DNA of 64,000 nt from Streptomyces cadmiisoli (GTDB lineage: Bacteria > Actinomycetota > Actinomycetes > Streptomycetales > Streptomycetaceae), in contig NZ_CP030073.1 in NCBI RefSeq assembly GCF_003261055.1, forward strand, positions 6,076,001 through 6,140,000, in the 5' to 3' direction. Positions 1-64,000 of the stretch are shown in pieces. Positions within the stretch are counted from its first letter, which is position 1, and every line of letters starts with the position of its first letter. The notes under the pieces were generated by a model. That model was not told the DNA's origin and ran no database searches. It was given only the letters and a program-made list of their open reading frames with translations. The position numbers were made by a program, and so were the translations under genes.

Positions 1-603
1 GTAGGTCGCCATCAGCGCGCGCATCGCGTCCAGGCTGTGGTCCGGTCCGGCGCTCCATCGCCGCTCGGTGACCCGGATCACCCCGCCGAATATCGCCACG
101 ATCAGACGCGGGCGTGGATCGGTGTCGACGTCCAGGCCCTCGCGCTCGGCCAGCAGCCGCGCGATCTCCTCCTCCGTGTCCACCGAACGGCGCAGATGGG
201 CCGCGAGCAGGACGGGCGTCGACTCGATCACCCGGTACATCCGCAGATACAGCTCGATCGGGATGACGTCCTCGATGGCCTCGTTCATCCGGTCCCAGTT
301 GTCCAGCACGGCGCGCCGCATGGCCTCCATCGGCGGCTCGTGCGGCGGGCGGGCGGCGAGCGCCTCGGCGAAGTGCGCCACCGACAGCTTCTGGAGGGCG
401 AGGGCGGCGTCCTCCTTGCCGGAGAAGTAGCGGAAGAAGGTGCGTTGCGAGACGTCGACGGCCGCGGCGATCTCGTCGACCGTCGTCCGGTCGTATCCCT
501 GGGTGGTGAACAGCTCGACCGCGGCGCGCAGCAGCGCGTCCCGGGTCCGCTGCTTCTTCCGCTCGCGCAGTCCGGGCCGTGCCGTGTCCGCTGTGTCCCT
601 CAA
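1..603 (-). CDS. TetR-family transcriptional regulator (partial, runs off the left edge)
   Basis: The 201 visible codons begin at a TTG preceded by GGAGGAGA about five bases upstream and run off position 1, so the C-terminus is missing. Residues about 15-60 form a TetR-type helix-turn-helix (ELFTTQGYDRTTVDEIAAAV, then SQRTFFRYF and SGKEDA). The rest is the variable ligand-binding domain. It is divergent from an MFS exporter with 112 bp between the starts, and nested inverted repeats lie there. The usual arrangement of such pairs is a repressor of the exporter that is released by the drug; that role is inferred here from layout. Confidence 0.9.
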   Translation of the reverse strand, partial: MRDTADTARPGLRERKKQRTRDALLRAAVELFTTQGYDRTTVDEIAAAVDVSQRTFFRYFSGKEDAALALQKLSVAHFAEALAARPPHEPPMEAMRRAVLDNWDRMNEAIEDVIPIELYLRMYRVIESTPVLLAAHLRRSVDTEEEIARLLAEREGLDVDTDPRPRLIVAIFGGVIRVTERRWSAGPDHSLDAMRALMATY

Positions 604-652
604 GGTCTCTCCTCCGAACTGTTTGGCCAGTTCAGGCTATATGGGAGTGACG

Positions 653-709
653 TGACAGTTACCGACTTGTGAATTGGTTTGTCAACTGTCAGAGACTGAC
701 ACTAGTCTC
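653..709. promoter_or_regulatory. Probable TetR operator region: three overlapping inverted repeats
   Basis: Three perfect inverted repeats lie in the divergent spacer. TGACAGTT (653-660) pairs with AACTGTCA (684-691). TGTCA (687-691) pairs with TGACA (697-701). GAGACT (692-697) pairs with AGTCTC (704-709). A TTGTCA (679-684) and TAGTCT (703-708) could be the -35 and -10 of the exporter promoter, which would put the repeats over the promoter. Assignment as the operator is inference. Confidence 0.55.
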
Positions 710-715
710 GAACAC

Positions 716-2335
716 ATGACTAGTCAGACCACCATCGACGCGACGGGGTCGGGGGACAAGGCACCGTCGGCCCCGTCGGATCGGGCGCCGGCCAAGGGCC
801 TGCGCGGCCACCCCTGGTTCACCCTGATAACCGTCGCCGTGGGCGTCATGATGGTGGCCCTGGACGGCACCATCGTGGCCATCGCCAACCCGGCCATCGC
901 CACGGACCTCAAGGCCAGCTGGGCCGAGGTGCAATGGATCACCAACGCCTACTTCCTCGCCCTCGCGGTCTCCCTGATCACCGCGGGCAAGCTCGGTGAC
1001 CGCTTCGGGCACCGGCAGACCTTCCTCGTCGGCGTCGTCGGCTTCGCCGCCGCCTCCGGGGCCATCGGCCTGTCCGACAGCATCGCCGCGGTGATCACCT
1101 TCCGCGTGGGACAGGGCCTGTTCGGCGCCCTGCTGATGCCGGCCGCGCTCGGTCTGCTGCGCGCCACCTTCCCGGCCGAGAAGCTCAACATGGCGATCGG
1201 CATCTGGGGCATGGTCATCGGTGCCTCGACGGCGGGCGGCCCGATCCTCGGCGGTGTGCTGGTCGAGCACGTCAGCTGGCAGTCGGTCTTCTACATCAAC
1301 GTGCCGGTCGGCGTCCTCGCCCTGGTCATGGGTCTGCTGATCCTCAACGACCACCGCGCGAAGAACGCGCCGCGCTCCTTCGACCTGCTCGGCATCGGCC
1401 TGCTGTCCGGCGCGATGTTCTGCCTGGTCTGGGCGCTCATCAAGGCTCCCGAGTGGGGCTGGGGCGCCGGCCGGACCTGGGCGTTCCTCACCGTGTCGGT
1501 GCTGGCCTTCACCGTCTGGGCCCTGTGGGAGAAGAAGGTGCGCGAGCCCCTGATCCCGCTCGGCCTGTTCCGCTCGGTGGCGCTGTCGGCGGGTGTGGTG
1601 CTGATGGTCCTGATGGCCATCGCGTTCATGGGTGGTCTGTTCTTCGTGACGTTCTACCTCCAGAACGTGCACGGGATGAAGCCCGTCGACGCCGGTCTGC
1701 ACCTGCTGCCGCTGACCGGCATGATGATCGTCGGCTCCCCGCTCGCCGGCGCGATGATCACCAAGTTCGGCCCGCGCGTGCCGCTGGCGGGCGGTATGGC
1801 GGTCACCGCGATCGCCATGTTCGGCATGTCCACGCTGGAGACGGACACCGGCAGCGGCGTCATGTCGGTCTGGTTCGCCCTGCTCGGCCTCGGCCTCGCG
1901 CCGGTCATGGTCGGCGCCACCGAGGTCATCGTGGGCAACGCGCCGATGGAGCTGTCCGGCGTGGCCGGTGGCCTCCAGCAGGCCGCGATGCAGATCGGCG
2001 GCAGCCTCGGCACGGCCGTACTGGGCGCCGTCATGGCCTCCAAGGTCGACGGCGACCTCCCCGGGAACTGGGCCGACGCGGGCCTTCCGGGGCTGACCCC
2101 GGCCCAGGAGGCGCAGGCCGCGGAGGCCGTCCAGCAGGGCGTGCCCCCGATCGCGCCGGGCACCCCGGACGCCGTCGCCGCGAAGATCACGGACATCGCG
2201 CACCAGACGTTCATCTCCGGCATGAGCCTGGCGTGTCTGGTGGCCGCCGCGGTCGCCGCGGTGGCGGTCCTCGTCGCCTTCCTCACCAAGCGGGGCGAGA
2301 ACGCCGACGCGGCCGCGGGCGCGGCCCACATCTGA
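716..2335 (+). CDS. MFS drug exporter, DHA2 (EmrB/QacA) family, 14 TM
   Basis: A 539-residue proton-driven exporter. After a short polar N-terminus, TM1 carries the DHA2 signature around LDGTIVAIANPAI. The TM2-3 loop has the MFS motif GKLGDRFGHR, and TM5 has the antiporter motif (ASTAGGPILGG). Length and hydrophobic pattern fit 14 TM helices. ATG 716 is chosen; an in-frame GTG at 674 would place the start inside the inverted repeats. It is divergent from the TetR gene and followed by a strong hairpin terminator. The substrate cannot be read from sequence. Confidence 0.92.
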   Translation: MTSQTTIDATGSGDKAPSAPSDRAPAKGLRGHPWFTLITVAVGVMMVALDGTIVAIANPAIATDLKASWAEVQWITNAYFLALAVSLITAGKLGDRFGHRQTFLVGVVGFAAASGAIGLSDSIAAVITFRVGQGLFGALLMPAALGLLRATFPAEKLNMAIGIWGMVIGASTAGGPILGGVLVEHVSWQSVFYINVPVGVLALVMGLLILNDHRAKNAPRSFDLLGIGLLSGAMFCLVWALIKAPEWGWGAGRTWAFLTVSVLAFTVWALWEKKVREPLIPLGLFRSVALSAGVVLMVLMAIAFMGGLFFVTFYLQNVHGMKPVDAGLHLLPLTGMMIVGSPLAGAMITKFGPRVPLAGGMAVTAIAMFGMSTLETDTGSGVMSVWFALLGLGLAPVMVGATEVIVGNAPMELSGVAGGLQQAAMQIGGSLGTAVLGAVMASKVDGDLPGNWADAGLPGLTPAQEAQAAEAVQQGVPPIAPGTPDAVAAKITDIAHQTFISGMSLACLVAAAVAAVAVLVAFLTKRGENADAAAGAAHI

Positions 2336-2344
2336 CGCAGGGAC

Positions 2345-2370
2345 AACAGGGGCCTCCTCGGCCCCTGTTT
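2345..2370 (+). terminator. Intrinsic terminator after the MFS exporter
   Basis: A perfect 10-bp stem (AACAGGGGCC at 2345-2354, GGCCCCTGTT at 2360-2369) with a 5-base loop, ending in TTT. It begins ten bases after the exporter stop codon. The following stretch to 2603 contains no gene I can support. Confidence 0.8.
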
Positions 2371-2603
2371 CCCCCATCAGAGTGACATCGGCGAAGATTC
2401 CTCCCGCCCGGCAGGCACCCCGGTTCAGAGTGGCTGGGGCCCTCGGTACGGCATGTTCCCACGGCACGTTTCGTACGGCGGCGAGGGCGGACCGGGGCTG
2501 CGGCGCGCCGCTGGAGGGGGGTGGCGCGCGGCAGACCGGAGCCTTGGACGACACTCCCGGAGCCTTCGCGGACACCGCCCGCGGCACACCGGCGGCCCGC
2601 CGC

Positions 2604-3398
2604 TCAGTGCCGCTGCTCGTCCACCGGCTGCGGCAGGACCGGCACCGGCCGCGCCAGCGGCGGACGCGCCACTCCCGCGGCGGACAGCGCGGCGACCTCG
2701 GCCCGCAGGGCACGGACCTCCTCGGTCAGCGACGCGATCGCCTCGGTCTGCCGCCGTTCCTCCTCGTCGTCCATCTGGAACCGGGCGATGAACCACGCGG
2801 CGATGTTCGCGGTGACCACACCGAGCAGGGCGATCCCCGACAGCATCAGCCCCACCGCGAGCAGCCGCCCCACGCCCGTGGTCGGGGCGTGATCGCCGTA
2901 CCCCACGGTCGTCATCGTGGTGAACGACCACCACACCGCGTCCCCCAGGGTGCGGATGTTCCCGTCCGGCGCCTCCCGTTCCACGGACAGCACGGCCAGG
3001 GATCCGAACATCAGCAGCCCGACGACGGTCCCGGCGACATAGGTCGTCAGCCGGACCTGCGAGGCCATCCGCGCCCGCCGTCCCACCAGCAGCAGCGTCG
3101 AGACCAGTCGCAGCAGCCGCAACGGCTGGATCAGCGGCAGGACCACCGCGCACAGGTCGAGCCAGTTCCGCCGGACGAACGTCCGGCGGTCGGGCGCCAG
3201 CGCCAGCCGGACCAGGTAGTCCACCGCGAACGCGCCCCACACCACCCACTCGGTGACCAGGCAGGCGAGCGTCACCGGCCGGCTCGCCGACGCGTCCACG
3301 ATCGGCACGGCGAAGGCCACGGCGAACAGCACGGCCAGCGCCAGCAGTGGTCGTTGGGCGCGCCGTTCCCACCGGGCCTGCGCGGATTGCACCTTCAT
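2604..3398 (-). CDS. Voltage-gated-type potassium channel subunit (6 TM)
   Basis: A 264-residue membrane protein. Four hydrophobic segments precede a P-loop with the K+ selectivity filter TTMTTVGYGD and a final inner helix. An S4-like segment with spaced arginines (LRLLRLVSTLLLVGRRARM) sits before the pore domain, so it belongs to the KvAP/Kch six-TM class rather than the two-TM class. The C-terminal ~60 residues are a predicted coiled coil (EEERRQTEAIASLTEEVRAL), likely for tetramer assembly. There is no RCK domain. The ATG at 3398 is chosen because the TM domain starts directly after it. Confidence 0.9.
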   Translation of the reverse strand: MKVQSAQARWERRAQRPLLALAVLFAVAFAVPIVDASASRPVTLACLVTEWVVWGAFAVDYLVRLALAPDRRTFVRRNWLDLCAVVLPLIQPLRLLRLVSTLLLVGRRARMASQVRLTTYVAGTVVGLLMFGSLAVLSVEREAPDGNIRTLGDAVWWSFTTMTTVGYGDHAPTTGVGRLLAVGLMLSGIALLGVVTANIAAWFIARFQMDDEEERRQTEAIASLTEEVRALRAEVAALSAAGVARPPLARPVPVLPQPVDEQRH

Positions 3399-3490
3399 GC
3401 CCGCATCGTAAGGAACGTACCGGCCGGCCGGACGCGGCAGGGCGGCGGAGCCGTGCGGCCCCACCGCCCGGGAACCGGTTCGCCGGTGGC

Positions 3491-6238
<2,748 letters not shown>

Positions 6239-6774
6239 GCTGTTCCTTACCTGTCAGAGGGGATGAAGAGGGTTCGAGAGGGTTCGAGAGGGACCTGCAG
6301 AGTTCGAGAGGGATCCGGCGGGACCCGCCGGGGACCGGACGGATCGAGGAAGATCGGGAGGGGGTCGAGAGGTGATGAAGCGGGGATCACGAGAGGATCT
6401 GTCCGAGGGGCTGTGCGAAGGCCGGTTCTGCTGTGTGCCTGCACCGTTCCCCATCGTGTACCTCGGGACCGCAAACGTCATCTCTACTGTGAGGTAACCG
6501 AGACCTTCGGTCGCACTCCGGTGCAACTCCATTCGACACTGGTACCCATGGACGGTTCCCAAACGCGCAAACAGGGCAGAAAGGTGTGGTGTGTGTCACC
6601 TTCGATCTCGGCGGCATGCCTGGAGTTGCGGCGACACGGCCGGGATCGTCACCGTTTCGGCGGTCTGAACCGCCGGGTACTTGCGCGATCCGTCCCGCCC
6701 GTGTGGACTACGGCCAATGCTTCGCGCACGCGCGTGGCTGAGACATTCACCAATTCATGATCAGGAGGCAACCC
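6239..6774. other. Long divergent intergenic region between aceE and the DUF3052 gene
   Basis: These 536 bp hold no supportable gene. The aceE-proximal 130 bp carry direct repeats: GGTTCGAGAG at 6271-6280 and 6281-6290, AGTTCGAGAGGGA at 6301-6313, and a partial copy near 6362. In the aceE mRNA these become a pyrimidine-rich leader (CTCTCGAACC units). The remainder presumably contains the two divergent promoters; I could not assign -35/-10 boxes convincingly. Confidence 0.6.
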
Positions 6775-7212
6775 GTGAGCGCGACCGCGGACCACGCGGA
6801 GGAGCGGACGAACCCTGCCGCCAGGCTGGGGTTCCAGCCCGGGCAGGTGGTCCAGGAGATCGGCTACGACGACGACGTCGACCAGGAGCTCCGCGAGGCC
6901 ATCGAGGAAGCCATCGAGGGCGACCTGATGGACGAGGACTACGAGGACGTGGCCGACGCCGTCGTGCTGTGGTTCCGTGACGACGACGGCGACCTGACGG
7001 ATGCGCTGGTGGATGCCACCACGTACATCGAGGAAGGCGGCGCGATCCTGCTCCTGACGCCGAAGACCGGCCGGACGGGATACGTGGAGCCGAGCGACAT
7101 CTCGGAAGCCGCGACCACGGCCGGGCTGACGGCGTCCAAGAGCGTCAGCGTCGGCAAGGACTGGAGCGGCAGCCGGCTGGCGACCCCCAAGGCCGCCAAG
7201 TCCAAGCGCTGA
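6775..7212 (+). CDS. DUF3052 family protein
   Basis: A 145-residue acidic soluble protein of the conserved actinobacterial DUF3052 family, function unknown. GTG 6775 is preferred over the in-frame ATG at 6757 because AGGAGG (6763-6768) sits six bases upstream of the GTG. The central part is strongly acidic (EAIEEAIEGDLMDEDYED), followed by an alternating hydrophobic core and a lysine-rich C-terminus (KAAKSKR). It is divergent from aceE and followed 106 bp on by the peroxiredoxin gene. Confidence 0.85.
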   Translation: MSATADHAEERTNPAARLGFQPGQVVQEIGYDDDVDQELREAIEEAIEGDLMDEDYEDVADAVVLWFRDDDGDLTDALVDATTYIEEGGAILLLTPKTGRTGYVEPSDISEAATTAGLTASKSVSVGKDWSGSRLATPKAAKSKR

Positions 7213-7318
7213 CCGCTCGCCGGTCACAGGACGGGCCGACCGCCGTCGGCCCGTCCGCCCCGGGTGGCCGCTGCGTAGGGTGAACTCGACCCGAACAGCC
7301 CCACCGGAGGGAAGCACC

Positions 7319-7777
7319 ATGGCGATCCAGGTCGGCGACAAGGCGCCCGGCTTCGAGCTCAGGGACAACCACGGCCGGGACGTCAGGCTCTCGGACCTGC
7401 GTGGCGAGAAGAACGTCGTCCTGGTCTTCTACCCGTTCGCCTTCACCGGCGTGTGCACCGGCGAACTGTGCGAGATCCGCGACAACCTCCCCAGGTTCAG
7501 CGACCGCGACACCGAGGTGCTCGCCGTCTCCAACGACTCCATCCACACCCTGCGCGTGTTCGCCGAGCAGGAGGAGCTGGAGTACCCGCTGCTGTCGGAC
7601 TTCTGGCCGCACGGCGCCGTCTCGCGCGCCTACGGCGTCTTCGACGAGGACAAGGGCTGCGCGGTGCGCGGCACCTTCGTCATCGACAAGGAGGGCGTCG
7701 TCCGCTGGACCGTCGTCAACGGCCTGCCGGACGCCCGTGACCTGAACGAGTACGTCACGGCTCTGGACGCCCTGTGA
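7319..7777 (+). CDS. ahpE: Peroxiredoxin, AhpE-like
   Basis: A 152-residue thiol peroxidase that reduces peroxides in the cytosol. The peroxidatic cysteine is C46 in PFAFTGVCTGELCEIRD, the TxxC context of AhpC/TSA proteins. The stretch LLSDFWPHGAVSRAYGVF is very close to mycobacterial AhpE. Unlike one-Cys AhpE (which has an aspartate there) a second cysteine, C51, lies five residues on; whether it resolves the sulfenate is unknown. ATG 7319 follows CCGGAGGGAAGCACC. It leads into the stress-related Ter cluster. Confidence 0.92.
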   Translation: MAIQVGDKAPGFELRDNHGRDVRLSDLRGEKNVVLVFYPFAFTGVCTGELCEIRDNLPRFSDRDTEVLAVSNDSIHTLRVFAEQEELEYPLLSDFWPHGAVSRAYGVFDEDKGCAVRGTFVIDKEGVVRWTVVNGLPDARDLNEYVTALDAL

Positions 7778-7889
7778 TTGTTAGGTCCCAAGGCCTGCGA
7801 CGAGCGGGAACCCGTCACTAGGATCGACTCGTTTGATCCGATACCGACGCACGACGGGGCACCCGCCCCTGGACACCAATGGAGGAGTC

Positions 7890-8465
7890 GTGGGAGTCAG
7901 CCTCAGCAAGGGCGGCAACGTTTCGCTGACCAAGGAGGCGCCGGGCCTGACCGCGGTCATCATCGGTCTGGGGTGGGACGTGCGTACCACGACCGGCACC
8001 GACTTCGACCTCGACGCGAGCGCGCTGCTGCTGAACAACTCGGGCAAGGTCGGCAGCGACCAGCACTTCATCTTCTTCAACAACCTCAAGAGCCCCGACG
8101 GCTCGGTGGAGCACACCGGTGACAACACCACCGGTGAGGGTGAGGGAGACGACGAGCAGATCAAGGTCGACCTCGCCGGCGTCCCCGCCGACATCGAGAA
8201 GATCGTCTTCCCGGTGTCGATCTACGACGCCGAGAACCGCCAGCAGTCCTTCGGTCAGGTCCGCAACGCGTTCATCCGCGTCGTGAACCAGGCCGGCGGC
8301 GCCGAGATCGCACGGTACGACCTCAGTGAGGACGCCTCGACCGAGACCGCCATGGTCTTCGGCGAGCTGTACCGGCACGGCGCGGAGTGGAAGTTCCGTG
8401 CCATCGGCCAGGGGTACGCCTCGGGCCTGCGCGGCATCGCGCAGGACTTCGGCGTGAACGTCTGA
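7890..8465 (+). CDS. terD: TerD-family stress/tellurium resistance protein
   Basis: A 191-residue cytosolic TerD protein; the family binds Ca2+ and confers tellurite and envelope-stress tolerance. The family N-terminus [13 protein letters not shown] is intact. Acidic calcium-binding stretches are visible: [11 protein letters not shown] near residues 39-49 and [12 protein letters not shown] near 69-80. The GTG at 7890 has GGAGGA at 7881-7886. It heads a + strand run of Ter genes and is followed by a close paralogue, with a strong hairpin between them. Confidence 0.95.
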
Positions 8466-8489
8466 GCCCCGCCGTCCGATCGCTCCGCC

Positions 8490-8523
8490 GTCCGGCGCCG
8501 CACGTTTGCGTGCGGCGCCGGAC
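8490..8523 (+). terminator. Strong hairpin between the two terD genes
   Basis: A 15-bp perfect GC-rich stem (8490-8504 with 8509-8523) around a TTTG loop, without a U-run. It could be a Rho-independent terminator of the Streptomyces type or an RNA-stability element that sets the terD1:terD2 ratio. The second terD starts 45 bp downstream. Confidence 0.55.
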
Positions 8524-8567
8524 GCGCAGGACAACCACATCAGTCAGCACCAGGGGAGGACAGCATC

Positions 8568-9143
8568 ATGGGCGTCACGCTCGCCAAGGGGGGCAACGTC
8601 TCCCTGTCCAAGGCCGCGCCGAACCTCACACAGGTGATGGTCGGGCTCGGCTGGGACGCTCGTTCCACCACCGGAGCCCCGTTCGACCTCGACGCCAGTG
8701 CCCTGGTGTGCAGCAGCGGCCGGGTCCTGGGCGACGAGTGGTTCATCTTCTACAACCAGCTCAAGAGCCCGGACGGCTCGGTGGAGCACACCGGCGACAA
8801 CCTCACCGGTGAGGGCGACGGCGACGACGAGTCGATCCTGCTCGACCTCTCCAAGGTGCCGGCCCACTGCGACAAGATCGTCTTCCCGGTCTCGATCCAC
8901 ATGGCCGACGAGCGCGGACAGACGTTCGGCCAGGTCAGCAACGCCTTCATCCGGGTCGCCAACCAGGCCGACGGCCAGGAACTCGCCCGCTACGACCTCA
9001 GTGAGGACGCCTCCACGGAGACCGCCATGATCTTCGGAGAGGTCTACCGCTACCAGGGAGAATGGAAGTTCCGGGCGGTAGGACAGGGGTACGCGTCAGG
9101 GCTGCGGGGCATCGCTCTAGACTTTGGGGTCAACGTTTCGTAA
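8568..9143 (+). CDS. terD: TerD-family protein, second copy
   Basis: A second 191-residue TerD ([13 protein letters not shown]), colinear with the upstream copy and nearly identical in length and domain layout, so a tandem duplication. The acidic Ca2+-site motifs are conserved ([24 protein letters not shown]). GGGGAGGA lies seven bases before the ATG. The two copies differ mainly on the surface, for example [11 protein letters not shown] against [11 protein letters not shown], which suggests retained but distinct roles. It is 57 bp from the TerC-like gene and probably co-transcribed with it. Confidence 0.95.
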
Positions 9144-9200
9144 AGCCGGGTACGGCGCGGGGGAGACCCGTACACCCGTAAACAAGGGATTGGGTAGCCA

Positions 9201-10334
9201 GTGGTTCTGAAAACCTTCGGCTGGTCGTTCGCGGTCACCGCGCTCGGCCTGGTCGCGGCGGTCTTCTACGGGGGGTGGACCGCCTTCGGTGTAGTGGCGA
9301 TCCTCTCCGTCCTCGAGATCTCGCTGTCCTTCGACAACGCAGTGGTCAACGCCGGAATCCTGAAGAAGATGAATGCCTTCTGGCAGCGGATCTTCCTCAC
9401 GATCGGCATCCTGATCGCCGTCTTCGGCATGCGGCTGATCTTCCCCGTCGTCATCGTCGCGGTCAGCGCCCAGCTCGGTCCGATCGAAGCCGTGGACCTC
9501 GCGCTGACCGACAAGGACCGTTACCAGGAGCTCGTCACCGACGCGCACCCGGCGATCGCGGCCTTCGGTGGCATGTTCCTGCTGATGATCTTCCTCGACT
9601 TCATCTTCGAGGACAGGGAGATCAAGTGGCTGAGCTGGCTGGAGCGCCCGCTGGCCAAGCTCGGCAAGGTCGACATGCTCTCGGTCTGCATCGCGCTGAT
9701 CGTCCTGCTGATCACCTCGATGACCTTCGCCACCCACGCCCACCTGCACGCCGGTCCGGCGAACAAGGCGGAGACGGTCCTTCTCTCAGGTGTCGCGGGA
9801 CTGATCACATACATGATCGTCGGTGGTCTCTCCGGCTTCTTCGAGGACAAGCTCGAAGAGGAGGAGGAGCGCGAACACGAGCAGGAGGAAGCCGCCAAGC
9901 GCAGCGGCAAGCCCGTCATGCTGCTGGCCGGCAAGGCCGCGTTCTTCATGTTCCTCTACCTGGAGGTCCTGGACGCGTCCTTCTCCTTCGACGGTGTGAT
10001 CGGCGCGTTCGCCATCACCAACGACATCGTGCTGATGGCCCTCGGCCTCGGTATCGGCGCCATGTACGTCCGGTCGCTCACCGTCTACCTGGTCCGCCAG
10101 GGCACCCTGGACGACTACGTCTACCTGGAGCACGGCGCGCACTACGCGATCGGCGCGCTCGCCGTGATCCTCCTCATCACCATCCAGTACGAGATCAGCG
10201 AGATCATCACGGGTCTGATCGGTGTCGTCCTGATCGGCTGGTCCTTCTGGTCCTCGGTGCGCCGCAACCGCGCGCTGGCGGCGGCCGAGGGAAAGGCCGG
10301 CTCGGACAAGACTGAGGTCTCGTCCGGGGTGTGA
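9201..10334 (+). CDS. TerC-superfamily (DUF475) integral membrane protein
   Basis: A 377-residue polytopic protein with about nine TM helices. Two membrane-embedded acidic motifs, SLSFDNAVV (around residue 43-51) and SFSFDGVIGAF (around 257-267), are the internal-repeat signature of the DUF475/TerC fold. A very acidic cytosolic loop (EEEEEREHEQEEAAKR) separates the two halves. The family is thought to move or sense metal ions and to interact with TerD-type proteins at the membrane. GTG 9201. Its position directly after two terD genes supports a Ter function. Confidence 0.88.
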   Translation: MVLKTFGWSFAVTALGLVAAVFYGGWTAFGVVAILSVLEISLSFDNAVVNAGILKKMNAFWQRIFLTIGILIAVFGMRLIFPVVIVAVSAQLGPIEAVDLALTDKDRYQELVTDAHPAIAAFGGMFLLMIFLDFIFEDREIKWLSWLERPLAKLGKVDMLSVCIALIVLLITSMTFATHAHLHAGPANKAETVLLSGVAGLITYMIVGGLSGFFEDKLEEEEEREHEQEEAAKRSGKPVMLLAGKAAFFMFLYLEVLDASFSFDGVIGAFAITNDIVLMALGLGIGAMYVRSLTVYLVRQGTLDDYVYLEHGAHYAIGALAVILLITIQYEISEIITGLIGVVLIGWSFWSSVRRNRALAAAEGKAGSDKTEVSSGV

Positions 10335-10363
10335 CACCCCTGCGGGTGAGGAACGCTCTGAGC

Positions 10364-10407
10364 GGGGCGGTCATTGAGGACGGCTGGATGTCCTCGACGG
10401 CCGCCCC
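10364..10407 (+). terminator. Nested hairpin after the TerC-like gene
   Basis: Outer stem GGGGCGG (10364-10370) pairs with CCGCCCC (10401-10407) and inner stem GAGGAC (10376-10381) pairs with GTCCTC (10390-10395). It lies 30 bp after the stop codon. There is no U-tract, which is common for Streptomyces terminators. Confidence 0.5.
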
Positions 10408-10453
10408 GTCGGTCTGTCAGCCGCAAGTGCGGCAAGCGAATGTGGGGGCGGAA

Positions 10454-11191
10454 ATGGGCTTGTTCGACGGGCTCTGGCGCGGACGCACGGCCGACTTCGA
10501 CTCGGGCAACGCGGCCACCAACGCGATCGAACTGACCAAGCGGCACAGCCAGGTGTCGCTCACCAAGCAGGGAGCGGCGACCGGGCATCTGCGCGTCAAC
10601 CTGGCGTGGCGGATGCGCAGCTCCGACATCGGCGGGCCGCAGCGGGAGAGCCTGCTGCGGCACCCGTTCAAGGCCCTGAAGCCGCCGGAGGTCATGGGCC
10701 ACAGCCAGAGCATGGTCAACGTCGACCTCGACCTGGGCTGCCTGTACGAGCTCCAGGACGGCACCAAGGGCGTCGTCCAGCCGCTCGGCGGCTACTTCGG
10801 CGACGTCAACGCCCCGCCGTACGTCAAGCTCAGCGGCGACGACCGGTTCGGCTCGGCGTCCGGCGAGACGATCTACATCAACCTCGACCAGCGCGAGGCC
10901 ATCAAGCGCCTGCTGCTGTTCGTCTACATCTACGACCAGACCCCGGCCTTCGACCGCACCCACGCGATCGTGACGCTCTACCCGAGCAACGGACCCCGAA
11001 TCGAGATCGGCCTCGACGAACGCCACCCGCAGGCCCGCTCCTGCGCCGTCGTGATGATCGAGAACGTCAAGAACGAGATATGGGTCCGCCGCGAGGTGAA
11101 GTTCGTCTACGGCTTCCAGGCGGAGCTGGACCGGCTCTACGGCTGGGGCCTGCAGTGGGGCCGCGGCCACAAGATGAAGTCCCAACGCTGA
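10454..11191 (+). CDS. Ter-family (TerD/TerA-like) stress protein
   Basis: A 245-residue cytosolic protein. The N-terminus contains an SQVSLTKQG strand like the TerD start, and the core has VNVDLDLGCLYELQDG and LSGDDRFGSASGETIYINL, the alternating strands and acidic loops of the TerD fold in a longer variant. ATG 10454 is chosen over upstream in-frame starts because GTGGGGGCGG precedes it and MGLFDGLWRG is a typical start. It closes the + strand Ter run and faces the next TerD gene convergently. Confidence 0.8.
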   Translation: MGLFDGLWRGRTADFDSGNAATNAIELTKRHSQVSLTKQGAATGHLRVNLAWRMRSSDIGGPQRESLLRHPFKALKPPEVMGHSQSMVNVDLDLGCLYELQDGTKGVVQPLGGYFGDVNAPPYVKLSGDDRFGSASGETIYINLDQREAIKRLLLFVYIYDQTPAFDRTHAIVTLYPSNGPRIEIGLDERHPQARSCAVVMIENVKNEIWVRREVKFVYGFQAELDRLYGWGLQWGRGHKMKSQR

Positions 11192-11202
11192 GGCGCCCAG
11201 GG

Positions 11203-11235
11203 GCCCGGCCGGCTGCGGAGCCCCCGGGGCCGGGC
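11203..11235. terminator. Bidirectional terminator between convergent Ter genes
   Basis: GCCCGGCC (11203-11210) pairs with GGCCGGGC (11228-11235) in the 45-bp gap between two convergent stop codons. Confidence 0.6.
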
Positions 11236-11236
11236 G

Positions 11237-12181
11237 TCACCGCCCGATGAACTGCGGCCCCTGCGGCGGCAGCCGGAAATCGGGATCCGGCGCGCCGGAC
11301 GAGGTCGGCGCCGGCGGGGGATACCCGTACCCGGACTGCGCGGTCGCGGGCGGCGCCTGCGGATACCCGTAGGCGGGCTGGCTGCTGGGCTGCGGATAGC
11401 CGTACGCGGGCTGACTCGCCGCCGCGGGCTGCGTCTGCGGCAGGCGCACCGTCTGCGGCGGCGCCTGCGGTACGGGCATCGTCTGCGGCGGCGCCTGCGG
11501 ATACCCGTACGAGGGCTGCCCGCTCTGCTGCGGCACCCCCGCGGCCGGCTGCTCCGGCGGCAGCGGACGCGACAGCTCCGGCGCGGACGGTGACGACTGC
11601 GCCGCGGCGGCCGCCGCGGTACCGTGCGCGGCTGCCTCCGACTCGTCGACCGAGATCCCGAAGTCCGTCGCGAGGCCCTTGAGCCCGTTCGAATACCCCT
11701 CCCCGAGCGCCCGGAACTTCCAGCCGTCGCCGCGCCGGTACAGCTCGCCGCAGATCAACGCGGTCTCCTCGCCGGTCTCCGGCTTCACGTCGAAATACGC
11801 GAGCGCCTCACCGTCGGGTGCGGCGGCGTCGTACAGCAGGATGCGCAGGGTCCGTACGCAGTCGAACGCCACGCCGTCCGCCGAAGCGACCAGAAGAATC
11901 TGGCTGACGTCGGACTCGACACCGGACAGATCTGTCTGGATCGTGTCGGTCAGGCCCTCGGTGCCGCGCTTTTTGCCGAGGCGCCAGACCTTTCCGGAGG
12001 GGTGCCGGGGCTGGTTGTAGAAGACAAAATCCTCGTCGGAGCGCACACGGCCGTCGGGGCCGAGGAGCAGCGCCGACGCGTCGATGTCCGGGACCCCCTG
12101 CCCGGGGGTCCAGCGCAGCACCGCACGTACCGTTGTGGCTTCGAGCGGGACGTTCGACCCCTTCAGCATCGCGTGCGTCAT
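11237..12181 (-). CDS. TerD-domain protein with a Pro/Gln/Tyr-rich repetitive tail
   Basis: Residues 1-180 are a TerD domain (MLKGSNVPL start strand, [17 protein letters not shown], then [23 protein letters not shown]). Residues about 190-314 are a low-complexity tail rich in Ala, Pro, Gln and Tyr with recurring YGYPQ units ([32 protein letters not shown]). The second start, MLKGSNVPL at 12169, is equally possible. The tail looks disordered and may mediate protein contacts or phase separation. It is divergent from the HpcH-like lyase gene. Confidence 0.88.
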
Positions 12182-12387
12182 GCGGTCATCCTGCCCTCTC
12201 GGTCCTGCTCACGACAACGCGGGGGTCGACGGTGCTGATCGCCCCGCACATCCCGCGACATGACACTGCTTTTCCTGCGTTACCTGAAATTCATGCCCAG
12301 CGGGAACCCCTGACATGGACTCCTACGTACTATTACCGGCCACCTTTACCCGTCACATTGGCCACTCAGTCACCCCGGGGGAGCTTT

Positions 12388-13557
12388 ATGCGACATTTCG
12401 GGCACATCGCCCCTGAGGTGCGGCAGCGCCTCTTCCATCAAGAGCCGTGCGAATTCACCGCCGGCTCCCCGGCCCGGCTGCTCTCCGCCGCGCTGGGTGC
12501 CACGCTGTACAGCCCGGCGACCAGACCCCGGCTCGCCGACGACGTCCTCAAGCAGACCGGACGCGGCGTGGCCTCGATGGTGCTGTGCCTGGAGGACTCC
12601 ATCGACGACGCGGAGGTCGACGCGGGCGAGAAGAACCTCGTCCGCCAGTTCACCGACCTGGCCGCGCGCACCGACGGCGTCGAGCCCTCGCTGCTGTTCA
12701 TCCGGGTCCGTACGCCCGAGCAGATCCCCGACCTGGTCCACCGCCTCGGCCCGGCCGCGCGTCTGCTGTCCGGATTCGTACTGCCGAAGTTCACCCAGGA
12801 ACGCGGCATCCCCTTCCTGGAGGCCGTGGCCGCCGCCGAGGCGAGGAGCGGACACCGCCTCTTCGCGATGCCGGTCCTGGAATCCCCGGAGCTGCTGTAC
12901 CGGGAGTCGCGGGTCGAGACCCTGGAGGGCATCTCCCGGGCCGTCGAGAAGTACCGCGACCGGGTGCTCGCCCTGCGCCTGGGCGTGACGGACTTCTGCT
13001 CCTCGTACGGGCTGCGCAGAGCGCCCGACATGACCGCCTACGACGTCCAGATCGTCGCCAACGTGATCGGCGACGTCGTCAACATGCTGGGACGCGCCGA
13101 CGGCACCGGGTTCACGGTGACCGGCCCGGTGTGGGAGTACTTCCGGGTGCAGGAACGTATGTTCAAGCCCCAGCTGCGCCGCAGCCCCTTCCTCGAGGGG
13201 CAGGCCGAGGAACTGCGCGAGGCCCTGATCGAGCACGCCATGGACGGGCTGCTGCGGGAGATTACGCTTGACCAGGCCAACGGACTGCTCGGCAAGACCT
13301 GCATCCACCCCTCGCACGTGCTGCCCGTGCACGCACTGTCGGTGGTCAGCCACGAGGAGTACAGCGACGCGCAGGACATCCTGCGGCCGGAGCGGCTGGG
13401 CGGCGGCGTGCTGCGATCGGCATACACGAACAAAATGAACGAGGTGAAGCCGCACCGGGCCTGGGCCGAGCGGACCCTGCTGCGCGCCGAGGTGTTCGGC
13501 GTGGCCAACGAGGACATCGGATTCGTGGAACTGCTGGCCGCCGGAATCCCCGGCTGA
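12388..13557 (+). CDS. HpcH/HpaI aldolase/citrate-lyase-like C-C bond lyase of the Ter metabolite module
   Basis: A 389-residue TIM-barrel protein. Recognisable elements are MVLCLEDSIDDAEVDAGEKN (the acidic metal and substrate site of the CitE/HpcH fold), the RVRTPEQIPDL strand, FAMPVLESPELLYRE, and GKTCIHPSHVLPVHAL near the C-terminus, as in CitE-like lyases. ATG 12388 follows GGGGGAG. It starts a three-gene run (lyase, PRTase-TRSP-StiP, HAD) that comparative genomics has linked to TerD systems and to an unknown nucleoside-like metabolite (Anantharaman, Iyer and Aravind). Chemistry on the real substrate is unknown. Confidence 0.88.
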   Translation: MRHFGHIAPEVRQRLFHQEPCEFTAGSPARLLSAALGATLYSPATRPRLADDVLKQTGRGVASMVLCLEDSIDDAEVDAGEKNLVRQFTDLAARTDGVEPSLLFIRVRTPEQIPDLVHRLGPAARLLSGFVLPKFTQERGIPFLEAVAAAEARSGHRLFAMPVLESPELLYRESRVETLEGISRAVEKYRDRVLALRLGVTDFCSSYGLRRAPDMTAYDVQIVANVIGDVVNMLGRADGTGFTVTGPVWEYFRVQERMFKPQLRRSPFLEGQAEELREALIEHAMDGLLREITLDQANGLLGKTCIHPSHVLPVHALSVVSHEEYSDAQDILRPERLGGGVLRSAYTNKMNEVKPHRAWAERTLLRAEVFGVANEDIGFVELLAAGIPG

Positions 13558-13607
13558 GTGCCGTCCGGGAACGGCGCACCGCCACCGCCGCCGAACACAA
13601 GGAACCC

Positions 13608-16184
13608 ATGGACAAGGCAGTGAACAACGGGGTCGACCGGGCCGACGGGACATGGTCCGGTACCTGGGTCGCCGAGCGGCTCGGGGTCGAGCTCACCGGC
13701 GACGACACGCTGACCGACCTGCTCGGACTCGCCCTGCGGCGCAACCCCAAGCGGGCGCATCTGCTCGTGTCGAACGTCCTCGGCAAGCACGTACCGCAGT
13801 CCCCGTCGGTCGTGTACGGCTCCGGCTTCGCCCTCGGGCGCAGGGTGCGGGAACTGCTCGGCGCCGACGCCGCGCACGTCGCGGTCGTCCTCGGCTACGC
13901 CGAGACCGCCACCGGGCTCGGCCACGCCGTCGCCGACGGCCTCGGCTCCGCGCCCTACCTGCACTCCACCCGGCGCCCCGTGCGCGGCGTCGTCCGGGCC
14001 GGCGGCTTCGAGGAGTCCCATTCGCACGCCACCTCGCATCTGCTGCTGCCCGAGGAGCCGGACCTGCTCGCCGGTGACGGGCCGCTGGTCCTGGTCGACG
14101 ACGAGTTCTCCACCGGCAACACCGTCCTGAACACCCTGCGGGACCTGCACGAGCGCCACCCGCGCGACCGCTACGTCGTCGTCGCGCTGATCGACATGCG
14201 CTCGCCCGCCGACCAGGGCCGCCTCGCGGAGCTGGCCGACGAGCTGGGCGCCCGCGTGGACCTCGTCGCGACGGCCCGGGGGACCGTGCTGCTGCCCGAC
14301 GACGTCCTGGAGAAGGGCCAGGCCCTGGTCGCCGAGCACCACCCGGCCGCACCCGCCGCCGCGGAGCGCATATCCCCGCAGCCCGACGGCGCCGGCGTCG
14401 CGTCCGCACCCGCCGGGGGCGACCCCGCCGCGCCACCGGAGACCTCCGGCCCCTCGGCCGGGTCCGCACCCGTCCGGGCCGGAGCCGTCGCCCGCGTCGA
14501 CCTGCGGTGGCCCGCCGGTGTGCCCGACGGCGGCCGGCACGGCTTCACCACCACCCACCGCAGACGCCTGGAAGCGGCCCTCCCGGCCATGGGCGCCCGT
14601 CTCGCCGAAGCCCTTCCGTCCGGCGCCCGGCGCGTCCTGGTGCTCGGTTTCGAGGAGCTGATGTACGCGCCGCTCCGCCTCGCCCGAGAGCTGGAACAAC
14701 TCGTACCGGCGGCCGAAACACGCTTCTCGACCACCACCCGCTCACCCGTCCTCGCGGTCGACGACCCCGGCTACGCCATCCGCACCCGCCTGGTCTTCCC
14801 GGCCCACGACGACCCGGCCGACGGCCCCGGCGAGCGGTACGCCTACAACGTCGCGGGCGCCGGCTTCGACGCCGTGGTCGCCGTCGTCGACTCGGCCGCC
14901 GACACCGCCCCGCTGCACGCGCCCGACGGGCTCCTCGCCCAGCTCGCCGCCCACATCCCGCACGTCCTGCTCGCCGTCGTACCGTCGTACGTCCCCGAAG
15001 CGGCGTACGCCTCCGAAAGGCCCTCCGTGCTGCCCGAGCCCCTCCGCGGCCCCGCCTTCTCCTCGTACGCGCCCGAAGAGGTCGGCTGGCTGCTCCAGGA
15101 CCTGTCGGACGTGACCCTGGAGGCGCCGACGGAGGAGCGCGAGGAAGCCATCCAGAGCGGCGGCGCGCACTACGCGGAGTCCCTGCCGGTGGAGTACCAG
15201 CCCAGCGAGCAGTACCAGAACCTCTTCCACGCGGCACTGGAGACCTCCGCGACGCGCATCGCCCACGCCGTCGGCGTGGTCACCGAGACCGTCCTGGCCG
15301 AACGCTCCCCCCGCCCCGTCCTCGTCTCACTGGCCCGCGCGGGCACCCCGGTCGGAGTCCTGATGCGCCGCTGGGCCCAGCACCGGCACGGCCTCGACCT
15401 GGCCCACTACGCCGTGTCCATCGTGCGCGGCCGCGGCATCGACGCCAACGCGCTGCGCTGGCTGGCCGACCGGCACGACCCGCGCGACGTCGTCTTCGTC
15501 GACGGCTGGACGGGCAAGGGCGCCATCACCCGCGAACTGGCCGCCGCGCTGCGCGAGTTCGAGGAGGCGGAAGGCGTCACCGGCTTCGACCCGGAGATCG
15601 CCGTGCTCGCCGACCCCGGTTCCTGCGTCCGCACCTACGGCACCCGCGAGGACTACCTGATCCCCTCGGCCTGCCTCAACTCCACCGTGTCGGGCCTCAT
15701 ATCGCGCACCGTCCTGCGCGCCGACCTGGTCGGCCCGAACGACTACCACGGCGCCAAGTTCTACCGCGAACTCGCCGGCGCGGACGTCTCCACCGCCTTC
15801 CTCGACGCCGTCTCCGCCCGCTTCGACGACGTCCTCGACTCCGCGCAGGCCGCCGTCAAGGAACTGCTGGCCGCCGACCGCACCCCCACCTGGGAGGGCT
15901 GGGCCGCCGTCGAGCGGATCAGCGAGGAGTACGGCATCCACGACGTCAACCTCGTCAAACCCGGCGTCGGCGAGACCACCCGCGTCCTGCTGCGCCGCGT
16001 GCCGTGGAAGATCCTGGCCCGCGCCGGAGCGGGCGCCGACCTCGACCACGTCCGGCTGCTCGCCGAGCAGCGCGGCGTACCCGTCGAGGAGGTCACCGAA
16101 CTGCCCTACACCTGCGTGGGGTTGATCCATCCCAAGTACACACGTGGCGCCACGGGCGCCGACGGAAAGGCGGTGGCGGTCTGA
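13608..16184 (+). CDS. Phosphoribosyltransferase-TRSP-StiP/PELOTA fusion of the Ter metabolite module
   Basis: An 858-residue multidomain protein. Residues 1-250 are a PRTase with the PRPP loop LVDDEFSTGNT at about 162-172. A Pro/Ala-rich linker follows. Residues about 300-470 are the TRSP domain, with the name-giving TRSP at 377-380. Residues about 510-800 are the StiP/PRTase_1 region with a second PRPP-type loop (VFVDGWTGKGAIT, about 627-639) and the conserved SACLNSTVSGL segment. The last ~50 residues (LLAEQRGVPVEEVTELPYTCVGLI) look like the PELOTA/L7Ae-type domain. These are separate genes in some genomes. The stop overlaps the HAD start by one base, so translation is coupled. Confidence 0.85.
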   Translation: MDKAVNNGVDRADGTWSGTWVAERLGVELTGDDTLTDLLGLALRRNPKRAHLLVSNVLGKHVPQSPSVVYGSGFALGRRVRELLGADAAHVAVVLGYAETATGLGHAVADGLGSAPYLHSTRRPVRGVVRAGGFEESHSHATSHLLLPEEPDLLAGDGPLVLVDDEFSTGNTVLNTLRDLHERHPRDRYVVVALIDMRSPADQGRLAELADELGARVDLVATARGTVLLPDDVLEKGQALVAEHHPAAPAAAERISPQPDGAGVASAPAGGDPAAPPETSGPSAGSAPVRAGAVARVDLRWPAGVPDGGRHGFTTTHRRRLEAALPAMGARLAEALPSGARRVLVLGFEELMYAPLRLARELEQLVPAAETRFSTTTRSPVLAVDDPGYAIRTRLVFPAHDDPADGPGERYAYNVAGAGFDAVVAVVDSAADTAPLHAPDGLLAQLAAHIPHVLLAVVPSYVPEAAYASERPSVLPEPLRGPAFSSYAPEEVGWLLQDLSDVTLEAPTEEREEAIQSGGAHYAESLPVEYQPSEQYQNLFHAALETSATRIAHAVGVVTETVLAERSPRPVLVSLARAGTPVGVLMRRWAQHRHGLDLAHYAVSIVRGRGIDANALRWLADRHDPRDVVFVDGWTGKGAITRELAAALREFEEAEGVTGFDPEIAVLADPGSCVRTYGTREDYLIPSACLNSTVSGLISRTVLRADLVGPNDYHGAKFYRELAGADVSTAFLDAVSARFDDVLDSAQAAVKELLAADRTPTWEGWAAVERISEEYGIHDVNLVKPGVGETTRVLLRRVPWKILARAGAGADLDHVRLLAEQRGVPVEEVTELPYTCVGLIHPKYTRGATGADGKAVAV

Positions 16185-16996
16185 TGCCGGTGCTGGTGGC
16201 CAGCGACCTGGACCGTACGCTCATCTACTCGTCCGCGGCACTGGCGCTGACCATGCCGGACGCCCGTGCGCCGCGGCTGCTGTGCGTCGAGGTGCACGAG
16301 AGCAGGCCGCTGTCGTACATGACCGAGACCTCGGCGGGACTGCTCACGGACCTCGCCGACTCCGCGGTCTTCGTGCCGACCACGACCCGCACCCGCAAGC
16401 AGTACCAGCGGATCAACCTCCCGGGCCCCATGCCGAAGTACGCGATCTGCGCGAACGGCGGCCACCTGCTGGTGGACGGTGTGTCCGACCCGGACTGGCA
16501 CGCGCGCGTGACCGCCCGGCTGGCCGACGAGTGCGCCTCCCTCGCCGAGGTGCAGGAACACCTGCTGACCAGCGCGGACCCGGTCTGGGTGCGCAAGCAG
16601 CGGGTCGCCGACGACCTGTTCGCCTACCTCGTCGTCGAGCGGGAACTGCTGCCCGAGGACTGGGTGAAGGAACTCGGCGTATGGGCCGAGAACCGCGGCT
16701 GGACCGTGTCCTTGCAGGGCCGCAAGATCTACGCCGTGCCGAAGCCGCTCACCAAGAGCGCCGCAGTGCACGAGGTCGCCCGGCGCACCGGCGCCGACCT
16801 CGTCCTCGCGGCGGGCGACTCCCTCCTCGACGCCGACCTGCTGCTCGCCGCGGACCGGGGCTGGCGTCCGGGACACGGCGAGCTGGCCGACAGCGGCTGG
16901 GGCGCGCCGGAGATCACCGCTCTCCCCGAGCGGGGTGTGCTGGCCGGGGAGCGGATCCTGCGGGAGTTCCTCCGGGCGTCGCGCGAGCTGCCGTAG
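16184..16996 (+). CDS. HAD-superfamily phosphatase of the Ter metabolite module
   Basis: A 270-residue C2-cap HAD hydrolase. Motif I is SDLDRTLIYS (nucleophile D8, acid D10), motif II falls in FVPTTTRT, and motif IV is AAGDSLLDADLL near residue 206. It resembles sucrose-phosphate/Cof-type phosphatases and would dephosphorylate the product of the preceding PRTase enzymes. Its ATG shares one base with the upstream TGA. Its last 83 bp overlap the 3' end of a convergent DedA gene. Confidence 0.88.
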   Translation: MPVLVASDLDRTLIYSSAALALTMPDARAPRLLCVEVHESRPLSYMTETSAGLLTDLADSAVFVPTTTRTRKQYQRINLPGPMPKYAICANGGHLLVDGVSDPDWHARVTARLADECASLAEVQEHLLTSADPVWVRKQRVADDLFAYLVVERELLPEDWVKELGVWAENRGWTVSLQGRKIYAVPKPLTKSAAVHEVARRTGADLVLAAGDSLLDADLLLAADRGWRPGHGELADSGWGAPEITALPERGVLAGERILREFLRASRELP

Positions 16997-17807
16997 GGGC
17001 CGGAGCGGGCGCGCCGGGCGCGCGGCGCGGTGGGTCGGCGGGTGCCGGGGCGGGCGTACGGCGGGTGGCGCCGGCCGGTGCCGGGGCGGAACCGGTCTCC
17101 GTCGTGTCGCCGTCCCCGCGCCCGCGGCGCCTGGCTCCGCCGCCGGGACGCAGCAGCCGTACGACGACGAAGGCGAGGACCGCGAGCCCGGCGGCGGCGA
17201 GCACCACCTTCGAATAGGTCGAGACGAGAGCCGTGACCTCGGTCCACTTCTCGCCCAGCGCGTACCCGGCGAGCACGAACACGGTGTTCCAGATCGCGCT
17301 GCCCAGCGCGGTGAGCCCGAGGAACACGGGCAGGCGCATCCGCTCGACGCCCGCGGGCACGGAGATCAGGCTGCGGAAGATCGGGACCATGCGCCCGAAG
17401 AACACGGCCTTGGTGCCGTGCCGGACGAACCAGGCCTCCGTCCGCTCGATGTCCGCCACCTTCACCAGCGGCAGCCGGGCGGCTGTCGCGAGGGTGCGGT
17501 CGCGGCCGAGCAGCGCCCCGACGCCGTAGAGCGCGAGCGCGCCGATCACCGAGCCGGCCGTCGTCCACAGCAGCGCGGCGTACAGATTCATCTGTCCCGT
17601 GCTGGCGGCGAACCCCGCCAGCGGCAGGATCACCTCGCTGGGCAGGGGAGGGAAGAGGTTTTCCAGCGCGACCGCGAGGCCGGCGCCCGGCGCGCCCAGC
17701 GTCTCCATGAGATCGCTGATCCACTGGGGAGCGCCGGCAGCGGCGCCGTCCGCGGCGAGCGCCGGCGTCGGTGTCGTCATGGCCGTCTGCGCTGCGATGG
17801 CTGTCAT
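16914..17807 (-). CDS. DedA-family membrane protein with a disordered C-terminal tail
   Basis: A 297-residue DedA/SNARE-associated family protein. The family scrambles or flips polyprenyl-phosphate and phospholipids. Seen: the N-terminal ENLFPPLPSEVILPLAGF motif, the conserved FFGRMVPIFRSLISVPAGVE re-entrant segment, and final TM helices. The last ~80 residues are Pro/Ala/Arg-rich and extend under the convergent HAD gene. This tail is longer than in ordinary DedA proteins (about 200-220 residues), so either the normal stop was lost by readthrough or the tail is functional. Confidence 0.88.
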   Translation of the reverse strand: MTAIAAQTAMTTPTPALAADGAAAGAPQWISDLMETLGAPGAGLAVALENLFPPLPSEVILPLAGFAASTGQMNLYAALLWTTAGSVIGALALYGVGALLGRDRTLATAARLPLVKVADIERTEAWFVRHGTKAVFFGRMVPIFRSLISVPAGVERMRLPVFLGLTALGSAIWNTVFVLAGYALGEKWTEVTALVSTYSKVVLAAAGLAVLAFVVVRLLRPGGGARRRGRGDGDTTETGSAPAPAGATRRTPAPAPADPPRRAPGAPAPAPTAARATPGGTPAGSAPRPAHPARGER

Positions 17808-18002
17808 GCGATCACGCTAGGGAACCGAAGCTGAAGAGAACCTGAGGAAGACGGGGCGCCGAGGGCGCCGGGGGACGGGGATCGGGCGGGTCGACGGGTG
17901 TGGGCCGACGGGTGGGCCCACGGCCGTCGACCCACGGTTGCGGGTCAACGGTTGCCGGCGGACCGCCGTAGGCACCCGGTCGGCGAGGACGCCGCCGGCC
18001 CG

Positions 18003-18224
18003 TCAGCCGCAGCAGCCCCCGCCGCAGCAGCCGCCTCCGCCCCCGCCGGCTCGCGGCGCCGCCGCCGGGGCGGCGGCGGAACCGCCCACCGCCACCGTCG
18101 ACAGCAGCTTCACGGTGTCGTCGTGGCCCGTGGGGCAGGTCGCCGGGGCGGACGACTCGGCCATCGGGCGGCTCAGTTCGAACGTGTCGCCGCAGGTCCG
18201 GCAGCGGTACTCGTAGCGAGGCAT
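18003..18224 (-). CDS. FmdB-type zinc-ribbon small protein
   Basis: A 73-residue protein starting MPRYEYRCRTCGDTFE, the FmdB/CxxC_CXXC_SSSS signature. The first CxxC (C6, C9) is intact, but the second half reads CPTGH rather than CxxC, so one metal ligand may be histidine. The C-terminus is glycine/cysteine-rich (GGGGGGCCGGGCCG), which is usual for streptomycete homologues. A GTG two codons upstream is also possible. Function unknown; related proteins were named as regulators of amide metabolism. The upstream 195 bp to the DedA gene show nothing recognisable. Confidence 0.8.
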   Translation of the reverse strand: MPRYEYRCRTCGDTFELSRPMAESSAPATCPTGHDDTVKLLSTVAVGGSAAAPAAAPRAGGGGGGCCGGGCCG

Positions 18225-18233
18225 GTACACAGG

Positions 18234-18830
18234 TTAACGGCCGCTCTCCGGTGGCCGTGGTGATTCGTCGCGTGCCAGGGCCTTCTGCCCGGCCGCAGGC
18301 CCGACCGGCTGCCGCGGCTCCTGTTCGACCAGGTCGGGGTGGCGGGCCCGCCAGTACGGGTTGTCGTGCGGTAGCGCCGAGCCCACCCTCCCGTACATCC
18401 CGAAGAACATCAGCACCACCCCGAAGATGAAGCTGAACAGCACGTTCTGGATGCGGAAGGCGAGGAAGTTGTACTCCGTGTCCAGGAGTCCCAGGTTCAC
18501 GAAGCCACTGAGGATGAAGGCGATCCCGACCACCATGTTGAGGGTCGAGGCGAAGTTGCCGCCGATCACCATGCCCACGAAAAGCAGCAGCCCGATGCAG
18601 ATCGACAGGACGCTGAGGGTGCCGTTGGTGTTCAGGCCGGCGACCTGGTCCCCGCGGGTGTCGAAGAAGCCGATCTTGTTGATCAGGCCGAGAATGCCGA
18701 ACGCGACGAGTACGAGTCCCATCAGACCCGCGCCGAAGCGGTAGACCTGGTTCAGGTGGTGGTCGACCGGAAGGTGCTTGTCGAGTTGGATGCGCTGCCG
18801 CGTGCTCTCGTGCACTGCGTGTGTGGCCAT
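18234..18830 (-). CDS. DUF4383 family membrane protein
   Basis: A 198-residue protein with four hydrophobic helices (GLMGLVLVAFGILGLI, LSVLSICIGLLLFVGMVI, NMVVGIAFILSGFVNLGLL, FSFIFGVVLMFFGMYGRV), matching the DUF4383 layout. The ~50-residue hydrophilic C-terminus has no domain I recognise. ATG 18830 is followed by MATHAVHESTRQRIQLDKHL. Function unknown. It is nine bases upstream of the FmdB start on the same strand, so probably one transcript. Confidence 0.8.
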   Translation of the reverse strand: MATHAVHESTRQRIQLDKHLPVDHHLNQVYRFGAGLMGLVLVAFGILGLINKIGFFDTRGDQVAGLNTNGTLSVLSICIGLLLFVGMVIGGNFASTLNMVVGIAFILSGFVNLGLLDTEYNFLAFRIQNVLFSFIFGVVLMFFGMYGRVGSALPHDNPYWRARHPDLVEQEPRQPVGPAAGQKALARDESPRPPESGR

Positions 18831-19030
18831 GTCCGTCTCCCTCGGGCGTGAGCGGAGGCCGTGCTTCCCATTCTCCTCAATATCCGCCCGTCCGGCCCGC
18901 GCGGGCAACACGACCGGCAGCCGCGCGGGCCGGACGGCCGGCAGTCGCCCCGGCAACACGACCGGCAGTCGCCCGGGGCGATCGCCCAGGCGGGCGGCCC
19001 CGCGGTCGTCCCGTGTGGTCGCCCCGGCCG

Positions 19031-20449
19031 CTACTGGCCGGTGGCGCCCCCGCGCTCCTCGCGGATCTGCGACACAACCCGGGCCACCGCCCGCCGGACC
19101 GCCTCGGTCTCGGTGAGGAAATGCCAGTAGTCGGGGTGCCGGCCGTCCAGGGTCGCGATCGCCCGCTCCAGTCGCCCTACCGAGTCGTCCAGGGGACGGG
19201 CGTGGCGCGGGTCGGGGGTGTTCCGGCCGGCCATGGCCAGCCGCTGGGCGTCCCGGATCGCGAACCGGGTCCGCTCGATCTCCTGCTGCGGGTCCTTCTG
19301 CACGGCGTTCAGCCGCTGGAGCCGGTCGCCGGCGGCCGACACCGCCTCGTCGGTGGAGTTCAGCAGCGCCCGGACCGTCGACAGCAGCGCGGTCGCGTCC
19401 GGCCACCGCTGGGCGTCGCGCGCGGCCCGGGCCTCGGTGAGCTTCAGCTCCGCCTGCCGGACCGCCTCGGCGGCCTGCCGGGGCACGGGCTGGAGGTCCT
19501 GCCAGCAGGCCACGGCGAACCGCCGCCGCAGCTCGCTCAGCACCGGCTCCACCTGGCCGGCCCGTGTGGTCAGGGCCTGGGCACGCGTACGCAGGGAGAC
19601 CAGCCGGTGATCGATCTCGGCGGCCCGCTCCGGCAGCCGTTCGGCCTCCGCGCGGATCGTCTCCGCCTCGCGGGCGACGCGCTCGGCCCGCTCCAGGGTC
19701 TGGGGGACGCCGTGCTGCCCGGCGCCCTGGTTCAACCTGGTCAGCTCCGGGGCGAGAGCGGCGAGACGCGCGGCGAGGTCGTCCGCCCGCAGGCCCGATC
19801 CCCGCGCGGTGTCAAGGGCGTTGGAGGCGGCCAGCAGCGACTGCCGTGCGCGCTCCACGGCGGGGGCCAGCCGGGCGAGCTGGGTCTCGGCCTTGCCGAG
19901 CAGCGGACCGAGGCCTTCCGCGAACCGGTCCAGATCCTTCTTGACGCGGCCGAGCTCGTCCTTGGCCTTGGTCAGTTCGGTGCGGGCGCGGACGGCGGCC
20001 GAGGCCTCCAGATCGTCACGGTCGAGGTCGTGGGCGTCGACCGCGTCGATGTAGTGGTGGCTGGCCTCGTCGATACGGCGGCCCAGCGCCTCGAAGTCCG
20101 TGGCGGCGCGGCGCGCGGCCGGCGAGTCGTCGACGGCGGCGATCGTCTCGATCGAGATCCGCAGGTCGCGCTGGGCGGTGTCGAGTTCGTAGAACGCGGC
20201 CGCCGCGGCGTCCTTGGCCGCCTGCGCCTCGGCGCGCTGGCTCTCGCCGCGCCCGCCGAACCAGCGCCGGGTGCCGCCGCCGGCGAACGCGGCCGGCAGC
20301 ACCAGCGCGGCGACCAGCGGAAGAGTCATCAGGGCAACGGTGTCACGGAGCGCCGCGGCCACCCGGAAGGGGCCGCTGCGGGCGTGCGGCATCGACGGCG
20401 AGTCCGGCTGAGGTGGTGTCGCCGTCACATCCCTCTCCCGTGCTGTCAT
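19031..20449 (-). CDS. Membrane-anchored coiled-coil protein, unknown function
   Basis: 472 residues: a short polar N-terminus, one TM helix or signal anchor (TVALMTLPLVAALVLPAAFA, about 37-56), then about 400 residues of helix with long Ala/Leu/Glu/Arg heptad-like stretches (for example ERVAREAETIRAEAERLPER). No catalytic motif is visible. The repeated spacing of RRxTDFxALGRRIDE-like segments suggests several helical bundles, as in TPM-associated or spectrin-like proteins. The 200 bp downstream hold short repeats (CAACACGACCGGCAG twice) but no gene. I do not recognise the family. Confidence 0.7.
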   Translation of the reverse strand: MTARERDVTATPPQPDSPSMPHARSGPFRVAAALRDTVALMTLPLVAALVLPAAFAGGGTRRWFGGRGESQRAEAQAAKDAAAAAFYELDTAQRDLRISIETIAAVDDSPAARRAATDFEALGRRIDEASHHYIDAVDAHDLDRDDLEASAAVRARTELTKAKDELGRVKKDLDRFAEGLGPLLGKAETQLARLAPAVERARQSLLAASNALDTARGSGLRADDLAARLAALAPELTRLNQGAGQHGVPQTLERAERVAREAETIRAEAERLPERAAEIDHRLVSLRTRAQALTTRAGQVEPVLSELRRRFAVACWQDLQPVPRQAAEAVRQAELKLTEARAARDAQRWPDATALLSTVRALLNSTDEAVSAAGDRLQRLNAVQKDPQQEIERTRFAIRDAQRLAMAGRNTPDPRHARPLDDSVGRLERAIATLDGRHPDYWHFLTETEAVRRAVARVVSQIREERGGATGQ

Positions 20450-20502
20450 CCGCCCTGCCCGGTGTCATTCTCCCACCGGTTAAGGACGAACACACGGGCC
20501 CG

Positions 20503-21333
20503 TTAGTTCGCTGTTCGGATGGTGACTTTGCCGTCGCCGGTGCGGGCGGACACCACATGCGTGCTGGAGTCGTCCCGGGGCACGGACACGTCGACCGCCC
20601 CGTCGCCGGTCTGCGTCGTCACCCGGTACGTGGCGCGGGGCAGCGCCACGGTGACGGATCCGTCGCCGCTGCTGGAGTCCACCAGGTCGGGTACGACGCC
20701 CAGTTCGAGGCGGACCGATCCGTCGCCGGTGCGGGTGCGGACCTCGCGGGAGCGGACGTCGGCGCGCACCGAACCGTCGGCCGTGCGCAGCTCCACCGGC
20801 CCGGTCGCGTCGTCCACGTCGACGGAACCGTCGCCGGTGCGGACCTTCAGCGGCGCGGTGGTGCCCTCGACCCGGACCGAGCCGTCGCCGGTACGGATGT
20901 CCAGCGCGTCCTCGAAGCCGCGGGCCCGCACACCGCCGTCCCCGTTCTCCACCCTGACGTCGACGCCGCGCGGCACCTCGACCCGGTGCCGGGCGGAGCA
21001 GTCGGCGATGAAACCGGAGCATTTCAGCCGCAGGACGAGACGGTCGTCCGCCATGGACCAGGTCACCTCGGGATCGCCGCCCGCGACGACCGAGCCCTGG
21101 AACCACCGGGTGACCTCGATGCGGCCCTCCCGGTTCGTGTCCGCGGCGACGATCTCCAGTGCGGAGTCGTCGGAGTCGACGGTCAGGGTCGACCCCTCCA
21201 GGGCGAACGACCTCCGCTCGGGATCCTTGTCGTCCCCGGCGGACGCACCGCAGCCGGTCACCCCCGCGACGACGACCACCACGGCACCGGCGACGGCGGC
21301 CGCACGAACGGGAACGGATACGGTTCGGGCCAT
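20503..21333 (-). CDS. Secreted lipoprotein of the DUF4097 beta-repeat family
   Basis: 276 residues with a type II signal peptide and lipobox VTGC (lipidated C28). The mature part holds at least six copies of a T-G/A-DGSV turn (RTGDGSVRVEG, RTGDGSVDVDD, RTADGSVRADV, RTRTGDGSVRLEL, SSGDGSVTVAL, QTGDGAVDVSV) spaced about 19-22 residues apart, the single-stranded beta-helix pattern of DUF4097 (adhesin-like) proteins. Role unknown; an outward-facing structural or sensing role is likely. ATG 21333 is chosen by spacing from GGGGGAGA; a GTG one codon earlier is possible. Confidence 0.85.
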   Translation of the reverse strand: MARTVSVPVRAAAVAGAVVVVVAGVTGCGASAGDDKDPERRSFALEGSTLTVDSDDSALEIVAADTNREGRIEVTRWFQGSVVAGGDPEVTWSMADDRLVLRLKCSGFIADCSARHRVEVPRGVDVRVENGDGGVRARGFEDALDIRTGDGSVRVEGTTAPLKVRTGDGSVDVDDATGPVELRTADGSVRADVRSREVRTRTGDGSVRLELGVVPDLVDSSSGDGSVTVALPRATYRVTTQTGDGAVDVSVPRDDSSTHVVSARTGDGKVTIRTAN

Positions 21334-21504
21334 CACGATCTCCCCCTGAGACAGGCTTCGAGCGCCGCCCCCGGGCCGGGCCTGTCCTGGCCGGTGAGGC
21401 GACTCCTCGACGGTACGGACGGCGCCCCGGCCGCGGGATCCGGAGCGCTCCCGGATCCGCGGTGGGGTTAACCCCCGCCCCGAGTCCGGCCAGGGAATAC
21501 GGGT

Positions 21505-21535
21505 TTGCAGGACAGTGCCTCGGGCAAGGTAGGCT
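21505..21535 (+). promoter_or_regulatory. Possible promoter of the tRNA-Val gene
   Basis: TTGCAG (21505-21510) and TAGGCT (21530-21535) resemble -35 and -10 boxes, 14 bases before the mature tRNA 5' end. The 19-bp spacer is one base longer than ideal. Confidence 0.35.
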
Positions 21536-21548
21536 GTCGACTCGTCCT

Positions 21549-21623
21549 GGGCGCGTAGCTCAGCGGTAGAGCGCCGCCCTTACAAGGCGGATGTCGGCGG
21601 TTCGAAACCGTCCGCGCCCACCA
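21549..21623 (+). tRNA. tRNA-Val, anticodon UAC
   Basis: A complete cloverleaf. Acceptor stem GGGCGCG (21549-21555) pairs with CGCGCCC (21613-21619). The anticodon stem CCGCC/GGCGG encloses the loop CTTACAA, giving anticodon TAC (reads GUA and, with modification, GUG). The T-arm has GTTCGAAAC. Discriminator A21620 is followed by an encoded CCA (21621-21623). The 3' half is duplicated about 1.8 kb downstream. Confidence 0.97.
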
Positions 21624-21697
21624 GTTTCAGGACACGTCGTAGGCCCAGGTCGGCGGGTGGGTACCCGGAGATCTGGGCCTCGGTCTTTCTCGGCCGT
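21574..21697 (+). repeat. Left copy of a ~124-bp repeat: tRNA-Val 3' half plus terminator
   Basis: This segment aligns without gaps to 23368-23491 at a constant offset of 1794 bp, with about 80 percent identity by my hand count. It covers the anticodon arm, T-arm and acceptor 3' strand of the tRNA and the downstream hairpin terminator. Together the two copies bracket the glutamate decarboxylase gene. Confidence 0.85.
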
Positions 21698-21932
21698 AGA
21701 TCGTGGCACGGACGTCGCCGAGGTCGGTCGAGTCGAGGGCGTGCAGCCAGATCCGTCGGGAGTCGTTGCGGCGGAGGACGCCACCGCCGCGGGCGCCGAC
21801 GGAGACGAGCCGGTTCGGTCGGGGCCGTGTCCGTGAACTCCGGAAGCTGTCTGCTGCCGGTACGGTGCCTCACTGTTCCCGGCTCGGCGTGTCCCTCGTC
21901 TAGGCGGACATCGGCGCTGTTTGAATCGTCAT
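21624..21932. other. 309-bp intergenic region between tRNA-Val and gad
   Basis: The first 70 bp hold the tRNA terminator. The rest (21700-21932) has no supportable gene. Reading frames antisense to the tRNA here are translation artefacts. There is no clear ribosome site before gad. Confidence 0.6.
21641..21690 (+). terminator. Terminator of tRNA-Val
   Basis: AGGCCCAG (21641-21648) pairs with CTGGGCCT (21673-21680), with an inner GGGT/ACCC pairing, followed by a T-rich TCTTTCT tract (21684-21690). Confidence 0.8.
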
Positions 21933-23297
21933 ATGACTGAGCGTGACGATTTGGCGCTGTTCGGTAACCGATTCCTGACCGTGCCCGCTCCCTGCGAGAA
22001 CTTCCCTGAGGAAGGCATGCCCGCGACGGACGCGATGAGGCTGCTGGCGGTGGATCTCGCCATGGAGGGGGACCCGCAGCGCAACCTCGCCACGTTTGTC
22101 ACCACTTGGATGGAGCCGGAGGCGCAACGGATCATCGCCGAGAATCTCCACCGCAATTTCATCGACCATGCGGAGTACCCGATTTCCGCCGAGATCGAGC
22201 AGCGTTGCGTGCGCATGCTCGCCGACCTCTTCCACGCGCCGGGCAGGACGACCGGATGCCGGACCCAGGGCTCGTCCGAGGCGATCATGCTCGGGGCGCT
22301 GTCGCTGAAGTGGAAGTGGCGGAAGCGCCGCCAAGCGGCCGGTCTGTCGGTCGACCGACCCAACTTGGTCTTCGGCGGGGACGTCCACGTCGTGTGGGAG
22401 AAGTTCTGCCGCTACTTCGACGTCGAGCCGCGGATCGTGCCGCTCGCCGAGAACAAGTACACGATCGGTCCGGAGGACGTGGAGCCCCACCTCGACGGGA
22501 ACACGATCGGCGTCGTCGCCGTCCTCGGCACCACGTTCACCGGCCACAAGGACGACATCGTCGGGATCGACAAGCTGCTGCGGGACGTGCGCAAAGAGCG
22601 GGACCTCGACATCCCGATCCACGTCGACGGAGCCAGCGGCGCGTTCGTGTGGCCGTTCCTCTACCCGGACTCGAAATGGGACTTCCGGCTCGAACAGGTC
22701 CGTTCGATCAACGTCTCGGGACACAAGTACGGCCTGGTCTACCCCGGTATCGGCTGGCTGGTCTTCCGCGAAGAGTCCGATCTGCCCGAGGAGCTCGTGT
22801 TCCACGAGAACTACTTGGGCAAGACCGACGCGACGTTCACGCTGAACTTCTCCACCGGCGCGTCGATGGTGCTCGCGCAGTACTACAACTTCGTCCGGCT
22901 CGGTCGTCAGGGATACACCTACGTCATGAAGATGCTGCAGCAGAACGCCCATGCCTTGGCGGACAACCTGCGCAGCACCGGCCGCTTCGAAGTGATCGGG
23001 AGCGACCTCGAGCAACTGCCGCTGGTCGCTTTCCGTCTCGCCGGCAAGCACGATTACGACGAGTCCGACGTCGCCTGGCAACTCTCCGCCGAGCGCGGCT
23101 GGATGGTGCCGGCGTACACGCTCCCGCCCGACGCGGAGCGGGTGAAGATCATGCGTGCCCTGGTCAAGGAGACCCTGAGCCGCGAGCAGATCGATCGCCT
23201 GAGCCAGGACATCGTCGACGCGTGTCGCACTTTGGACGACAAGGGTACGACCCATGCGGTCGAGCGGGCCCAGGTCAAGCGCGGCACCGGCTACTGA
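21933..23297 (+). CDS. gad: Glutamate decarboxylase (PLP-dependent)
   Basis: 454 residues, slightly shorter than E. coli GadB (466). It converts glutamate to GABA and CO2, consuming a cytosolic proton. The PLP lysine is K265 in SINVSGHKYGLVYPG. DGASGAFVWPF holds the cofactor aspartate region, and GCRTQGSSEAIMLGAL is the phosphate-binding segment. ATG 21933 lacks a clear ribosome site; a TTG lies four codons upstream. No GABA antiporter is adjacent. Codon choice looks less GC3-biased than neighbouring genes. It is enclosed by a repeated tRNA 3' half, suggesting acquisition at the tRNA locus. Confidence 0.95.
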   Translation: MTERDDLALFGNRFLTVPAPCENFPEEGMPATDAMRLLAVDLAMEGDPQRNLATFVTTWMEPEAQRIIAENLHRNFIDHAEYPISAEIEQRCVRMLADLFHAPGRTTGCRTQGSSEAIMLGALSLKWKWRKRRQAAGLSVDRPNLVFGGDVHVVWEKFCRYFDVEPRIVPLAENKYTIGPEDVEPHLDGNTIGVVAVLGTTFTGHKDDIVGIDKLLRDVRKERDLDIPIHVDGASGAFVWPFLYPDSKWDFRLEQVRSINVSGHKYGLVYPGIGWLVFREESDLPEELVFHENYLGKTDATFTLNFSTGASMVLAQYYNFVRLGRQGYTYVMKMLQQNAHALADNLRSTGRFEVIGSDLEQLPLVAFRLAGKHDYDESDVAWQLSAERGWMVPAYTLPPDAERVKIMRALVKETLSREQIDRLSQDIVDACRTLDDKGTTHAVERAQVKRGTGY

Positions 23298-23367
23298 CGT
23301 ACCGCCGTCCCCGGTTGCCGTGCGACAGCAGCCGGAGTGACCTGTGTGCTTCTGCTCTTGACCGCGT

Positions 23368-23491
23368 CCGCCCTCACCAGGCGGTTGTCGGCGGTGCGAG
23401 ACCGTCCGCGTCCAGCGGTCGCAGGACATGACGAAGGCTCAGGTCTCCGGGTGGCCACCCGGAGACCTGAGCCTGGATCTTTTTCGGCCGT
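23368..23491 (+). repeat. Right copy: degenerate tRNA-Val 3' half plus terminator
   Basis: Aligns ungapped to 21574-21697. It keeps an anticodon arm (CCGCC, loop CTCACCA, GGCGG) that would read CAC, also a valine anticodon, a damaged T-arm (GTGCGAGAC) and an eroded acceptor end without CCA (CGCGTCCAGC). No D-arm or 5' acceptor strand precedes it, so it is a tRNA fragment, not a gene. Confidence 0.8.
23435..23484 (+). terminator. Perfect 40-bp palindromic terminator after gad
   Basis: Positions 23435-23474 form a perfect palindrome (20 bp each side, starting AGGCTCAGGTC), followed closely by TTTTT (23480-23484). It is the better-preserved counterpart of the tRNA-Val terminator and probably ends gad transcription. 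Confidence 0.85.
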
Positions 23492-23585
23492 TCAGGGCCG
23501 CCGGCCGCTCACGTGACGGAACGGCGGCGTGGAGACGGCCGTACCGCGACGGCCGTCCATGTCGCGGCCACCGCGTCGGTGCGCG

Positions 23586-24119
23586 TCACATGCGGGCGAG
23601 GATCTCCGCCTTCTTGGCCGCGAACTCCTCCTCCGAGAGGATGCCCGCGTCCCGCAGTTCCGCCAGCTGCCGCAACTGCTCGACCGGTGTGCTCGTCTGC
23701 GGCGCGGGGGCCGCGGCCGGAGCGGGGGAAGCAGCGGGAGGGGCGGCCTGGTCGGGGGCGGGGACCTTGCCGAGCACCAGGTCGGTGAGCAGTGACTTGA
23801 TGCCGGGAGCCGCGTCGTGCGGCACCCGGAACTCGATCGTGTTGCCCGAGGCCACCACCACGACCTTGGTGAACATCAGGCCGTCCCGCTTGGTCACCAC
23901 GCTGGAGATGCTCCTGACCGGGATCATCTCGGTGCCCGCGTCGGAGCTGCGCACCCCCGTGGCCAGGAGCGACGCGCCGCCGGTGAGCAGGCCCGCGGTG
24001 AGCTTCTTGGCGCTCATCCCGCGGGCCCGGGCCCACTCCACCCGGTCGTGATGGATGGCCACGTCGGCGTTCTTGCCCCCGATGTGGCTCTTGAAGGTCA
24101 TCAGCGCGTTGCTGGACAT
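23586..24119 (-). CDS. SHOCT-domain protein
   Basis: 177 residues. The first ~110 look like a beta-rich PH-like/DUF4429-type domain (TFKSHIGGKNADVAIHHDRVEW, then MIPVRSISSVVTKRDG). An Ala/Pro-rich linker follows, and the C-terminal ~30 residues are a SHOCT motif (LRQLAELRDAGILSEEEFAAKKAEILARM region). SHOCT modules are short helical hairpins often attached to membrane or nucleic-acid proteins; no specific function is known. AGGAG lies seven bases before the ATG. Confidence 0.82.
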   Translation of the reverse strand: MSSNALMTFKSHIGGKNADVAIHHDRVEWARARGMSAKKLTAGLLTGGASLLATGVRSSDAGTEMIPVRSISSVVTKRDGLMFTKVVVVASGNTIEFRVPHDAAPGIKSLLTDLVLGKVPAPDQAAPPAASPAPAAAPAPQTSTPVEQLRQLAELRDAGILSEEEFAAKKAEILARM

Positions 24120-24234
24120 GAGGTGCTCCTGACTTGAAATGCGGCGTGGTACGTGCCGCCCGCACCTAGACACACATCGAGAAGCGAAGGTTGTGTGAAG
24201 GTCGGGACAAGATCCACGGCCGCTCAGGAGCAGG

Positions 24235-24585
24235 TCAGGTCTCCTCGCTGTCGGGCTGCGGGGTTTCGTGGGCGTGCTTGAGGGTCGCGCGGGCGTCGAC
24301 GTGGTGCGGCCCCGTGAGCTGCGACCAGTAGCGGTGGGTGCTGACGAAGATCGCGAGTTCGTGTTCGCGTCGGCGGAGCTTTTCGACCTCGGCCTGTTCG
24401 TCGGCGGTCCAGCCGGGGGAGGCGGGGCGTTCGATCTTGCGCCAGCCACCGGCGTCACTGAAGCCGTCCAGGGGCTCGACCGACCAGGGGAGCCGCTTCA
24501 GCAGGGCCGACAGCTCGGCCCGGACCTGATGCAGCTCCTCCTGACCGGCGCGCAGGTCGCTGGGAAAGTCATAGGTCGTAGCCAC
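24235..24585 (-). CDS. Conserved hypothetical protein
   Basis: 116 residues from a GTG at 24585: soluble and charged, with a helical N-terminus (AGQEELHQVRAELSALLKRLPW), a Trp/Pro-rich middle (GGWRKIERPASPGWTADEQ) and a helix EVEKLRRREHELAIFVSTHRYW. The middle looks like a product-binding or small-molecule-adjacent motif found in streptomycete hypotheticals, but I cannot assign a family. The start has no clear ribosome site. Confidence 0.6.
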   Translation of the reverse strand: MATTYDFPSDLRAGQEELHQVRAELSALLKRLPWSVEPLDGFSDAGGWRKIERPASPGWTADEQAEVEKLRRREHELAIFVSTHRYWSQLTGPHHVDARATLKHAHETPQPDSEET

Positions 24586-24680
24586 GGCCGCAATGGTACG
24601 CCTGTTCGATTTTGGGTGGCGAGTTTCTTCTGGGGGTTCATGCGAACGAGTGGTCGAGCGGGTCCCGGTACGCTCGGCGC

Positions 24681-25049
24681 ATGGTGCAGAGCAAGGCCGA
24701 GAACGTGGACGCATACCTCGCCGAGGTGCAGGAGGACCGCAGGGCGGCGCTGAGCCGGCTGCGGGACCTGTGCCGTGCGGAGCTGTCCGGGTTCCGCGAG
24801 GTGATGGCGTACGGCATGCCCGCGTACGAGCGGGAGGGCGGCGCGGCGGAGATCGCGTTCGCGTCGCAGAAGCAGTACGTCTCCTTCTATCTGATGCGCG
24901 GCGACGTCCGCGACGCCTTCGAGGAGCGGCTCGCCGGACAGGACATGGGCAAGGGGTGCCTGCGTTTCCGGAAGGCCGAGCGGATCGACTTCGATCTGGT
25001 GCGCGATCTGCTGCGGGCGACGGCCGCCGAGCCCGGCACGGTCTGCTGA
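24681..25049 (+). CDS. DUF1801 (YdhG-like) family protein
   Basis: 122 residues. DUF1801 hallmarks are visible: an N-terminal helix (VDAYLAEVQEDRRAALSRLRDL), the central VMAYGMPAYER turn, the strand KQYVSFYLM, and a C-terminal GKGCLRFRKAERIDFDLVRDLL. The family folds like a small alpha/beta iron-chaperone or effector domain; function is not established. It is divergent from the preceding hypothetical. Confidence 0.85.
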   Translation: MVQSKAENVDAYLAEVQEDRRAALSRLRDLCRAELSGFREVMAYGMPAYEREGGAAEIAFASQKQYVSFYLMRGDVRDAFEERLAGQDMGKGCLRFRKAERIDFDLVRDLLRATAAEPGTVC

Positions 25050-25128
25050 GGCCGGCCCGGGACGCCGGCCACCGGGCGGGCCCGCAGGTCACGGGGCGAT
25101 GTCAGACCCTCGGTCTAACGTGGTCGGC

Positions 25129-25674
25129 ATGGACAACGTGGCGGGTGAACAGGTGCGGCTGGTGCCCTGGGCGGAGGGTGATCTCTGGCTGCTGCGCAGG
25201 GTCAACAGCCCTGAGATGACGGAGCACTTGGGCGGCCCCGAGAGCGAGGAGCGCCTGGTCGCGCGGCACCGCCGGTACGTCGAGTTGTCGGCGGGCGGGA
25301 TGTACCGGGTGGTGCTGGCGGACGGCGGCGAGACCGTGGGGTCGATCGGGTTCTGGGAGCGCGAGTGGCGGGGCGGACCGGTCTGGGAGACCGGCTGGGG
25401 AGTGCTGCCCGAGTTCCAGGGACGGGGGCTGGCCGTGCAGGCGGCCCGCGCGGTGGTGACCGCCGCACGGGCCGAGGGAGCGCACCGGTATCTCCACGCC
25501 TTCCCCAGAGTGGATCACCCCGCGTCGAACGCGGTGTGCCGGAGAGCCGGGTTCACCCTGATCGGCACGGAGGACTTCGAGTACCCGAAGGGGCACTGGA
25601 AGCCGTCCAACGACTGGCGGTACGACCTGGGCGTGGGGCTGAGAGCGGCCCGGCCGATCACGTCGGAGACGTGA
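25129..25674 (+). CDS. GNAT-family N-acetyltransferase
   Basis: 181 residues, RimJ/RimL-like GNAT. The acetyl-CoA pyrophosphate loop is VLPEFQGRGLAVQAARAV (Q/RxxGxG/A pattern). The C-terminal HPASNAVCRRAGFTLIGTE is the usual substrate-side segment. Substrate unknown. ATG 25129 is chosen because the domain starts directly after it; ATG 25099 is in frame. The last 17 bp overlap a convergent reductase gene. Confidence 0.85.
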   Translation: MDNVAGEQVRLVPWAEGDLWLLRRVNSPEMTEHLGGPESEERLVARHRRYVELSAGGMYRVVLADGGETVGSIGFWEREWRGGPVWETGWGVLPEFQGRGLAVQAARAVVTAARAEGAHRYLHAFPRVDHPASNAVCRRAGFTLIGTEDFEYPKGHWKPSNDWRYDLGVGLRAARPITSET

Positions 25675-26566
25675 CGTAGCTCAGCTCGCGCACCAGCTTC
25701 GCCGCCACCGGGGTGGGTACGCCGTGCCGCTCGGCGGCGCGCAGCAACGCGCCGCCGATGGCGTCCAGTTCCAGAGGACGGCCCGCCTCCGCGTCACGCT
25801 GCATGGAGGACTTGGTGTGGGGCGGGAAGGCGTCGTAGCGGGCGAGCGCCTGGGCGGGGTCGGCCGGACCGCCACAGGCTCGGCTCACCGCGGCCGTCTC
25901 CCCCACGAGGGCCGCCAGCTCGTCGCGGTGCCGGGAGCGCACGTCGCCCAGGGGGAGGGCGTAGCGCGTGGTGAGCAGTGCGAAGGGGGCGAGGAAGGAC
26001 ATCTTCGCCCACAGGGCCGCCGCCTCGTCGTCCAGGACGCGGGTGGTGGGCCCGGCGGCCGAGATGGCCGCCGCCAGCGCGTCGAGACGCTCACGCGGCA
26101 CGGGGTCGCCGGTGAGGTCGATCTCGGCGAAGGGACTGGCGTGTTCGATCTCGCCGGGGGCGACCCGGGTCGACTCGACCCGGATGACGGCCGGGGCCAC
26201 CTGGTCGGGGCGGTAGCGGGAGCGCAGGAGGGAGGGGTGTTCGATGCCGTTCAGGAAGGGGACGAGCAGGGCGTCGCCCAGCGTGTGGGCGGGGACGCGG
26301 GAGAGCGCGGCATCGAGGGCCGTGTGCTTGACGGCGATCAGACAGACGTCGACGGGTTCGCGCAGCTCTTCGGCCGCTTCGACGTCGGCGGTGAAGTCGC
26401 CGAACAGAGTGCTGCGGACGTGGACACCGGTGGTGCGCAGGGTCTCGGCGGTGGTCTCGCCGGCCAGGCAGATCACCCGGTGGCCGGCCCGGGCGAGGAG
26501 GCCGGCGAGCAGGCCTCCCACCCCTCCGGGGCCCAGTACCGCCACGGTGAGTTCGTCGTGCGCCAT
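25658..26566 (-). CDS. Ketopantoate reductase-like NADPH dehydrogenase (ApbA/PanE family)
   Basis: 302 residues. The N-terminal Rossmann fold has VLGPGGVGGLLAGLLARAGH (GxGxxG, residues 11-16). The catalytic lysine region is LIAVKHTALDAAL, and the C-terminal ApbA domain ends in SSMQRDAEAGRPLELDAIGGAL. PanE makes pantoate for CoA synthesis; genomes often carry several paralogues with other substrates, and no pantothenate gene is adjacent here, so the substrate is open. Confidence 0.88.
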   Translation of the reverse strand: MAHDELTVAVLGPGGVGGLLAGLLARAGHRVICLAGETTAETLRTTGVHVRSTLFGDFTADVEAAEELREPVDVCLIAVKHTALDAALSRVPAHTLGDALLVPFLNGIEHPSLLRSRYRPDQVAPAVIRVESTRVAPGEIEHASPFAEIDLTGDPVPRERLDALAAAISAAGPTTRVLDDEAAALWAKMSFLAPFALLTTRYALPLGDVRSRHRDELAALVGETAAVSRACGGPADPAQALARYDAFPPHTKSSMQRDAEAGRPLELDAIGGALLRAAERHGVPTPVAAKLVRELSYVTSPT

Positions 26567-26827
26567 GGTCCATGGCTCCTCTCGTCGGTCGGCCCCGGGA
26601 AGGTGGCCGCCTCAAGCGGATCATCGCAGGCGGGGGTCGGACGGCGATAGGGCGGAGCGGGGTTTCCACTTGACCGGTCCTCGGCGGTCCCGCCTCGGCC
26701 GCGCAGGCCCCCGCCCGTCCCGCCTCGGCCGCTCCGGCCCGTGGCCCCGGGCCGTCCGACGGCCGCACACCCCGACGAACCGCCCCGTGCCCCTGCCGAA
26801 CACTCACTGAAGAAGGAGACTGGAGTC

Positions 26828-27058
26828 ATGTGCCGCAGTATCAAGACGCTTCGTCCGCCGGTATTGCCCGAGGAGGCCACCGAGGCCGATATCCGGGCCG
26901 CCGCCTTGCAGTACGTGCGGAAGGTCTCCGGGTTCCGGGCACCCGCCGCGCACAACCAGGAGGTCTTCGACCGCGCCGTCGACGTGATCGCCGAGGCGAC
27001 GGCCGAGCTGCTCGCGGGACTGGAGGTGCGGGGACGGGCCGCCCGGCAGGCGGGATAG
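26828..27058 (+). CDS. DUF2277 family small protein
   Basis: 76 residues beginning MCRSIKTLRPP, the DUF2277 signature, followed by helical segments (EADIRAAALQYVRKVSGF, FDRAVDVIAEATAELLAGL) that resemble a half-size DNA-binding fold. AAGGAG lies upstream of the ATG. Function unknown. Confidence 0.85.
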   Translation: MCRSIKTLRPPVLPEEATEADIRAAALQYVRKVSGFRAPAAHNQEVFDRAVDVIAEATAELLAGLEVRGRAARQAG

Positions 27059-27420
27059 CCACGCCGCTCCGGCGCAGGTCGGACGGCTTACTCCTGACTG
27101 CTTTCACCTGACGGTTTACGCCTGACGGTTTACGCCTGACGGCCGCGGGCCGACGATCGTCACCTGCCGCCCGGGGTTCTCACCTGCCGTGTCGCTTGCC
27201 GTCTGCCGTCTGTTGTCCGCCGCACCATGTCGCCGCACGATGTCTGTCGCAGGGTGTCTGCCGTTCGCCGCTCGTGGGCCTCACTGTCCGTGTCGCCCGG
27301 CGTGCGTTCCCCGACGGTCGTCGCTTGCCGTGGGTCAGCAGCCCCCGGTCGGCAGCGGGCAACCATCGGTCACCGCGCCTCCCGCGTGCCCGCTGAACCC
27401 CGTCGGCTGCGCCGGCTCGG
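27059..27420. other. 362-bp intergenic region with short tandem repeats
   Basis: No gene supported. A 14-bp unit CCTGACGGTTTACG is repeated at 27107-27120 and 27121-27134 with a third partial copy to 27142. Further on, degenerate TTGCCGTCTGCCG-type runs give several spurious overlapping frames. Confidence 0.7.
27107..27142. repeat. 14-bp tandem repeat, 2.6 copies
   Basis: Two perfect CCTGACGGTTTACG units and a third truncated to CCTGACGG, in the noncoding gap after the DUF2277 gene. Confidence 0.9.
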
Positions 27421-28044
27421 CTAGGCCGGCTCCGCTTCCTGTTCGCGCCGCATCAGGTACGTCGCCGCCGCGCCGGCCCCGATCAGTGCCAGGACGGAAA
27501 CCCCCGTGGCGAGCCAGGTCGCGCCCAGCCAGTGGGCGCCGAAGTAGCCGAGGGCGACGCTGTACGTGGCCCAGGCGAGGCCCGCCAGGGCGGACCAGGG
27601 GACGAAGTCGCGGGCGCGGCGGTGCGCGGCGCCCGCGGTGAGGGAGACGACCGAGCGTCCGGCGGGGGCGAACCGGGCGAGGACGACAAGGGCGCCGCCG
27701 CCCCGGGCCAGGGCCGCGCCAAGACGTTCCTGCGCGGTGATCAGGCGGGGTGACCGGGCGAGGGCACGGTCCAGACGGGGGCCGCCGCGCCAGGCCAGGC
27801 GGTACGCCACCAGGTCGCCGAGCACGGAGGCGGTGGTCGCGCACAGCGTGAGGGCCAGGATGTCGGGGACGCTGTCCGGGACCTGGCCGGTCGCCGCGCC
27901 GGAGCCGGCGGCCGCGGCCGTGGCGGCCATGATGACCAGCACACCGCTCGGCAGCACCGGAACGAACACGTCGAGGAGGACCGACGCGGCGACCATGGCG
28001 TAGATCCATGGACTGCCTGTCAGTGACCCCAGACTCTCCAGCAC
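27421..28044 (-). CDS. DedA-family membrane protein (second in the window)
   Basis: 207 residues, normal DedA length. TM helices are clear, with LDVFVPVLPSGVLVIMA at the N-terminal re-entrant loop and VLARFAPAGRSVVSLTAGAAH as the family's arginine-containing core segment. The alternative GTG at 28074 adds ten residues; 28044 is preferred because GGGGAG lies five bases upstream. Likely a lipid-carrier flippase-type protein. Confidence 0.85.
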   Translation of the reverse strand: MLESLGSLTGSPWIYAMVAASVLLDVFVPVLPSGVLVIMAATAAAAGSGAATGQVPDSVPDILALTLCATTASVLGDLVAYRLAWRGGPRLDRALARSPRLITAQERLGAALARGGGALVVLARFAPAGRSVVSLTAGAAHRRARDFVPWSALAGLAWATYSVALGYFGAHWLGATWLATGVSVLALIGAGAAATYLMRREQEAEPA

Positions 28045-28189
28045 CGCGACTCCCCGTTGCTCCCCCGTGAGCACACAGAGTACGCCCGAGGTGTGACAGA
28101 CGGTTCATGGGGGGCTCGTGTGTTCGGAAACGGACGTTCACCGCACCGCCATCGGTGTGTGAACGGGAGGAGAGGAAGGGACGGCGGGT

Positions 28190-30133
28190 CTAGTCGATGC
28201 CGGCGAGTTCGGCCTGCGGCTGCGGCTGAGGCCGCGGCCGCGGGTTCGCCCGGTCGGCCTCCTCCGCCGCCGTGCGCAGTGCCGCTCTCGCCACCGCGTC
28301 CGCGTCCGACAGGGTGACCGAATCGACGCCCGGCCTGGCGCCGGCGGCGGTCACCCAATGCACCCCTTCGGTCGGCACGCCGAAGGCGAACCGGCGCGGG
28401 TGGGGACGCCCCTGACGGTTGATCACGTGGTACGGGCGGGGTGTCACGTCCAGGCCGCCCGTCTCGTAGCCGCCGACGGTGTGCGGCCGGCACCGGCCCG
28501 TCTCCAGGAGCCGGGAGAGCAGGTCGTCGGCGGTGCGGCGCAGGTCGGGCTCCGGGAGGCGGGCCTCTATCAGGGTTCTCACGCGGATCGCCGAGCCGGG
28601 GACGTCGGGGGAGTGCGCGAGCCACGCGCCGTCCGCGCGGCGCACCTCCAGGCGCGGCCCGAGCACCTCCAGCACGCCCGCCGCCACGAGGGCGGCCAGT
28701 TCCTCGATGCGGCGCCGGGGCGGGCCGATGGAGAGGAAGGCGTTGAGCGGGGTGTACCAGCGGTCGAGGTGGTCGCGGCGGGAGGTGCCGGAGACTCCGC
28801 CGTGGTCGACGACCAGGCGGATCTCGTTGCGCAGATCGCGCAGCACGTCGAGGGCGGCCTTGAGCGGGCCGTCCACATTGCCCCGGGCGGCCTGCGCGGC
28901 GTCCTCGCGCAGATGGGCCAGGAGCCAGTCGCGCCACTGGCCGGGGTGGTCGAAGGAGCGGTCCGCGTACGGGCGGGAGATCCGCTCCCAGGACCAGCGG
29001 TCGGCGGCCGGGACGCCGAACTCGTCGAGCAGCCGCAGCTCTTCGGGGTCGCGGTGCGGCAGGGCGAGGTAGCGGTCGGTGAACTCGGGGCGGCGCAGCA
29101 GCGCGGTGTAGTAGACCGTCTCGACCTCCTTCGCCACCAGCGGCCATATCTCCGCGAGGAAGTCGGGCGCCTCACCGGAGTCCGCGCGTTTGCGGAAGCC
29201 CGCGATCGCCTCCGGGGTGAGGACGAGCGGGAGGTGGCGGCCGTACGGGCCCTTCGCGTTGTCGCCGCGTGCCTGGTGGGGGATGCCGCGCCGGGAGCCG
29301 GCGTACAGGCGGGGCTCGCGGCCGGAGGGGAGGTAGCGCAGTCCTTCGCCGGTGGTGACGAAGCGGCCGCCGCGGCCGGTGGTCAACAGGGCCATGTGGT
29401 CGAAGAAGTTGAGACCGAGACCGCGCAGCAGTACCGGTTCGCCGGCGGTGACGGCGGTCAGGTCGACGTCGGCCGGGTTGGCGGGCGGGATGTGGCGAAG
29501 CCCGTGGTGGTCGGCGTGGGCCGCGTGGTGGCGCAGGTCCGCGTCCGGTGCGGTCGGCAGGTGCCCCTGGGCGAGCACGACGGCCGCGAGGCCGGTCAGC
29601 GTACGGCCGTTGTCCAGGGCGAGCGCCTGCCGGCCGTCCGCGCCGTCGTCGAGGCGGACGGCGCGGGCCGTGTGGGTCTCGACGCGCACCCCGGGCGGGG
29701 CCTGCCGGACCACTTCGGCGAACACCCACTCCAGATAGCGGCCGTAGTGGGCGCGGGTCGGATACTCGTCGGGTCCGAGGGTGCCGTCCGCCCACTCGTG
29801 CAGGCTCGGGCCCGGCCGGATCGGGCCCGAGCAGTCCACGCTCTCGTCGGTGAACAGGGTCACCTGCGAGGCCACGGTGTTCATCAGCAGCTCGGCCGAC
29901 TGCGCGGTGCGCCAGACGCGGCCGGGGCCGGGCGGCGCCGGGTCGATCACATGCACCGTCAGCAGGGTGCCGGGCGGCAGGAGTTCACGGGCGGAGGCGC
30001 AGAGGCGTTCCAGGACGCTCGTACCGCGCGGCCCGGCACCGACGAGGGCGACGGACACCGGCTCGGGTGCGGGCCCGGACGGGGACCCCGGTATGGCGGA
30101 CTCCGGTGCGGATTCCGCGGTCGGTGCAGACAA
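28190..30133 (-). CDS. FAD/NAD(P)-binding protein (COG4529-like)
   Basis: 647 residues. The N-terminal dinucleotide fold has VALVGAGPRGTSVLERL. The conserved RVWRTAQSAELLMNTVASQVTL and FFDHMALLTTGRGGRF segments fit the FAD-NAD(P)-binding family related to lysine/ornithine N-monooxygenases. The C-terminus is a Pro/Gln tail (PRPRPQPQPQAEL). TTG 30133 (MSAPTAESAPES) is preferred: GGGAG precedes it and the longer frame adds only low-complexity residues. Substrate unknown. It lies 169 bp downstream of the PhoD-like gene on the same strand. Confidence 0.85.
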   Translation of the reverse strand: MSAPTAESAPESAIPGSPSGPAPEPVSVALVGAGPRGTSVLERLCASARELLPPGTLLTVHVIDPAPPGPGRVWRTAQSAELLMNTVASQVTLFTDESVDCSGPIRPGPSLHEWADGTLGPDEYPTRAHYGRYLEWVFAEVVRQAPPGVRVETHTARAVRLDDGADGRQALALDNGRTLTGLAAVVLAQGHLPTAPDADLRHHAAHADHHGLRHIPPANPADVDLTAVTAGEPVLLRGLGLNFFDHMALLTTGRGGRFVTTGEGLRYLPSGREPRLYAGSRRGIPHQARGDNAKGPYGRHLPLVLTPEAIAGFRKRADSGEAPDFLAEIWPLVAKEVETVYYTALLRRPEFTDRYLALPHRDPEELRLLDEFGVPAADRWSWERISRPYADRSFDHPGQWRDWLLAHLREDAAQAARGNVDGPLKAALDVLRDLRNEIRLVVDHGGVSGTSRRDHLDRWYTPLNAFLSIGPPRRRIEELAALVAAGVLEVLGPRLEVRRADGAWLAHSPDVPGSAIRVRTLIEARLPEPDLRRTADDLLSRLLETGRCRPHTVGGYETGGLDVTPRPYHVINRQGRPHPRRFAFGVPTEGVHWVTAAGARPGVDSVTLSDADAVARAALRTAAEEADRANPRPRPQPQPQAELAGID

Positions 30134-30302
30134 TGCGGTGACTCCCGTGCGTGTGGGGCGCAGAGCGGCGAACCGTCCGATGGGAAGCGGACGGTCCGCC
30201 TCATCATGCCGTCGGGAACCACAGAAGCCAACGCGCGCCCCAGACGTCCCAGTTGTGCCCGCCGCACGGCCCGGATGTGCCCCCACACTTCCCAGATGTG
30301 CT

Positions 30303-31946
30303 TCATGCGGTGGTCAGAACCGACTCCTCCACGGTCGTCAGCCGTGCGCCGCCCTGTCCGTCCGCCCGTGCCTGCTCCAGCCGCAGCCGCGACTCGCGCC
30401 CCTTCATCGTCAGCGTCATGAGCTGGTTGCCGAACCAGGGGCCGCCGGTGCGGCGCCAGTCGATCGCCGGGCGCGGGACGCGTCCGTGTCCGGCGACCCG
30501 GCGGCCGAGGAAGCGGGCGGCGTTGCTCCAGCCGAAGCGGAAGCCGAGGCGTATCGACCGGGGCACGGAGTTGTGGACGGGGGAGCAGGTGAGCTGGAGC
30601 ACGCGCGCGTCGGGGCCGCCGGAGCCGGGCCAGGTCGGCTCGGCCACGTAGGCGTGGTGGACGTCGCCCGACAGGACGCACACCGTCGCCGGTGCCCCCT
30701 CGCCCGAACCGGCCTCGGCGATGAGCGCGGCCAGCGCGTCGAAGGAGTCCGGGAACGCCGCCCAGTGCTCCAGGTCGGCCGCCCGCCGCAGCTTCTCCCC
30801 GAACCGGGCCCAGCGCGCGCCCTTCTCGCCCCGGCACAGGGCCGCGTCCCACCCCTCCGCGTCGTGCACCAGATGCGGCAGCAGCCAGGGCAGGGAGGAG
30901 CCGATGAGGAGATGGTCGTAGCTGCCCGGCGCCTCCAGTGCCTGGGTGCGCAGCCACTGGGCCTCGCCCGCATCGAGCATCGAGCGGTTGCCCTCCTCCA
31001 GGACGCGGGCCATCCGGGTGTCGACCATCAGCAGGCGTACGCGGCCGAAGTCGCGCCGGTAGCTCCAGCGGACGGACGCGGGATCGGCGTCGGCCTCGGC
31101 GGCGAAGGCGCGCAGCACGTCGGTGGCGTCGGGTGTCTCGCGCACGGCCGCGTAGACCGGGTCGGCGGCCAGCTCGGTGGGCGACAGGTTGCCCAGATGC
31201 TGGTGCACCCAGTAGGAGGCCAGCCCGCTCAGCAGGCGCTCGCGCCACCAGGGGGTGTCCCGCATGTCGGCGAGCCAGGCGGCGGAGGTGTTCCAGTCGT
31301 CTATGACGTCGTGGTCGTCGAAGATCATGCAGCTGGGCACGGTGGACAGCAGCCAGCGCACCTCGGGGTCGAGCCAGGATTCGTAGTAGAGCCGGGTGTA
31401 CTCCTCGTAGTCCGCCACGCCCTGTCCCGGCGGTTCGCTCAGGTCGCGGCGGGCGGACAGCCAGCGCTGGGTGGCCCCGGAGGTCTCGTCGGCGTACACC
31501 TGGTCGCCCAGGAGCAGCAGGACGTCGGGGCGTTCGGCCGCGGGGTCGGCGGCGAGGCGGGCGGCCAGGGTGTCCAGGGCGTCCGGTCCGGCCGGGTCGT
31601 CATCGGCGGCCGGGGGCGCGGCCCAGCGGCACGAGCCGAAGGCGACGCGGACGGGGTCCTGCGTGGTGCCCGTGCGGATCTCCGAGGGCGGGAACGGGGA
31701 GTCCTCCAGGGGCCACACGCGGGTGTCGCCGAGGTACACCTCGTACGCCGTGGCCGTGCCCGCGGTCAGGCCGGTCACCGGCACGAGCGCGTAGTGATGG
31801 CCCGCGATCTGGAAGGTGCGGGCCGTGCCGCGGGAGCCGTCGGCGCAGCGCACCTCGACGGTGCACGGACGGCCGGTCTCGACCCAGACGGTCGCGGACG
31901 AGCCGTCGGCGTATCTCAGCAGTGGTCCAAGGCGCAGTGCCGTCAC
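30303..31946 (-). CDS. PhoD-like phosphatase/phosphodiesterase
   Basis: 547 residues of the PhoD metallophosphatase family. An N-terminal Ig-like domain (MTALRLGPLLRYADGSSATVWVE) precedes the catalytic core with VAFGSCRW, LLLLGDQVYADE, MIFDDHDVIDDWN and CVLSGDVHHAYVAEP, the metal-ligand series of PhoD. There is no Tat or Sec signal, unlike secreted PhoD, so it should act in the cytosol. No Pho box was seen in its upstream region. Confidence 0.9.
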   Translation of the reverse strand: MTALRLGPLLRYADGSSATVWVETGRPCTVEVRCADGSRGTARTFQIAGHHYALVPVTGLTAGTATAYEVYLGDTRVWPLEDSPFPPSEIRTGTTQDPVRVAFGSCRWAAPPAADDDPAGPDALDTLAARLAADPAAERPDVLLLLGDQVYADETSGATQRWLSARRDLSEPPGQGVADYEEYTRLYYESWLDPEVRWLLSTVPSCMIFDDHDVIDDWNTSAAWLADMRDTPWWRERLLSGLASYWVHQHLGNLSPTELAADPVYAAVRETPDATDVLRAFAAEADADPASVRWSYRRDFGRVRLLMVDTRMARVLEEGNRSMLDAGEAQWLRTQALEAPGSYDHLLIGSSLPWLLPHLVHDAEGWDAALCRGEKGARWARFGEKLRRAADLEHWAAFPDSFDALAALIAEAGSGEGAPATVCVLSGDVHHAYVAEPTWPGSGGPDARVLQLTCSPVHNSVPRSIRLGFRFGWSNAARFLGRRVAGHGRVPRPAIDWRRTGGPWFGNQLMTLTMKGRESRLRLEQARADGQGGARLTTVEESVLTTA

Positions 31947-32029
31947 GTGATCGCCCTCCTCCGTCGCCCCGTACGGTACGGAACGACGGAGGCCGGCGGG
32001 GAGGTTCCGCGCCAGAAAAGAGGGGCGGA

Positions 32030-32674
32030 TCAGCAGGACGCCAGGTAGTTCGTCAGGGCGTTCTTCTCGGTGGAGTCGACGGAGAGGCCGTAGTAGTACT
32101 TCACCTGGACCCAGGCGCGGACGTAGGTGCAGCGGTAGGCGGTGCGGGACGGCATCCAGGTGGCCGGGTCCTGGTCGCCCTTGGCCTGGTTGACGTTGTC
32201 GGTGACCGCGAGGAGCTGCGGGCGGGTCAGGTCGTTGGCGAAGGACTGGCGGCGCGAGGTGGTCCAGCTGCCGGCGCCGGAGTCCCAGGCCTCGGCGAGC
32301 GGTACGAGGTGGTCGATGTCGACGTCGGCGGCGGCGCTCCAGGTGGCGCCGTCGTACGGGGAGTACCAGCTGCCGCTGGTGGCGGCGCAGGCGGAGTCGG
32401 TGACGACGTTGGAGCCGTCGCGCTTGAGGACGGTCTCGCGGGTGTTGCAGGAGCCGCTGACGGTGATCCAGTGCGGGAAGAGGTCGCGGTTGTAGCCGGT
32501 GCGGTTCTCGGTCGCCACGGTGAGCTGGGCGAGGTAGCTGCGGGCGGTGGCCGCGCTGACCGGGGTGGGGAGGGCGGCGGAGGCGGTGGGGGCGCTGAAG
32601 AGGGCCGCGGAGGCGATGAGGGCACTGAACGCCGCGGTGATGCCGAGCCGTCGACGCGCGTAGAACCTGGACAT
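32030..32674 (-). CDS. Secreted HNH-type nuclease (DUF1524/GmrSD-like family)
   Basis: 214 residues with a Sec signal peptide (RRRLGITAAFSALIASAALFSAPTASA). The mature part carries the catalytic motif DIDHLVPLAEAWDSG and a later NVNQAKGDQDPATWMP with the metal-site asparagine and lysine, as in streptomycete extracellular HNH nucleases. Cysteines (SCNTRE, DSACAAT, YRCTYV, LASC) suggest two disulfides. GGGAG precedes the ATG by five bases. Likely releases nucleotides from external DNA. Confidence 0.9.
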   Translation of the reverse strand: MSRFYARRRLGITAAFSALIASAALFSAPTASAALPTPVSAATARSYLAQLTVATENRTGYNRDLFPHWITVSGSCNTRETVLKRDGSNVVTDSACAATSGSWYSPYDGATWSAAADVDIDHLVPLAEAWDSGAGSWTTSRRQSFANDLTRPQLLAVTDNVNQAKGDQDPATWMPSRTAYRCTYVRAWVQVKYYYGLSVDSTEKNALTNYLASC

Positions 32675-32834
32675 GCGAACTCCCTGGGAATGTGGGGGTG
32701 TTGGCGGGCGAGCGTGGGAATGCTCGCGGTGCCGTATTGCGAACGGGTGTGCGTTCGGTGAGAAGTTAGTGACGCGGGCATGACACGACAAGGTTCAAGG
32801 CGGAACTTTTCGCTCCAGAGGCGTCGCGTACCAT

Positions 32835-33062
32835 GGGGAGCGCAGAAGGGGAGTAGCTCTTCGCCGGACCGTCGACATACTGCTCAGCTCGTCTGAGCCG
32901 GCGCCCGGAGGCAGGCCTCGTCCACGAGGCCCGCCAGCGAGACCTTCGGCAAGCAGTGCACGCCCGTGCCTCTCGGCACGGGTGCCGTGTGGGCTGCCGT
33001 GCCGAGGTCTTGTACGCAAGGTGCAGCGCTCTCGGTGGGGCAGCCCCGACCGATTGAGGAAC
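32835..33062 (+). ncRNA. yybP-ykoY (Mn2+) riboswitch
   Basis: The aptamer contains the near-invariant AAGGGGAGTAGC (32846-32857) and the second conserved loop GCGAGACCTTCGGC (32937-32950), the two strands that build the metal site in yybP-ykoY RNAs. Between them lie the expected variable stems. Downstream, GCCGAGGTCT (33001-33010) is nearly complementary to AGACCTTCGGC, giving a plausible alternative fold, and a GGGGC-GCCCC hairpin sits just before the ribosome site. It is directly upstream of a UPF0016 Mn exporter gene, the classic yybP-ykoY target. Confidence 0.85.
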
Positions 33063-33063
33063 C

Positions 33064-33645
33064 TTGATCAGCCTTTCCGTCACGGCGCTCGTCTTCGGCG
33101 TCGTCTTCCTCGCCGAACTGCCGGACAAGACCGCGCTCGCCGGCCTCGTGCTCGGCACCCGGTACCGCGCGTCGTACGTCTTCGCCGGCGTCGCCGCGGC
33201 GTTCACGCTGCACGTCGCGCTCGCCGTCGCGGCGGGCAGTGTGCTCACCCTGCTGCCGCAGCAGCTCGTGCACGCGCTGACGGGCGTGCTCTTCCTGGGC
33301 GGTGCCGCGATGCTGCTGCTGAAGGGGCACGGCGAGGAGGAGGACATCCGCAAGCCGGAGGACCAGTCCTTCTGGAAGGTCTCCGGCGCCGGATTCATGC
33401 TCATCCTGGTCGCCGAGTTCGGTGACCTGACGCAGATCATGACGGCGAACCTCGCCGCGCGCTACGACGACCCGCTCTCCGTCGGCCTGGGCGCGGTGCT
33501 GGCCCTGTGGGCGGTCGCCGGGCTGGGCATCGTCGGCGGGAAGGCGCTGATGAAGCGGGTGCCGCTGGGGCTGATCACCAGGATCGCGGCGCTGCTGATG
33601 GCCGGGCTCGGGGTGTGGAGCCTGTGGGAGGCCGTGACCGGCTGA
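33064..33645 (+). CDS. UPF0016/GDT1-family Mn2+ (Ca2+) exporter
   Basis: 193 residues, six TM helices in two halves. The two inverted ExGD-type motifs are ELPDKTALAGLVLGTRY (residues ~16) and EFGDLTQIMTANLAARY (~119), the metal-binding signature of the family; in the first the glycine is proline, as is usual in actinobacterial members. TTG 33064 has GAGGA upstream. The riboswitch in its leader should turn it on when Mn2+ is high. Confidence 0.93.
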   Translation: MISLSVTALVFGVVFLAELPDKTALAGLVLGTRYRASYVFAGVAAAFTLHVALAVAAGSVLTLLPQQLVHALTGVLFLGGAAMLLLKGHGEEEDIRKPEDQSFWKVSGAGFMLILVAEFGDLTQIMTANLAARYDDPLSVGLGAVLALWAVAGLGIVGGKALMKRVPLGLITRIAALLMAGLGVWSLWEAVTG

Positions 33646-33926
33646 GCTGAACGGCCGGTGAACGTTCCCGGGTGTGGTGGCGTAAGACGGGGATTGTTTT
33701 GTACCGTAGGGAAACAAAGTGGTTCCCGCCCGTTTCCCCTGACCGGCGGGCGGGGCCACCTTGTCCCTTCGGGGGCCGGCCCGCGTTGTCGGGTGCGCAG
33801 CCCCGGGGCGGGACCGCGGGCGGCCCGTCCGCCGGCCTTTCCGGCCCCCTGCCCCCTGCCCCCTCGGGGGGTGTCTTGTCCGTACGAGGGCCGTGCCGGC
33901 CCTCGGCCCGCTTCCTGGAGTTGCCG

Positions 33927-34583
33927 ATGACGGCCACCACCGTGCTCACCGCCCGCGCCCTCCTGCTCGACATGGACGGCACCCTGGTCAATTCCGACGC
34001 CGTGGTGGAGCGCATCTGGCGGCGCTGGGCCGAGCGGCACGGGCTCGACGGGGACGAGGTCATGAAGGTCGTGCACGGGCGCCAGGGATACGCCTCCATG
34101 GCGGTGCTGCTGCCGAACCGGCCGATCGAGCAGAACCACGCCGACAACGCGCGGATGCTCGCGGAGGAGACCGCCGACATGGACGGCGTCGTGCCGGTGC
34201 CTGGGGCGGCGGAGTTCCTCGCGTCGCTGCGCGGGGTGCCGCACGCGTTGGTGACGTCCGCCGACGTCGCGCTGTCCACGGCGCGGATGGCGGCGGCGGG
34301 GCTCGATCTGCCGGACGTGCGGGTGACCGCGGAGTCGGTGGGCGCGAGCAAGCCCGATCCGGAAGGCTTCCTGAAGGGGGCCGCGGAGCTGGGAGTGGCG
34401 CCCGCGGACTGCCTGGTGTTCGAGGACTCCGGGGCGGGGATCGCGGCGGGGCGGGCCGCGGGGATGCGGGTGGTGGGAGTGGGGCCGCGGGCCGGGTTCC
34501 ATCGGCCCGATGTGCAGGTCGCGGACCTGACGCGGGTGCGGGTCGAGGCGGCTGCCGGGGTGGTCCGGGTTCACGTGGGGTAG
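33927..34583 (+). CDS. HAD-IA phosphatase (sugar/glycerol phosphatase-like)
   Basis: 218 residues. Motif I is LLLDMDGTLVNSD (D15 nucleophile, D17 acid), motif II the ALVTSADVAL strand, motif III SKPDPEGFL, motif IV VFEDSGAGI. The cap is the small helical C1 type. It resembles sugar-phosphatase and glycerol-3-phosphatase members such as HAD-IA GPP. ATG 33927 is preceded by CTGGAG. The upstream 281 bp (33646-33926) hold no gene and no assignable promoter. Confidence 0.9.
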   Translation: MTATTVLTARALLLDMDGTLVNSDAVVERIWRRWAERHGLDGDEVMKVVHGRQGYASMAVLLPNRPIEQNHADNARMLAEETADMDGVVPVPGAAEFLASLRGVPHALVTSADVALSTARMAAAGLDLPDVRVTAESVGASKPDPEGFLKGAAELGVAPADCLVFEDSGAGIAAGRAAGMRVVGVGPRAGFHRPDVQVADLTRVRVEAAAGVVRVHVG

Positions 34584-34989
34584 CGGTGGGGGCGGCTGCC
34601 GTCGGGGGGCGGCTGCACTGCCCCGCGTTTGCGGGGTGCCGCCCGTGGTCCGGTGGGGTGTGCTGTCCGGCGTTGCGGGGTGCCGCCCGCGGCCACCCGT
34701 CATCCGTGCCGCCCTCGCCCACCCGTGCCGTCCTCTGCGGCACGTATGCCCGCGGTGGGGCGGGTGAGGTGCGCTGCCCGATGTTGTGGGGTGTCGCCCG
34801 TGGTCGGGGCGGCTGCTCTGCCCCGCGTTTGCGGGGTGCCGCCCGTGGTCGGGTGGGGTGTGCTGTCCGGCGTTGCGGGGTGCCGCCCGCGCCCATCCGT
34901 ACCGTCCGCGCCCACCCGTGCCGTCCTCTGCGGCACGTAGGCCCGCGGTGGGGCGGGCCCGTGCGTCTGTGGGCGGGGCGGTCGGCGGT
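34584..34989. other. 406-bp intergenic region dominated by a ~200-bp direct repeat
   Basis: No gene supported: the frames here are low-complexity and repeat in register with the DNA repeat. See the repeat entry and the corresponding finding. Confidence 0.7.
34608..34960. repeat. ~200-bp tandem repeat, about 1.8 copies
   Basis: The stretch from 34608 recurs at 34808 at an offset of exactly 200 bp for at least 80 bp; after a 7-bp deletion in copy 2 it continues at an offset of 193 to about 34960. Each unit contains the hairpin CCCCGCGTTTGCGGGG and subrepeats GYGGGGTGYCGCCCG, which occur five times in all (near 34632, 34676, 34788, 34832, 34876). Confidence 0.85.
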
Positions 34990-36174
34990 TTACGGCTCTC
35001 TGGTCTCTGATTCCAGGCGTTGGCGGGTGGCCGCGTCGTAGACGCCGCGGTCGTCGGGGTCGATGCCGCGGGTCCACTGGTAGGTGCGTACGGCGTCTTC
35101 CACACGGTGGTTGTAGTGGCCGTGGGGCTCGTCGTTGTACAGGAACAGCTGGCGCAGGCGGAGCTGGAGTTCGACGACCTCGGGGCCGTCGTCGCCGCGG
35201 CGCAGGACGACGGCGTTGTCACCGCCCCCGTCGTCGGGAGCGTCCGCGGGGTCGCTGGCCTTGGCGGTGGTGGCCGTCCGGGTCGGGGTGGCCGACTCGG
35301 TGGGGGTGGCGGAGGCGGTCGACTCCGACGCGGACGGCGAGGGGGACGAGGACGCGCTGGTCGACGGTGACGCGGAGGCGGACGTCGGCGGTGCGGACGT
35401 CGCGGACGCGGACGGGACCCCGGTCGACTCGCCGGTGGACGCGTCCGGCACGGCCTCCCGTGCGTTGCGCGGTGCCGCGCCGTCCCGGGAGGGCGTCTCG
35501 TAGGAGAACAGCCCGGCGGCGGCGCCGGCGGCCGCCACCACGGCGAGCACCGCACCCGCCGCGCCGAGCACGGCCGTACGGCGACGGCCGCGCGAGCGCC
35601 CCCCGCCGCCGACGGCGGGGTCGGCGATCCGGCCGATCTCGGTGGTGGGCGCGGCCGGCGACGACGTCGTGTCGAACATGCGCAGGTCGGTCGCGTTGGG
35701 GGTGTTGTCCGAGGGCGTCAGCGGGGTGGGCAGCGCAGGAGGCGTCACCGCCTGCAGCTGCATCGTGGCGTCGGCGCCCGCGCCCGCGCCCGCGCCCGCA
35801 TCGGCACCGGCACCCGCGCCCGTACCGGCGCCCGTGCCCGCACCGGCGCCCGTGCCCGTACCGGCACCCGTGCCCGCGCCCACCGCGCCCGCGTCCACCG
35901 CGTGCAGCTGCATCGTGGCGTCCGCGCTCGCGCTCCCGCCCGCGCCCGGCTCGGACGGCTGCGCCGGGTCCGGCCCGGCGGCCGGGTTCTCGGCCTCCAG
36001 GTCGACGTACGGCCGGATGCGCAGCGGGTCGAAGTCCTCGGCCGCCGCCTGTTCCGCCGTGCGCGCGTCGCGCAGCGCGTCGGACGCACGTCGGCCGCAG
36101 GCGCAGGCCGGTGTGTTGTCCACCGTTCTGGGCGCCCCGCACTCCGGGCACTGATGCCCCATCGGCTCCACCAC
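34990..36174 (-). CDS. Membrane-anchored peptidoglycan-binding protein with zinc ribbon
   Basis: 394 residues from GTG 36174 (GGGAGGGA upstream; ATG 36162 is an alternative). The N-terminus is a zinc-ribbon-like CPECGAPRTVDNTPACACG. A low-complexity GAGTGAGTG region follows, then one TM helix (TAVLGAAGAVLAVVAAAGAAAGLF), an ~70-residue Ser/Thr/Pro-rich stalk, and a C-terminal PG_binding_1 domain (VVLRRGDDGPEVVELQLRLRQL, then HYNHRVEDAVRTYQWTRG). The layout puts the binding domain outside and the zinc ribbon inside the cell. Confidence 0.85.
   Translation of the reverse strand: MVEPMGHQCPECGAPRTVDNTPACACGRRASDALRDARTAEQAAAEDFDPLRIRPYVDLEAENPAAGPDPAQPSEPGAGGSASADATMQLHAVDAGAVGAGTGAGTGTGAGAGTGAGTGAGAGADAGAGAGAGADATMQLQAVTPPALPTPLTPSDNTPNATDLRMFDTTSSPAAPTTEIGRIADPAVGGGGRSRGRRRTAVLGAAGAVLAVVAAAGAAAGLFSYETPSRDGAAPRNAREAVPDASTGESTGVPSASATSAPPTSASASPSTSASSSPSPSASESTASATPTESATPTRTATTAKASDPADAPDDGGGDNAVVLRRGDDGPEVVELQLRLRQLFLYNDEPHGHYNHRVEDAVRTYQWTRGIDPDDRGVYDAATRQRLESETREP
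35775..35890. repeat. In-frame 6-bp tandem repeats encoding Gly-Ala/Gly-Thr
   Basis: About 18 imperfect GCGCCC/GCACCG hexamers run within the peptidoglycan-binding gene and encode alternating GA and GT dipeptides. Such tracts vary in length by slippage. Confidence 0.85.
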
Positions 36175-36343
36175 GCGTCCGTCCCTCCCCTCGCGACCCC
36201 CGCGACCCCAGAGATTATGCAGATCTCGTGGAGGTCCTGTTGACGAAGCCCCCTCAGTCGGCGCGGACCCGCTGCGGAACGGCCGCTTCCAAAGGGACTC
36301 GACAGGCCATAACCGGGCATACCGCCCAGGATGGGGGATGTAA

Positions 36344-38428
<2,085 letters not shown>

Positions 38429-38704
38429 GCCCCCTCGCGCCGAGCGCCCGCGACGCACCCGCACCCGCACCCCCAGCAGTCGCCCCCGCGCGCCTGGTGG
38501 GACCCCGGTTGTGCGTGAGTGGTGCCGTGGTTCCCGCCGCCTCCCCGGGTGCCAAGCAGGTGACGAGGCGTCAGGGTCCTGTATGCGCGGGCCGGTTGTG
38601 GACGGCCGGGGTCGGATGCCGTTTACGGCGGAGCGGGCGGGCAACCCGTTTCGGCGGGCCGGTCCCGCGGAGGGCCGGCCGGGTCGAGAACCCGGAAGGC
38701 ACAC

Positions 38705-39400
38705 ATGTCCACTGGCTGGATCATTGCTCTGATCGTGATCGTGGTGGCGGTCGGCCTGGCGGCGGCCGCCCTGACCCTGCGCAGCCGGGGTGCGCCCGGC
38801 GGACGTGGCCTGCGGAGGCGCTTCGGACCCGAGTACGACCGGGCCGTGGCCCGGCACGACGGCGACAGCAGGGCCGCCGAGCGGGAGCTCGCCGAACGCG
38901 TCGAGCGGCACGGCGACTTGCCCGAACGCCCCCTCGAACCGGCGCGGCGCGAGGAGTTCGAGGCCCGCTGGACGGCCGCGCAGGAGCGCTTCGTCGACTC
39001 GCCGCAGGAGGCGATGGCCGAGGCGGACCGGCTGCTCGCCGAACTGGCCGCGGAGCGCGGCTTCCCGGACGGCGGGCGGTACGAGGAGCAGTTCGCCGCG
39101 CTGTCCGTGCACCACGCGGACCACGTGCACGGGTACCGGCGCGTCCACCGCATCGCCCACGTGCGGGTGAACGGCGCCTACGACGGGCGGGCGGAGGCCG
39201 CGCAGGACGGTCCCGTCGGCACCGAGGAGATGCGCGCGGCCATGGTCGAGGCGCGCGCCCTGTTCGAGGACCTGATGGGCTCGGGGCGCGGCGACGGCGA
39301 ACGCCGCGCGGCGCGGGAGCGGGCCGGGAACCCGGCCGCTCCGGGCAGCGGCCACCGGCATCTGCCGTGGGCCTTCACCCGGCACGCCAAGGGGAGTTGA
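38705..39400 (+). CDS. Single-TM protein with helical extracytoplasmic/cytosolic domain, unknown
   Basis: 231 residues: an N-terminal TM helix (STGWIIALIVIVVAVGLAAAALTL) and a charged helical domain (EYDRAVARHDGDSRAAERELAERVERHG, FVDSPQEAMAEADRLLAELAAERGF). The segment around residues 90-160 recurs in weaker form in the downstream gene product (VDAPRAAVEEADQVLEEIAGRF), so the two proteins share a helical domain. Five bp separate its stop from the next start. Family function is unknown. Confidence 0.75.
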   Translation: MSTGWIIALIVIVVAVGLAAAALTLRSRGAPGGRGLRRRFGPEYDRAVARHDGDSRAAERELAERVERHGDLPERPLEPARREEFEARWTAAQERFVDSPQEAMAEADRLLAELAAERGFPDGGRYEEQFAALSVHHADHVHGYRRVHRIAHVRVNGAYDGRAEAAQDGPVGTEEMRAAMVEARALFEDLMGSGRGDGERRAARERAGNPAAPGSGHRHLPWAFTRHAKGS

Positions 39401-39405
39401 GACAC

Positions 39406-40125
39406 ATGACCGACGCGAAACGCCCCACGGGCGGCGACCCGGCCGACGAGCCCGGCCGCCCGGGACGGCGCGAGGACCTGACGGGCCGTGAGACCGCGCG
39501 GACCGAGGGCGCGGCGGACGGTCGGCGCGGCGCGGCGCCGGGAGGTACGGAGTCGGGGGCCGGTGGGAAATCGGTGACCGCCGCGGGCGGCGAGGCACGA
39601 GGGACCGCGCAGGCCCCTGAGAGCGCGGCCGCCCCGGTGGGCCGCGAGACCTCCGCCGCCCCGGTGAGCCCCAAGTCCTCCGGTGCCCCCGTGGCCCCGG
39701 AGAGCCCCCCGGCCTCGGCGGCGCCCGCGACCCCCGAGAGCCCGGCCCCCGCGGCCCCCGAGAGCCCCGCCGCCCCCGCGACCGCCGCAGGGCCTGGTGC
39801 CCGGTCGGCCCCGGCGCGTCCCGCCGCGTCCTCGGCCCGTACGGCGCCGCTCCTGCCGCACGACGAGACCGACAAGCTCGCGCAGCGGTTGCAGCACGCG
39901 GTCGCCGGATTCGTGGACGCCCCCCGGGCCGCCGTCGAGGAGGCCGACCAGGTGCTGGAGGAGATCGCCGGCCGCTTCACCGAAGCCGTGGCCCGACGGC
40001 GCCGCACCCTGCGCGGGTCCTGGCAGGCCGCGGAGGAGGGCGCGACCGCGACCACCGACACCGAACAGCTCCGGCTGGCGCTGCGGGACTACCGCGAACT
40101 CGCCGACCGGCTGCTGCGCCACTGA
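39406..40125 (+). CDS. Cytosolic partner with Pro/Ala-rich N-terminus, unknown
   Basis: 239 residues from ATG 39406, with GGGGAG ten bases upstream. Residues 1-140 are low-complexity (PESPAPAAPESPAAP). The last ~90 form the helical domain LAQRLQHAVAGFVDAPRAAVEEADQVLEEIAGRFTEAV shared with the upstream protein. The two form a probable operon; the paralogous helical domains suggest they form a complex, one anchored to the membrane. No enzyme motif seen. Confidence 0.72.
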   Translation: MTDAKRPTGGDPADEPGRPGRREDLTGRETARTEGAADGRRGAAPGGTESGAGGKSVTAAGGEARGTAQAPESAAAPVGRETSAAPVSPKSSGAPVAPESPPASAAPATPESPAPAAPESPAAPATAAGPGARSAPARPAASSARTAPLLPHDETDKLAQRLQHAVAGFVDAPRAAVEEADQVLEEIAGRFTEAVARRRRTLRGSWQAAEEGATATTDTEQLRLALRDYRELADRLLRH

Positions 40126-40138
40126 CAGGCGCAGGGCG

Positions 40139-40549
40139 CTACCCGTCCGCCGTCCGGCTCTCCCGCCAACTGCGTACGACGTCCTCGACGTCGTACGGCT
40201 TCAGACCCAGCGGGGGGCCGGGCGGCGGCTTGTACATCATGTCGCGGATCTTGACGTTGATGTCTTCGACGATCTTGCGTACCACGCGTTCGGAGGGTGC
40301 CTGGGCCGCGGCCACGAGCGCGTCCTCCGCCTCCTTGCGCAGGGCGAGCGTGGGCGGCAGGACGGACACGCCCTCCAGAACCAGCTTCCGCTTGATCCAC
40401 CACTGGTCGTCGTAGGCCGACTCGAGGTCCTTCGGCAGCGGCTTGCCCGCGCCCGGCAGGTGCGCGAAGTCGCCGCGTGCCTCGGCGTCGCGGATCTGCC
40501 TGTCCGTCCAGGACTCGAAGCTCACGCCTGGTGGCTTTCGCTCGGTCAT
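40139..40549 (-). CDS. DUF1992 (DnaJ-homologue subfamily C28-like) protein
   Basis: 136 residues. The DUF1992 start FESWTDRQIRDAEARGDFAHLPGAGKPL is textbook, followed by DDQWWIKRKLVLEGVSVLPPTLALRKE and the NVKIRDMM helix. There is no J-domain HPD motif, as is usual in bacterial members. Function unknown. Confidence 0.88.
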   Translation of the reverse strand: MTERKPPGVSFESWTDRQIRDAEARGDFAHLPGAGKPLPKDLESAYDDQWWIKRKLVLEGVSVLPPTLALRKEAEDALVAAAQAPSERVVRKIVEDINVKIRDMMYKPPPGPPLGLKPYDVEDVVRSWRESRTADG

Positions 40550-40668
40550 GAGGCCATTGTGCCGGACGCCATGCCGCCGGGCGATTTATCATGCGGCGGC
40601 GGCGGGCCAACCAGTCCGCCGGGCAAGGGCGTTGAGCTCAGCGCAGAACGTGACAAAAGGAGCCGCAC

Positions 40669-41061
40669 GTGCTCGAACTGACCATGGCCACCGTGTCCGG
40701 GGCGGAGGCGGGTGCCACGGCCGGCATGCTCATGGCCGACGCGCCCAGTGAGCCGGGTGCGGTGCTGCGAGTGGGCCGGGACAGGTCCGTGTGCCGGCTC
40801 GGGACGCCCGACGACTGGCTGTTCGTGTCGCGGGTCCACCTGGAGTTCCTGTGCGGGCCGGACGGGAACTGGCAGGTGACCTGGTTGCAGGGGTCGCAAC
40901 CGGATCCGTCCTCCGAGGTCCGGCTGGTGGCGGGCGAGTACGCGCAGCCGCTCGTCTACGGCGGCACCCTGCCGCTGCCCCGGGGCGGCAACGGCGAGAT
41001 AGTCATCCAGGACCGCACCGCACCGCGCAGTGTGAACGTGGGCTTCTACCACGAGGTGTGA
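40669..41061 (+). CDS. Single-domain FHA-like protein
   Basis: 130 residues from GTG 40669 with AAAGGAG upstream. LRVGRDRSVCRLGTPDDWLFVSRVHLEFLCGPDG matches the FHA core (GR...SR.H), the phosphothreonine-binding fold. It has no other domain. It may read a Ser/Thr kinase signal, but no kinase gene is nearby. Confidence 0.78.
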   Translation: MLELTMATVSGAEAGATAGMLMADAPSEPGAVLRVGRDRSVCRLGTPDDWLFVSRVHLEFLCGPDGNWQVTWLQGSQPDPSSEVRLVAGEYAQPLVYGGTLPLPRGGNGEIVIQDRTAPRSVNVGFYHEV

Positions 41062-41094
41062 GCGCCGGGGCGGGGCCGGGACGAGGTGCGTCGC

Positions 41095-41766
41095 TCACGC
41101 CAGGACGCGGGCCAGGGCGAAGCCGTCGTAGCCCTTGCTGCCCACGGTCTGGATCGCCGTGCCGGTGAGCCTCGGGTGGGAGGCGATCAGTTCGATGGCG
41201 GCGCGGGTGCCCTGGACGTCGGGCTCGGTGCTGCCGGTGTCGACGACGCGACCCCCGCGGACGACGTTGTCGACGACGATCAGGCTGCCGACCCGCGTCA
41301 GGCGCAGGGCCCACTCCACGTAGTGGGCGTTGTTGGCCTTGTCGGCGTCGATGAACACCAGGTCGAAGGGCGGCGGGTTCTCGTCGGCGAGCTTGGGCAG
41401 CGACTCCAGGGCCGGTCCGAGCCGCACCTCCACGACTCGCTCCAGGCCCGCGCGGGCGATGTTGCGGGCGGCGACCTCGGCGTGCTTGCCGCTGTACTCC
41501 AGTGAGATCAGCCTGCCGTCGGCGGGGAGCGCGCGGCCCAGCCAGATGGTGCTGTATCCGCCGAGGGTGCCGATCTCGAGGATCGTACGGGCGCCCTGGA
41601 TCTGGGCCAGGAGCTGGAGCAGCTTGCCCTGCGGGGCAGTGACGTTGACCTGCGGCAGCTCGGCGGCGCGGCTGTCGCGCAGGGCGGCTTCGAGGGGCTC
41701 GTCGTCGGGGGAGAGCCGGGTGCGGAAGTAGTCGTCCACGGCGTCCCAGATCTGCGACTCGCTCAT
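41095..41766 (-). CDS. SAM-dependent O-methyltransferase (COMT/CCoAOMT type)
   Basis: 223 residues, Methyltransf_3 family. Motif I is ARTILEIGTLGGYSTIWLGRALP, the metal and SAM site is FDLVFIDADKANNAHYVEWAL, and LIVVDNVVRGGRVVD follows. The substrate is likely a catechol-like or phenolic compound; it cannot be specified. Confidence 0.92.
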   Translation of the reverse strand: MSESQIWDAVDDYFRTRLSPDDEPLEAALRDSRAAELPQVNVTAPQGKLLQLLAQIQGARTILEIGTLGGYSTIWLGRALPADGRLISLEYSGKHAEVAARNIARAGLERVVEVRLGPALESLPKLADENPPPFDLVFIDADKANNAHYVEWALRLTRVGSLIVVDNVVRGGRVVDTGSTEPDVQGTRAAIELIASHPRLTGTAIQTVGSKGYDGFALARVLA

Positions 41767-41996
41767 GCCGTCTGCCTCTCGTGTGCGGAGCCCGGTCCGG
41801 TCGAAGGCGTACGCGGCGCCTCTCAGCAGATGCGCTACCGAAGGTAGTCGCCGGTGGAGGGCTCGGCGAGGGCGGCACGCCGACGGGTGCGGGGCACGGG
41901 GCCGCGGGTCGCGCGGCGCGGCGTCCATGAACGCCGCCCGGCATCGGCCCGCACCACCCGTGCCCCGCGCCCCGCACCCACCGGAGCGGCGGTACG

Positions 41997-43541
41997 TCAG
42001 GCCGTCGCCGGCCGCGCCTTCGTGGCCGTCGACGTCGCCGGCTGCGGCTTCGTCGCCGCGGCCGTCGCCGCCTCCAGCTCCGCCGGTTCCAGCGACGGCG
42101 GCGAGCCGGGCAGCGGGCGGCCGGCGGACTCCGACATGAACCAGACCGCGACGCCGCCGATCACGGCCGCGGCCATCATGTAGTACGCGGGCATCATCAG
42201 GTTGCCGGTCGCGCCGATCAGGGCCGTGACCACCAGCGGGGTCGTGCCGCCGAAGAGGGAGACGGAGATGTTGAAGCCGATGGACAGGGAGCCGTAGCGG
42301 ACCCGCGTCGGGAAGAGGGCGGGCAGGGCGGACGGCATGGCCGCGGTGAAGCAGACCAGGAGCAGGCCCAGGGCGCCCATGCCGAGCGCGACGGCGAGCA
42401 GGCTGCCCTCGCGGATCAGCAGCAGGGCGGGGACGGACAGGACCAGGAAGCCCACGCAGCCCGCCGCGATCACGGGACGGCGGCCGACGCGGTCGGTCAG
42501 GGCGCCGGTGAAGGGCTGGGCGATCATCATCAGCACCATGACGCCGAGGACGACCAGCAGGCCGTGCGTCTCGTCGTACCGCAGCTCACTGGTGAGGTAG
42601 CTCGGCATGTACGACAGCAGCATGTAGTCGGTGACGTTGAAGACCAGGACCAGGCCCATGCACAGCAGCAGCGCCCGCCACTGGCCGGTGACCATCTCGC
42701 GCAGCGGCACCTTCGGACGGTCCGACTCCGCCTTCGCGACCTCGGCGGCGAAGGCGGGGGTCTCCTCCAGGCGCATCCGCAGGTACAGGCCGATGATGCC
42801 CATCGGGCCCGCGATCAGGAACGGGATCCGCCAGCCCCAGGAGAGCAGGTCCTCGGTGGACAGCAGGGCGGTCATCAGGGTGACCAGGCCGGCGCCGCCG
42901 ATGTAGCCGGCGAGCGTGCCGAACTCCAGCCAGCTGCCGAGGAAGCCGCGCCGCCGGTCGGGCGCGTACTCGGCGATGAAGGTGGAGGCACCCGCGTACT
43001 CGCCGCCGGTGGAGAAGCCCTGGACGAGGCGGGCGGCCAGCAGCAGGATCGGCGCGCCGACGCCGATCGCGGCGTACGAGGGGATGAGGCCGATCGCGAA
43101 CGTGCCGATCGCCATCATGATCATCGTGAGGGCGAGGACCCGCTGGCGGCCGATGCGGTCGCCCAGCGGTCCGAAGACCAGGCCGCCCAGCGGGCGGACC
43201 AGGAAGGCCGCGGCGAACGCGCCGAAGGTGGAGAGCAGCTGCGCCGTCTGGTTGCTCGACGGGAAGAAGACCTGGCCCAGGGTGACCGCTATGTAGCTGT
43301 AGACACCGAAGTCGAACCACTCCATGGCGTTGCCGAGCGCGGCGGCCTTCACGGCGCGCTTGACGAGTGCCGGGTCGGTGACGGTGACGTCGGCGCCGGG
43401 GGAGCTGCTGGGGACGGGGGACGGGCGGGGGGCGGGAGCGGTGGCACTCGGCAAAACTCTGCTCGCCTGCCTTTCGACGGGGACGGGGACGGGCCCGTCC
43501 GGCGTCGGCGGCGGCAGGCCAAAAAGCGACCATAGGTGCAC
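41997..43541 (-). CDS. MFS transporter of the metabolite:H+ symporter (ProP/KgtP) family
   Basis: 514 residues in the GTG-start form. Residues 1-55 are a Pro-rich extension of doubtful reality; the MHS core starts near residue 60 (VKRAVKAAALGNAMEWFDFGVYSYIAVTLG, with the family's WFDF). Motif A is GPLGDRIGRQRVLAL and the 12-TM pattern is complete. A TTG at 43454 would shorten it to 485 residues. Likely imports a compatible solute or organic acid such as proline, betaine or citrate; not determinable here. Confidence 0.88.
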   Translation of the reverse strand: MHLWSLFGLPPPTPDGPVPVPVERQASRVLPSATAPAPRPSPVPSSSPGADVTVTDPALVKRAVKAAALGNAMEWFDFGVYSYIAVTLGQVFFPSSNQTAQLLSTFGAFAAAFLVRPLGGLVFGPLGDRIGRQRVLALTMIMMAIGTFAIGLIPSYAAIGVGAPILLLAARLVQGFSTGGEYAGASTFIAEYAPDRRRGFLGSWLEFGTLAGYIGGAGLVTLMTALLSTEDLLSWGWRIPFLIAGPMGIIGLYLRMRLEETPAFAAEVAKAESDRPKVPLREMVTGQWRALLLCMGLVLVFNVTDYMLLSYMPSYLTSELRYDETHGLLVVLGVMVLMMIAQPFTGALTDRVGRRPVIAAGCVGFLVLSVPALLLIREGSLLAVALGMGALGLLLVCFTAAMPSALPALFPTRVRYGSLSIGFNISVSLFGGTTPLVVTALIGATGNLMMPAYYMMAAAVIGGVAVWFMSESAGRPLPGSPPSLEPAELEAATAAATKPQPATSTATKARPATA

Positions 43542-43840
43542 TTGTCCTGATTACGTGCAGTGGTCGGCTCGCCGCGCGCTGCACGCAAACGGGGTGTGTG
43601 CAGGGGTGTCGGCCGTCGCCGGGACGCGCGGCCGGGGCGCCGATTGTGATCCATCTCGCGTCCGGCGGAAGCAACCTGACCCCCCTCCCACTATCGTCTT
43701 CCGGACAAAAGGAGAGCAGACGCCAGGTGAAGAGGGGGTTGCCTGCGTCTCCTTCCGGGGGCGATGCGAGCCTCATAGGGTGCGCAGGGGACCCACTTGG
43801 GCGACAAGTGGGACAAATCGGGGCGGGAGGCCGACGCGGC

Positions 43841-45892
43841 GTGGCGAATGCGGAACACAGCGGGAGACCTGCGGGGGTCCTCGCGGCGGGGACGGTCGGC
43901 CCGGCGACGGCGCGGCTGCGCGCGGCCCGCCTCGGTCTGTGGCTGGCCGCCGCGATCCTGGCGATACGCCAGATCGCCGTGGTCCTCGGCACACCCAAGG
44001 GCGAGCGGCTGACCGATCTGGAGACCTGGGTCGGCCCGCACGGCGTCCTGCACGTGGAGGGCTCGCTGTACGAGTCCACGCGCTTCACCGGTACCCCCTT
44101 CAGCGGCCTCGTCCTCAAACCGCTGACCCGCTCCGCCGAGCAGGCGCTCGGCTGGGGCTGGACCTTCGGCACGCTGCTGCTCGTCGTCCTGCTCGGCCTG
44201 GTCGCCGCCCGCGCCCTGCCGAAGCCCGTCAGCCGCCGCACCTCGCTGATCGCCGCGCCCGTCGCGATCTGCCTGCTGATGCTGTCGCTGCCGGTGCGCA
44301 ACGCCTTCTGGCTCGGCCAGACCAGCATCATCCCCGTCCTGCTCGTCCTGCTCGGCTGCCTCGCCGTCCGCGGCGAGCGGGCCGGCGGCCTCCTGATCGG
44401 TGTCGCCGCCGCCTTCCAGCCCACCGTGCTGCTGTTCGCGCCGCTGCTGTGGTTCACCGGCCGGCGCCGGGCCGCCGCCTGGCTCGGCGCGACCTTCGCC
44501 ACCTGCACCGCGCTGGCCTGGGCGGCGATGCCCAGCGACTCCTATACCTACTGGGTGCACCACCTGGCCGGCGTCGGTCTCGGCGGCCGGGCCGACGACC
44601 TCGCCAACCAGTCCCTGCACGGCGCGCTGCTGCGCCTCGGCCTGTCCGGGCCGCTGGAGATCGTGCTGTTCCTCGCGGTGGGCTCCGCCGTGGCCGGCCT
44701 GGGCCTGCGCCGGGCCGTGCGCTACGCCCGTGACGGCCAGTTGCTGCTCGCCGTCGCCGTCACCGGCTGCGCGGCGGTCGTCGTGGCGCCCACCGCCTGG
44801 CAGCACCAGTTGCTGTGGGTGCTCCTCGCGGTCGTCGGCCGGGTCGGGCGACGCGCCTCCGACCGGCTGGTGTGGCCGGTGGCGGTGGTCCTGGTCATGA
44901 CCCTGCCGGCGAAGATGATCCTGCCGAACATGACCTTCCTGCACCCGCTGCGGGACAACGTCGTACTGCTCGCGGCCATCGCCGCCGCCACCGCCGTGCC
45001 GTTCCTGTCGCGCACCTCGCCGTACTATCGCTCGCCCTTGCCCACGGAGTACGCGCCCGCGGTGCCTGCCCGCTGGAAGCACATCCCGCTGCTGCCGTTC
45101 CTGCGCCGGGTCCTGGGCCGCCCGAACCTGCTGCTGGAACTCCTTCTCATACGCGTCACCTACGCCGCCTACTCGCAGGTCCGGCTCGCGGCCACCGGCG
45201 GCACGATCTCCGGCGGACGGGAGCGGGCGGAGCGGCACGGCGAGCAGATCCTGTCGCTGGAACGGGCTCTGGGCATCGACATCGAGCGCGCCGTCAACCA
45301 CGCCGTGGTGAAGATCGACTGGCTGCGCCAGTTCTTCGACTTCTACTACACGTCCTTCCACTTCGTGGTCCCGCTGACCGTCCTCGGCGTCCTGTGCTGG
45401 CGCCGCCCGGTCGACTACCGGTGGGCCCGTTCGACCCTGGGCCTGACCACGCTGCTCGCTCTCGTCGGCTTCTGGCTCTACCCCCTCGCCCCGCCCCGTC
45501 TGATGCCGGACCACGGCATCATCGACACCGTCCACGGCGTCCAGGACTTCTCCCAGCCGGACTACGGCACGCTGACCGCGCTCACCAACCAGTACGCGGC
45601 GATGCCGTCACTGCACTTCGGGTGGTCGCTGTGGTGCGGAGTGGTCATCGCGATCGTCGCGCCGAAGGCGTGGATGAAGGCGCTGGGGCTGCTGCACCCC
45701 TTCTTCACGCTGTCGGCGATCGTCGCGACCGGCAACCACTGGGTGCTGGACGCGGCCGGCGGCGCGCTCGTGGTGGGTGCCGGGTTCGGGCTGGCGTACG
45801 TGTTCCAGGGGCCGCGGGCGCGCGAGGCGAAACCGGTCGCCGCCGTCGACACGCAGCGGCAGCCCGACCCGGAGAAGACACCGAGCGGCTAG
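43841..45892 (+). CDS. Bifunctional GT87 mannosyltransferase-like/PAP2 phosphatase fusion
   Basis: 683 residues, about 15 TM helices. Residues ~1-400 are a GT-C glycosyltransferase like the mycobacterial PimE/GT87 class (LETWVGPHGVLHVEGSLYE, ANQSLHGALLRLG, APTAWQHQLLWVLL). Residues ~420-680 are a PAP2-type lipid phosphatase of the Aur1/Ipt1 class (RQFFDFYYTSFHFVVPL, YAAMPSLHFGWSLW, TGNHWVLDAAGGALV carry its motifs). GTG 43841 has GGGAGG ten bases upstream. The fusion would remove polyprenyl phosphate after transfer. The 299-bp divergent region upstream shows no clear operator. Confidence 0.9.
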   Translation: MANAEHSGRPAGVLAAGTVGPATARLRAARLGLWLAAAILAIRQIAVVLGTPKGERLTDLETWVGPHGVLHVEGSLYESTRFTGTPFSGLVLKPLTRSAEQALGWGWTFGTLLLVVLLGLVAARALPKPVSRRTSLIAAPVAICLLMLSLPVRNAFWLGQTSIIPVLLVLLGCLAVRGERAGGLLIGVAAAFQPTVLLFAPLLWFTGRRRAAAWLGATFATCTALAWAAMPSDSYTYWVHHLAGVGLGGRADDLANQSLHGALLRLGLSGPLEIVLFLAVGSAVAGLGLRRAVRYARDGQLLLAVAVTGCAAVVVAPTAWQHQLLWVLLAVVGRVGRRASDRLVWPVAVVLVMTLPAKMILPNMTFLHPLRDNVVLLAAIAAATAVPFLSRTSPYYRSPLPTEYAPAVPARWKHIPLLPFLRRVLGRPNLLLELLLIRVTYAAYSQVRLAATGGTISGGRERAERHGEQILSLERALGIDIERAVNHAVVKIDWLRQFFDFYYTSFHFVVPLTVLGVLCWRRPVDYRWARSTLGLTTLLALVGFWLYPLAPPRLMPDHGIIDTVHGVQDFSQPDYGTLTALTNQYAAMPSLHFGWSLWCGVVIAIVAPKAWMKALGLLHPFFTLSAIVATGNHWVLDAAGGALVVGAGFGLAYVFQGPRAREAKPVAAVDTQRQPDPEKTPSG

Positions 45893-45941
45893 TGCCGTGG
45901 CGCCGGCCGCTGGGTGTACGGGGCCGGCCTTCGGGTGGACC

Positions 45942-46385
45942 TCAGGTGGCCCCGCACTCGAACCACACGGTCTTGCCGTTCAACGGCCCGCGGACCACGC
46001 CCCACTTGTCGACCAACGCGTCCAGCAGGACGAGCCCGCGCCCGCCCTCCGCCTCCGGCGACAACTCCGGCGGGGTCTGCGGAAGCCGGGGAGAGCCGTC
46101 CGCGACCTCCACCCGCACCCCCGCCGCCAGCCGCCGGACCAGTAACGTGCAGCGGCGGTCCGGCACGTGGCGGACGACGTTGGCGACCAGCTCGGTGACG
46201 GCCAGCTCCATGGCGTCCGTCAGCTCCGTCATGTCCCACTCGGCCAGCAGCGAGCGGACGATCCGGCGGATGTGCCGCGCCGAGTGCTCACTGACCGTGA
46301 GGCTCATGCGGTACTGGACGGGGTGGGGGGTGAGGAAGGCCGCGGCGATGTATTCGTTCACACCACGAGGCTGGCCTGCGGTCAC
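45942..46385 (-). CDS. HATPase_c anti-sigma-factor-like kinase (AbaA/WhiJ-locus type)
   Basis: 147 residues in the longest form; a start at 46361 (MNEYIAAAF) is also possible. RsbW-like ATP-binding motifs: ELAVTELVANVVRH (N box), RVEVADGSPRLPQ (G1) and GGRGLVLLDALVDKWG (G2). It is divergent from an XRE/DUF397 pair with 68 bp between starts, the typical streptomycete regulatory trio. Such kinases are thought to act on the neighbouring XRE protein or on a sigma factor; the target is not visible. Confidence 0.87.
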   Translation of the reverse strand: MTAGQPRGVNEYIAAAFLTPHPVQYRMSLTVSEHSARHIRRIVRSLLAEWDMTELTDAMELAVTELVANVVRHVPDRRCTLLVRRLAAGVRVEVADGSPRLPQTPPELSPEAEGGRGLVLLDALVDKWGVVRGPLNGKTVWFECGAT

Positions 46386-47264
46386 TACGCTGGGCTACGA
46401 ATCCGATACAACACGTCCAGCTGTGGGCGCAGTTGCGTGAGAGGGGACCCAGAGTGACCCACATCAACGCCCTCGACCCGGGCGCGTCGCCGCTCGACTA
46501 CTACGGCTTCGAGTTGCGGCGCCTTCGTGAGGCGGCGGGCCTGACACAGCGGCAACTCGGCGAGATCGTCAACTACACCGGCTCACTGGTGGGCCAGATC
46601 GAGACGGCGCGAAAGGTTCCGACCCTGGAGTTCAGCGAACGGGTGGATGCGGCGCTGGGGACGGACGGATTGTTATCCCGGCTGGTTGAACTGGTGTTGC
46701 GTAACCAACTGCCGGCGTGGTTTCGACAGGTGGCCGAGTTGCAGGCGCGGGCTGTCGAGATCTATTCCTTCGAGACGCACATGGTGCACGGGCTCTTTCA
46801 GACCGCGGCCTACGCGCGTGCCGTACTTGGCGTGCTGGACCAGACACACCTTGACGACCGGACGGCCGTACGACTGGCGCGTCAGCGCATCTTCGACAAG
46901 GAGGAGGCTCCCGTCGTTTGGGCGGTTCTGAGTCAGGCCGCGCTGTATCAAGAGATCGGTGGCTCGGCCACCATGCGGGCGCAATTGGCGCACCTGCTGT
47001 CGTTCGAGGGAACCCCCCGGATCAACATCCAAGTGCTGCCGTTCTCGGCAGGAGCGCACACAGGGCTACAAGGCTCATTCGACCTCTACCGATTCGAGCG
47101 TGACCCAGCCATCGTTTACACCGAGGGCTACGGCGGCAGCGGGCATCCCACTGCCAACCGGGCCACCGTCAAAAAGTGCTCGCTCCGTTACGATCATCTT
47201 CAAGCCGCCGCGCTCTCCCTCAGGGATTCGGCGGAGTTGATCCGGCGAGTGATGGAGGAACGCT

Positions 47265-48729
<1,465 letters not shown>

Positions 48730-48730
48730 C

Positions 48731-48744
48731 TAGTACGTGTTCTA
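48731..48744. promoter_or_regulatory. KstR-type operator upstream of fadA5
   Basis: TAGTACGTGTTCTA matches seven of eight fixed positions of the KstR motif TNNAACNNGTTNNA (A to T at the fourth). It lies in a wider AACTAG...CTAGTT palindrome 32 bp before the thiolase start. Confidence 0.65.
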
Positions 48745-48839
48745 GTTCTGTGTGCAGTCTGCTGACGTGACGCGCGTGGCCGCAAGGGTCCTGCACGCGA
48801 TTCGGCAGCAATTCGAGGTGCCGTACCCCTTGCTACTTA

Positions 48840-48853
48840 TAGAACCCGTTACT
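48840..48853. promoter_or_regulatory. KstR-type operator upstream of the P450 gene
   Basis: TAGAACCCGTTACT keeps the AAC-NN-GTT core and the leading T; only the final A is changed. It is 67 bp before ATG 48921. Confidence 0.6.
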
Positions 48854-48920
48854 ACCTTCTCGGCGATTCCGTGTTCTGATGCACCGTCAGATCGCCCTCG
48901 TCAGATGGCTGGAGCCGCCG

Positions 48921-50156
48921 ATGCCCTGTCCAGCGCTTCCCGACGGGTTCGACTTCACCGACCCCGATCTGCTGCACCACCGTGTGCCCCTCCCGGAGTT
49001 CGCCGAGCTGCGCCGGGTCGAACCGGTCCGCTGGATCGCCCAGCCCGCGGGGCTCGCCGGCTTCCAGGACGAGGGCTACTGGGCCGTCACCCGGCACGCC
49101 GACGTCAAGTACGTCTCCACTCACCCCGAGCTGTTCTCCTCGACCCTCAACACCGCGATCATCCGCTTCAACGAGCACATCGAGCGCGACGCGATCGACG
49201 CCCAGCGGCTGATCCTGCTCAACATGGACCCGCCCGAGCACACCCGGGTCCGCCAGATCGTGCAGCGCGGGTTCACGCCGCGGGCCATCCGCGGGCTGGA
49301 GGAGCGGCTGCGGGCGCGGGCGCACGCGATCGTGGAGAACGCCCGCGGGCACTCCGACCCCTTCGACTTCGTCACCGAGGTCGCCTGTGAACTGCCCCTC
49401 CAGGCGATAGCGGAGCTGATCGGCATCCCGCAGGACGACCGGTCGAAGATCTTCGACTGGTCCAACAAGATGATCGCCTACGACGACCCGGAGTACGCCA
49501 TCACCGAGGAGGTCGGCGCCGAGTCGGCCACCGAGCTGATCGCGTACGCCATGAACATGGCCGCCGACCGCAAGCAGTGCCCGGCCAAGGACATCGTGTC
49601 CACGCTGGTCGCGGCGGAGGACGAGGGAAACCTGGGCTCGGACGAGTTCGGCTTCTTCGTGCTGATGCTGTCCGTGGCGGGCAACGAGACCACCCGCAAC
49701 GCCATCACCCACGGTATGCACGCCTTCCTCACGCACCCCGGGCAGTGGGAGCTGTACAAGAGGGAGCGGCCCTCGACGACGGCCGAGGAGATCGTGCGCT
49801 GGGCGACCCCCGTCGTCTCCTTCCAGCGCACGGCGACCCAGGACACCGAGCTGGGCGGCAAGCGGATCAGGAAGGGTGACCGGGTCGGCATCTTCTACGC
49901 CTCCGCCAACCACGACCCGGAGGTCTTCACCGACCCCGGCGCCTTCGACATCACCCGCGACCCGAACCCCCACCTCGGCTTCGGCGGCGGAGGCCCGCAC
50001 TACTGCCTCGGCAAGTCCCTCGCCGTCCTGGAGATCGACCTCATCTTCAACGCCATCGCGGACGCCATGCCCGGACTGCGCCTGGCCGGTGATCCGCGCC
50101 GGCTGCGTTCCGCCTGGATCAACGGGGTGAAGGAGCTGCGGGTCAGTGTGAGCTGA
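48921..50156 (+). CDS. cyp125: Cytochrome P450, CYP125-like steroid C26/27 monooxygenase
   Basis: 411 residues. Heme ligand C362 in GFGGGGPHYCLGKSLA; oxygen-activating I-helix AGNETTRN at 253-260; ExxR in AEEIVRWATP. The N-terminal LPDGFDFTDPDLL and LPEFAELR, CELPLQAIAELIGIPQDDR and PDGLRS/LRSAWINGVK segments match M. tuberculosis CYP125, which oxidises the cholesterol side chain. ATG 48921 has GGAG six bases upstream; ATG 48879 would extend it. The three-cysteine ferredoxin at 60 kb could be its donor. Confidence 0.88.
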   Translation: MPCPALPDGFDFTDPDLLHHRVPLPEFAELRRVEPVRWIAQPAGLAGFQDEGYWAVTRHADVKYVSTHPELFSSTLNTAIIRFNEHIERDAIDAQRLILLNMDPPEHTRVRQIVQRGFTPRAIRGLEERLRARAHAIVENARGHSDPFDFVTEVACELPLQAIAELIGIPQDDRSKIFDWSNKMIAYDDPEYAITEEVGAESATELIAYAMNMAADRKQCPAKDIVSTLVAAEDEGNLGSDEFGFFVLMLSVAGNETTRNAITHGMHAFLTHPGQWELYKRERPSTTAEEIVRWATPVVSFQRTATQDTELGGKRIRKGDRVGIFYASANHDPEVFTDPGAFDITRDPNPHLGFGGGGPHYCLGKSLAVLEIDLIFNAIADAMPGLRLAGDPRRLRSAWINGVKELRVSVS

Positions 50157-50205
50157 CCGGCCGGTGAGCGCCGATCGCCCGCGCCGTCGGTGTGCGCGGG
50201 CACGG

Positions 50206-50245
50206 CGAAGGCGGCGGCCCCGGGGATCGGGGGCCGCCGCCTTCG
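50206..50245. terminator. Bidirectional terminator between P450 and transglycosylase genes
   Basis: A 16-bp perfect stem (50206-50221 with 50230-50245, starting CGAAGGCGGCGGCCCC) in the convergent gap; AAGG/CCTT ends give short A and T flanks for either direction. Confidence 0.8.
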
Positions 50246-50307
50246 GTCTGCCGCTCTGCGGCCGGGCCGGGTCCGGCTCGGCGTGGTCCGGCTCAGCGAG
50301 GTCCGGC

Positions 50308-50724
50308 TCAGTACCAGCCGTTCGCCTGCCAGAAGCTCCAGGCGCCCGCGGGGCTGCCGTAGCGGGAGTTCATGTAGTCCAGACCCCACTTGATCTGGGT
50401 CTTGGCGTTGGTCTTCCAGTCCGCGCCGGCGGCGGCCATCTTCGAACCCGGCAGGGCCTGGACCAGGCCGTAGGCGCCGGAGGACGGGTTGGTGGCGTTG
50501 ACGTCCCAGCCGCTCTCATGCTGAACGATCTTGCTGAACGCGTGGTACTGCGAGGCGTTCGGGATCATCTGCTTCGCGATCGCCTGGGCCTGGGTCGCGG
50601 AAGCCATGGGTGCGGCCTGGGCCGGGGCGGCGCTGAGCGCCATTCCGGCGGCAGCGGCGGCGACGGCGACACCCGTGAAGGCCTTCTTCGGGGAAGCGAC
50701 ACGACGGAGCAGGGAGGCGGACAT
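50308..50724 (-). CDS. Secreted lytic transglycosylase-like (SLT) protein
   Basis: 138 residues. Signal peptide (KAFTGVAVAAAAAGMALSAAPAQA) followed by an ~95-residue SLT core: IVQHESGWDVNATNPSSGAYGLVQALPGSKMA (catalytic glutamate in HESGW) and GLDYMNSRYGSPAGAWSFWQANGWY. It cleaves peptidoglycan glycan strands outside the cell. No separate cell-wall-binding domain is present. It has a 5' region with inverted repeats (see below). Confidence 0.92.
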   Translation of the reverse strand: MSASLLRRVASPKKAFTGVAVAAAAAGMALSAAPAQAAPMASATQAQAIAKQMIPNASQYHAFSKIVQHESGWDVNATNPSSGAYGLVQALPGSKMAAAGADWKTNAKTQIKWGLDYMNSRYGSPAGAWSFWQANGWY

Positions 50725-51058
50725 GTGAAGCCTTTCGTCGGGGACGGGGCGGTCGCGGCAGACCGGGGACCACGTCGGACGCGGTGGGTATGCGTTGGCG
50801 CCGCGGCCCTGGTGGGCTCGTGGCGCCGTGCGACGTCATCCAGAGAAGCAGCCCGACCAGGGGTCCGCAATGACCCCTTTTACTAGTTGTGGTCGCATCC
50901 GCTCCAAAGGTCCTTGATGTGACCTGGATCTCAAAGCCCAGGTCAGAGGCCGCGACGACGCGAGCATGACAGCCGATCGGATCTACGATCCGACTTCGTA
51001 GGTGATGTGCGTCATGTGGGGTGCTTCACCGCTCGGGCCACGGTCCGCGCACAACCCC
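50725..51058. other. 334-bp region upstream of the transglycosylase gene
   Basis: No gene. It holds the leader and promoter of the transglycosylase (minus strand) and the 3' flank of the ECF S gene. Three inverted repeats: GGGGTC/GACCCC (50860-50865, 50872-50877), TGACCTGG/CCAGGTCA (50920-50927, 50938-50945), CGGATC/GATCCG (50978-50983, 50987-50992). I looked for a ydaO (c-di-AMP) riboswitch, common before streptomycete wall hydrolases, and did not find its conserved GGGGAACCC or GGGGUGAAU elements. Confidence 0.6.
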
Positions 51059-51931
51059 TCACGGTGCGGGAGCGTCGAATGTGACCGGCGTCTCGAACGC
51101 GGCCCTTCTGGTGGCCCGGCGCAGCGCCTTGAGGACCGCCGGACCGAGCAGCGCGGTCAGGAGGACCGTCACCAGGGCGCGCCCCAGGTCCCAGCCGAGC
51201 GAGGTGGCCAGGCAGTAGGCCACGAAACGGGCCAGGTTGGCGGGGACCCCGGCGTCCGGGTCGAAGGCGACGTTCGAGGCCAGGGCGCTCATGAAGGGCC
51301 AGCCCGCCAGATTCATGATCGTGCCGTAGGCGAAGGCGGCGAGGAAGCCGTAGACGGCCAGCATCAGCAGCTCGCCGCGACCGCGCAGCCGGTCCGGGCC
51401 CGGCAGCAGGCCCGCGCCCATCGTGAACCAGCCCATGGCCAGCATCTGGAACGGCATCCACGGCCCCACCCCGCCGGTGAGCAGCGCGGACGCGAACATC
51501 GTCACCGAGCCCAGGACGAACCCGAAGCCCGGTCCGAGGACCCGCCCGCTCAGCACCATCAGGAAGAACATCGGCTCGATGCCCGCCGTCCCGGCACCGA
51601 TCGGCCGCAGCGCCGCGCCCGTGGCCGCCAGCACGCCCAGCATCGCCACGGCCTTGGGGCCGAGCCCCGACTCGGAGATCGTCGCCGTGACCACCGCGAC
51701 CAGCAGCACCAGCAGGGCCGCGAACAGCCAGGGGGCGTCCTGCGCGTGGGCCGCGATCGTGGAGGTCGGCGGCGCCAGGAAGGGCCAGCAGAACGCGGCC
51801 AGGCCCACCGCGCCGACCAGTACGAGCGCGGCGACCGAGCGGGGGCCGAGCCGGACGGCCCGCGCCTGGCGCACCCGCGGCGTCCGGGGGGCGGGCGCGG
51901 TCCGGGGCGTGCCGGAGGACCGGGCGGTCAT
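51059..51931 (-). CDS. ECF transporter S (substrate-binding) component, predicted cobalamin-type
   Basis: 290 residues, six TM helices: LVLVGAVGLAAFCWPFL, LFAALLVLLVAVVTATI, VAMLGVLAATGAAL, FFLMVLSGRVLGPGFGFVLGSVTMFASALL and following. The GPWMPFQMLAMGWFTMGAG segment is typical of CbrT/DUF6580-like S components. Its start overlaps the ATPase stop by four bases (ATGA). Specificity for cobalamin is inferred from the riboswitch at the head of the operon. Confidence 0.8.
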   Translation of the reverse strand: MTARSSGTPRTAPAPRTPRVRQARAVRLGPRSVAALVLVGAVGLAAFCWPFLAPPTSTIAAHAQDAPWLFAALLVLLVAVVTATISESGLGPKAVAMLGVLAATGAALRPIGAGTAGIEPMFFLMVLSGRVLGPGFGFVLGSVTMFASALLTGGVGPWMPFQMLAMGWFTMGAGLLPGPDRLRGRGELLMLAVYGFLAAFAYGTIMNLAGWPFMSALASNVAFDPDAGVPANLARFVAYCLATSLGWDLGRALVTVLLTALLGPAVLKALRRATRRAAFETPVTFDAPAP

Positions 51932-53841
51932 GCCAGTGCCTCCCGGACCTGGGCGACGGTGAGCCACCGCTGCGGGGCGAGGATCTTGGTGACCTGCGGT
52001 GCGAAAGAGGGGGAGGAGACCACCACGTCCGCCGTCGGACCGTCCGCGATCACCTCGCCCTCGGCGAGCAGCACCACCCGGTGCGCCAGCTCGGCGGCCA
52101 GCTCGACGTCGTGCGTGGCGAGCACGATCGCGTGCCCGTCGGCCGCCAGCTCGCGCAGCATCACCACCAGACGGGCCTTCGCCGCGTAGTCCAGACCGCG
52201 GGTCGGCTCGTCCAGCAGGAGCAGCGGGGGGCGGCCGGTCAGGACGACGGCGAGGGCCAGCGTGAGGCGCTGGCCCTCGGAGAGGTCGCGCGGGTGCGTG
52301 TCGTCGGTGATCCCGGGAAGGAGGCCGCTCACCAGGTCGCGGCAGGTGCCCGGTGCCGCGCCCGCGTCGGTGTCCGCCGCCGCGCACTCGGCGGCGACGG
52401 TGTCGGCGTAGAGCAGGTCCCGCGGTTCCTGCGGCACGAGGCCCACCCTGCGTACGAGATCGCGGGGCGCGGTGCGGTGCGGGACGGCGCCACCGACCCG
52501 GACCGTGCCGGCGGCCGGTTCGACCAGCCCGACCAGGGCCGACAGCAGCGTGGACTTGCCGGCGCCGTTGCGGCCCATCAGGGCGATCGTCTCGCCGGGG
52601 GAGACGGTGAGGTCGACCCGGCGCAGGGCCGGGACGCGGCCCCGGCGCACGGCCAGGGAGGCGACCTCGGCGAGGAAAGAGGAGGACGGGGTGGCCGGGG
52701 TGTCCCGGGTGCGCCTGCGCAGCAGGCCGCGGCGGGCCGGGGCCTTGCCGGGCGGCGGGGCGGTCGGCGTTGCCAGGGGTCCGGAGCCCTGCCGTTCGTC
52801 GCCGCCTGCCGGTGCCGGTGCCGGAGTCGGAGCCGTGCCGGGGCGTGGGCCGGCGGTCGCTTCGACGGGTTCGGAGCCCCGCCGTGGATCGCCGCCCGCC
52901 GGGGCCGGTCCCGTGCCGGGCGCTGGGGCCGTCGTCGTTTCGAGGGGTTCGCGGTTCCGCAGCCGGTCGCCGCCCGCCGGTGCCGGGCCCGGTCGCGGGC
53001 CGGGTACCACCGCGCGGGGTTCCCGGCCGTCCAGACGGGCGCGCAGTCCGGCGGCCCGGCGGCGGGCGTCGCGCACGGTCAGCGGCAGCGGCGACCAGCC
53101 AGCCACCCGGCCCAGGTCCACGACCGGCGGGTACACCGGCGACCCGGCCATCACGTCGGCGGGGGCGCCGAGCAGCGGGGCGGCGCCCGGGGCGGGCAGC
53201 AGTACCACCTGGTCGGCGTACTGGACGACCCGTTCCAGGCGGTGCTCGGCCATCAGCACCGTCGTCCCCAGGTCGTGCACGAGCCGCTGGAGAACGGCGA
53301 GGACCTCCTCGGCCGCGGCCGGGTCCAGCGCGGAGGTCGGCTCGTCGAGGACCAGCACGCTCGGATGCGGGGTGAGGACCGAGCCGATCGCGACGCGCTG
53401 CTGCTGGCCGCCGGAGAGAGTGGCGAGCGCGCGGTCGCGCAGATCGGCGAGGCCGAGCAGGTCCAGCGTCTCCTCGACCCGGCGGCGCATGACGTCCGGG
53501 GGAAGGCCCAGCGACTCCATGCCGTAGGCGAGTTCGTCCTCCACGGTGTCCGTCACGAAGTGGGACAGCGGGTCCTGGCCCACCGTGCCGACGACGTCGG
53601 CGAGCTCGCGCGGCTTGTGCGTACGGGTGTCCCGGCCCGCGACGGTGACCCGGCCGCGCAGCGTGCCGCCGGTGAAGTGCGGGACCAGCCCGCTCACCGC
53701 GCCGAGCAGGGTGGACTTGCCGACCCCCGACGGACCGACCAGGAGGACGAGTTCGCCCTCCGGGACCTCGAAGTCGACACCCCGCACGGACGGTTCGACC
53801 GCCCCGTCGTAGGTCACGGAGACGTCCTCGAAGCGGATCAT
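51928..53841 (-). CDS. ECF transporter ATPase, two fused ABC domains with repetitive linker
   Basis: 637 residues. Domain 1: Walker A GPSGVGKST (36-44), signature TLSGGQQQRVAIG, Walker B VLVLDEPTSALD. Domain 2 (about 400-637): Walker A GRNGAGKST, degenerate signature DLSEGQRLTLALA, Walker B LLLLDEPTRGLD. Between them a ~95-residue Pro/Gly linker holds three imperfect copies of PAPAGGD...EP/GPL units about 30 residues apart. It replaces separate EcfA and EcfA'. ATG 53841 is the start. Four-base overlaps couple it to both neighbours. Confidence 0.9.
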   Translation of the reverse strand: MIRFEDVSVTYDGAVEPSVRGVDFEVPEGELVLLVGPSGVGKSTLLGAVSGLVPHFTGGTLRGRVTVAGRDTRTHKPRELADVVGTVGQDPLSHFVTDTVEDELAYGMESLGLPPDVMRRRVEETLDLLGLADLRDRALATLSGGQQQRVAIGSVLTPHPSVLVLDEPTSALDPAAAEEVLAVLQRLVHDLGTTVLMAEHRLERVVQYADQVVLLPAPGAAPLLGAPADVMAGSPVYPPVVDLGRVAGWSPLPLTVRDARRRAAGLRARLDGREPRAVVPGPRPGPAPAGGDRLRNREPLETTTAPAPGTGPAPAGGDPRRGSEPVEATAGPRPGTAPTPAPAPAGGDERQGSGPLATPTAPPPGKAPARRGLLRRRTRDTPATPSSSFLAEVASLAVRRGRVPALRRVDLTVSPGETIALMGRNGAGKSTLLSALVGLVEPAAGTVRVGGAVPHRTAPRDLVRRVGLVPQEPRDLLYADTVAAECAAADTDAGAAPGTCRDLVSGLLPGITDDTHPRDLSEGQRLTLALAVVLTGRPPLLLLDEPTRGLDYAAKARLVVMLRELAADGHAIVLATHDVELAAELAHRVVLLAEGEVIADGPTADVVVSSPSFAPQVTKILAPQRWLTVAQVREALA

Positions 53842-55001
53842 GAGGGTTCCTCGGGTGCGGCGGGACGGTCGGGTGCGGGGGTGACGAACGCCGGGAGCAG
53901 GCCGAGCAGGACGGCCGCCGCCGGCCACAGCGGCAGAGTGGGGGCGACCAGCGGCACCACGCCCGGATGCAGCGCCGCCGGGTCCGCGGCGGCGGCCAGC
54001 GCGACCAGCGCGGCGACCGCGGCACCGGACCCGGCGACCAGAAAGGCGGGCAGGTCCCAGGTGTCGGGGCGGTAGCGGGTGCGCAGCGAGCGGCGCCCGC
54101 CCAGCCACAGCCCGCCGAGCGCCGCGCCGACCCCGGCCAGCAGCACCGGCAGTCCGTACGTGCCGCCCTGCGCGGTCAGCAGCCCGTACGTCCCCGCGCA
54201 GACGCCGAGCAGCCCGCACAGGGTGAGGGCCGCGGTCGTACGGCGGACGGCGGCGGGCACCCGGGCGGTACGGCCGTAGCCGCGGGCGTCCATCGCGGCG
54301 GCCAGGGCGACGGAGCGTTCCAGGGCGCCCTCCAGGACGGGCAGTCCGACCTGCGCGAGGCCGCGCACCCCGCGGTCGGGGCGCCCGCGCAGCCGGCGGG
54401 CGGCGCGCAGCCGCCGGACGTCGGCGATGAGGTGCGGCGCGAACGTCATGGCGACGACGACCGCGACACCGGTCTCGTACAGCGCGCCGGGCAGCGACTT
54501 GAGCAGGCGGGACGGGCTCGCCAGGGCGTTCGCGGCGCCCACGCAGATCAACAGGGTGGCCAGCTTCAGACCGTCGTAGAGCGCGAAGACCAGCGTCTCG
54601 GCGGTCACCCGGCCGCCCAGGCGGATGCCCTGCGCCCAGTCGGGGAGGGGGACTTCGGGCAGGGTGAGCAGGGTGTGCGTGCCCGGGATGGGTGAGCCCA
54701 GCGCGACGGCGAAGACGAGGCGGATCGCGAGGACGGCCAGGGCCAGTTTGAGGAACGCGCCGTAGGAGCGGGACCAGGGGGTGTTCGGCCGCCGGGCCGC
54801 CACCACGTAGGCGGAGACCGCGACGAGCAGGGTGAGCAGAAGGGGATTGGTGGTGCGGGTGGCCGCGGTGCCCAGGGCCAGGGACCACAGCCACCACGCG
54901 CCGGGGTGGACGGAGGCGCCGCGCCGGGGCCGGGGCGCGGGCGCGCCGGCGGCCCGGCCCCGCGGGGCGCCGACGCCCGCGCCGCGGGTGCCGCTACGCA
55001 T
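53838..55001 (-). CDS. ECF transporter T (EcfT) transmembrane component
   Basis: 387 residues. The T-family core is clear: TTNPLLLTLLVAVSAYVVA at the N-terminus, FAPHLIADVRRLRAARRLRG (coupling helix with the Ala-Arg-Gly motif) and DARGYGRTARVP (second coupling motif). The C-terminal ~130 residues add four further hydrophobic helices not found in standard EcfT. The first 30 residues are Arg/Pro-rich. Overlaps by four bases with the ATPase and eight with the upstream gene, so the operon is tightly coupled. Confidence 0.88.
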   Translation of the reverse strand: MRSGTRGAGVGAPRGRAAGAPAPRPRRGASVHPGAWWLWSLALGTAATRTTNPLLLTLLVAVSAYVVAARRPNTPWSRSYGAFLKLALAVLAIRLVFAVALGSPIPGTHTLLTLPEVPLPDWAQGIRLGGRVTAETLVFALYDGLKLATLLICVGAANALASPSRLLKSLPGALYETGVAVVVAMTFAPHLIADVRRLRAARRLRGRPDRGVRGLAQVGLPVLEGALERSVALAAAMDARGYGRTARVPAAVRRTTAALTLCGLLGVCAGTYGLLTAQGGTYGLPVLLAGVGAALGGLWLGGRRSLRTRYRPDTWDLPAFLVAGSGAAVAALVALAAAADPAALHPGVVPLVAPTLPLWPAAAVLLGLLPAFVTPAPDRPAAPEEPS

Positions 55002-55668
55002 CCCCGCGCCGGCGCATCTGCCACACCGCCGCCGCGCCGAGCACCGCCACCGCGGCGGCTCCCGCCAGCACGCCGACCGAAGGCCCCCCGCCGTCCGCGT
55101 CCCGCTCGCTCTTCGCGCCGGTCGCCCGCCCCTGCGCGGCAGCGGCCGGTTCGCTGCCCCCGTTGCCCGCCGCCACCTGTTCGCCGCAGCCGCGCCGCGG
55201 ATAGCCCGCGATGGCGCACAGCAGGGCGGCGGAGTCGTAGCGCAGCGGCCGGGCCACGGCCGCCAGGGCCTCGGCGGTCGTCGCGTCGGGGGCGACGCGG
55301 GCGCAGGCCGTGCGCGCGGGCGGCGGGGTCTCGCCGGACGGGGCGTCCGCGGCCGTGCCGAAGTCGAGGACGAGGGCCACCCGCTTGTGGCCCTCGCGCG
55401 CGGGCGTCCCGGCGCACACGGTCTTGAAGTCGGCCGTGCCGCGGGGCTGCGCGGAATCCTGGGAGTCCTCGCTCACCGAGAAACGGAAACCCTGGACGTC
55501 GCCGTCGGCGGGCCGGGCGAGGGAGGGGCCCTGTGTGGCGTACGTCCACCGGTCGCCGTCGCGGTCCCAGAAGGACCAGTAGCGGTACCCGACCGCCTGG
55601 GCCTGGCCGGCGCCGCCGGCCAGGACGACCAGGCACGCGGTCAGGAGCAGCACGGCCCGCCGTATCAC
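54994..55668 (-). CDS. Secreted, membrane-tethered SCO2322-family protein
   Basis: 224 residues from GTG 55668. Signal peptide (LLLTACLVVLAGGAGQAQA), a ~150-residue extracellular domain starting VGYRYWSFWDRDGDRWTYATQGPS, four cysteines (VCAGT, TACARV, LLCAIAG, RGCGEQ) fit for two disulfides, a Gly/Ala linker, one C-terminal TM helix and RRRGD tail. This domain recalls the beta domain (DUF4430-like) of transcobalamin by its YW-rich start; that is my inference. Overlaps the upstream gene by four bases. Confidence 0.8.
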   Translation of the reverse strand: MIRRAVLLLTACLVVLAGGAGQAQAVGYRYWSFWDRDGDRWTYATQGPSLARPADGDVQGFRFSVSEDSQDSAQPRGTADFKTVCAGTPAREGHKRVALVLDFGTAADAPSGETPPPARTACARVAPDATTAEALAAVARPLRYDSAALLCAIAGYPRRGCGEQVAAGNGGSEPAAAAQGRATGAKSERDADGGGPSVGVLAGAAAVAVLGAAAVWQMRRRGDA

Positions 55669-56903
55669 GGCCGCCGCCCCTTGTTGCGGCCGCTGATCAG
55701 GAAGCCGATGCCGATACCGGCGACGAGGCCGACACCGACGATCCACCACACGCCGGCACCGTCGTCCGAGTCGGCCTCGGTCTCGGACCCGGACGACTCG
55801 GCCTCGGGGGACGGGTCGGCCGCGCGCGGCGCCGGGCCGGTCGCGTTGAGGCGCTGGACCAGGTCGGTGCCGCCGAAGTCACGGGGGTCGGTGCCGGTGG
55901 CGTGGGCGGCGAAGACGAGTTGGGCGTAGGCGGACGGGCCGCCCTGCGCGGCCCATTCGGGGCCGTTCCGCTCCAGCCAGGCCAGCGGCTTCGCGGCCCG
56001 CTCGGCGCCGCCCTGCGCGGCGAGCGCGACGACGGCGTCGGCGGTGTTGCCGACGTCCGGCTGGTCCTCGGCGCCGGCGAGGGCGGACATGAGGTGACCG
56101 TCCTTCTTCACGGCCTGCGCGAGATAGGCGGCGCCGCCGGCGGCGGCCTGCTCCGGGGTGGGGTCGCCCTCGGCGCACGAGGCGTCGGCGGCCTTCTCCG
56201 CCGCCGGGGCGGCCAGGCCCTCGCCGAGGGCGCCGATCACCGCAGCCGCCGTCGCGTCGGCGTCGGCCGCCAGCGCGCCCTTCTTGTCCGGCTGGTAGGC
56301 GAAGGCGCCGCCGCCGTCCTCGTCGCAGGGGACGGACAGGGAGAGCAGCGCGTCGTAGGGGGACTTGCCGCCCTTGACGACGTCGCGCGGCTGCTCGCCG
56401 ACGGCGGTGAGGGCGCCGACGACCAGGGAGGTGGAGTTGGCGTCGCTGGGTCCGCCCGCGGTGTAACCCCAGCCGCCGTCCGCCGCTTGAGCCGACTTCA
56501 GCCAGGTGACGGCCTTGCCGGTGACGGCCTCGTGCCCGCCGAGCGCGGCGAGGGCCTGCACCGCGGCGGCCGTCATGTTGGTGTCGACCGGGGTCTTGGC
56601 GTCACAGGCCCTGCCGGGGTCGGCGCGGAACGGGGCGAAGGCGCCGCTCGCGCACTGCTGGCCGGTGAGCCAGTCCACCGCCGCGGCGGCCGGTTCGACG
56701 CCCACCGTGTCCTGGGCGAGCAGGGCGAGCGACTGACGCCAGACACCGTCGTAGGTCGGGTCGGTGCCGCCGTACAGCCCGGCGGGCTTCGCCACGGACG
56801 GCGAGGCCGACGGGGACGGGTCGGCGGCGTGGGCGAACGGGGTCGCGGCGACACCGATCACGGCGGTGGCGGCCAGGACCGCTGCGCTGCGGCGGGCAAT
56901 CAT
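55665..56903 (-). CDS. Secreted, membrane-tethered alpha/alpha-barrel (prenyltransferase-like) protein, possible B12 binder
   Basis: 412 residues. Signal peptide (RRSAAVLAATAVIGVAATPFAHA), then helical repeats with QW-type spacing: AVDWLTGQQCASGAFAPF, TWLKSAQAADGGWGYTAGG, SLSVPCDEDGGGAFAYQP, AYLAQAVKKDGHLMS, PLAWLERNGPEWAAQGGPSAYAQLVF. This is the alpha6/alpha6 barrel shared by terpene cyclases and by intrinsic factor/transcobalamin. No cyclase DxDD motif is seen. It ends in one TM helix and a basic tail. It is the first gene after a cobalamin riboswitch, so a cobalamin-capture role is likely. Confidence 0.83.
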   Translation of the reverse strand: MIARRSAAVLAATAVIGVAATPFAHAADPSPSASPSVAKPAGLYGGTDPTYDGVWRQSLALLAQDTVGVEPAAAAVDWLTGQQCASGAFAPFRADPGRACDAKTPVDTNMTAAAVQALAALGGHEAVTGKAVTWLKSAQAADGGWGYTAGGPSDANSTSLVVGALTAVGEQPRDVVKGGKSPYDALLSLSVPCDEDGGGAFAYQPDKKGALAADADATAAAVIGALGEGLAAPAAEKAADASCAEGDPTPEQAAAGGAAYLAQAVKKDGHLMSALAGAEDQPDVGNTADAVVALAAQGGAERAAKPLAWLERNGPEWAAQGGPSAYAQLVFAAHATGTDPRDFGGTDLVQRLNATGPAPRAADPSPEAESSGSETEADSDDGAGVWWIVGVGLVAGIGIGFLISGRNKGRRP

Positions 56904-57009
56904 GATCGGCGGGTGCCTCTCTGAGCTGTCGGGTCCGTCTTCGGCGCGCGACAGCCGGGCAGCACGGGACACCCCCGGGCGGCTCGGCTCCGCATGCCTC
57001 GACGGTGCC

Positions 57010-57034
57010 GCGCACCGGCCGGTTGCCGGTGCGC
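57010..57034 (-). promoter_or_regulatory. Hairpin immediately downstream of the B12 aptamer
   Basis: GCGCACCGGC (57010-57019) and GCCGGTGCGC (57025-57034) form a 10-bp stem with a 5-base loop in the minus transcript. There is no U-run after it. Candidate expression platform of the riboswitch, about 105 bases before the ATG. Confidence 0.5.
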
Positions 57035-57165
57035 TTGAGCCGGTTCACGTTCCGCGTGGGGCATTCCGGCTCGCCGGGACCCTCTCGGTCCGGCACACGG
57101 CTGCGGGTCAGCGCCGGATTTGCACCGGCTTCCCCCCGTACGGGTGTGATGACGACCCGGCCACT
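57035..57165 (-). ncRNA. Cobalamin (B12) riboswitch aptamer
   Basis: On the minus strand the RNA reads GGGAAGCCGGTGCAAATCC, then GGCGCTGACCCGCAGCCGTG (57093-57132 region), the universally conserved B12 core, followed by a GAGCCGGAATGCC (B12 box-like) segment near 57065. It begins about 260 bases upstream of the alpha/alpha-barrel gene and controls the five-gene operon down to 51059. High cobalamin should repress the operon. Confidence 0.93.
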
Positions 57166-57288
57166 CTACCCGTCCGTAGGAAAGCGGCCGAGGGGCACCG
57201 GCCCGGCGGCCGGGCGCGCACGGGGGCGCGGGTTCTCGCGGTGCCGATGCCCGAGCCGCCGCCGGTCCCGGCTTTGGCCCGCGCCGCG

Positions 57289-58314
57289 TCAGACGCGCAC
57301 GTACTCCACCGGCTCGGTCCCCGTCACCGCCTCCGCGCGGCCCTGCTTGACCAGGCGCCGCAGATGGGCCTCCGCCTCCGAGACGGCGATGTTCCGCGAA
57401 CCGTACGGGATCCGGTCCCAGGGGCGGTTCCACTCCATGCGCTCGGCGAGCTGCCAGGGGGTGAGCGGGGTGGCCAGCAGGTCGAGCAGACCGGTCAGCC
57501 GCTCCTCGTGGTGGGCCAGCAACTCCCGTACCCGGGCCCCGGTGTCGGCGAACGCGTACTGGTGGGCCGGGAGCACCTCCGCGGGGGCGAGGCGGGCGAC
57601 GCGCTCCAGGGAGTCGAGGTAGTCGCCGAGGGGGTCGGTGACCGTGGCGTCGTCCGGGTCCTCGTACAGGCCGATGTGCGGGGTGATCTCGGGCAGCAGG
57701 TGGTCGCCGGAGAACAGCCGGCCGCGGCCCGGCAGCCGCGCGGGGTGTTGTTCCTCCAGGTGCAGGCACACATGGCCCGGTGTGTGGCCGGGCGTCCAGA
57801 TCGCGCGCAGCCGGCGGCCGGGCAGGTCGAGCAGTTCGCCGGGGACGATCTCGCGGTCGGGGAGGGCGGGGGACAGGCCGGGCAGCGTGCGCCGGCGGGC
57901 GGTGCGCAGCGGCGCGATGTGCTCCTCGGGGGCGCCGGCCGCGGTCAGCTTGGCGGTCATGTAGGAGTACCACCGGTCGGGTCCGGTCTCCCGGGTCCGC
58001 CGCACCACGGAGACGTCGGCCGCGTGCATCGCGATCCACGCACCGGACGCCTCGCGCACCCGGCCCGACAGGCCGTGGTGGTCGGGGTGGTGGTGGGTGA
58101 CGACCACGCCGTGGATCCCGGCCGGCGAGGTGCCGCACGCGGCCAGTCCCGCGGCGAGGGTGTCCCAGGCCGCCGGGTCGTCCCAGCCGGTGTCGACCAG
58201 CACGGGGCCGCGGTCGGTGTCGAGGACGTACACCAGTGTGTGGCCGAGCGGGTTGTCCGGGATGGGGACCCGCAGCGACCGCACGCCCGCGCCGTGGTCC
58301 GTCACGTCCGTCAT
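57289..58314 (-). CDS. Metallo-beta-lactamase-fold hydrolase
   Basis: 341 residues from ATG 58314 (GGGG upstream). The MBL metal motif is THHHPDHHG (HxHxDH), with GHTPGHVCLHL and GDHLLPEI as later ligands. The C-terminal ~80 residues (LEWNRPWDRIPYG, SEAEAHLRRLVKQG) form a winged-helix-like domain seen in acyl-CoA- and lactone-type MBL hydrolases. It has a KstR-type site 36 bp upstream, so a thioesterase or lactonase role in steroid or lipid catabolism is likely. Confidence 0.88.
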   Translation of the reverse strand: MTDVTDHGAGVRSLRVPIPDNPLGHTLVYVLDTDRGPVLVDTGWDDPAAWDTLAAGLAACGTSPAGIHGVVVTHHHPDHHGLSGRVREASGAWIAMHAADVSVVRRTRETGPDRWYSYMTAKLTAAGAPEEHIAPLRTARRRTLPGLSPALPDREIVPGELLDLPGRRLRAIWTPGHTPGHVCLHLEEQHPARLPGRGRLFSGDHLLPEITPHIGLYEDPDDATVTDPLGDYLDSLERVARLAPAEVLPAHQYAFADTGARVRELLAHHEERLTGLLDLLATPLTPWQLAERMEWNRPWDRIPYGSRNIAVSEAEAHLRRLVKQGRAEAVTGTEPVEYVRV

Positions 58315-58349
58315 GGAACCCCCTGTCGCCGGCCTGCCGCCACTATAAC

Positions 58350-58363
58350 TAGAACAGGTTTCG
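58350..58363. promoter_or_regulatory. KstR-type operator between MBL hydrolase and aldehyde dehydrogenase genes
   Basis: TAGAACAGGTTTCG keeps T1, AAC and GTT of TNNAACNNGTTNNA; the last A is G. It is 36 bp before the MBL start and 149 bp before the dehydrogenase start, so it could serve both. Confidence 0.55.
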
Positions 58364-58511
58364 ATGGGAGCCCGAGTCATCCGTTCCGTCGGGCGAGTGC
58401 TGTGCGGTCCGTGGACTCCGCAGGGGGGAGCTGGTATCCATCTTCGTAGCCCCCTATCTGATGGGGCGTCAGGAAAAGTCGCAGGGAACGGCCCTCGGGA
58501 GGCAGTCGGCC

Positions 58512-59969
58512 ATGACCGAGCTCGTGGAACACGGACAGCTGTTCATCGGCGGGGAGTTGACCGACCCCCTGGGCAAGGACGTCATCGAGGTGGTCTCGCC
58601 GCACACCGAGGAGGTCATCGGCCGGGTGCCGCACGCCTCGCCGGCGGACGTCGACCGGGCGGTCGCGGCGGCCCGGCGGGCGTTCGACGACGGCCCCTGG
58701 CCCCGGCTCCCGCTCGCGGAACGGATCGCGATCGTCACCCGGATCAAGGACGGCATCGCCGCCCGGCACGACGAGATCGCACGGGTGATCTCCGCCGAGA
58801 ACGGCTCGCCGTACTCCTGGAGCGTTCTCGCGCAGTCGCTCGCCGCGATGATGGTCTGGGACGCGGCGATCACGGTCGCCCGCGACTTCACCTACGAGGA
58901 GACCCGCGCCGGAATCCTCGGGCGGATCCGTGTGCGGCGCGAACCCGTCGGCGTCGTCGCGGCCGTCGTCCCGTGGAACGTCCCGCAGTTCGTCGCCGCA
59001 GCCAAGCTCGCGCCCGCGCTGCTCGCCGGCTGCACGGTGGTGCTCAAACCGGCCCCCGAGTCGCCGCTCGACGCCTACCTGCTCGGCGAGATCGCCCAGG
59101 AGGCCGGGCTGCCCGAGGGCGTGCTGTCGATCCTCCCGGCGGACCGCGAGGTGAGCGAACACCTCGTCGGGCACCCGGGCGTCGACAAGATCTCCTTCAC
59201 CGGCTCGGTCGCCGCCGGCAAGCGGGTGATGGAGGTCGCCGCGCGCAACCTCAGCCGCGTGACGCTGGAACTGGGCGGCAAGTCGGCGGCGGTCGTTCTG
59301 CCGGACGCGGACGTCGCGACCGCTGTCGCGGGGATCGTCCCGGCGGCCTGGATGAACAACGGACAGGCCTGTGTGGCGCAGACCCGCATCCTGCTGCCCC
59401 GCTCGCGCTACGACGAGTTCGCCGACGCCTTCGCGGCCGCCGCGAGCGCCCTGGTGGTCGGCGACCCGATGGACCCGGCCACTCAGGTGGGCCCGCTGGT
59501 CGCCCAGCGGCAGCAGCGGCGCAGCCTCGACTACATCCGCATCGGCCAGGAGGAGGGCGCGAAGATCCTCACCGGCGGCGGCCGCCCGCCCGGCCTCGAC
59601 CGCGGCTGGTACGTGGAGCCCACGCTGTTCGGCGACGTCGACAACTCGATGCGGATCGCGCGCGAGGAGATCTTCGGCCCGGTGATCTGCCTGCTCCCGT
59701 ACGACGACGAGGCCGACGCGGTGCGGATCGCGAACGACTCCGACTACGGGCTGAGCGGCAGCGTGTGGACCGCGGACGTCGAACGCGGCATCGACGTCGC
59801 GTGCAGGGTCCGTACCGGGACCTACTCGGTCAACACCTTCAGCCTCGACATGCTCGGCCCCTTCGGCGGCTACAAGAACTCCGGACTGGGCCGCGAGTTC
59901 GGCCCCGAGGGCTACTCCGAGTACCTGGAGCACAAGATGATCCACCTGCCGGCCGGCTGGGAGGGGTAG
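58512..59969 (+). CDS. NAD(P)+-dependent aldehyde dehydrogenase
   Basis: 485 residues. Catalytic C287 in MNNGQACVAQT and general base E253 in TLELGGKSAAVV; NAD motif FTGSVAAGKRV; VVPWNVPQFVAAAKLAPAL near residue 155. Full-length ALDH. ATG 58512 is preferred (MTELVEHGQLFIGGEL), preceded by GGGAGG. Two bases separate its stop from the ferredoxin start. By context it oxidises the aldehyde formed after P450 attack on a side chain; that is inference. Confidence 0.93.
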   Translation: MTELVEHGQLFIGGELTDPLGKDVIEVVSPHTEEVIGRVPHASPADVDRAVAAARRAFDDGPWPRLPLAERIAIVTRIKDGIAARHDEIARVISAENGSPYSWSVLAQSLAAMMVWDAAITVARDFTYEETRAGILGRIRVRREPVGVVAAVVPWNVPQFVAAAKLAPALLAGCTVVLKPAPESPLDAYLLGEIAQEAGLPEGVLSILPADREVSEHLVGHPGVDKISFTGSVAAGKRVMEVAARNLSRVTLELGGKSAAVVLPDADVATAVAGIVPAAWMNNGQACVAQTRILLPRSRYDEFADAFAAAASALVVGDPMDPATQVGPLVAQRQQRRSLDYIRIGQEEGAKILTGGGRPPGLDRGWYVEPTLFGDVDNSMRIAREEIFGPVICLLPYDDEADAVRIANDSDYGLSGSVWTADVERGIDVACRVRTGTYSVNTFSLDMLGPFGGYKNSGLGREFGPEGYSEYLEHKMIHLPAGWEG

Positions 59970-59971
59970 GC

Positions 59972-60205
59972 ATGGGCGACCGCTGGCAGGTCGAGGTCGA
60001 CCGGTCCCTGTGCATCGGCTCCGCCCAGTGCCTCCACCACGCACCGGACGGCTTCCGTCTCGACGCGGGCCGCCAGTCCCATCCCGTCGATCCCGAGACG
60101 GACGCCAACGAGAAGATCCTCGCGGCGGCGGAGGGCTGCCCGGTGGAGGCGGTCACGATCAGCCTGCTGGGCAGCGGGGAGCCGGTGTTCCCGCCGGAGG
60201 AGTAG
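59972..60205 (+). CDS. [3Fe-4S]-type ferredoxin
   Basis: 77 residues from ATG 59972 (GAGGGG upstream). Three cluster cysteines are present, C14 and C20 in CIGSAQC and C56 in GCPVEAV; the fourth, which would make a 4Fe-4S cluster, is an alanine (A18 region), so a 3Fe-4S cluster as in P450-partner ferredoxins. It is coupled to the aldehyde dehydrogenase. Likely electron donor to the CYP125-like P450. No ferredoxin reductase is adjacent. Confidence 0.92.
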   Translation: MGDRWQVEVDRSLCIGSAQCLHHAPDGFRLDAGRQSHPVDPETDANEKILAAAEGCPVEAVTISLLGSGEPVFPPEE

Positions 60206-60349
60206 CGGCACGCTCCCCGGCGCGGGGAATCTCTCGATCCGGACAAAGAATCATCGATCGGGAGGTTCCATATCGGGCCGGGAGGATTACTCTGTTAATA
60301 GGCCTACGAGGCGAGTGAGGGAGTTCGACCGGAGTAGCCGACTTCTGCG

Positions 60350-60482
60350 AGAGACCCCGGTCTCCGCCGGGGCCGACGTCGACGGTCGGACTGAGAGGTC
60401 GGAAGGTCGTGGAAGTGCGACGACCGGAAGGCGACCCCTAGTCACCTGATCCGGGCAATGCCGGCGAAGGGAACCCGTCTCG
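60350..60482 (+). ncRNA. Thiamine pyrophosphate (TPP) riboswitch aptamer, apparently orphan
   Basis: Conserved TPP-aptamer elements in order: GGGG (60369-60372) with following CCGAC, paired to GTCGG, then TGAGA (60392-60396); ACCCC (60434-60438) to close P2; ACCTGATCCGG (60444-60454), CAATGCCGG, and GCGAAGGGAAC (60464-60473), the thi-box 3' end. GAGAC (60351-60355) can pair with GTCTC (60477-60481) as P1, or with GGTCTC nearby in a competing hairpin. A hairpin insert (60401-60432) enlarges the arm after TGAGA. No sense gene follows before 61350. Confidence 0.8.
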
Positions 60483-60490
60483 TAGGTCGT

Positions 60491-61129
60491 TCACGTGTCC
60501 GTGGGGGACGTCAGGTCGATCAGCCGGCACACCGTCTCGATGTCGATCTTGACCTGGGCGATGGACGCGCGGCCCGACAGCCAGGTGATCAGCGCCGAGT
60601 GCCAGGTGTGCTCGATGACCCGCACGGCGGACAGCTGGGCCGGCGTCGGGTCGTCCAGTCCCATCGCGTCCAGGATGATCACCGTGGTCTGCCGGGAGAC
60701 CTGGTCCACCTCCGGGCTCACGCTGCGGTCCGCGAAGGTCAGCGCCCGCACCATCGCGTCGGCCAGGTGGGGCTCGCGCTGAAGGGCGCGGAACGCGCGC
60801 ATCAGGGTCTCCGCGACCCGCTCGGCCGCCGTCGCACCGGACGGCGGCTTCTTGCGCAGCGTGCCGTGCATGTGCTCCAACTGGTCCTGCATCGTGGCGA
60901 CCAGCAGATGGACCTTGGAGGGGAAGTAGCGGTAGAGCGTGCCCAGCGCCACCTGGGAGGACTCCGCGACCTCCCGCATCTGCACCGCGTCGAAGCCGCC
61001 CCTGCTGGCCAGTTGCGCGCTCGCCCGCAGGATGCGGCGGCGGCGTGCCTCCTGCCGCTCCGTGAGGGGCGGGGTGCCGGGCGCGGCGGACCGCCCGCTG
61101 CTGACTTCCACCTTGGCTTGCGCTGGCAT
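60491..61129 (-). CDS. kstR: KstR-like TetR-family repressor
   Basis: 212 residues from ATG 61129 (ATG 61177 is an alternative). TetR HTH with RGGFDAVQMREVAESSQVALGTLYRYFPSKVHLLVATM, which follows mycobacterial KstR nearly residue for residue, and a matching downstream FADRSVSPEVDQVSRQ and VIEHTWHSALITWLSGRAS. KstR represses cholesterol-catabolism genes and is released by 3-oxo-cholestenoyl-CoA. Four matching operator sites lie in the window. Its 3' end is nine bases from the TPP aptamer, transcribed toward it. Confidence 0.87.
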   Translation of the reverse strand: MPAQAKVEVSSGRSAAPGTPPLTERQEARRRRILRASAQLASRGGFDAVQMREVAESSQVALGTLYRYFPSKVHLLVATMQDQLEHMHGTLRKKPPSGATAAERVAETLMRAFRALQREPHLADAMVRALTFADRSVSPEVDQVSRQTTVIILDAMGLDDPTPAQLSAVRVIEHTWHSALITWLSGRASIAQVKIDIETVCRLIDLTSPTDT

Positions 61130-61281
61130 GGATCCCGTTTCCGTGACAATCCGTGAAGGCGTGCTACCCGTCAGCATGACAGGCCCGGCCGGATCGTGCG
61201 GCCGTGGCGTGAATCACCTGATCCACCCGTCACAGCGGCCCTACCTGCCGGTAGATTCAGAGCCTCTTGAACGATCAAGTC

Positions 61282-61295
61282 TGAAACTTGTTCTA
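61282..61295. promoter_or_regulatory. KstR-type operator upstream of the glycosyltransferase operon
   Basis: TGAAACTTGTTCTA matches all eight fixed positions of TNNAACNNGTTNNA. It is 54 bp before the glycosyltransferase start and 152 bp before the KstR start, so it could also autoregulate kstR. Confidence 0.7.
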
Positions 61296-61349
61296 GATTA
61301 GCGTCCCGGCGTAATCTCGCGGGACAGCGCAGGGAGAAGGGGGCCCAGA

Positions 61350-62936
61350 GTGACCGCTGAGGCCAGTCAGGCAGGGTCTCCCGAGGACCCGGCAGCCGAC
61401 GGCGAGCGACCGCTCCGCATCGCGCTCCTCACGTACAAGGGAAACCCGTTCTGCGGCGGCCAGGGCGTCTACGTACGCCATCTGTCACGCGAACTCGCCC
61501 GCCTCGGCCACCGCATCGAGGTCATCGGCGCCCAGCCCTACCCCGTCCTCGACGAGGGCCACGGCCGACTGAGCCTGACCGAGCTGCCCAGCCTCGACCT
61601 GTACCGCCAGCCCGACCCCTTCCGCACCCCCGCGCGCGACGAGTACCGCGACTGGATCGACGCCGCCGAGGTCGCCACCATGTGGACCGGCGGCTTCCCC
61701 GAGCCGCTCACCTTCTCGCTGCGCGCCCGCCGCCATCTGCGCGCCCGGCGCGGCGACTTCGACGTCGTGCACGACAACCAGACCCTCGGCTACGGCCTGT
61801 TGGGCGACGTGGGCGCGCCCCTGGTCACCACCATCCACCACCCCATCACCGTCGACCGCCGGCTGGAGCTGGAGGCGGCCGAGAGCCGGCAGCGACGGCT
61901 GTCGGTGCGGCGCTGGTACGCCTTCACCCGTATGCAGAAGCGCGTCGCACGCCGGCTGCCGTCCGTCCTGACCGTCTCCGGCACCTCCCGCCAGGAGATC
62001 GTCGACGACCTCGGTGTGCGCGCCGACCGGGTCCACGTCGTCCACATCGGCGCCGACACCGACCTGTTCTCGCCGGATCCGTCGGTGGCGCGGATCCCGG
62101 GCCGGATCGTCACCACCTCCAGCGCCGACGTGCCGCTCAAGGGCCTGGTCTTCCTGGTCGAGGCGCTGGCGAAGGTGCGCACCGAGCAGCCCGAGGCCCA
62201 TCTCGTCGTCGTCGGCAAGCGGCCCGAGGAGGGCCCGGTCGCCCAGGCGATGCGGCGCTACGGCCTCGAAGGCGCCGTCGAGTTCGTCAAGGGCATCTCC
62301 GACGCCGAACTCGTCGACCTGGTGCGCTCGGCCCAGGTGGCGTGCGTACCGTCGCTGTACGAGGGCTTCTCACTGCCCGCCGCTGAGGCGATGGCCACCG
62401 GGACGCCGCTGGTCGCCACGACCGGCGGCGCCATCCCCGAGGTCGCCGGACCGGACGGGGAGACGTGCCTGGCGGTGCCGCCCGGCGACGCGGGCGCGCT
62501 GGCCGCCGGCCTGAGCCGCCTGCTGGGCGACGCGGACCTGCGCGCGCGCCTCGGCGCGGCCGGACGCGAGCGGGTGCTGCGGCACTTCACCTGGGCGCGG
62601 GCCGCCGAGGGCACCGTGGCCCGCTACCGGGAGGCCGTCGCCGGCTCCGGCGCCCCTGTCCGCCCGGAACGGCCCGGCCCGGTCAGCGGCCGCGCCCCGG
62701 CTCGCCCGGAGGCTCCGGCCCGCACGGCGGCGGCTCAGGCGGAGGCCCGCCCGGACGCTTCGTCACCGGCCCGTGCCGGCAGTTCGGCTCCGGCCGGTAC
62801 CGGGGCCACTGAAGCTCCGGTATCGCGTTCCGGGGCACCGGCACCCACCGGCTCCGCGCGCACCGCTCCCGGCCTTACCGCGCCCGCAGAAGTTGTTGAC
62901 GTTGTATCCGACCGCGAAAGCAGGGCCACGTGCTGA
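61350..62936 (+). CDS. GT4-family glycosyltransferase with disordered tail
   Basis: 528 residues. GT-B fold: N-terminal acceptor domain (NPFCGGQGVYVRHLSRELARLGH), then GADTDLFSPDP and VTTSSADVPLKGLVFLVEAL, and the C-terminal EGFSLPAAEAMATGTPLVATTGG with the E-x7-E motif. Residues ~430-528 are a Pro/Ala/Arg-rich tail. GTG 61350 start. It heads a coupled operon with a methyltransferase and a prenyltransferase-like protein, and carries the best KstR-type site upstream. Confidence 0.9.
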   Translation: MTAEASQAGSPEDPAADGERPLRIALLTYKGNPFCGGQGVYVRHLSRELARLGHRIEVIGAQPYPVLDEGHGRLSLTELPSLDLYRQPDPFRTPARDEYRDWIDAAEVATMWTGGFPEPLTFSLRARRHLRARRGDFDVVHDNQTLGYGLLGDVGAPLVTTIHHPITVDRRLELEAAESRQRRLSVRRWYAFTRMQKRVARRLPSVLTVSGTSRQEIVDDLGVRADRVHVVHIGADTDLFSPDPSVARIPGRIVTTSSADVPLKGLVFLVEALAKVRTEQPEAHLVVVGKRPEEGPVAQAMRRYGLEGAVEFVKGISDAELVDLVRSAQVACVPSLYEGFSLPAAEAMATGTPLVATTGGAIPEVAGPDGETCLAVPPGDAGALAAGLSRLLGDADLRARLGAAGRERVLRHFTWARAAEGTVARYREAVAGSGAPVRPERPGPVSGRAPARPEAPARTAAAQAEARPDASSPARAGSSAPAGTGATEAPVSRSGAPAPTGSARTAPGLTAPAEVVDVVSDRESRATC

Positions 62937-63700
62937 CCGTCGACTTCTCCCGGTTCCCGCTCGCCCCGGGCGACCGCGTCCTGGACCTCGGCTGCGGCGC
63001 GGGCCGGCACGCGTTCGAGTGCTACCGGCGCGGCGCCCGGGTCGTGGCGCTCGACCGGAACGGTGAGGAGATCCGCGAGGTCGCCCGGTGGTTCGCGGCG
63101 ATGAAGGAGGCCGGGGAGGCCCCCGAGGGCGCCACCGCGACCGCGATGGAAGGCGACGCGCTCGCGCTGCCCTTCCCCGACGAGTCCTTCGACGTCGTCA
63201 TCATCTCCGAGGTCATGGAGCACATCCCGGACGACAAGGGTGTGCTCGCCGAGATGGTCCGGGTGCTCAAGCCCGGCGGACGCATCGCGATCACCGTGCC
63301 CCGGCACGGCCCCGAGAAGATCTGCTGGGCCCTGTCCGACGCCTACCACGAGGTCGAGGGCGGCCACATCCGCATCTACAGGGCGGACGAACTGCTGGCG
63401 CGGATACGCGAGGCCGGCCTCAGGCCCTACGGCAGCCACCACGCGCACGCCCTGCACTCGCCGTACTGGTGGCTGAAGTGCGCGTTCGGCGTCGACAACG
63501 ACAAGGCCCTGCCGGTGCGCGCGTACCACAAGCTGCTGGTCTGGGACATCATGAAGAAGCCGCTGGCCACCCGGATCGCCGAGCAGGCGCTGAACCCGCT
63601 GATCGGCAAGAGCTTCGTGGCGTACGCGACCAAGCCCCACCTGCCCCGGCTCGCCGAGTCCGGCGCGCCCGCGAACTCCCCCGAGGCGGCCGCCAAGTGA
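62930..63700 (+). CDS. SAM-dependent class I methyltransferase
   Basis: 256 residues from GTG 62930, overlapping the glycosyltransferase by seven bases. SAM motif I DRVLDLGCGAGRHAFECYRRGA, followed by ALPFPDESFDVVIISEVMEHI and VLKPGGRIAITVPRHGPE. Small-molecule or glycolipid methylase; substrate unknown. Confidence 0.9.
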   Translation: MLTVDFSRFPLAPGDRVLDLGCGAGRHAFECYRRGARVVALDRNGEEIREVARWFAAMKEAGEAPEGATATAMEGDALALPFPDESFDVVIISEVMEHIPDDKGVLAEMVRVLKPGGRIAITVPRHGPEKICWALSDAYHEVEGGHIRIYRADELLARIREAGLRPYGSHHAHALHSPYWWLKCAFGVDNDKALPVRAYHKLLVWDIMKKPLATRIAEQALNPLIGKSFVAYATKPHLPRLAESGAPANSPEAAAK

Positions 63701-64000
63701 CCACCCCGCGGACGGAACACCTCGTCCTGCCCGGGGTCCTCACCGCCGAGCAGGCCGCCGCGACCGTCGCCGGCATCCTCGCCGTGCAGCGCGAGGACGG
63801 GGCGATCCCCTGGTTCCGCGGGCACCACCTCGACCCGTGGGACCACGTCGAGGCCGCGATGGCGCTGGACGCTGCGGGCGAGCACGAGGCCGCCGAGCGG
63901 GCCTACCTGTGGCTGGCGGCCCACCAGAACGAGGACGGCTCCTGGTACGCGGCGTACGCCGACGGCGACCCGCAGGACGTCACCGACCGCGGCCGGGAGA
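63697..64000 (+). CDS. Prenyltransferase/squalene-cyclase-repeat protein (partial, runs off the right edge)
   Basis: The first 101 codons. GTG 63697 shares GTGA with the methyltransferase stop. The visible part has two QW-like repeats: ILAVQREDGAIPWFRG and WLAAHQNEDGSWYAAYADGD, the pattern of terpenoid-cyclase/prenyltransferase alpha-barrel repeats. The fold is likely; catalysis cannot be judged without the rest. Confidence 0.8.
   Translation, partial: MTTPRTEHLVLPGVLTAEQAAATVAGILAVQREDGAIPWFRGHHLDPWDHVEAAMALDAAGEHEAAERAYLWLAAHQNEDGSWYAAYADGDPQDVTDRGRE

Follow-up and report, generated by a model that had tools for sequence, protein, structure and literature searches.

The window (the whole 64,000-nucleotide stretch of Streptomyces cadmiisoli DNA analysed here) contains five minus-strand open reading frames downstream of a cobalamin riboswitch, with neighbouring ends that overlap by 4, 8, 4, and 4 bp (Table 1). 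As the original prediction had stated, the riboswitch heads an ECF transporter operon, whose EcfT, EcfA-EcfA', and S genes we could identify by family, and the 4 to 8 bp overlaps that it described agree with our measurements. The S component, the T component, and two ATPase domains all lie within this one operon, with the S component falling 0.5 bit below its Pfam cut-off. The aptamer match runs slightly past the edge of the interval first described (51059..57165). The leader fold (56895-57055) has a z-score of -2.90, with 2 of 200 shuffled sequences equally or more stable, and no terminator-like site was found in the riboswitch leader. An upstream, same-strand riboswitch of the cobalamin clan reached the gathering score in 27 of the 59 loci with an SCO2322-type protein (window included), while six were found in the entire 10.2-Mb host genome, so the association with the operon is more than chance.

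Table 1. Features of the operon and its leader, in order of transcription; open reading frame starts are taken as in the family matches.
Feature	Position in window	Strand	Evidence
Cobalamin riboswitch aptamer	57039..57182	-	RF00174, cmscan 41.4 bits, gathering 31.5
10-bp GC hairpin of the leader directly after the aptamer; may belong to the expression platform	57010..57034	-	RNA fold
Protein 1, SCO2321 family: signal peptide, alpha/alpha toroid, C-terminal membrane anchor	55665..56903	-	412 aa, NF053823
Protein 2, SCO2322 family: signal peptide, permuted transcobalamin-type beta domain, membrane anchor	54994..55668	-	224 aa, NF040672
Protein 2, module X: beta-domain strands 4-5, placed first	55474..55587	-	hmmsearch
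Protein 2, linker from old C-terminus to old N-terminus (between the two profile-match ends)	55420..55473	-	gap between modules X and Y
Protein 2, module Y: strands 1-2, helix, strand 3, coming after module X	55174..55419	-	hmmsearch
Protein 3, EcfT, CbiQ family	53838..55001	-	387 aa; PF02361 30.5 bits, cut-off 25
Protein 4, fused EcfA-EcfA' ATPase	51928..53841	-	637 aa; PF00005 (ABC_tran) in two stretches, E 2.2e-56
Protein 5, S component	51059..51931	-	290 aa; PF12822 (ECF_trnsprt) 30.2 bits, cut-off 30.7

The first protein belongs to the SCO2321 family (606.7 bits against NF053823, cut-off 300), and its signal peptide and anchor were read from the sequence. Its toroid matches fall just short of the Pfam cut-offs. 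It also matches squalene-hopene cyclase and GGTase-beta, and a profile search of the PDB listed cyclases, GGTase beta, and complement C4, with no alpha domain or chain of the transcobalamin family. By sequence, terpenoid cyclases and the beta subunits of prenyltransferases are thus its nearest relatives. The alpha/alpha barrel that had been proposed for it is supported by sequence as a toroid fold, while its placement in the intrinsic-factor kind stays conjectural. Squalene-hopene cyclases use a DXDD catalytic motif. Protein 1 has its sole D.DD at position 378, which lies outside the toroid in the C-terminal linker, in line with the suggested lack of cyclase catalytic residues. By this motif, protein 1 does not qualify as a squalene-hopene cyclase enzyme.

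Protein 2 belongs to the SCO2322 family (235.9 bits against NF040672, cut-off 85), and its domain has the strand order 4-5-1-2-helix-3. In the window, as in 43 other loci, module X precedes module Y, a departure from the normal order of 1-2-helix-3-4-5. The linker that joins the two modules in protein 2 spans 18 residues between the profile matches, or 28 between the modelled strands. Taken separately, the two pieces match normal-order relatives with E-values of 7.8e-19 and 4.1e-17, and reordering the protein 2 profile yields one continuous alignment of 120 columns to these relatives with an E-value of 8.7e-9 (hhalign E-values are single-pair and nominal). The rotated profile also matches DUF4430 (PF14478) over its full length (98-99 columns) with a score of 55.3-55.4, against a maximum of 18.9 for shuffles. 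After rotation, the whole domain is therefore homologous by sequence to the SLBB beta domain of the transcobalamin clade. The original prediction had noted a likeness to the transcobalamin beta domain; this likeness is borne out by sequence and by the structural match of a normal-order relative, but not as a plain domain. Judged from these alignments, the domain of protein 2 is a circular permutant of the transcobalamin beta domain, a permuted derivative rather than a regular member, and the circular permutation is the point that the earlier reading of the sequence missed.

Structure models were compared with the PDB for both strand orders. The model of SCO2322 from the window has a pLDDT of 93, but its comparison with the PDB gave no match that respects strand order. 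For a normal-order relative, the model is of modest confidence (pLDDT 66, with residues 66-82 below 50), and its top matches in the PDB are transcobalamin, haptocorrin, and intrinsic factor (Foldseek, best E 1.3e-3). In sequence searches, the normal-order proteins had no match to PF14478 at E-values up to 1, and no transcobalamin turned up when their profiles were run against the PDB. The DUF4430 profile found it weakly (4kki, E 0.03), in third place behind 3u7z and an unrelated SUI1 chain. We infer that SCO2322 would superpose on the transcobalamin beta domain in three dimensions. The lack of a PDB match for the SCO2322 model, together with a best E-value of 2.6 for protein 2 among the Pfam families scanned, could also point to an unrelated fold, of which two pieces resemble the transcobalamin domain by chance or through fragment fusion. 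We regard this as very improbable, given the matches of both pieces, the continuous alignment obtained by reordering, and the distance between the rotated score and its shuffles, and because swapped and normal-order proteins occupy the same place in the operon and have corresponding cysteines.

Of 394 genomes of the class, 135 (about a third) have the swapped form at a score above the family cut-off. The normal order is found in 14 relatives from the same kind of operon, six of which come from other classes. Both orders sometimes co-occur in one genome. The ECF tree has four order changes, three of them forced by the starred branches, and a single origin of the swapped order received a p-AU of 0.061 on it, or 0.283 without locus L089. 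The beta-domain tree also has four changes, and none of 200 bootstrap trees had one change, but grouping the swapped proteins as one clade was not rejected (p-AU 0.476). With four changes on each tree, the swapped order may have arisen more than once. A natural permutation may have shifted the termini of this ligand-binding domain while it stayed in its operon, probably by way of a tandem-domain intermediate like the one that L055 still shows.

The original prediction further saw a transcobalamin divided over two adjacent surface proteins. The genes of SCO2321 and SCO2322 are indeed adjacent and overlapping, and two operon relatives (L055 and L056) carry toroid and beta domain within a single protein. 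Moreover, a B12 riboswitch precedes toroid-beta pairs in L084 and L095, where the surrounding fetched stretch has no ECF gene, and an upstream toroid match is present in 27 of the 44 swapped loci (absent in 17). All of this would suit an obligate split transcobalamin, in which SCO2321 is the alpha part, SCO2322 the beta part, and B12 is bound solely between both. The pair is not obligatory, however, as an SCO2321 match is absent from 13 of 21 beta-protein genomes, including the single-contig G062, G417, G447, and G527, although most of the 21 were picked because the beta gene had no adjacent toroid. Likewise, 27 of 58 named loci have an upstream toroid match and 31 do not, in a set found with seeds that are themselves toroid-less; both counts lean to toroid-less lineages, and a diverged toroid could escape the search. 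We therefore consider the obligate split possible but doubtful.

We think it highly likely that the operon encodes a B12-repressed ECF-type corrinoid importer with its own surface receptor, a permuted transcobalamin-type beta-grasp protein. Going by the riboswitch family, cobalamin or AdoCbl bound by the leader would turn expression off, and when corrinoid is scarce the cell would make the ECF transporter (S, T, and A-A') along with the membrane-tethered SCO2322. The latter most likely captures corrinoid outside the membrane and passes it to the S component, and the SCO2321 toroid, where present, probably closes over the bound corrinoid like the alpha domain of transcobalamin; some species appear to run the system without a toroid that searches can detect. 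ECF systems are otherwise not known to need a binding protein beyond the S component. We give an even chance to the fuller proposal that this actinomycete importer has a dedicated external receptor whose permuted beta domain binds cobamide alone, with the toroid as an optional lid.

Two other functions have to be weighed against corrinoid capture. SCO2322 could bind no corrinoid and instead serve the S component as a membrane-bound chaperone or docking subunit: ECF genes follow it in 56 of the 58 named loci (which were found through SCO2322), and the S component CbrT itself binds cobalamin with a nanomolar Kd, according to the available portion of PMC5997447. This appears unlikely, as the signal peptide and anchor put the SCO2322 domain outside, and the corresponding animal domain has been crystallised in isolation with cyanocobalamin (5np4, by its title). 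The operon could also serve to import not complete B12 but cobalt, or else a late precursor of corrinoids (cobinamide, for example), with the riboswitch marking B12 economy only. EcfT belongs to the CbiQ family, which is named for cobalt transport, and ECF-CbrT of Lactobacillus delbrueckii takes cobinamide besides cobalamin (PMC5997447, same portion). We find this quite improbable, since the sole Pfam match of the S component is PF12822, the scanned proteins include no CbiM family member, and the partner is a transcobalamin-type domain. We also chose 40 genomes that carry the swapped protein. All of them have B12-binding-domain proteins, and 28 lack CbiC; to these 28, cobalt alone would be of little use, which makes corrinoid import likely. 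The 40 genomes are not a random sample (10 come from a single family with small genomes), and the pathway to which CbiC belongs is long, with many other genes. The host genome has CbiC, as well as a riboswitch that lies about 0.7 kb upstream of a PF01497 domain, and import is therefore not obligatory in this strain of Streptomyces cadmiisoli.

If correct, corrinoid import by a permuted receptor would provide a function for two curated but uncharacterised families, SCO2321 and SCO2322. Of the sampled genomes of the class, about a third carry SCO2322, probably with streamlined B12 auxotrophs among them. It would also link the B12 carriers of animals to actinobacterial import operons. Finally, operons of the same kind hold one ligand-binding domain in either strand order, which amounts to a natural experiment in which the effect of permutation on cobamide binding is testable.

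Among known systems, SCO2322 is homologous to the C-terminal, B12-contacting beta domain of transcobalamin, intrinsic factor, and haptocorrin (transcobalamin clade, SLBB superfamily), but it is permuted, membrane-tethered, and encoded separately from its toroid. Burroughs et al. 2007 (PMC1796856) described operons in which CbiO and CbiQ accompany bacterial SLBB proteins of the transcobalamin type. These operons share with the window a secreted or anchored SLBB domain, an alpha/alpha toroid, ECF-type genes, and a predicted role in B12 scavenging; the clade was assigned to low-GC Gram-positives, planctomycetes, and euryarchaea, and a permuted form is not mentioned in the accessible part of that paper. 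A further difference is that the host genome gave no match to PF14478 (DUF4430). ECF-CbrT is likewise an ECF importer for cobalamin, but there one ECF module serves several S components, and the available portion of PMC5997447 describes no external receptor protein. In the acI freshwater actinobacteria, which are B12 auxotrophs, Kang et al. 2017 (PMC5301498) proposed ECF genes behind cobalamin/AdoCbl riboswitches as B12 transporters, with no surface protein mentioned in the sections available. This module is probably the same operon that we find in the small genomes of family f97, which would correspond to acI. As for the permutation, the UFD domain of eukaryotic E1 enzymes is also a circularly permuted beta-grasp domain, in which, by the available text of PMC1949818, the first strand has moved to the C-terminus in a lineage other than that of SCO2322.

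The window, from a 10.2-Mb genome, carries five open reading frames on its minus strand downstream of a cobalamin riboswitch, with successive overlaps of 4, 8, 4, and 4 bp, and the closest named relatives of the window's proteins are from Streptomyces. Protein 1 matched the NCBIfam family SCO2321_fam (606.7 bits) and protein 2 SCO2322_fam (235.9 bits), and, from their sequences, each has an N-terminal signal peptide and a C-terminal transmembrane anchor. The genes that follow encode a CbiQ-type EcfT, a fused EcfA-A', and the S component, whose score of 30.2 falls just short of the PF12822 cut-off (30.7). The riboswitch match, overlaps, and family matches confirm the five-gene operon of the original prediction.

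Features of the operon region (window positions or protein residues)
Feature	Position	Strand	Details
Cobalamin riboswitch RF00174	57182-57039	minus	41.4 bits
Module X (strands 4-5)	protein 2 residues 27-68		YRYW...GFRF; first half of the Streptomyces domain
Module Y (strands 1-2, helix, strand 3)	protein 2 residues 84-166		RVALVLDFG...GC; second half of the Streptomyces domain
Small secreted protein	50308-50724		downstream of the operon; appears by eye to resemble a lytic transglycosylase

Protein 1 had been described as a barrel of the intrinsic-factor/terpenoid-cyclase kind without cyclase catalytic residues. Its matches to squalene-hopene cyclases, and its weaker ones to prenyltransferase beta subunits, support a predicted alpha/alpha toroid; a sequence search returned 8pak (E 1.4e-12) and a profile search 1gsz (E 3.8e-19). 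The sequence matches do not show a special tie to intrinsic factor, as no transcobalamin alpha domain was among those listed in the profile search. The catalytic motif of squalene-hopene cyclases is D.DD, and because the sole D.DD stretch of protein 1 sits in a linker, a cyclase reaction by this protein is unlikely.

Protein 2 had been likened to the transcobalamin beta domain, and its relatives were sought by running the SCO2322 model against 396 genomes of the phylum. The model exceeded its curated cut-off in 13 of these, of which 12 (the host among them) belong to the window's genus and one to a different family of the same class; within that class, 135 of 394 genomes exceeded it. Four distant genomes (G390, G366, G134, and G284) gave two matches in a single reading frame in reversed order, the model's C-terminal half preceding its N-terminal half, and a local profile search confirmed this. 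Across 59 loci, including the window, module X precedes Y (the swapped order) in 44 and Y precedes X (the normal order) in 14, while one, L106, is truncated beyond X. Of the normal-order loci, seven (L041, L043, L055, L056, L101, L102, and L104) scored for X alone, and their Y part was read from the sequence and then aligned. Six of the 14 are from other classes of the phylum and eight from the window's class, two of these in its genus.

Profiles of the two orders gave two crossing alignments (E 7.8e-19 and 4.1e-17; E-values of these profile-profile alignments are nominal, being for single pairs), and swapped sequences rearranged to the normal order aligned to the normal-order profile in a single 120-column stretch (E 2e-36). 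Against a DUF4430 profile of 28 sequences drawn from 30 loci, the normal order aligned over 102 columns (E 6.7e-9); the swapped sequences did so over 99 (E 8.7e-9) when reordered and over just 65 (E 2.3e-7) when left as they were. When the swapped profile was rotated in steps of five positions, its alignment to DUF4430 peaked at 45-60 positions (score 55.3-55.4, 98-99 columns) as against 46.1 and 65 columns unrotated, whereas the normal-order profile was best without rotation (44.2, 97 columns); column shuffling (three profiles, 100 shuffles each) reached at most 18.9. As judged from sequence, protein 2 is a permuted domain: the likeness to the beta domain runs over its full length once the profile is rotated, and over part of it in the plain strand order.

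Among the named organisms with the swapped order are Nocardioides, Intrasporangium, Terrabacter, Kribbella, Kitasatospora, Streptacidiphilus, and Nanopelagicales bins; normal-order proteins carry the names Streptomyces, Micromonospora, Salinispora, Amycolatopsis, Dactylosporangium, and Kribbella. Four normal-order proteins (P0241-P0243 and P0245) are publicly named "flagellar hook-length control protein FliK", probably wrongly, and look like secreted transcobalamin-type beta domains. Four loci (L202, L204, L208, and L233) have a swapped beta gene, like that of the Nanopelagicales bins, in bins titled Bifidobacterium breve or Fonsibacter lacus, and these organism labels look doubtful.

Both orders occur within single genomes of the window's genus, G171 (loci L043 and L044) and G592 (L102 and L103). 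In G592, the swapped toroid-beta pair (L103) has no ECF gene within the fetched stretch, and a normal-order operon with ECF genes lies elsewhere (L102). On a tree of the EcfT, EcfA-A', and S genes (49 loci), the swapped label requires four changes (starred branches force three), but constraining the swapped rows together was not rejected (p-AU 0.061; 0.283 with L089 left out). The beta-domain tree (61 rows) likewise requires four; no tree among 200 bootstrap replicates had just one change, but a single swapped clade was again not rejected (p-AU 0.476). The swapped L089 and normal-order L100 are sisters on the ECF genes (98, starred). These opposite orders are most simply explained by operons having exchanged their beta gene, repeated permutation being a possible alternative. 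Tandem normal-order beta domains occur in locus L055, and such a tandem may be the intermediate that permutation through duplication requires.

All loci were located through the beta protein, and among these beta-carrying loci 49 of 59 had hits to EcfT, EcfA-A', and the S component, in both orders. The toroid is an optional partner, with a hit in 27 of the 44 swapped loci and none in 17, some of which are cut short upstream. Among 80 named loci, all swapped, 58 had at least 3 kb upstream and at least 5.5 kb downstream; the ECF genes lay downstream in 56 of these and protein 1 upstream in 27, in a set that was found with six seeds, all without a toroid hit, includes many Kribbella, and so leans to toroid-less lineages. 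SCO2321 was found in eight of 21 genomes (two over the cut-off), most picked for having no toroid beside the beta gene, and was not found in 13, four of them single-contig, by a search that may miss diverged toroids. In the normal-order operons L055 and L056, toroid and beta domain are joined in a single protein with cell-wall binding repeats, in the order of transcobalamin; the L055 protein (L055:3954-6782) combines a toroid, two tandem beta domains, and three such repeats. Given these fusions and the toroid-less loci and genomes, the proposed toroid and beta proteins are a real pair, but not an obligatory one.

A same-strand cobalamin-clan riboswitch at gathering score lies upstream in 27 of the 59 loci (19 of 44 swapped, 8 of 14 normal), a count that leaves out L106, which has a riboswitch as well, and L043, where it is on the opposite strand. 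A core-pattern search found others below gathering score in L044, L048, L052, L054, and L094. A cobalamin-clan riboswitch precedes a toroid-beta pair in loci L084 and L095, where the fetched stretch showed no ECF gene. In L041, an 18-kb stretch has four cobalamin riboswitches, with two toroid-beta pairs flanking one ECF gene set. In G171, a PF14478 (DUF4430) match (E 4.7e-8) adjoins the toroid of L043, at a distance of 6.4 kb from that locus's normal-order beta gene. Among 40 genomes of the class over the SCO2322 cut-off, hand-picked and non-random (10 from the small-genome family f97), CbiC, a one-gene proxy for corrin synthesis, was absent from 28, and B12-binding domains were present in all 40. 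Cells that lack CbiC but have B12-binding domains would gain little from importing cobalt, which makes corrinoid import the better reading. According to Kang et al. (2017, PMC5301498), acI strains lack cobalamin synthesis and have an ECF module behind cobalamin riboswitches, a proposed cobalamin transporter; the f97 genomes are probably of this kind. The host strain retains CbiC and has five further cobalamin riboswitches (L001-L005), one of which (C1:8131665) is ~0.7 kb upstream of a PF01497 domain, which makes the operon one of several supplies in this strain.

The concept of a transcobalamin-type domain in an ECF-type operon is already known: Burroughs et al. (2007, PMC1796856), in the sections cited here, reported transcobalamin-type SLBB domains of bacteria, which often occur with toroids and in operons alongside CbiO and CbiQ, proposed B12 scavenging, and placed the clade in low-GC Gram-positives, planctomycetes, and euryarchaea. 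We found no description of a permuted beta domain in the open-access literature searched. New, as far as our searches go, are the form found in actinobacteria, the placing of SCO2321 and SCO2322 within this concept, the optional toroid, and the circular permutation, which has a parallel in the E1 UFD domain, also a permuted beta-grasp (PMC1949818).
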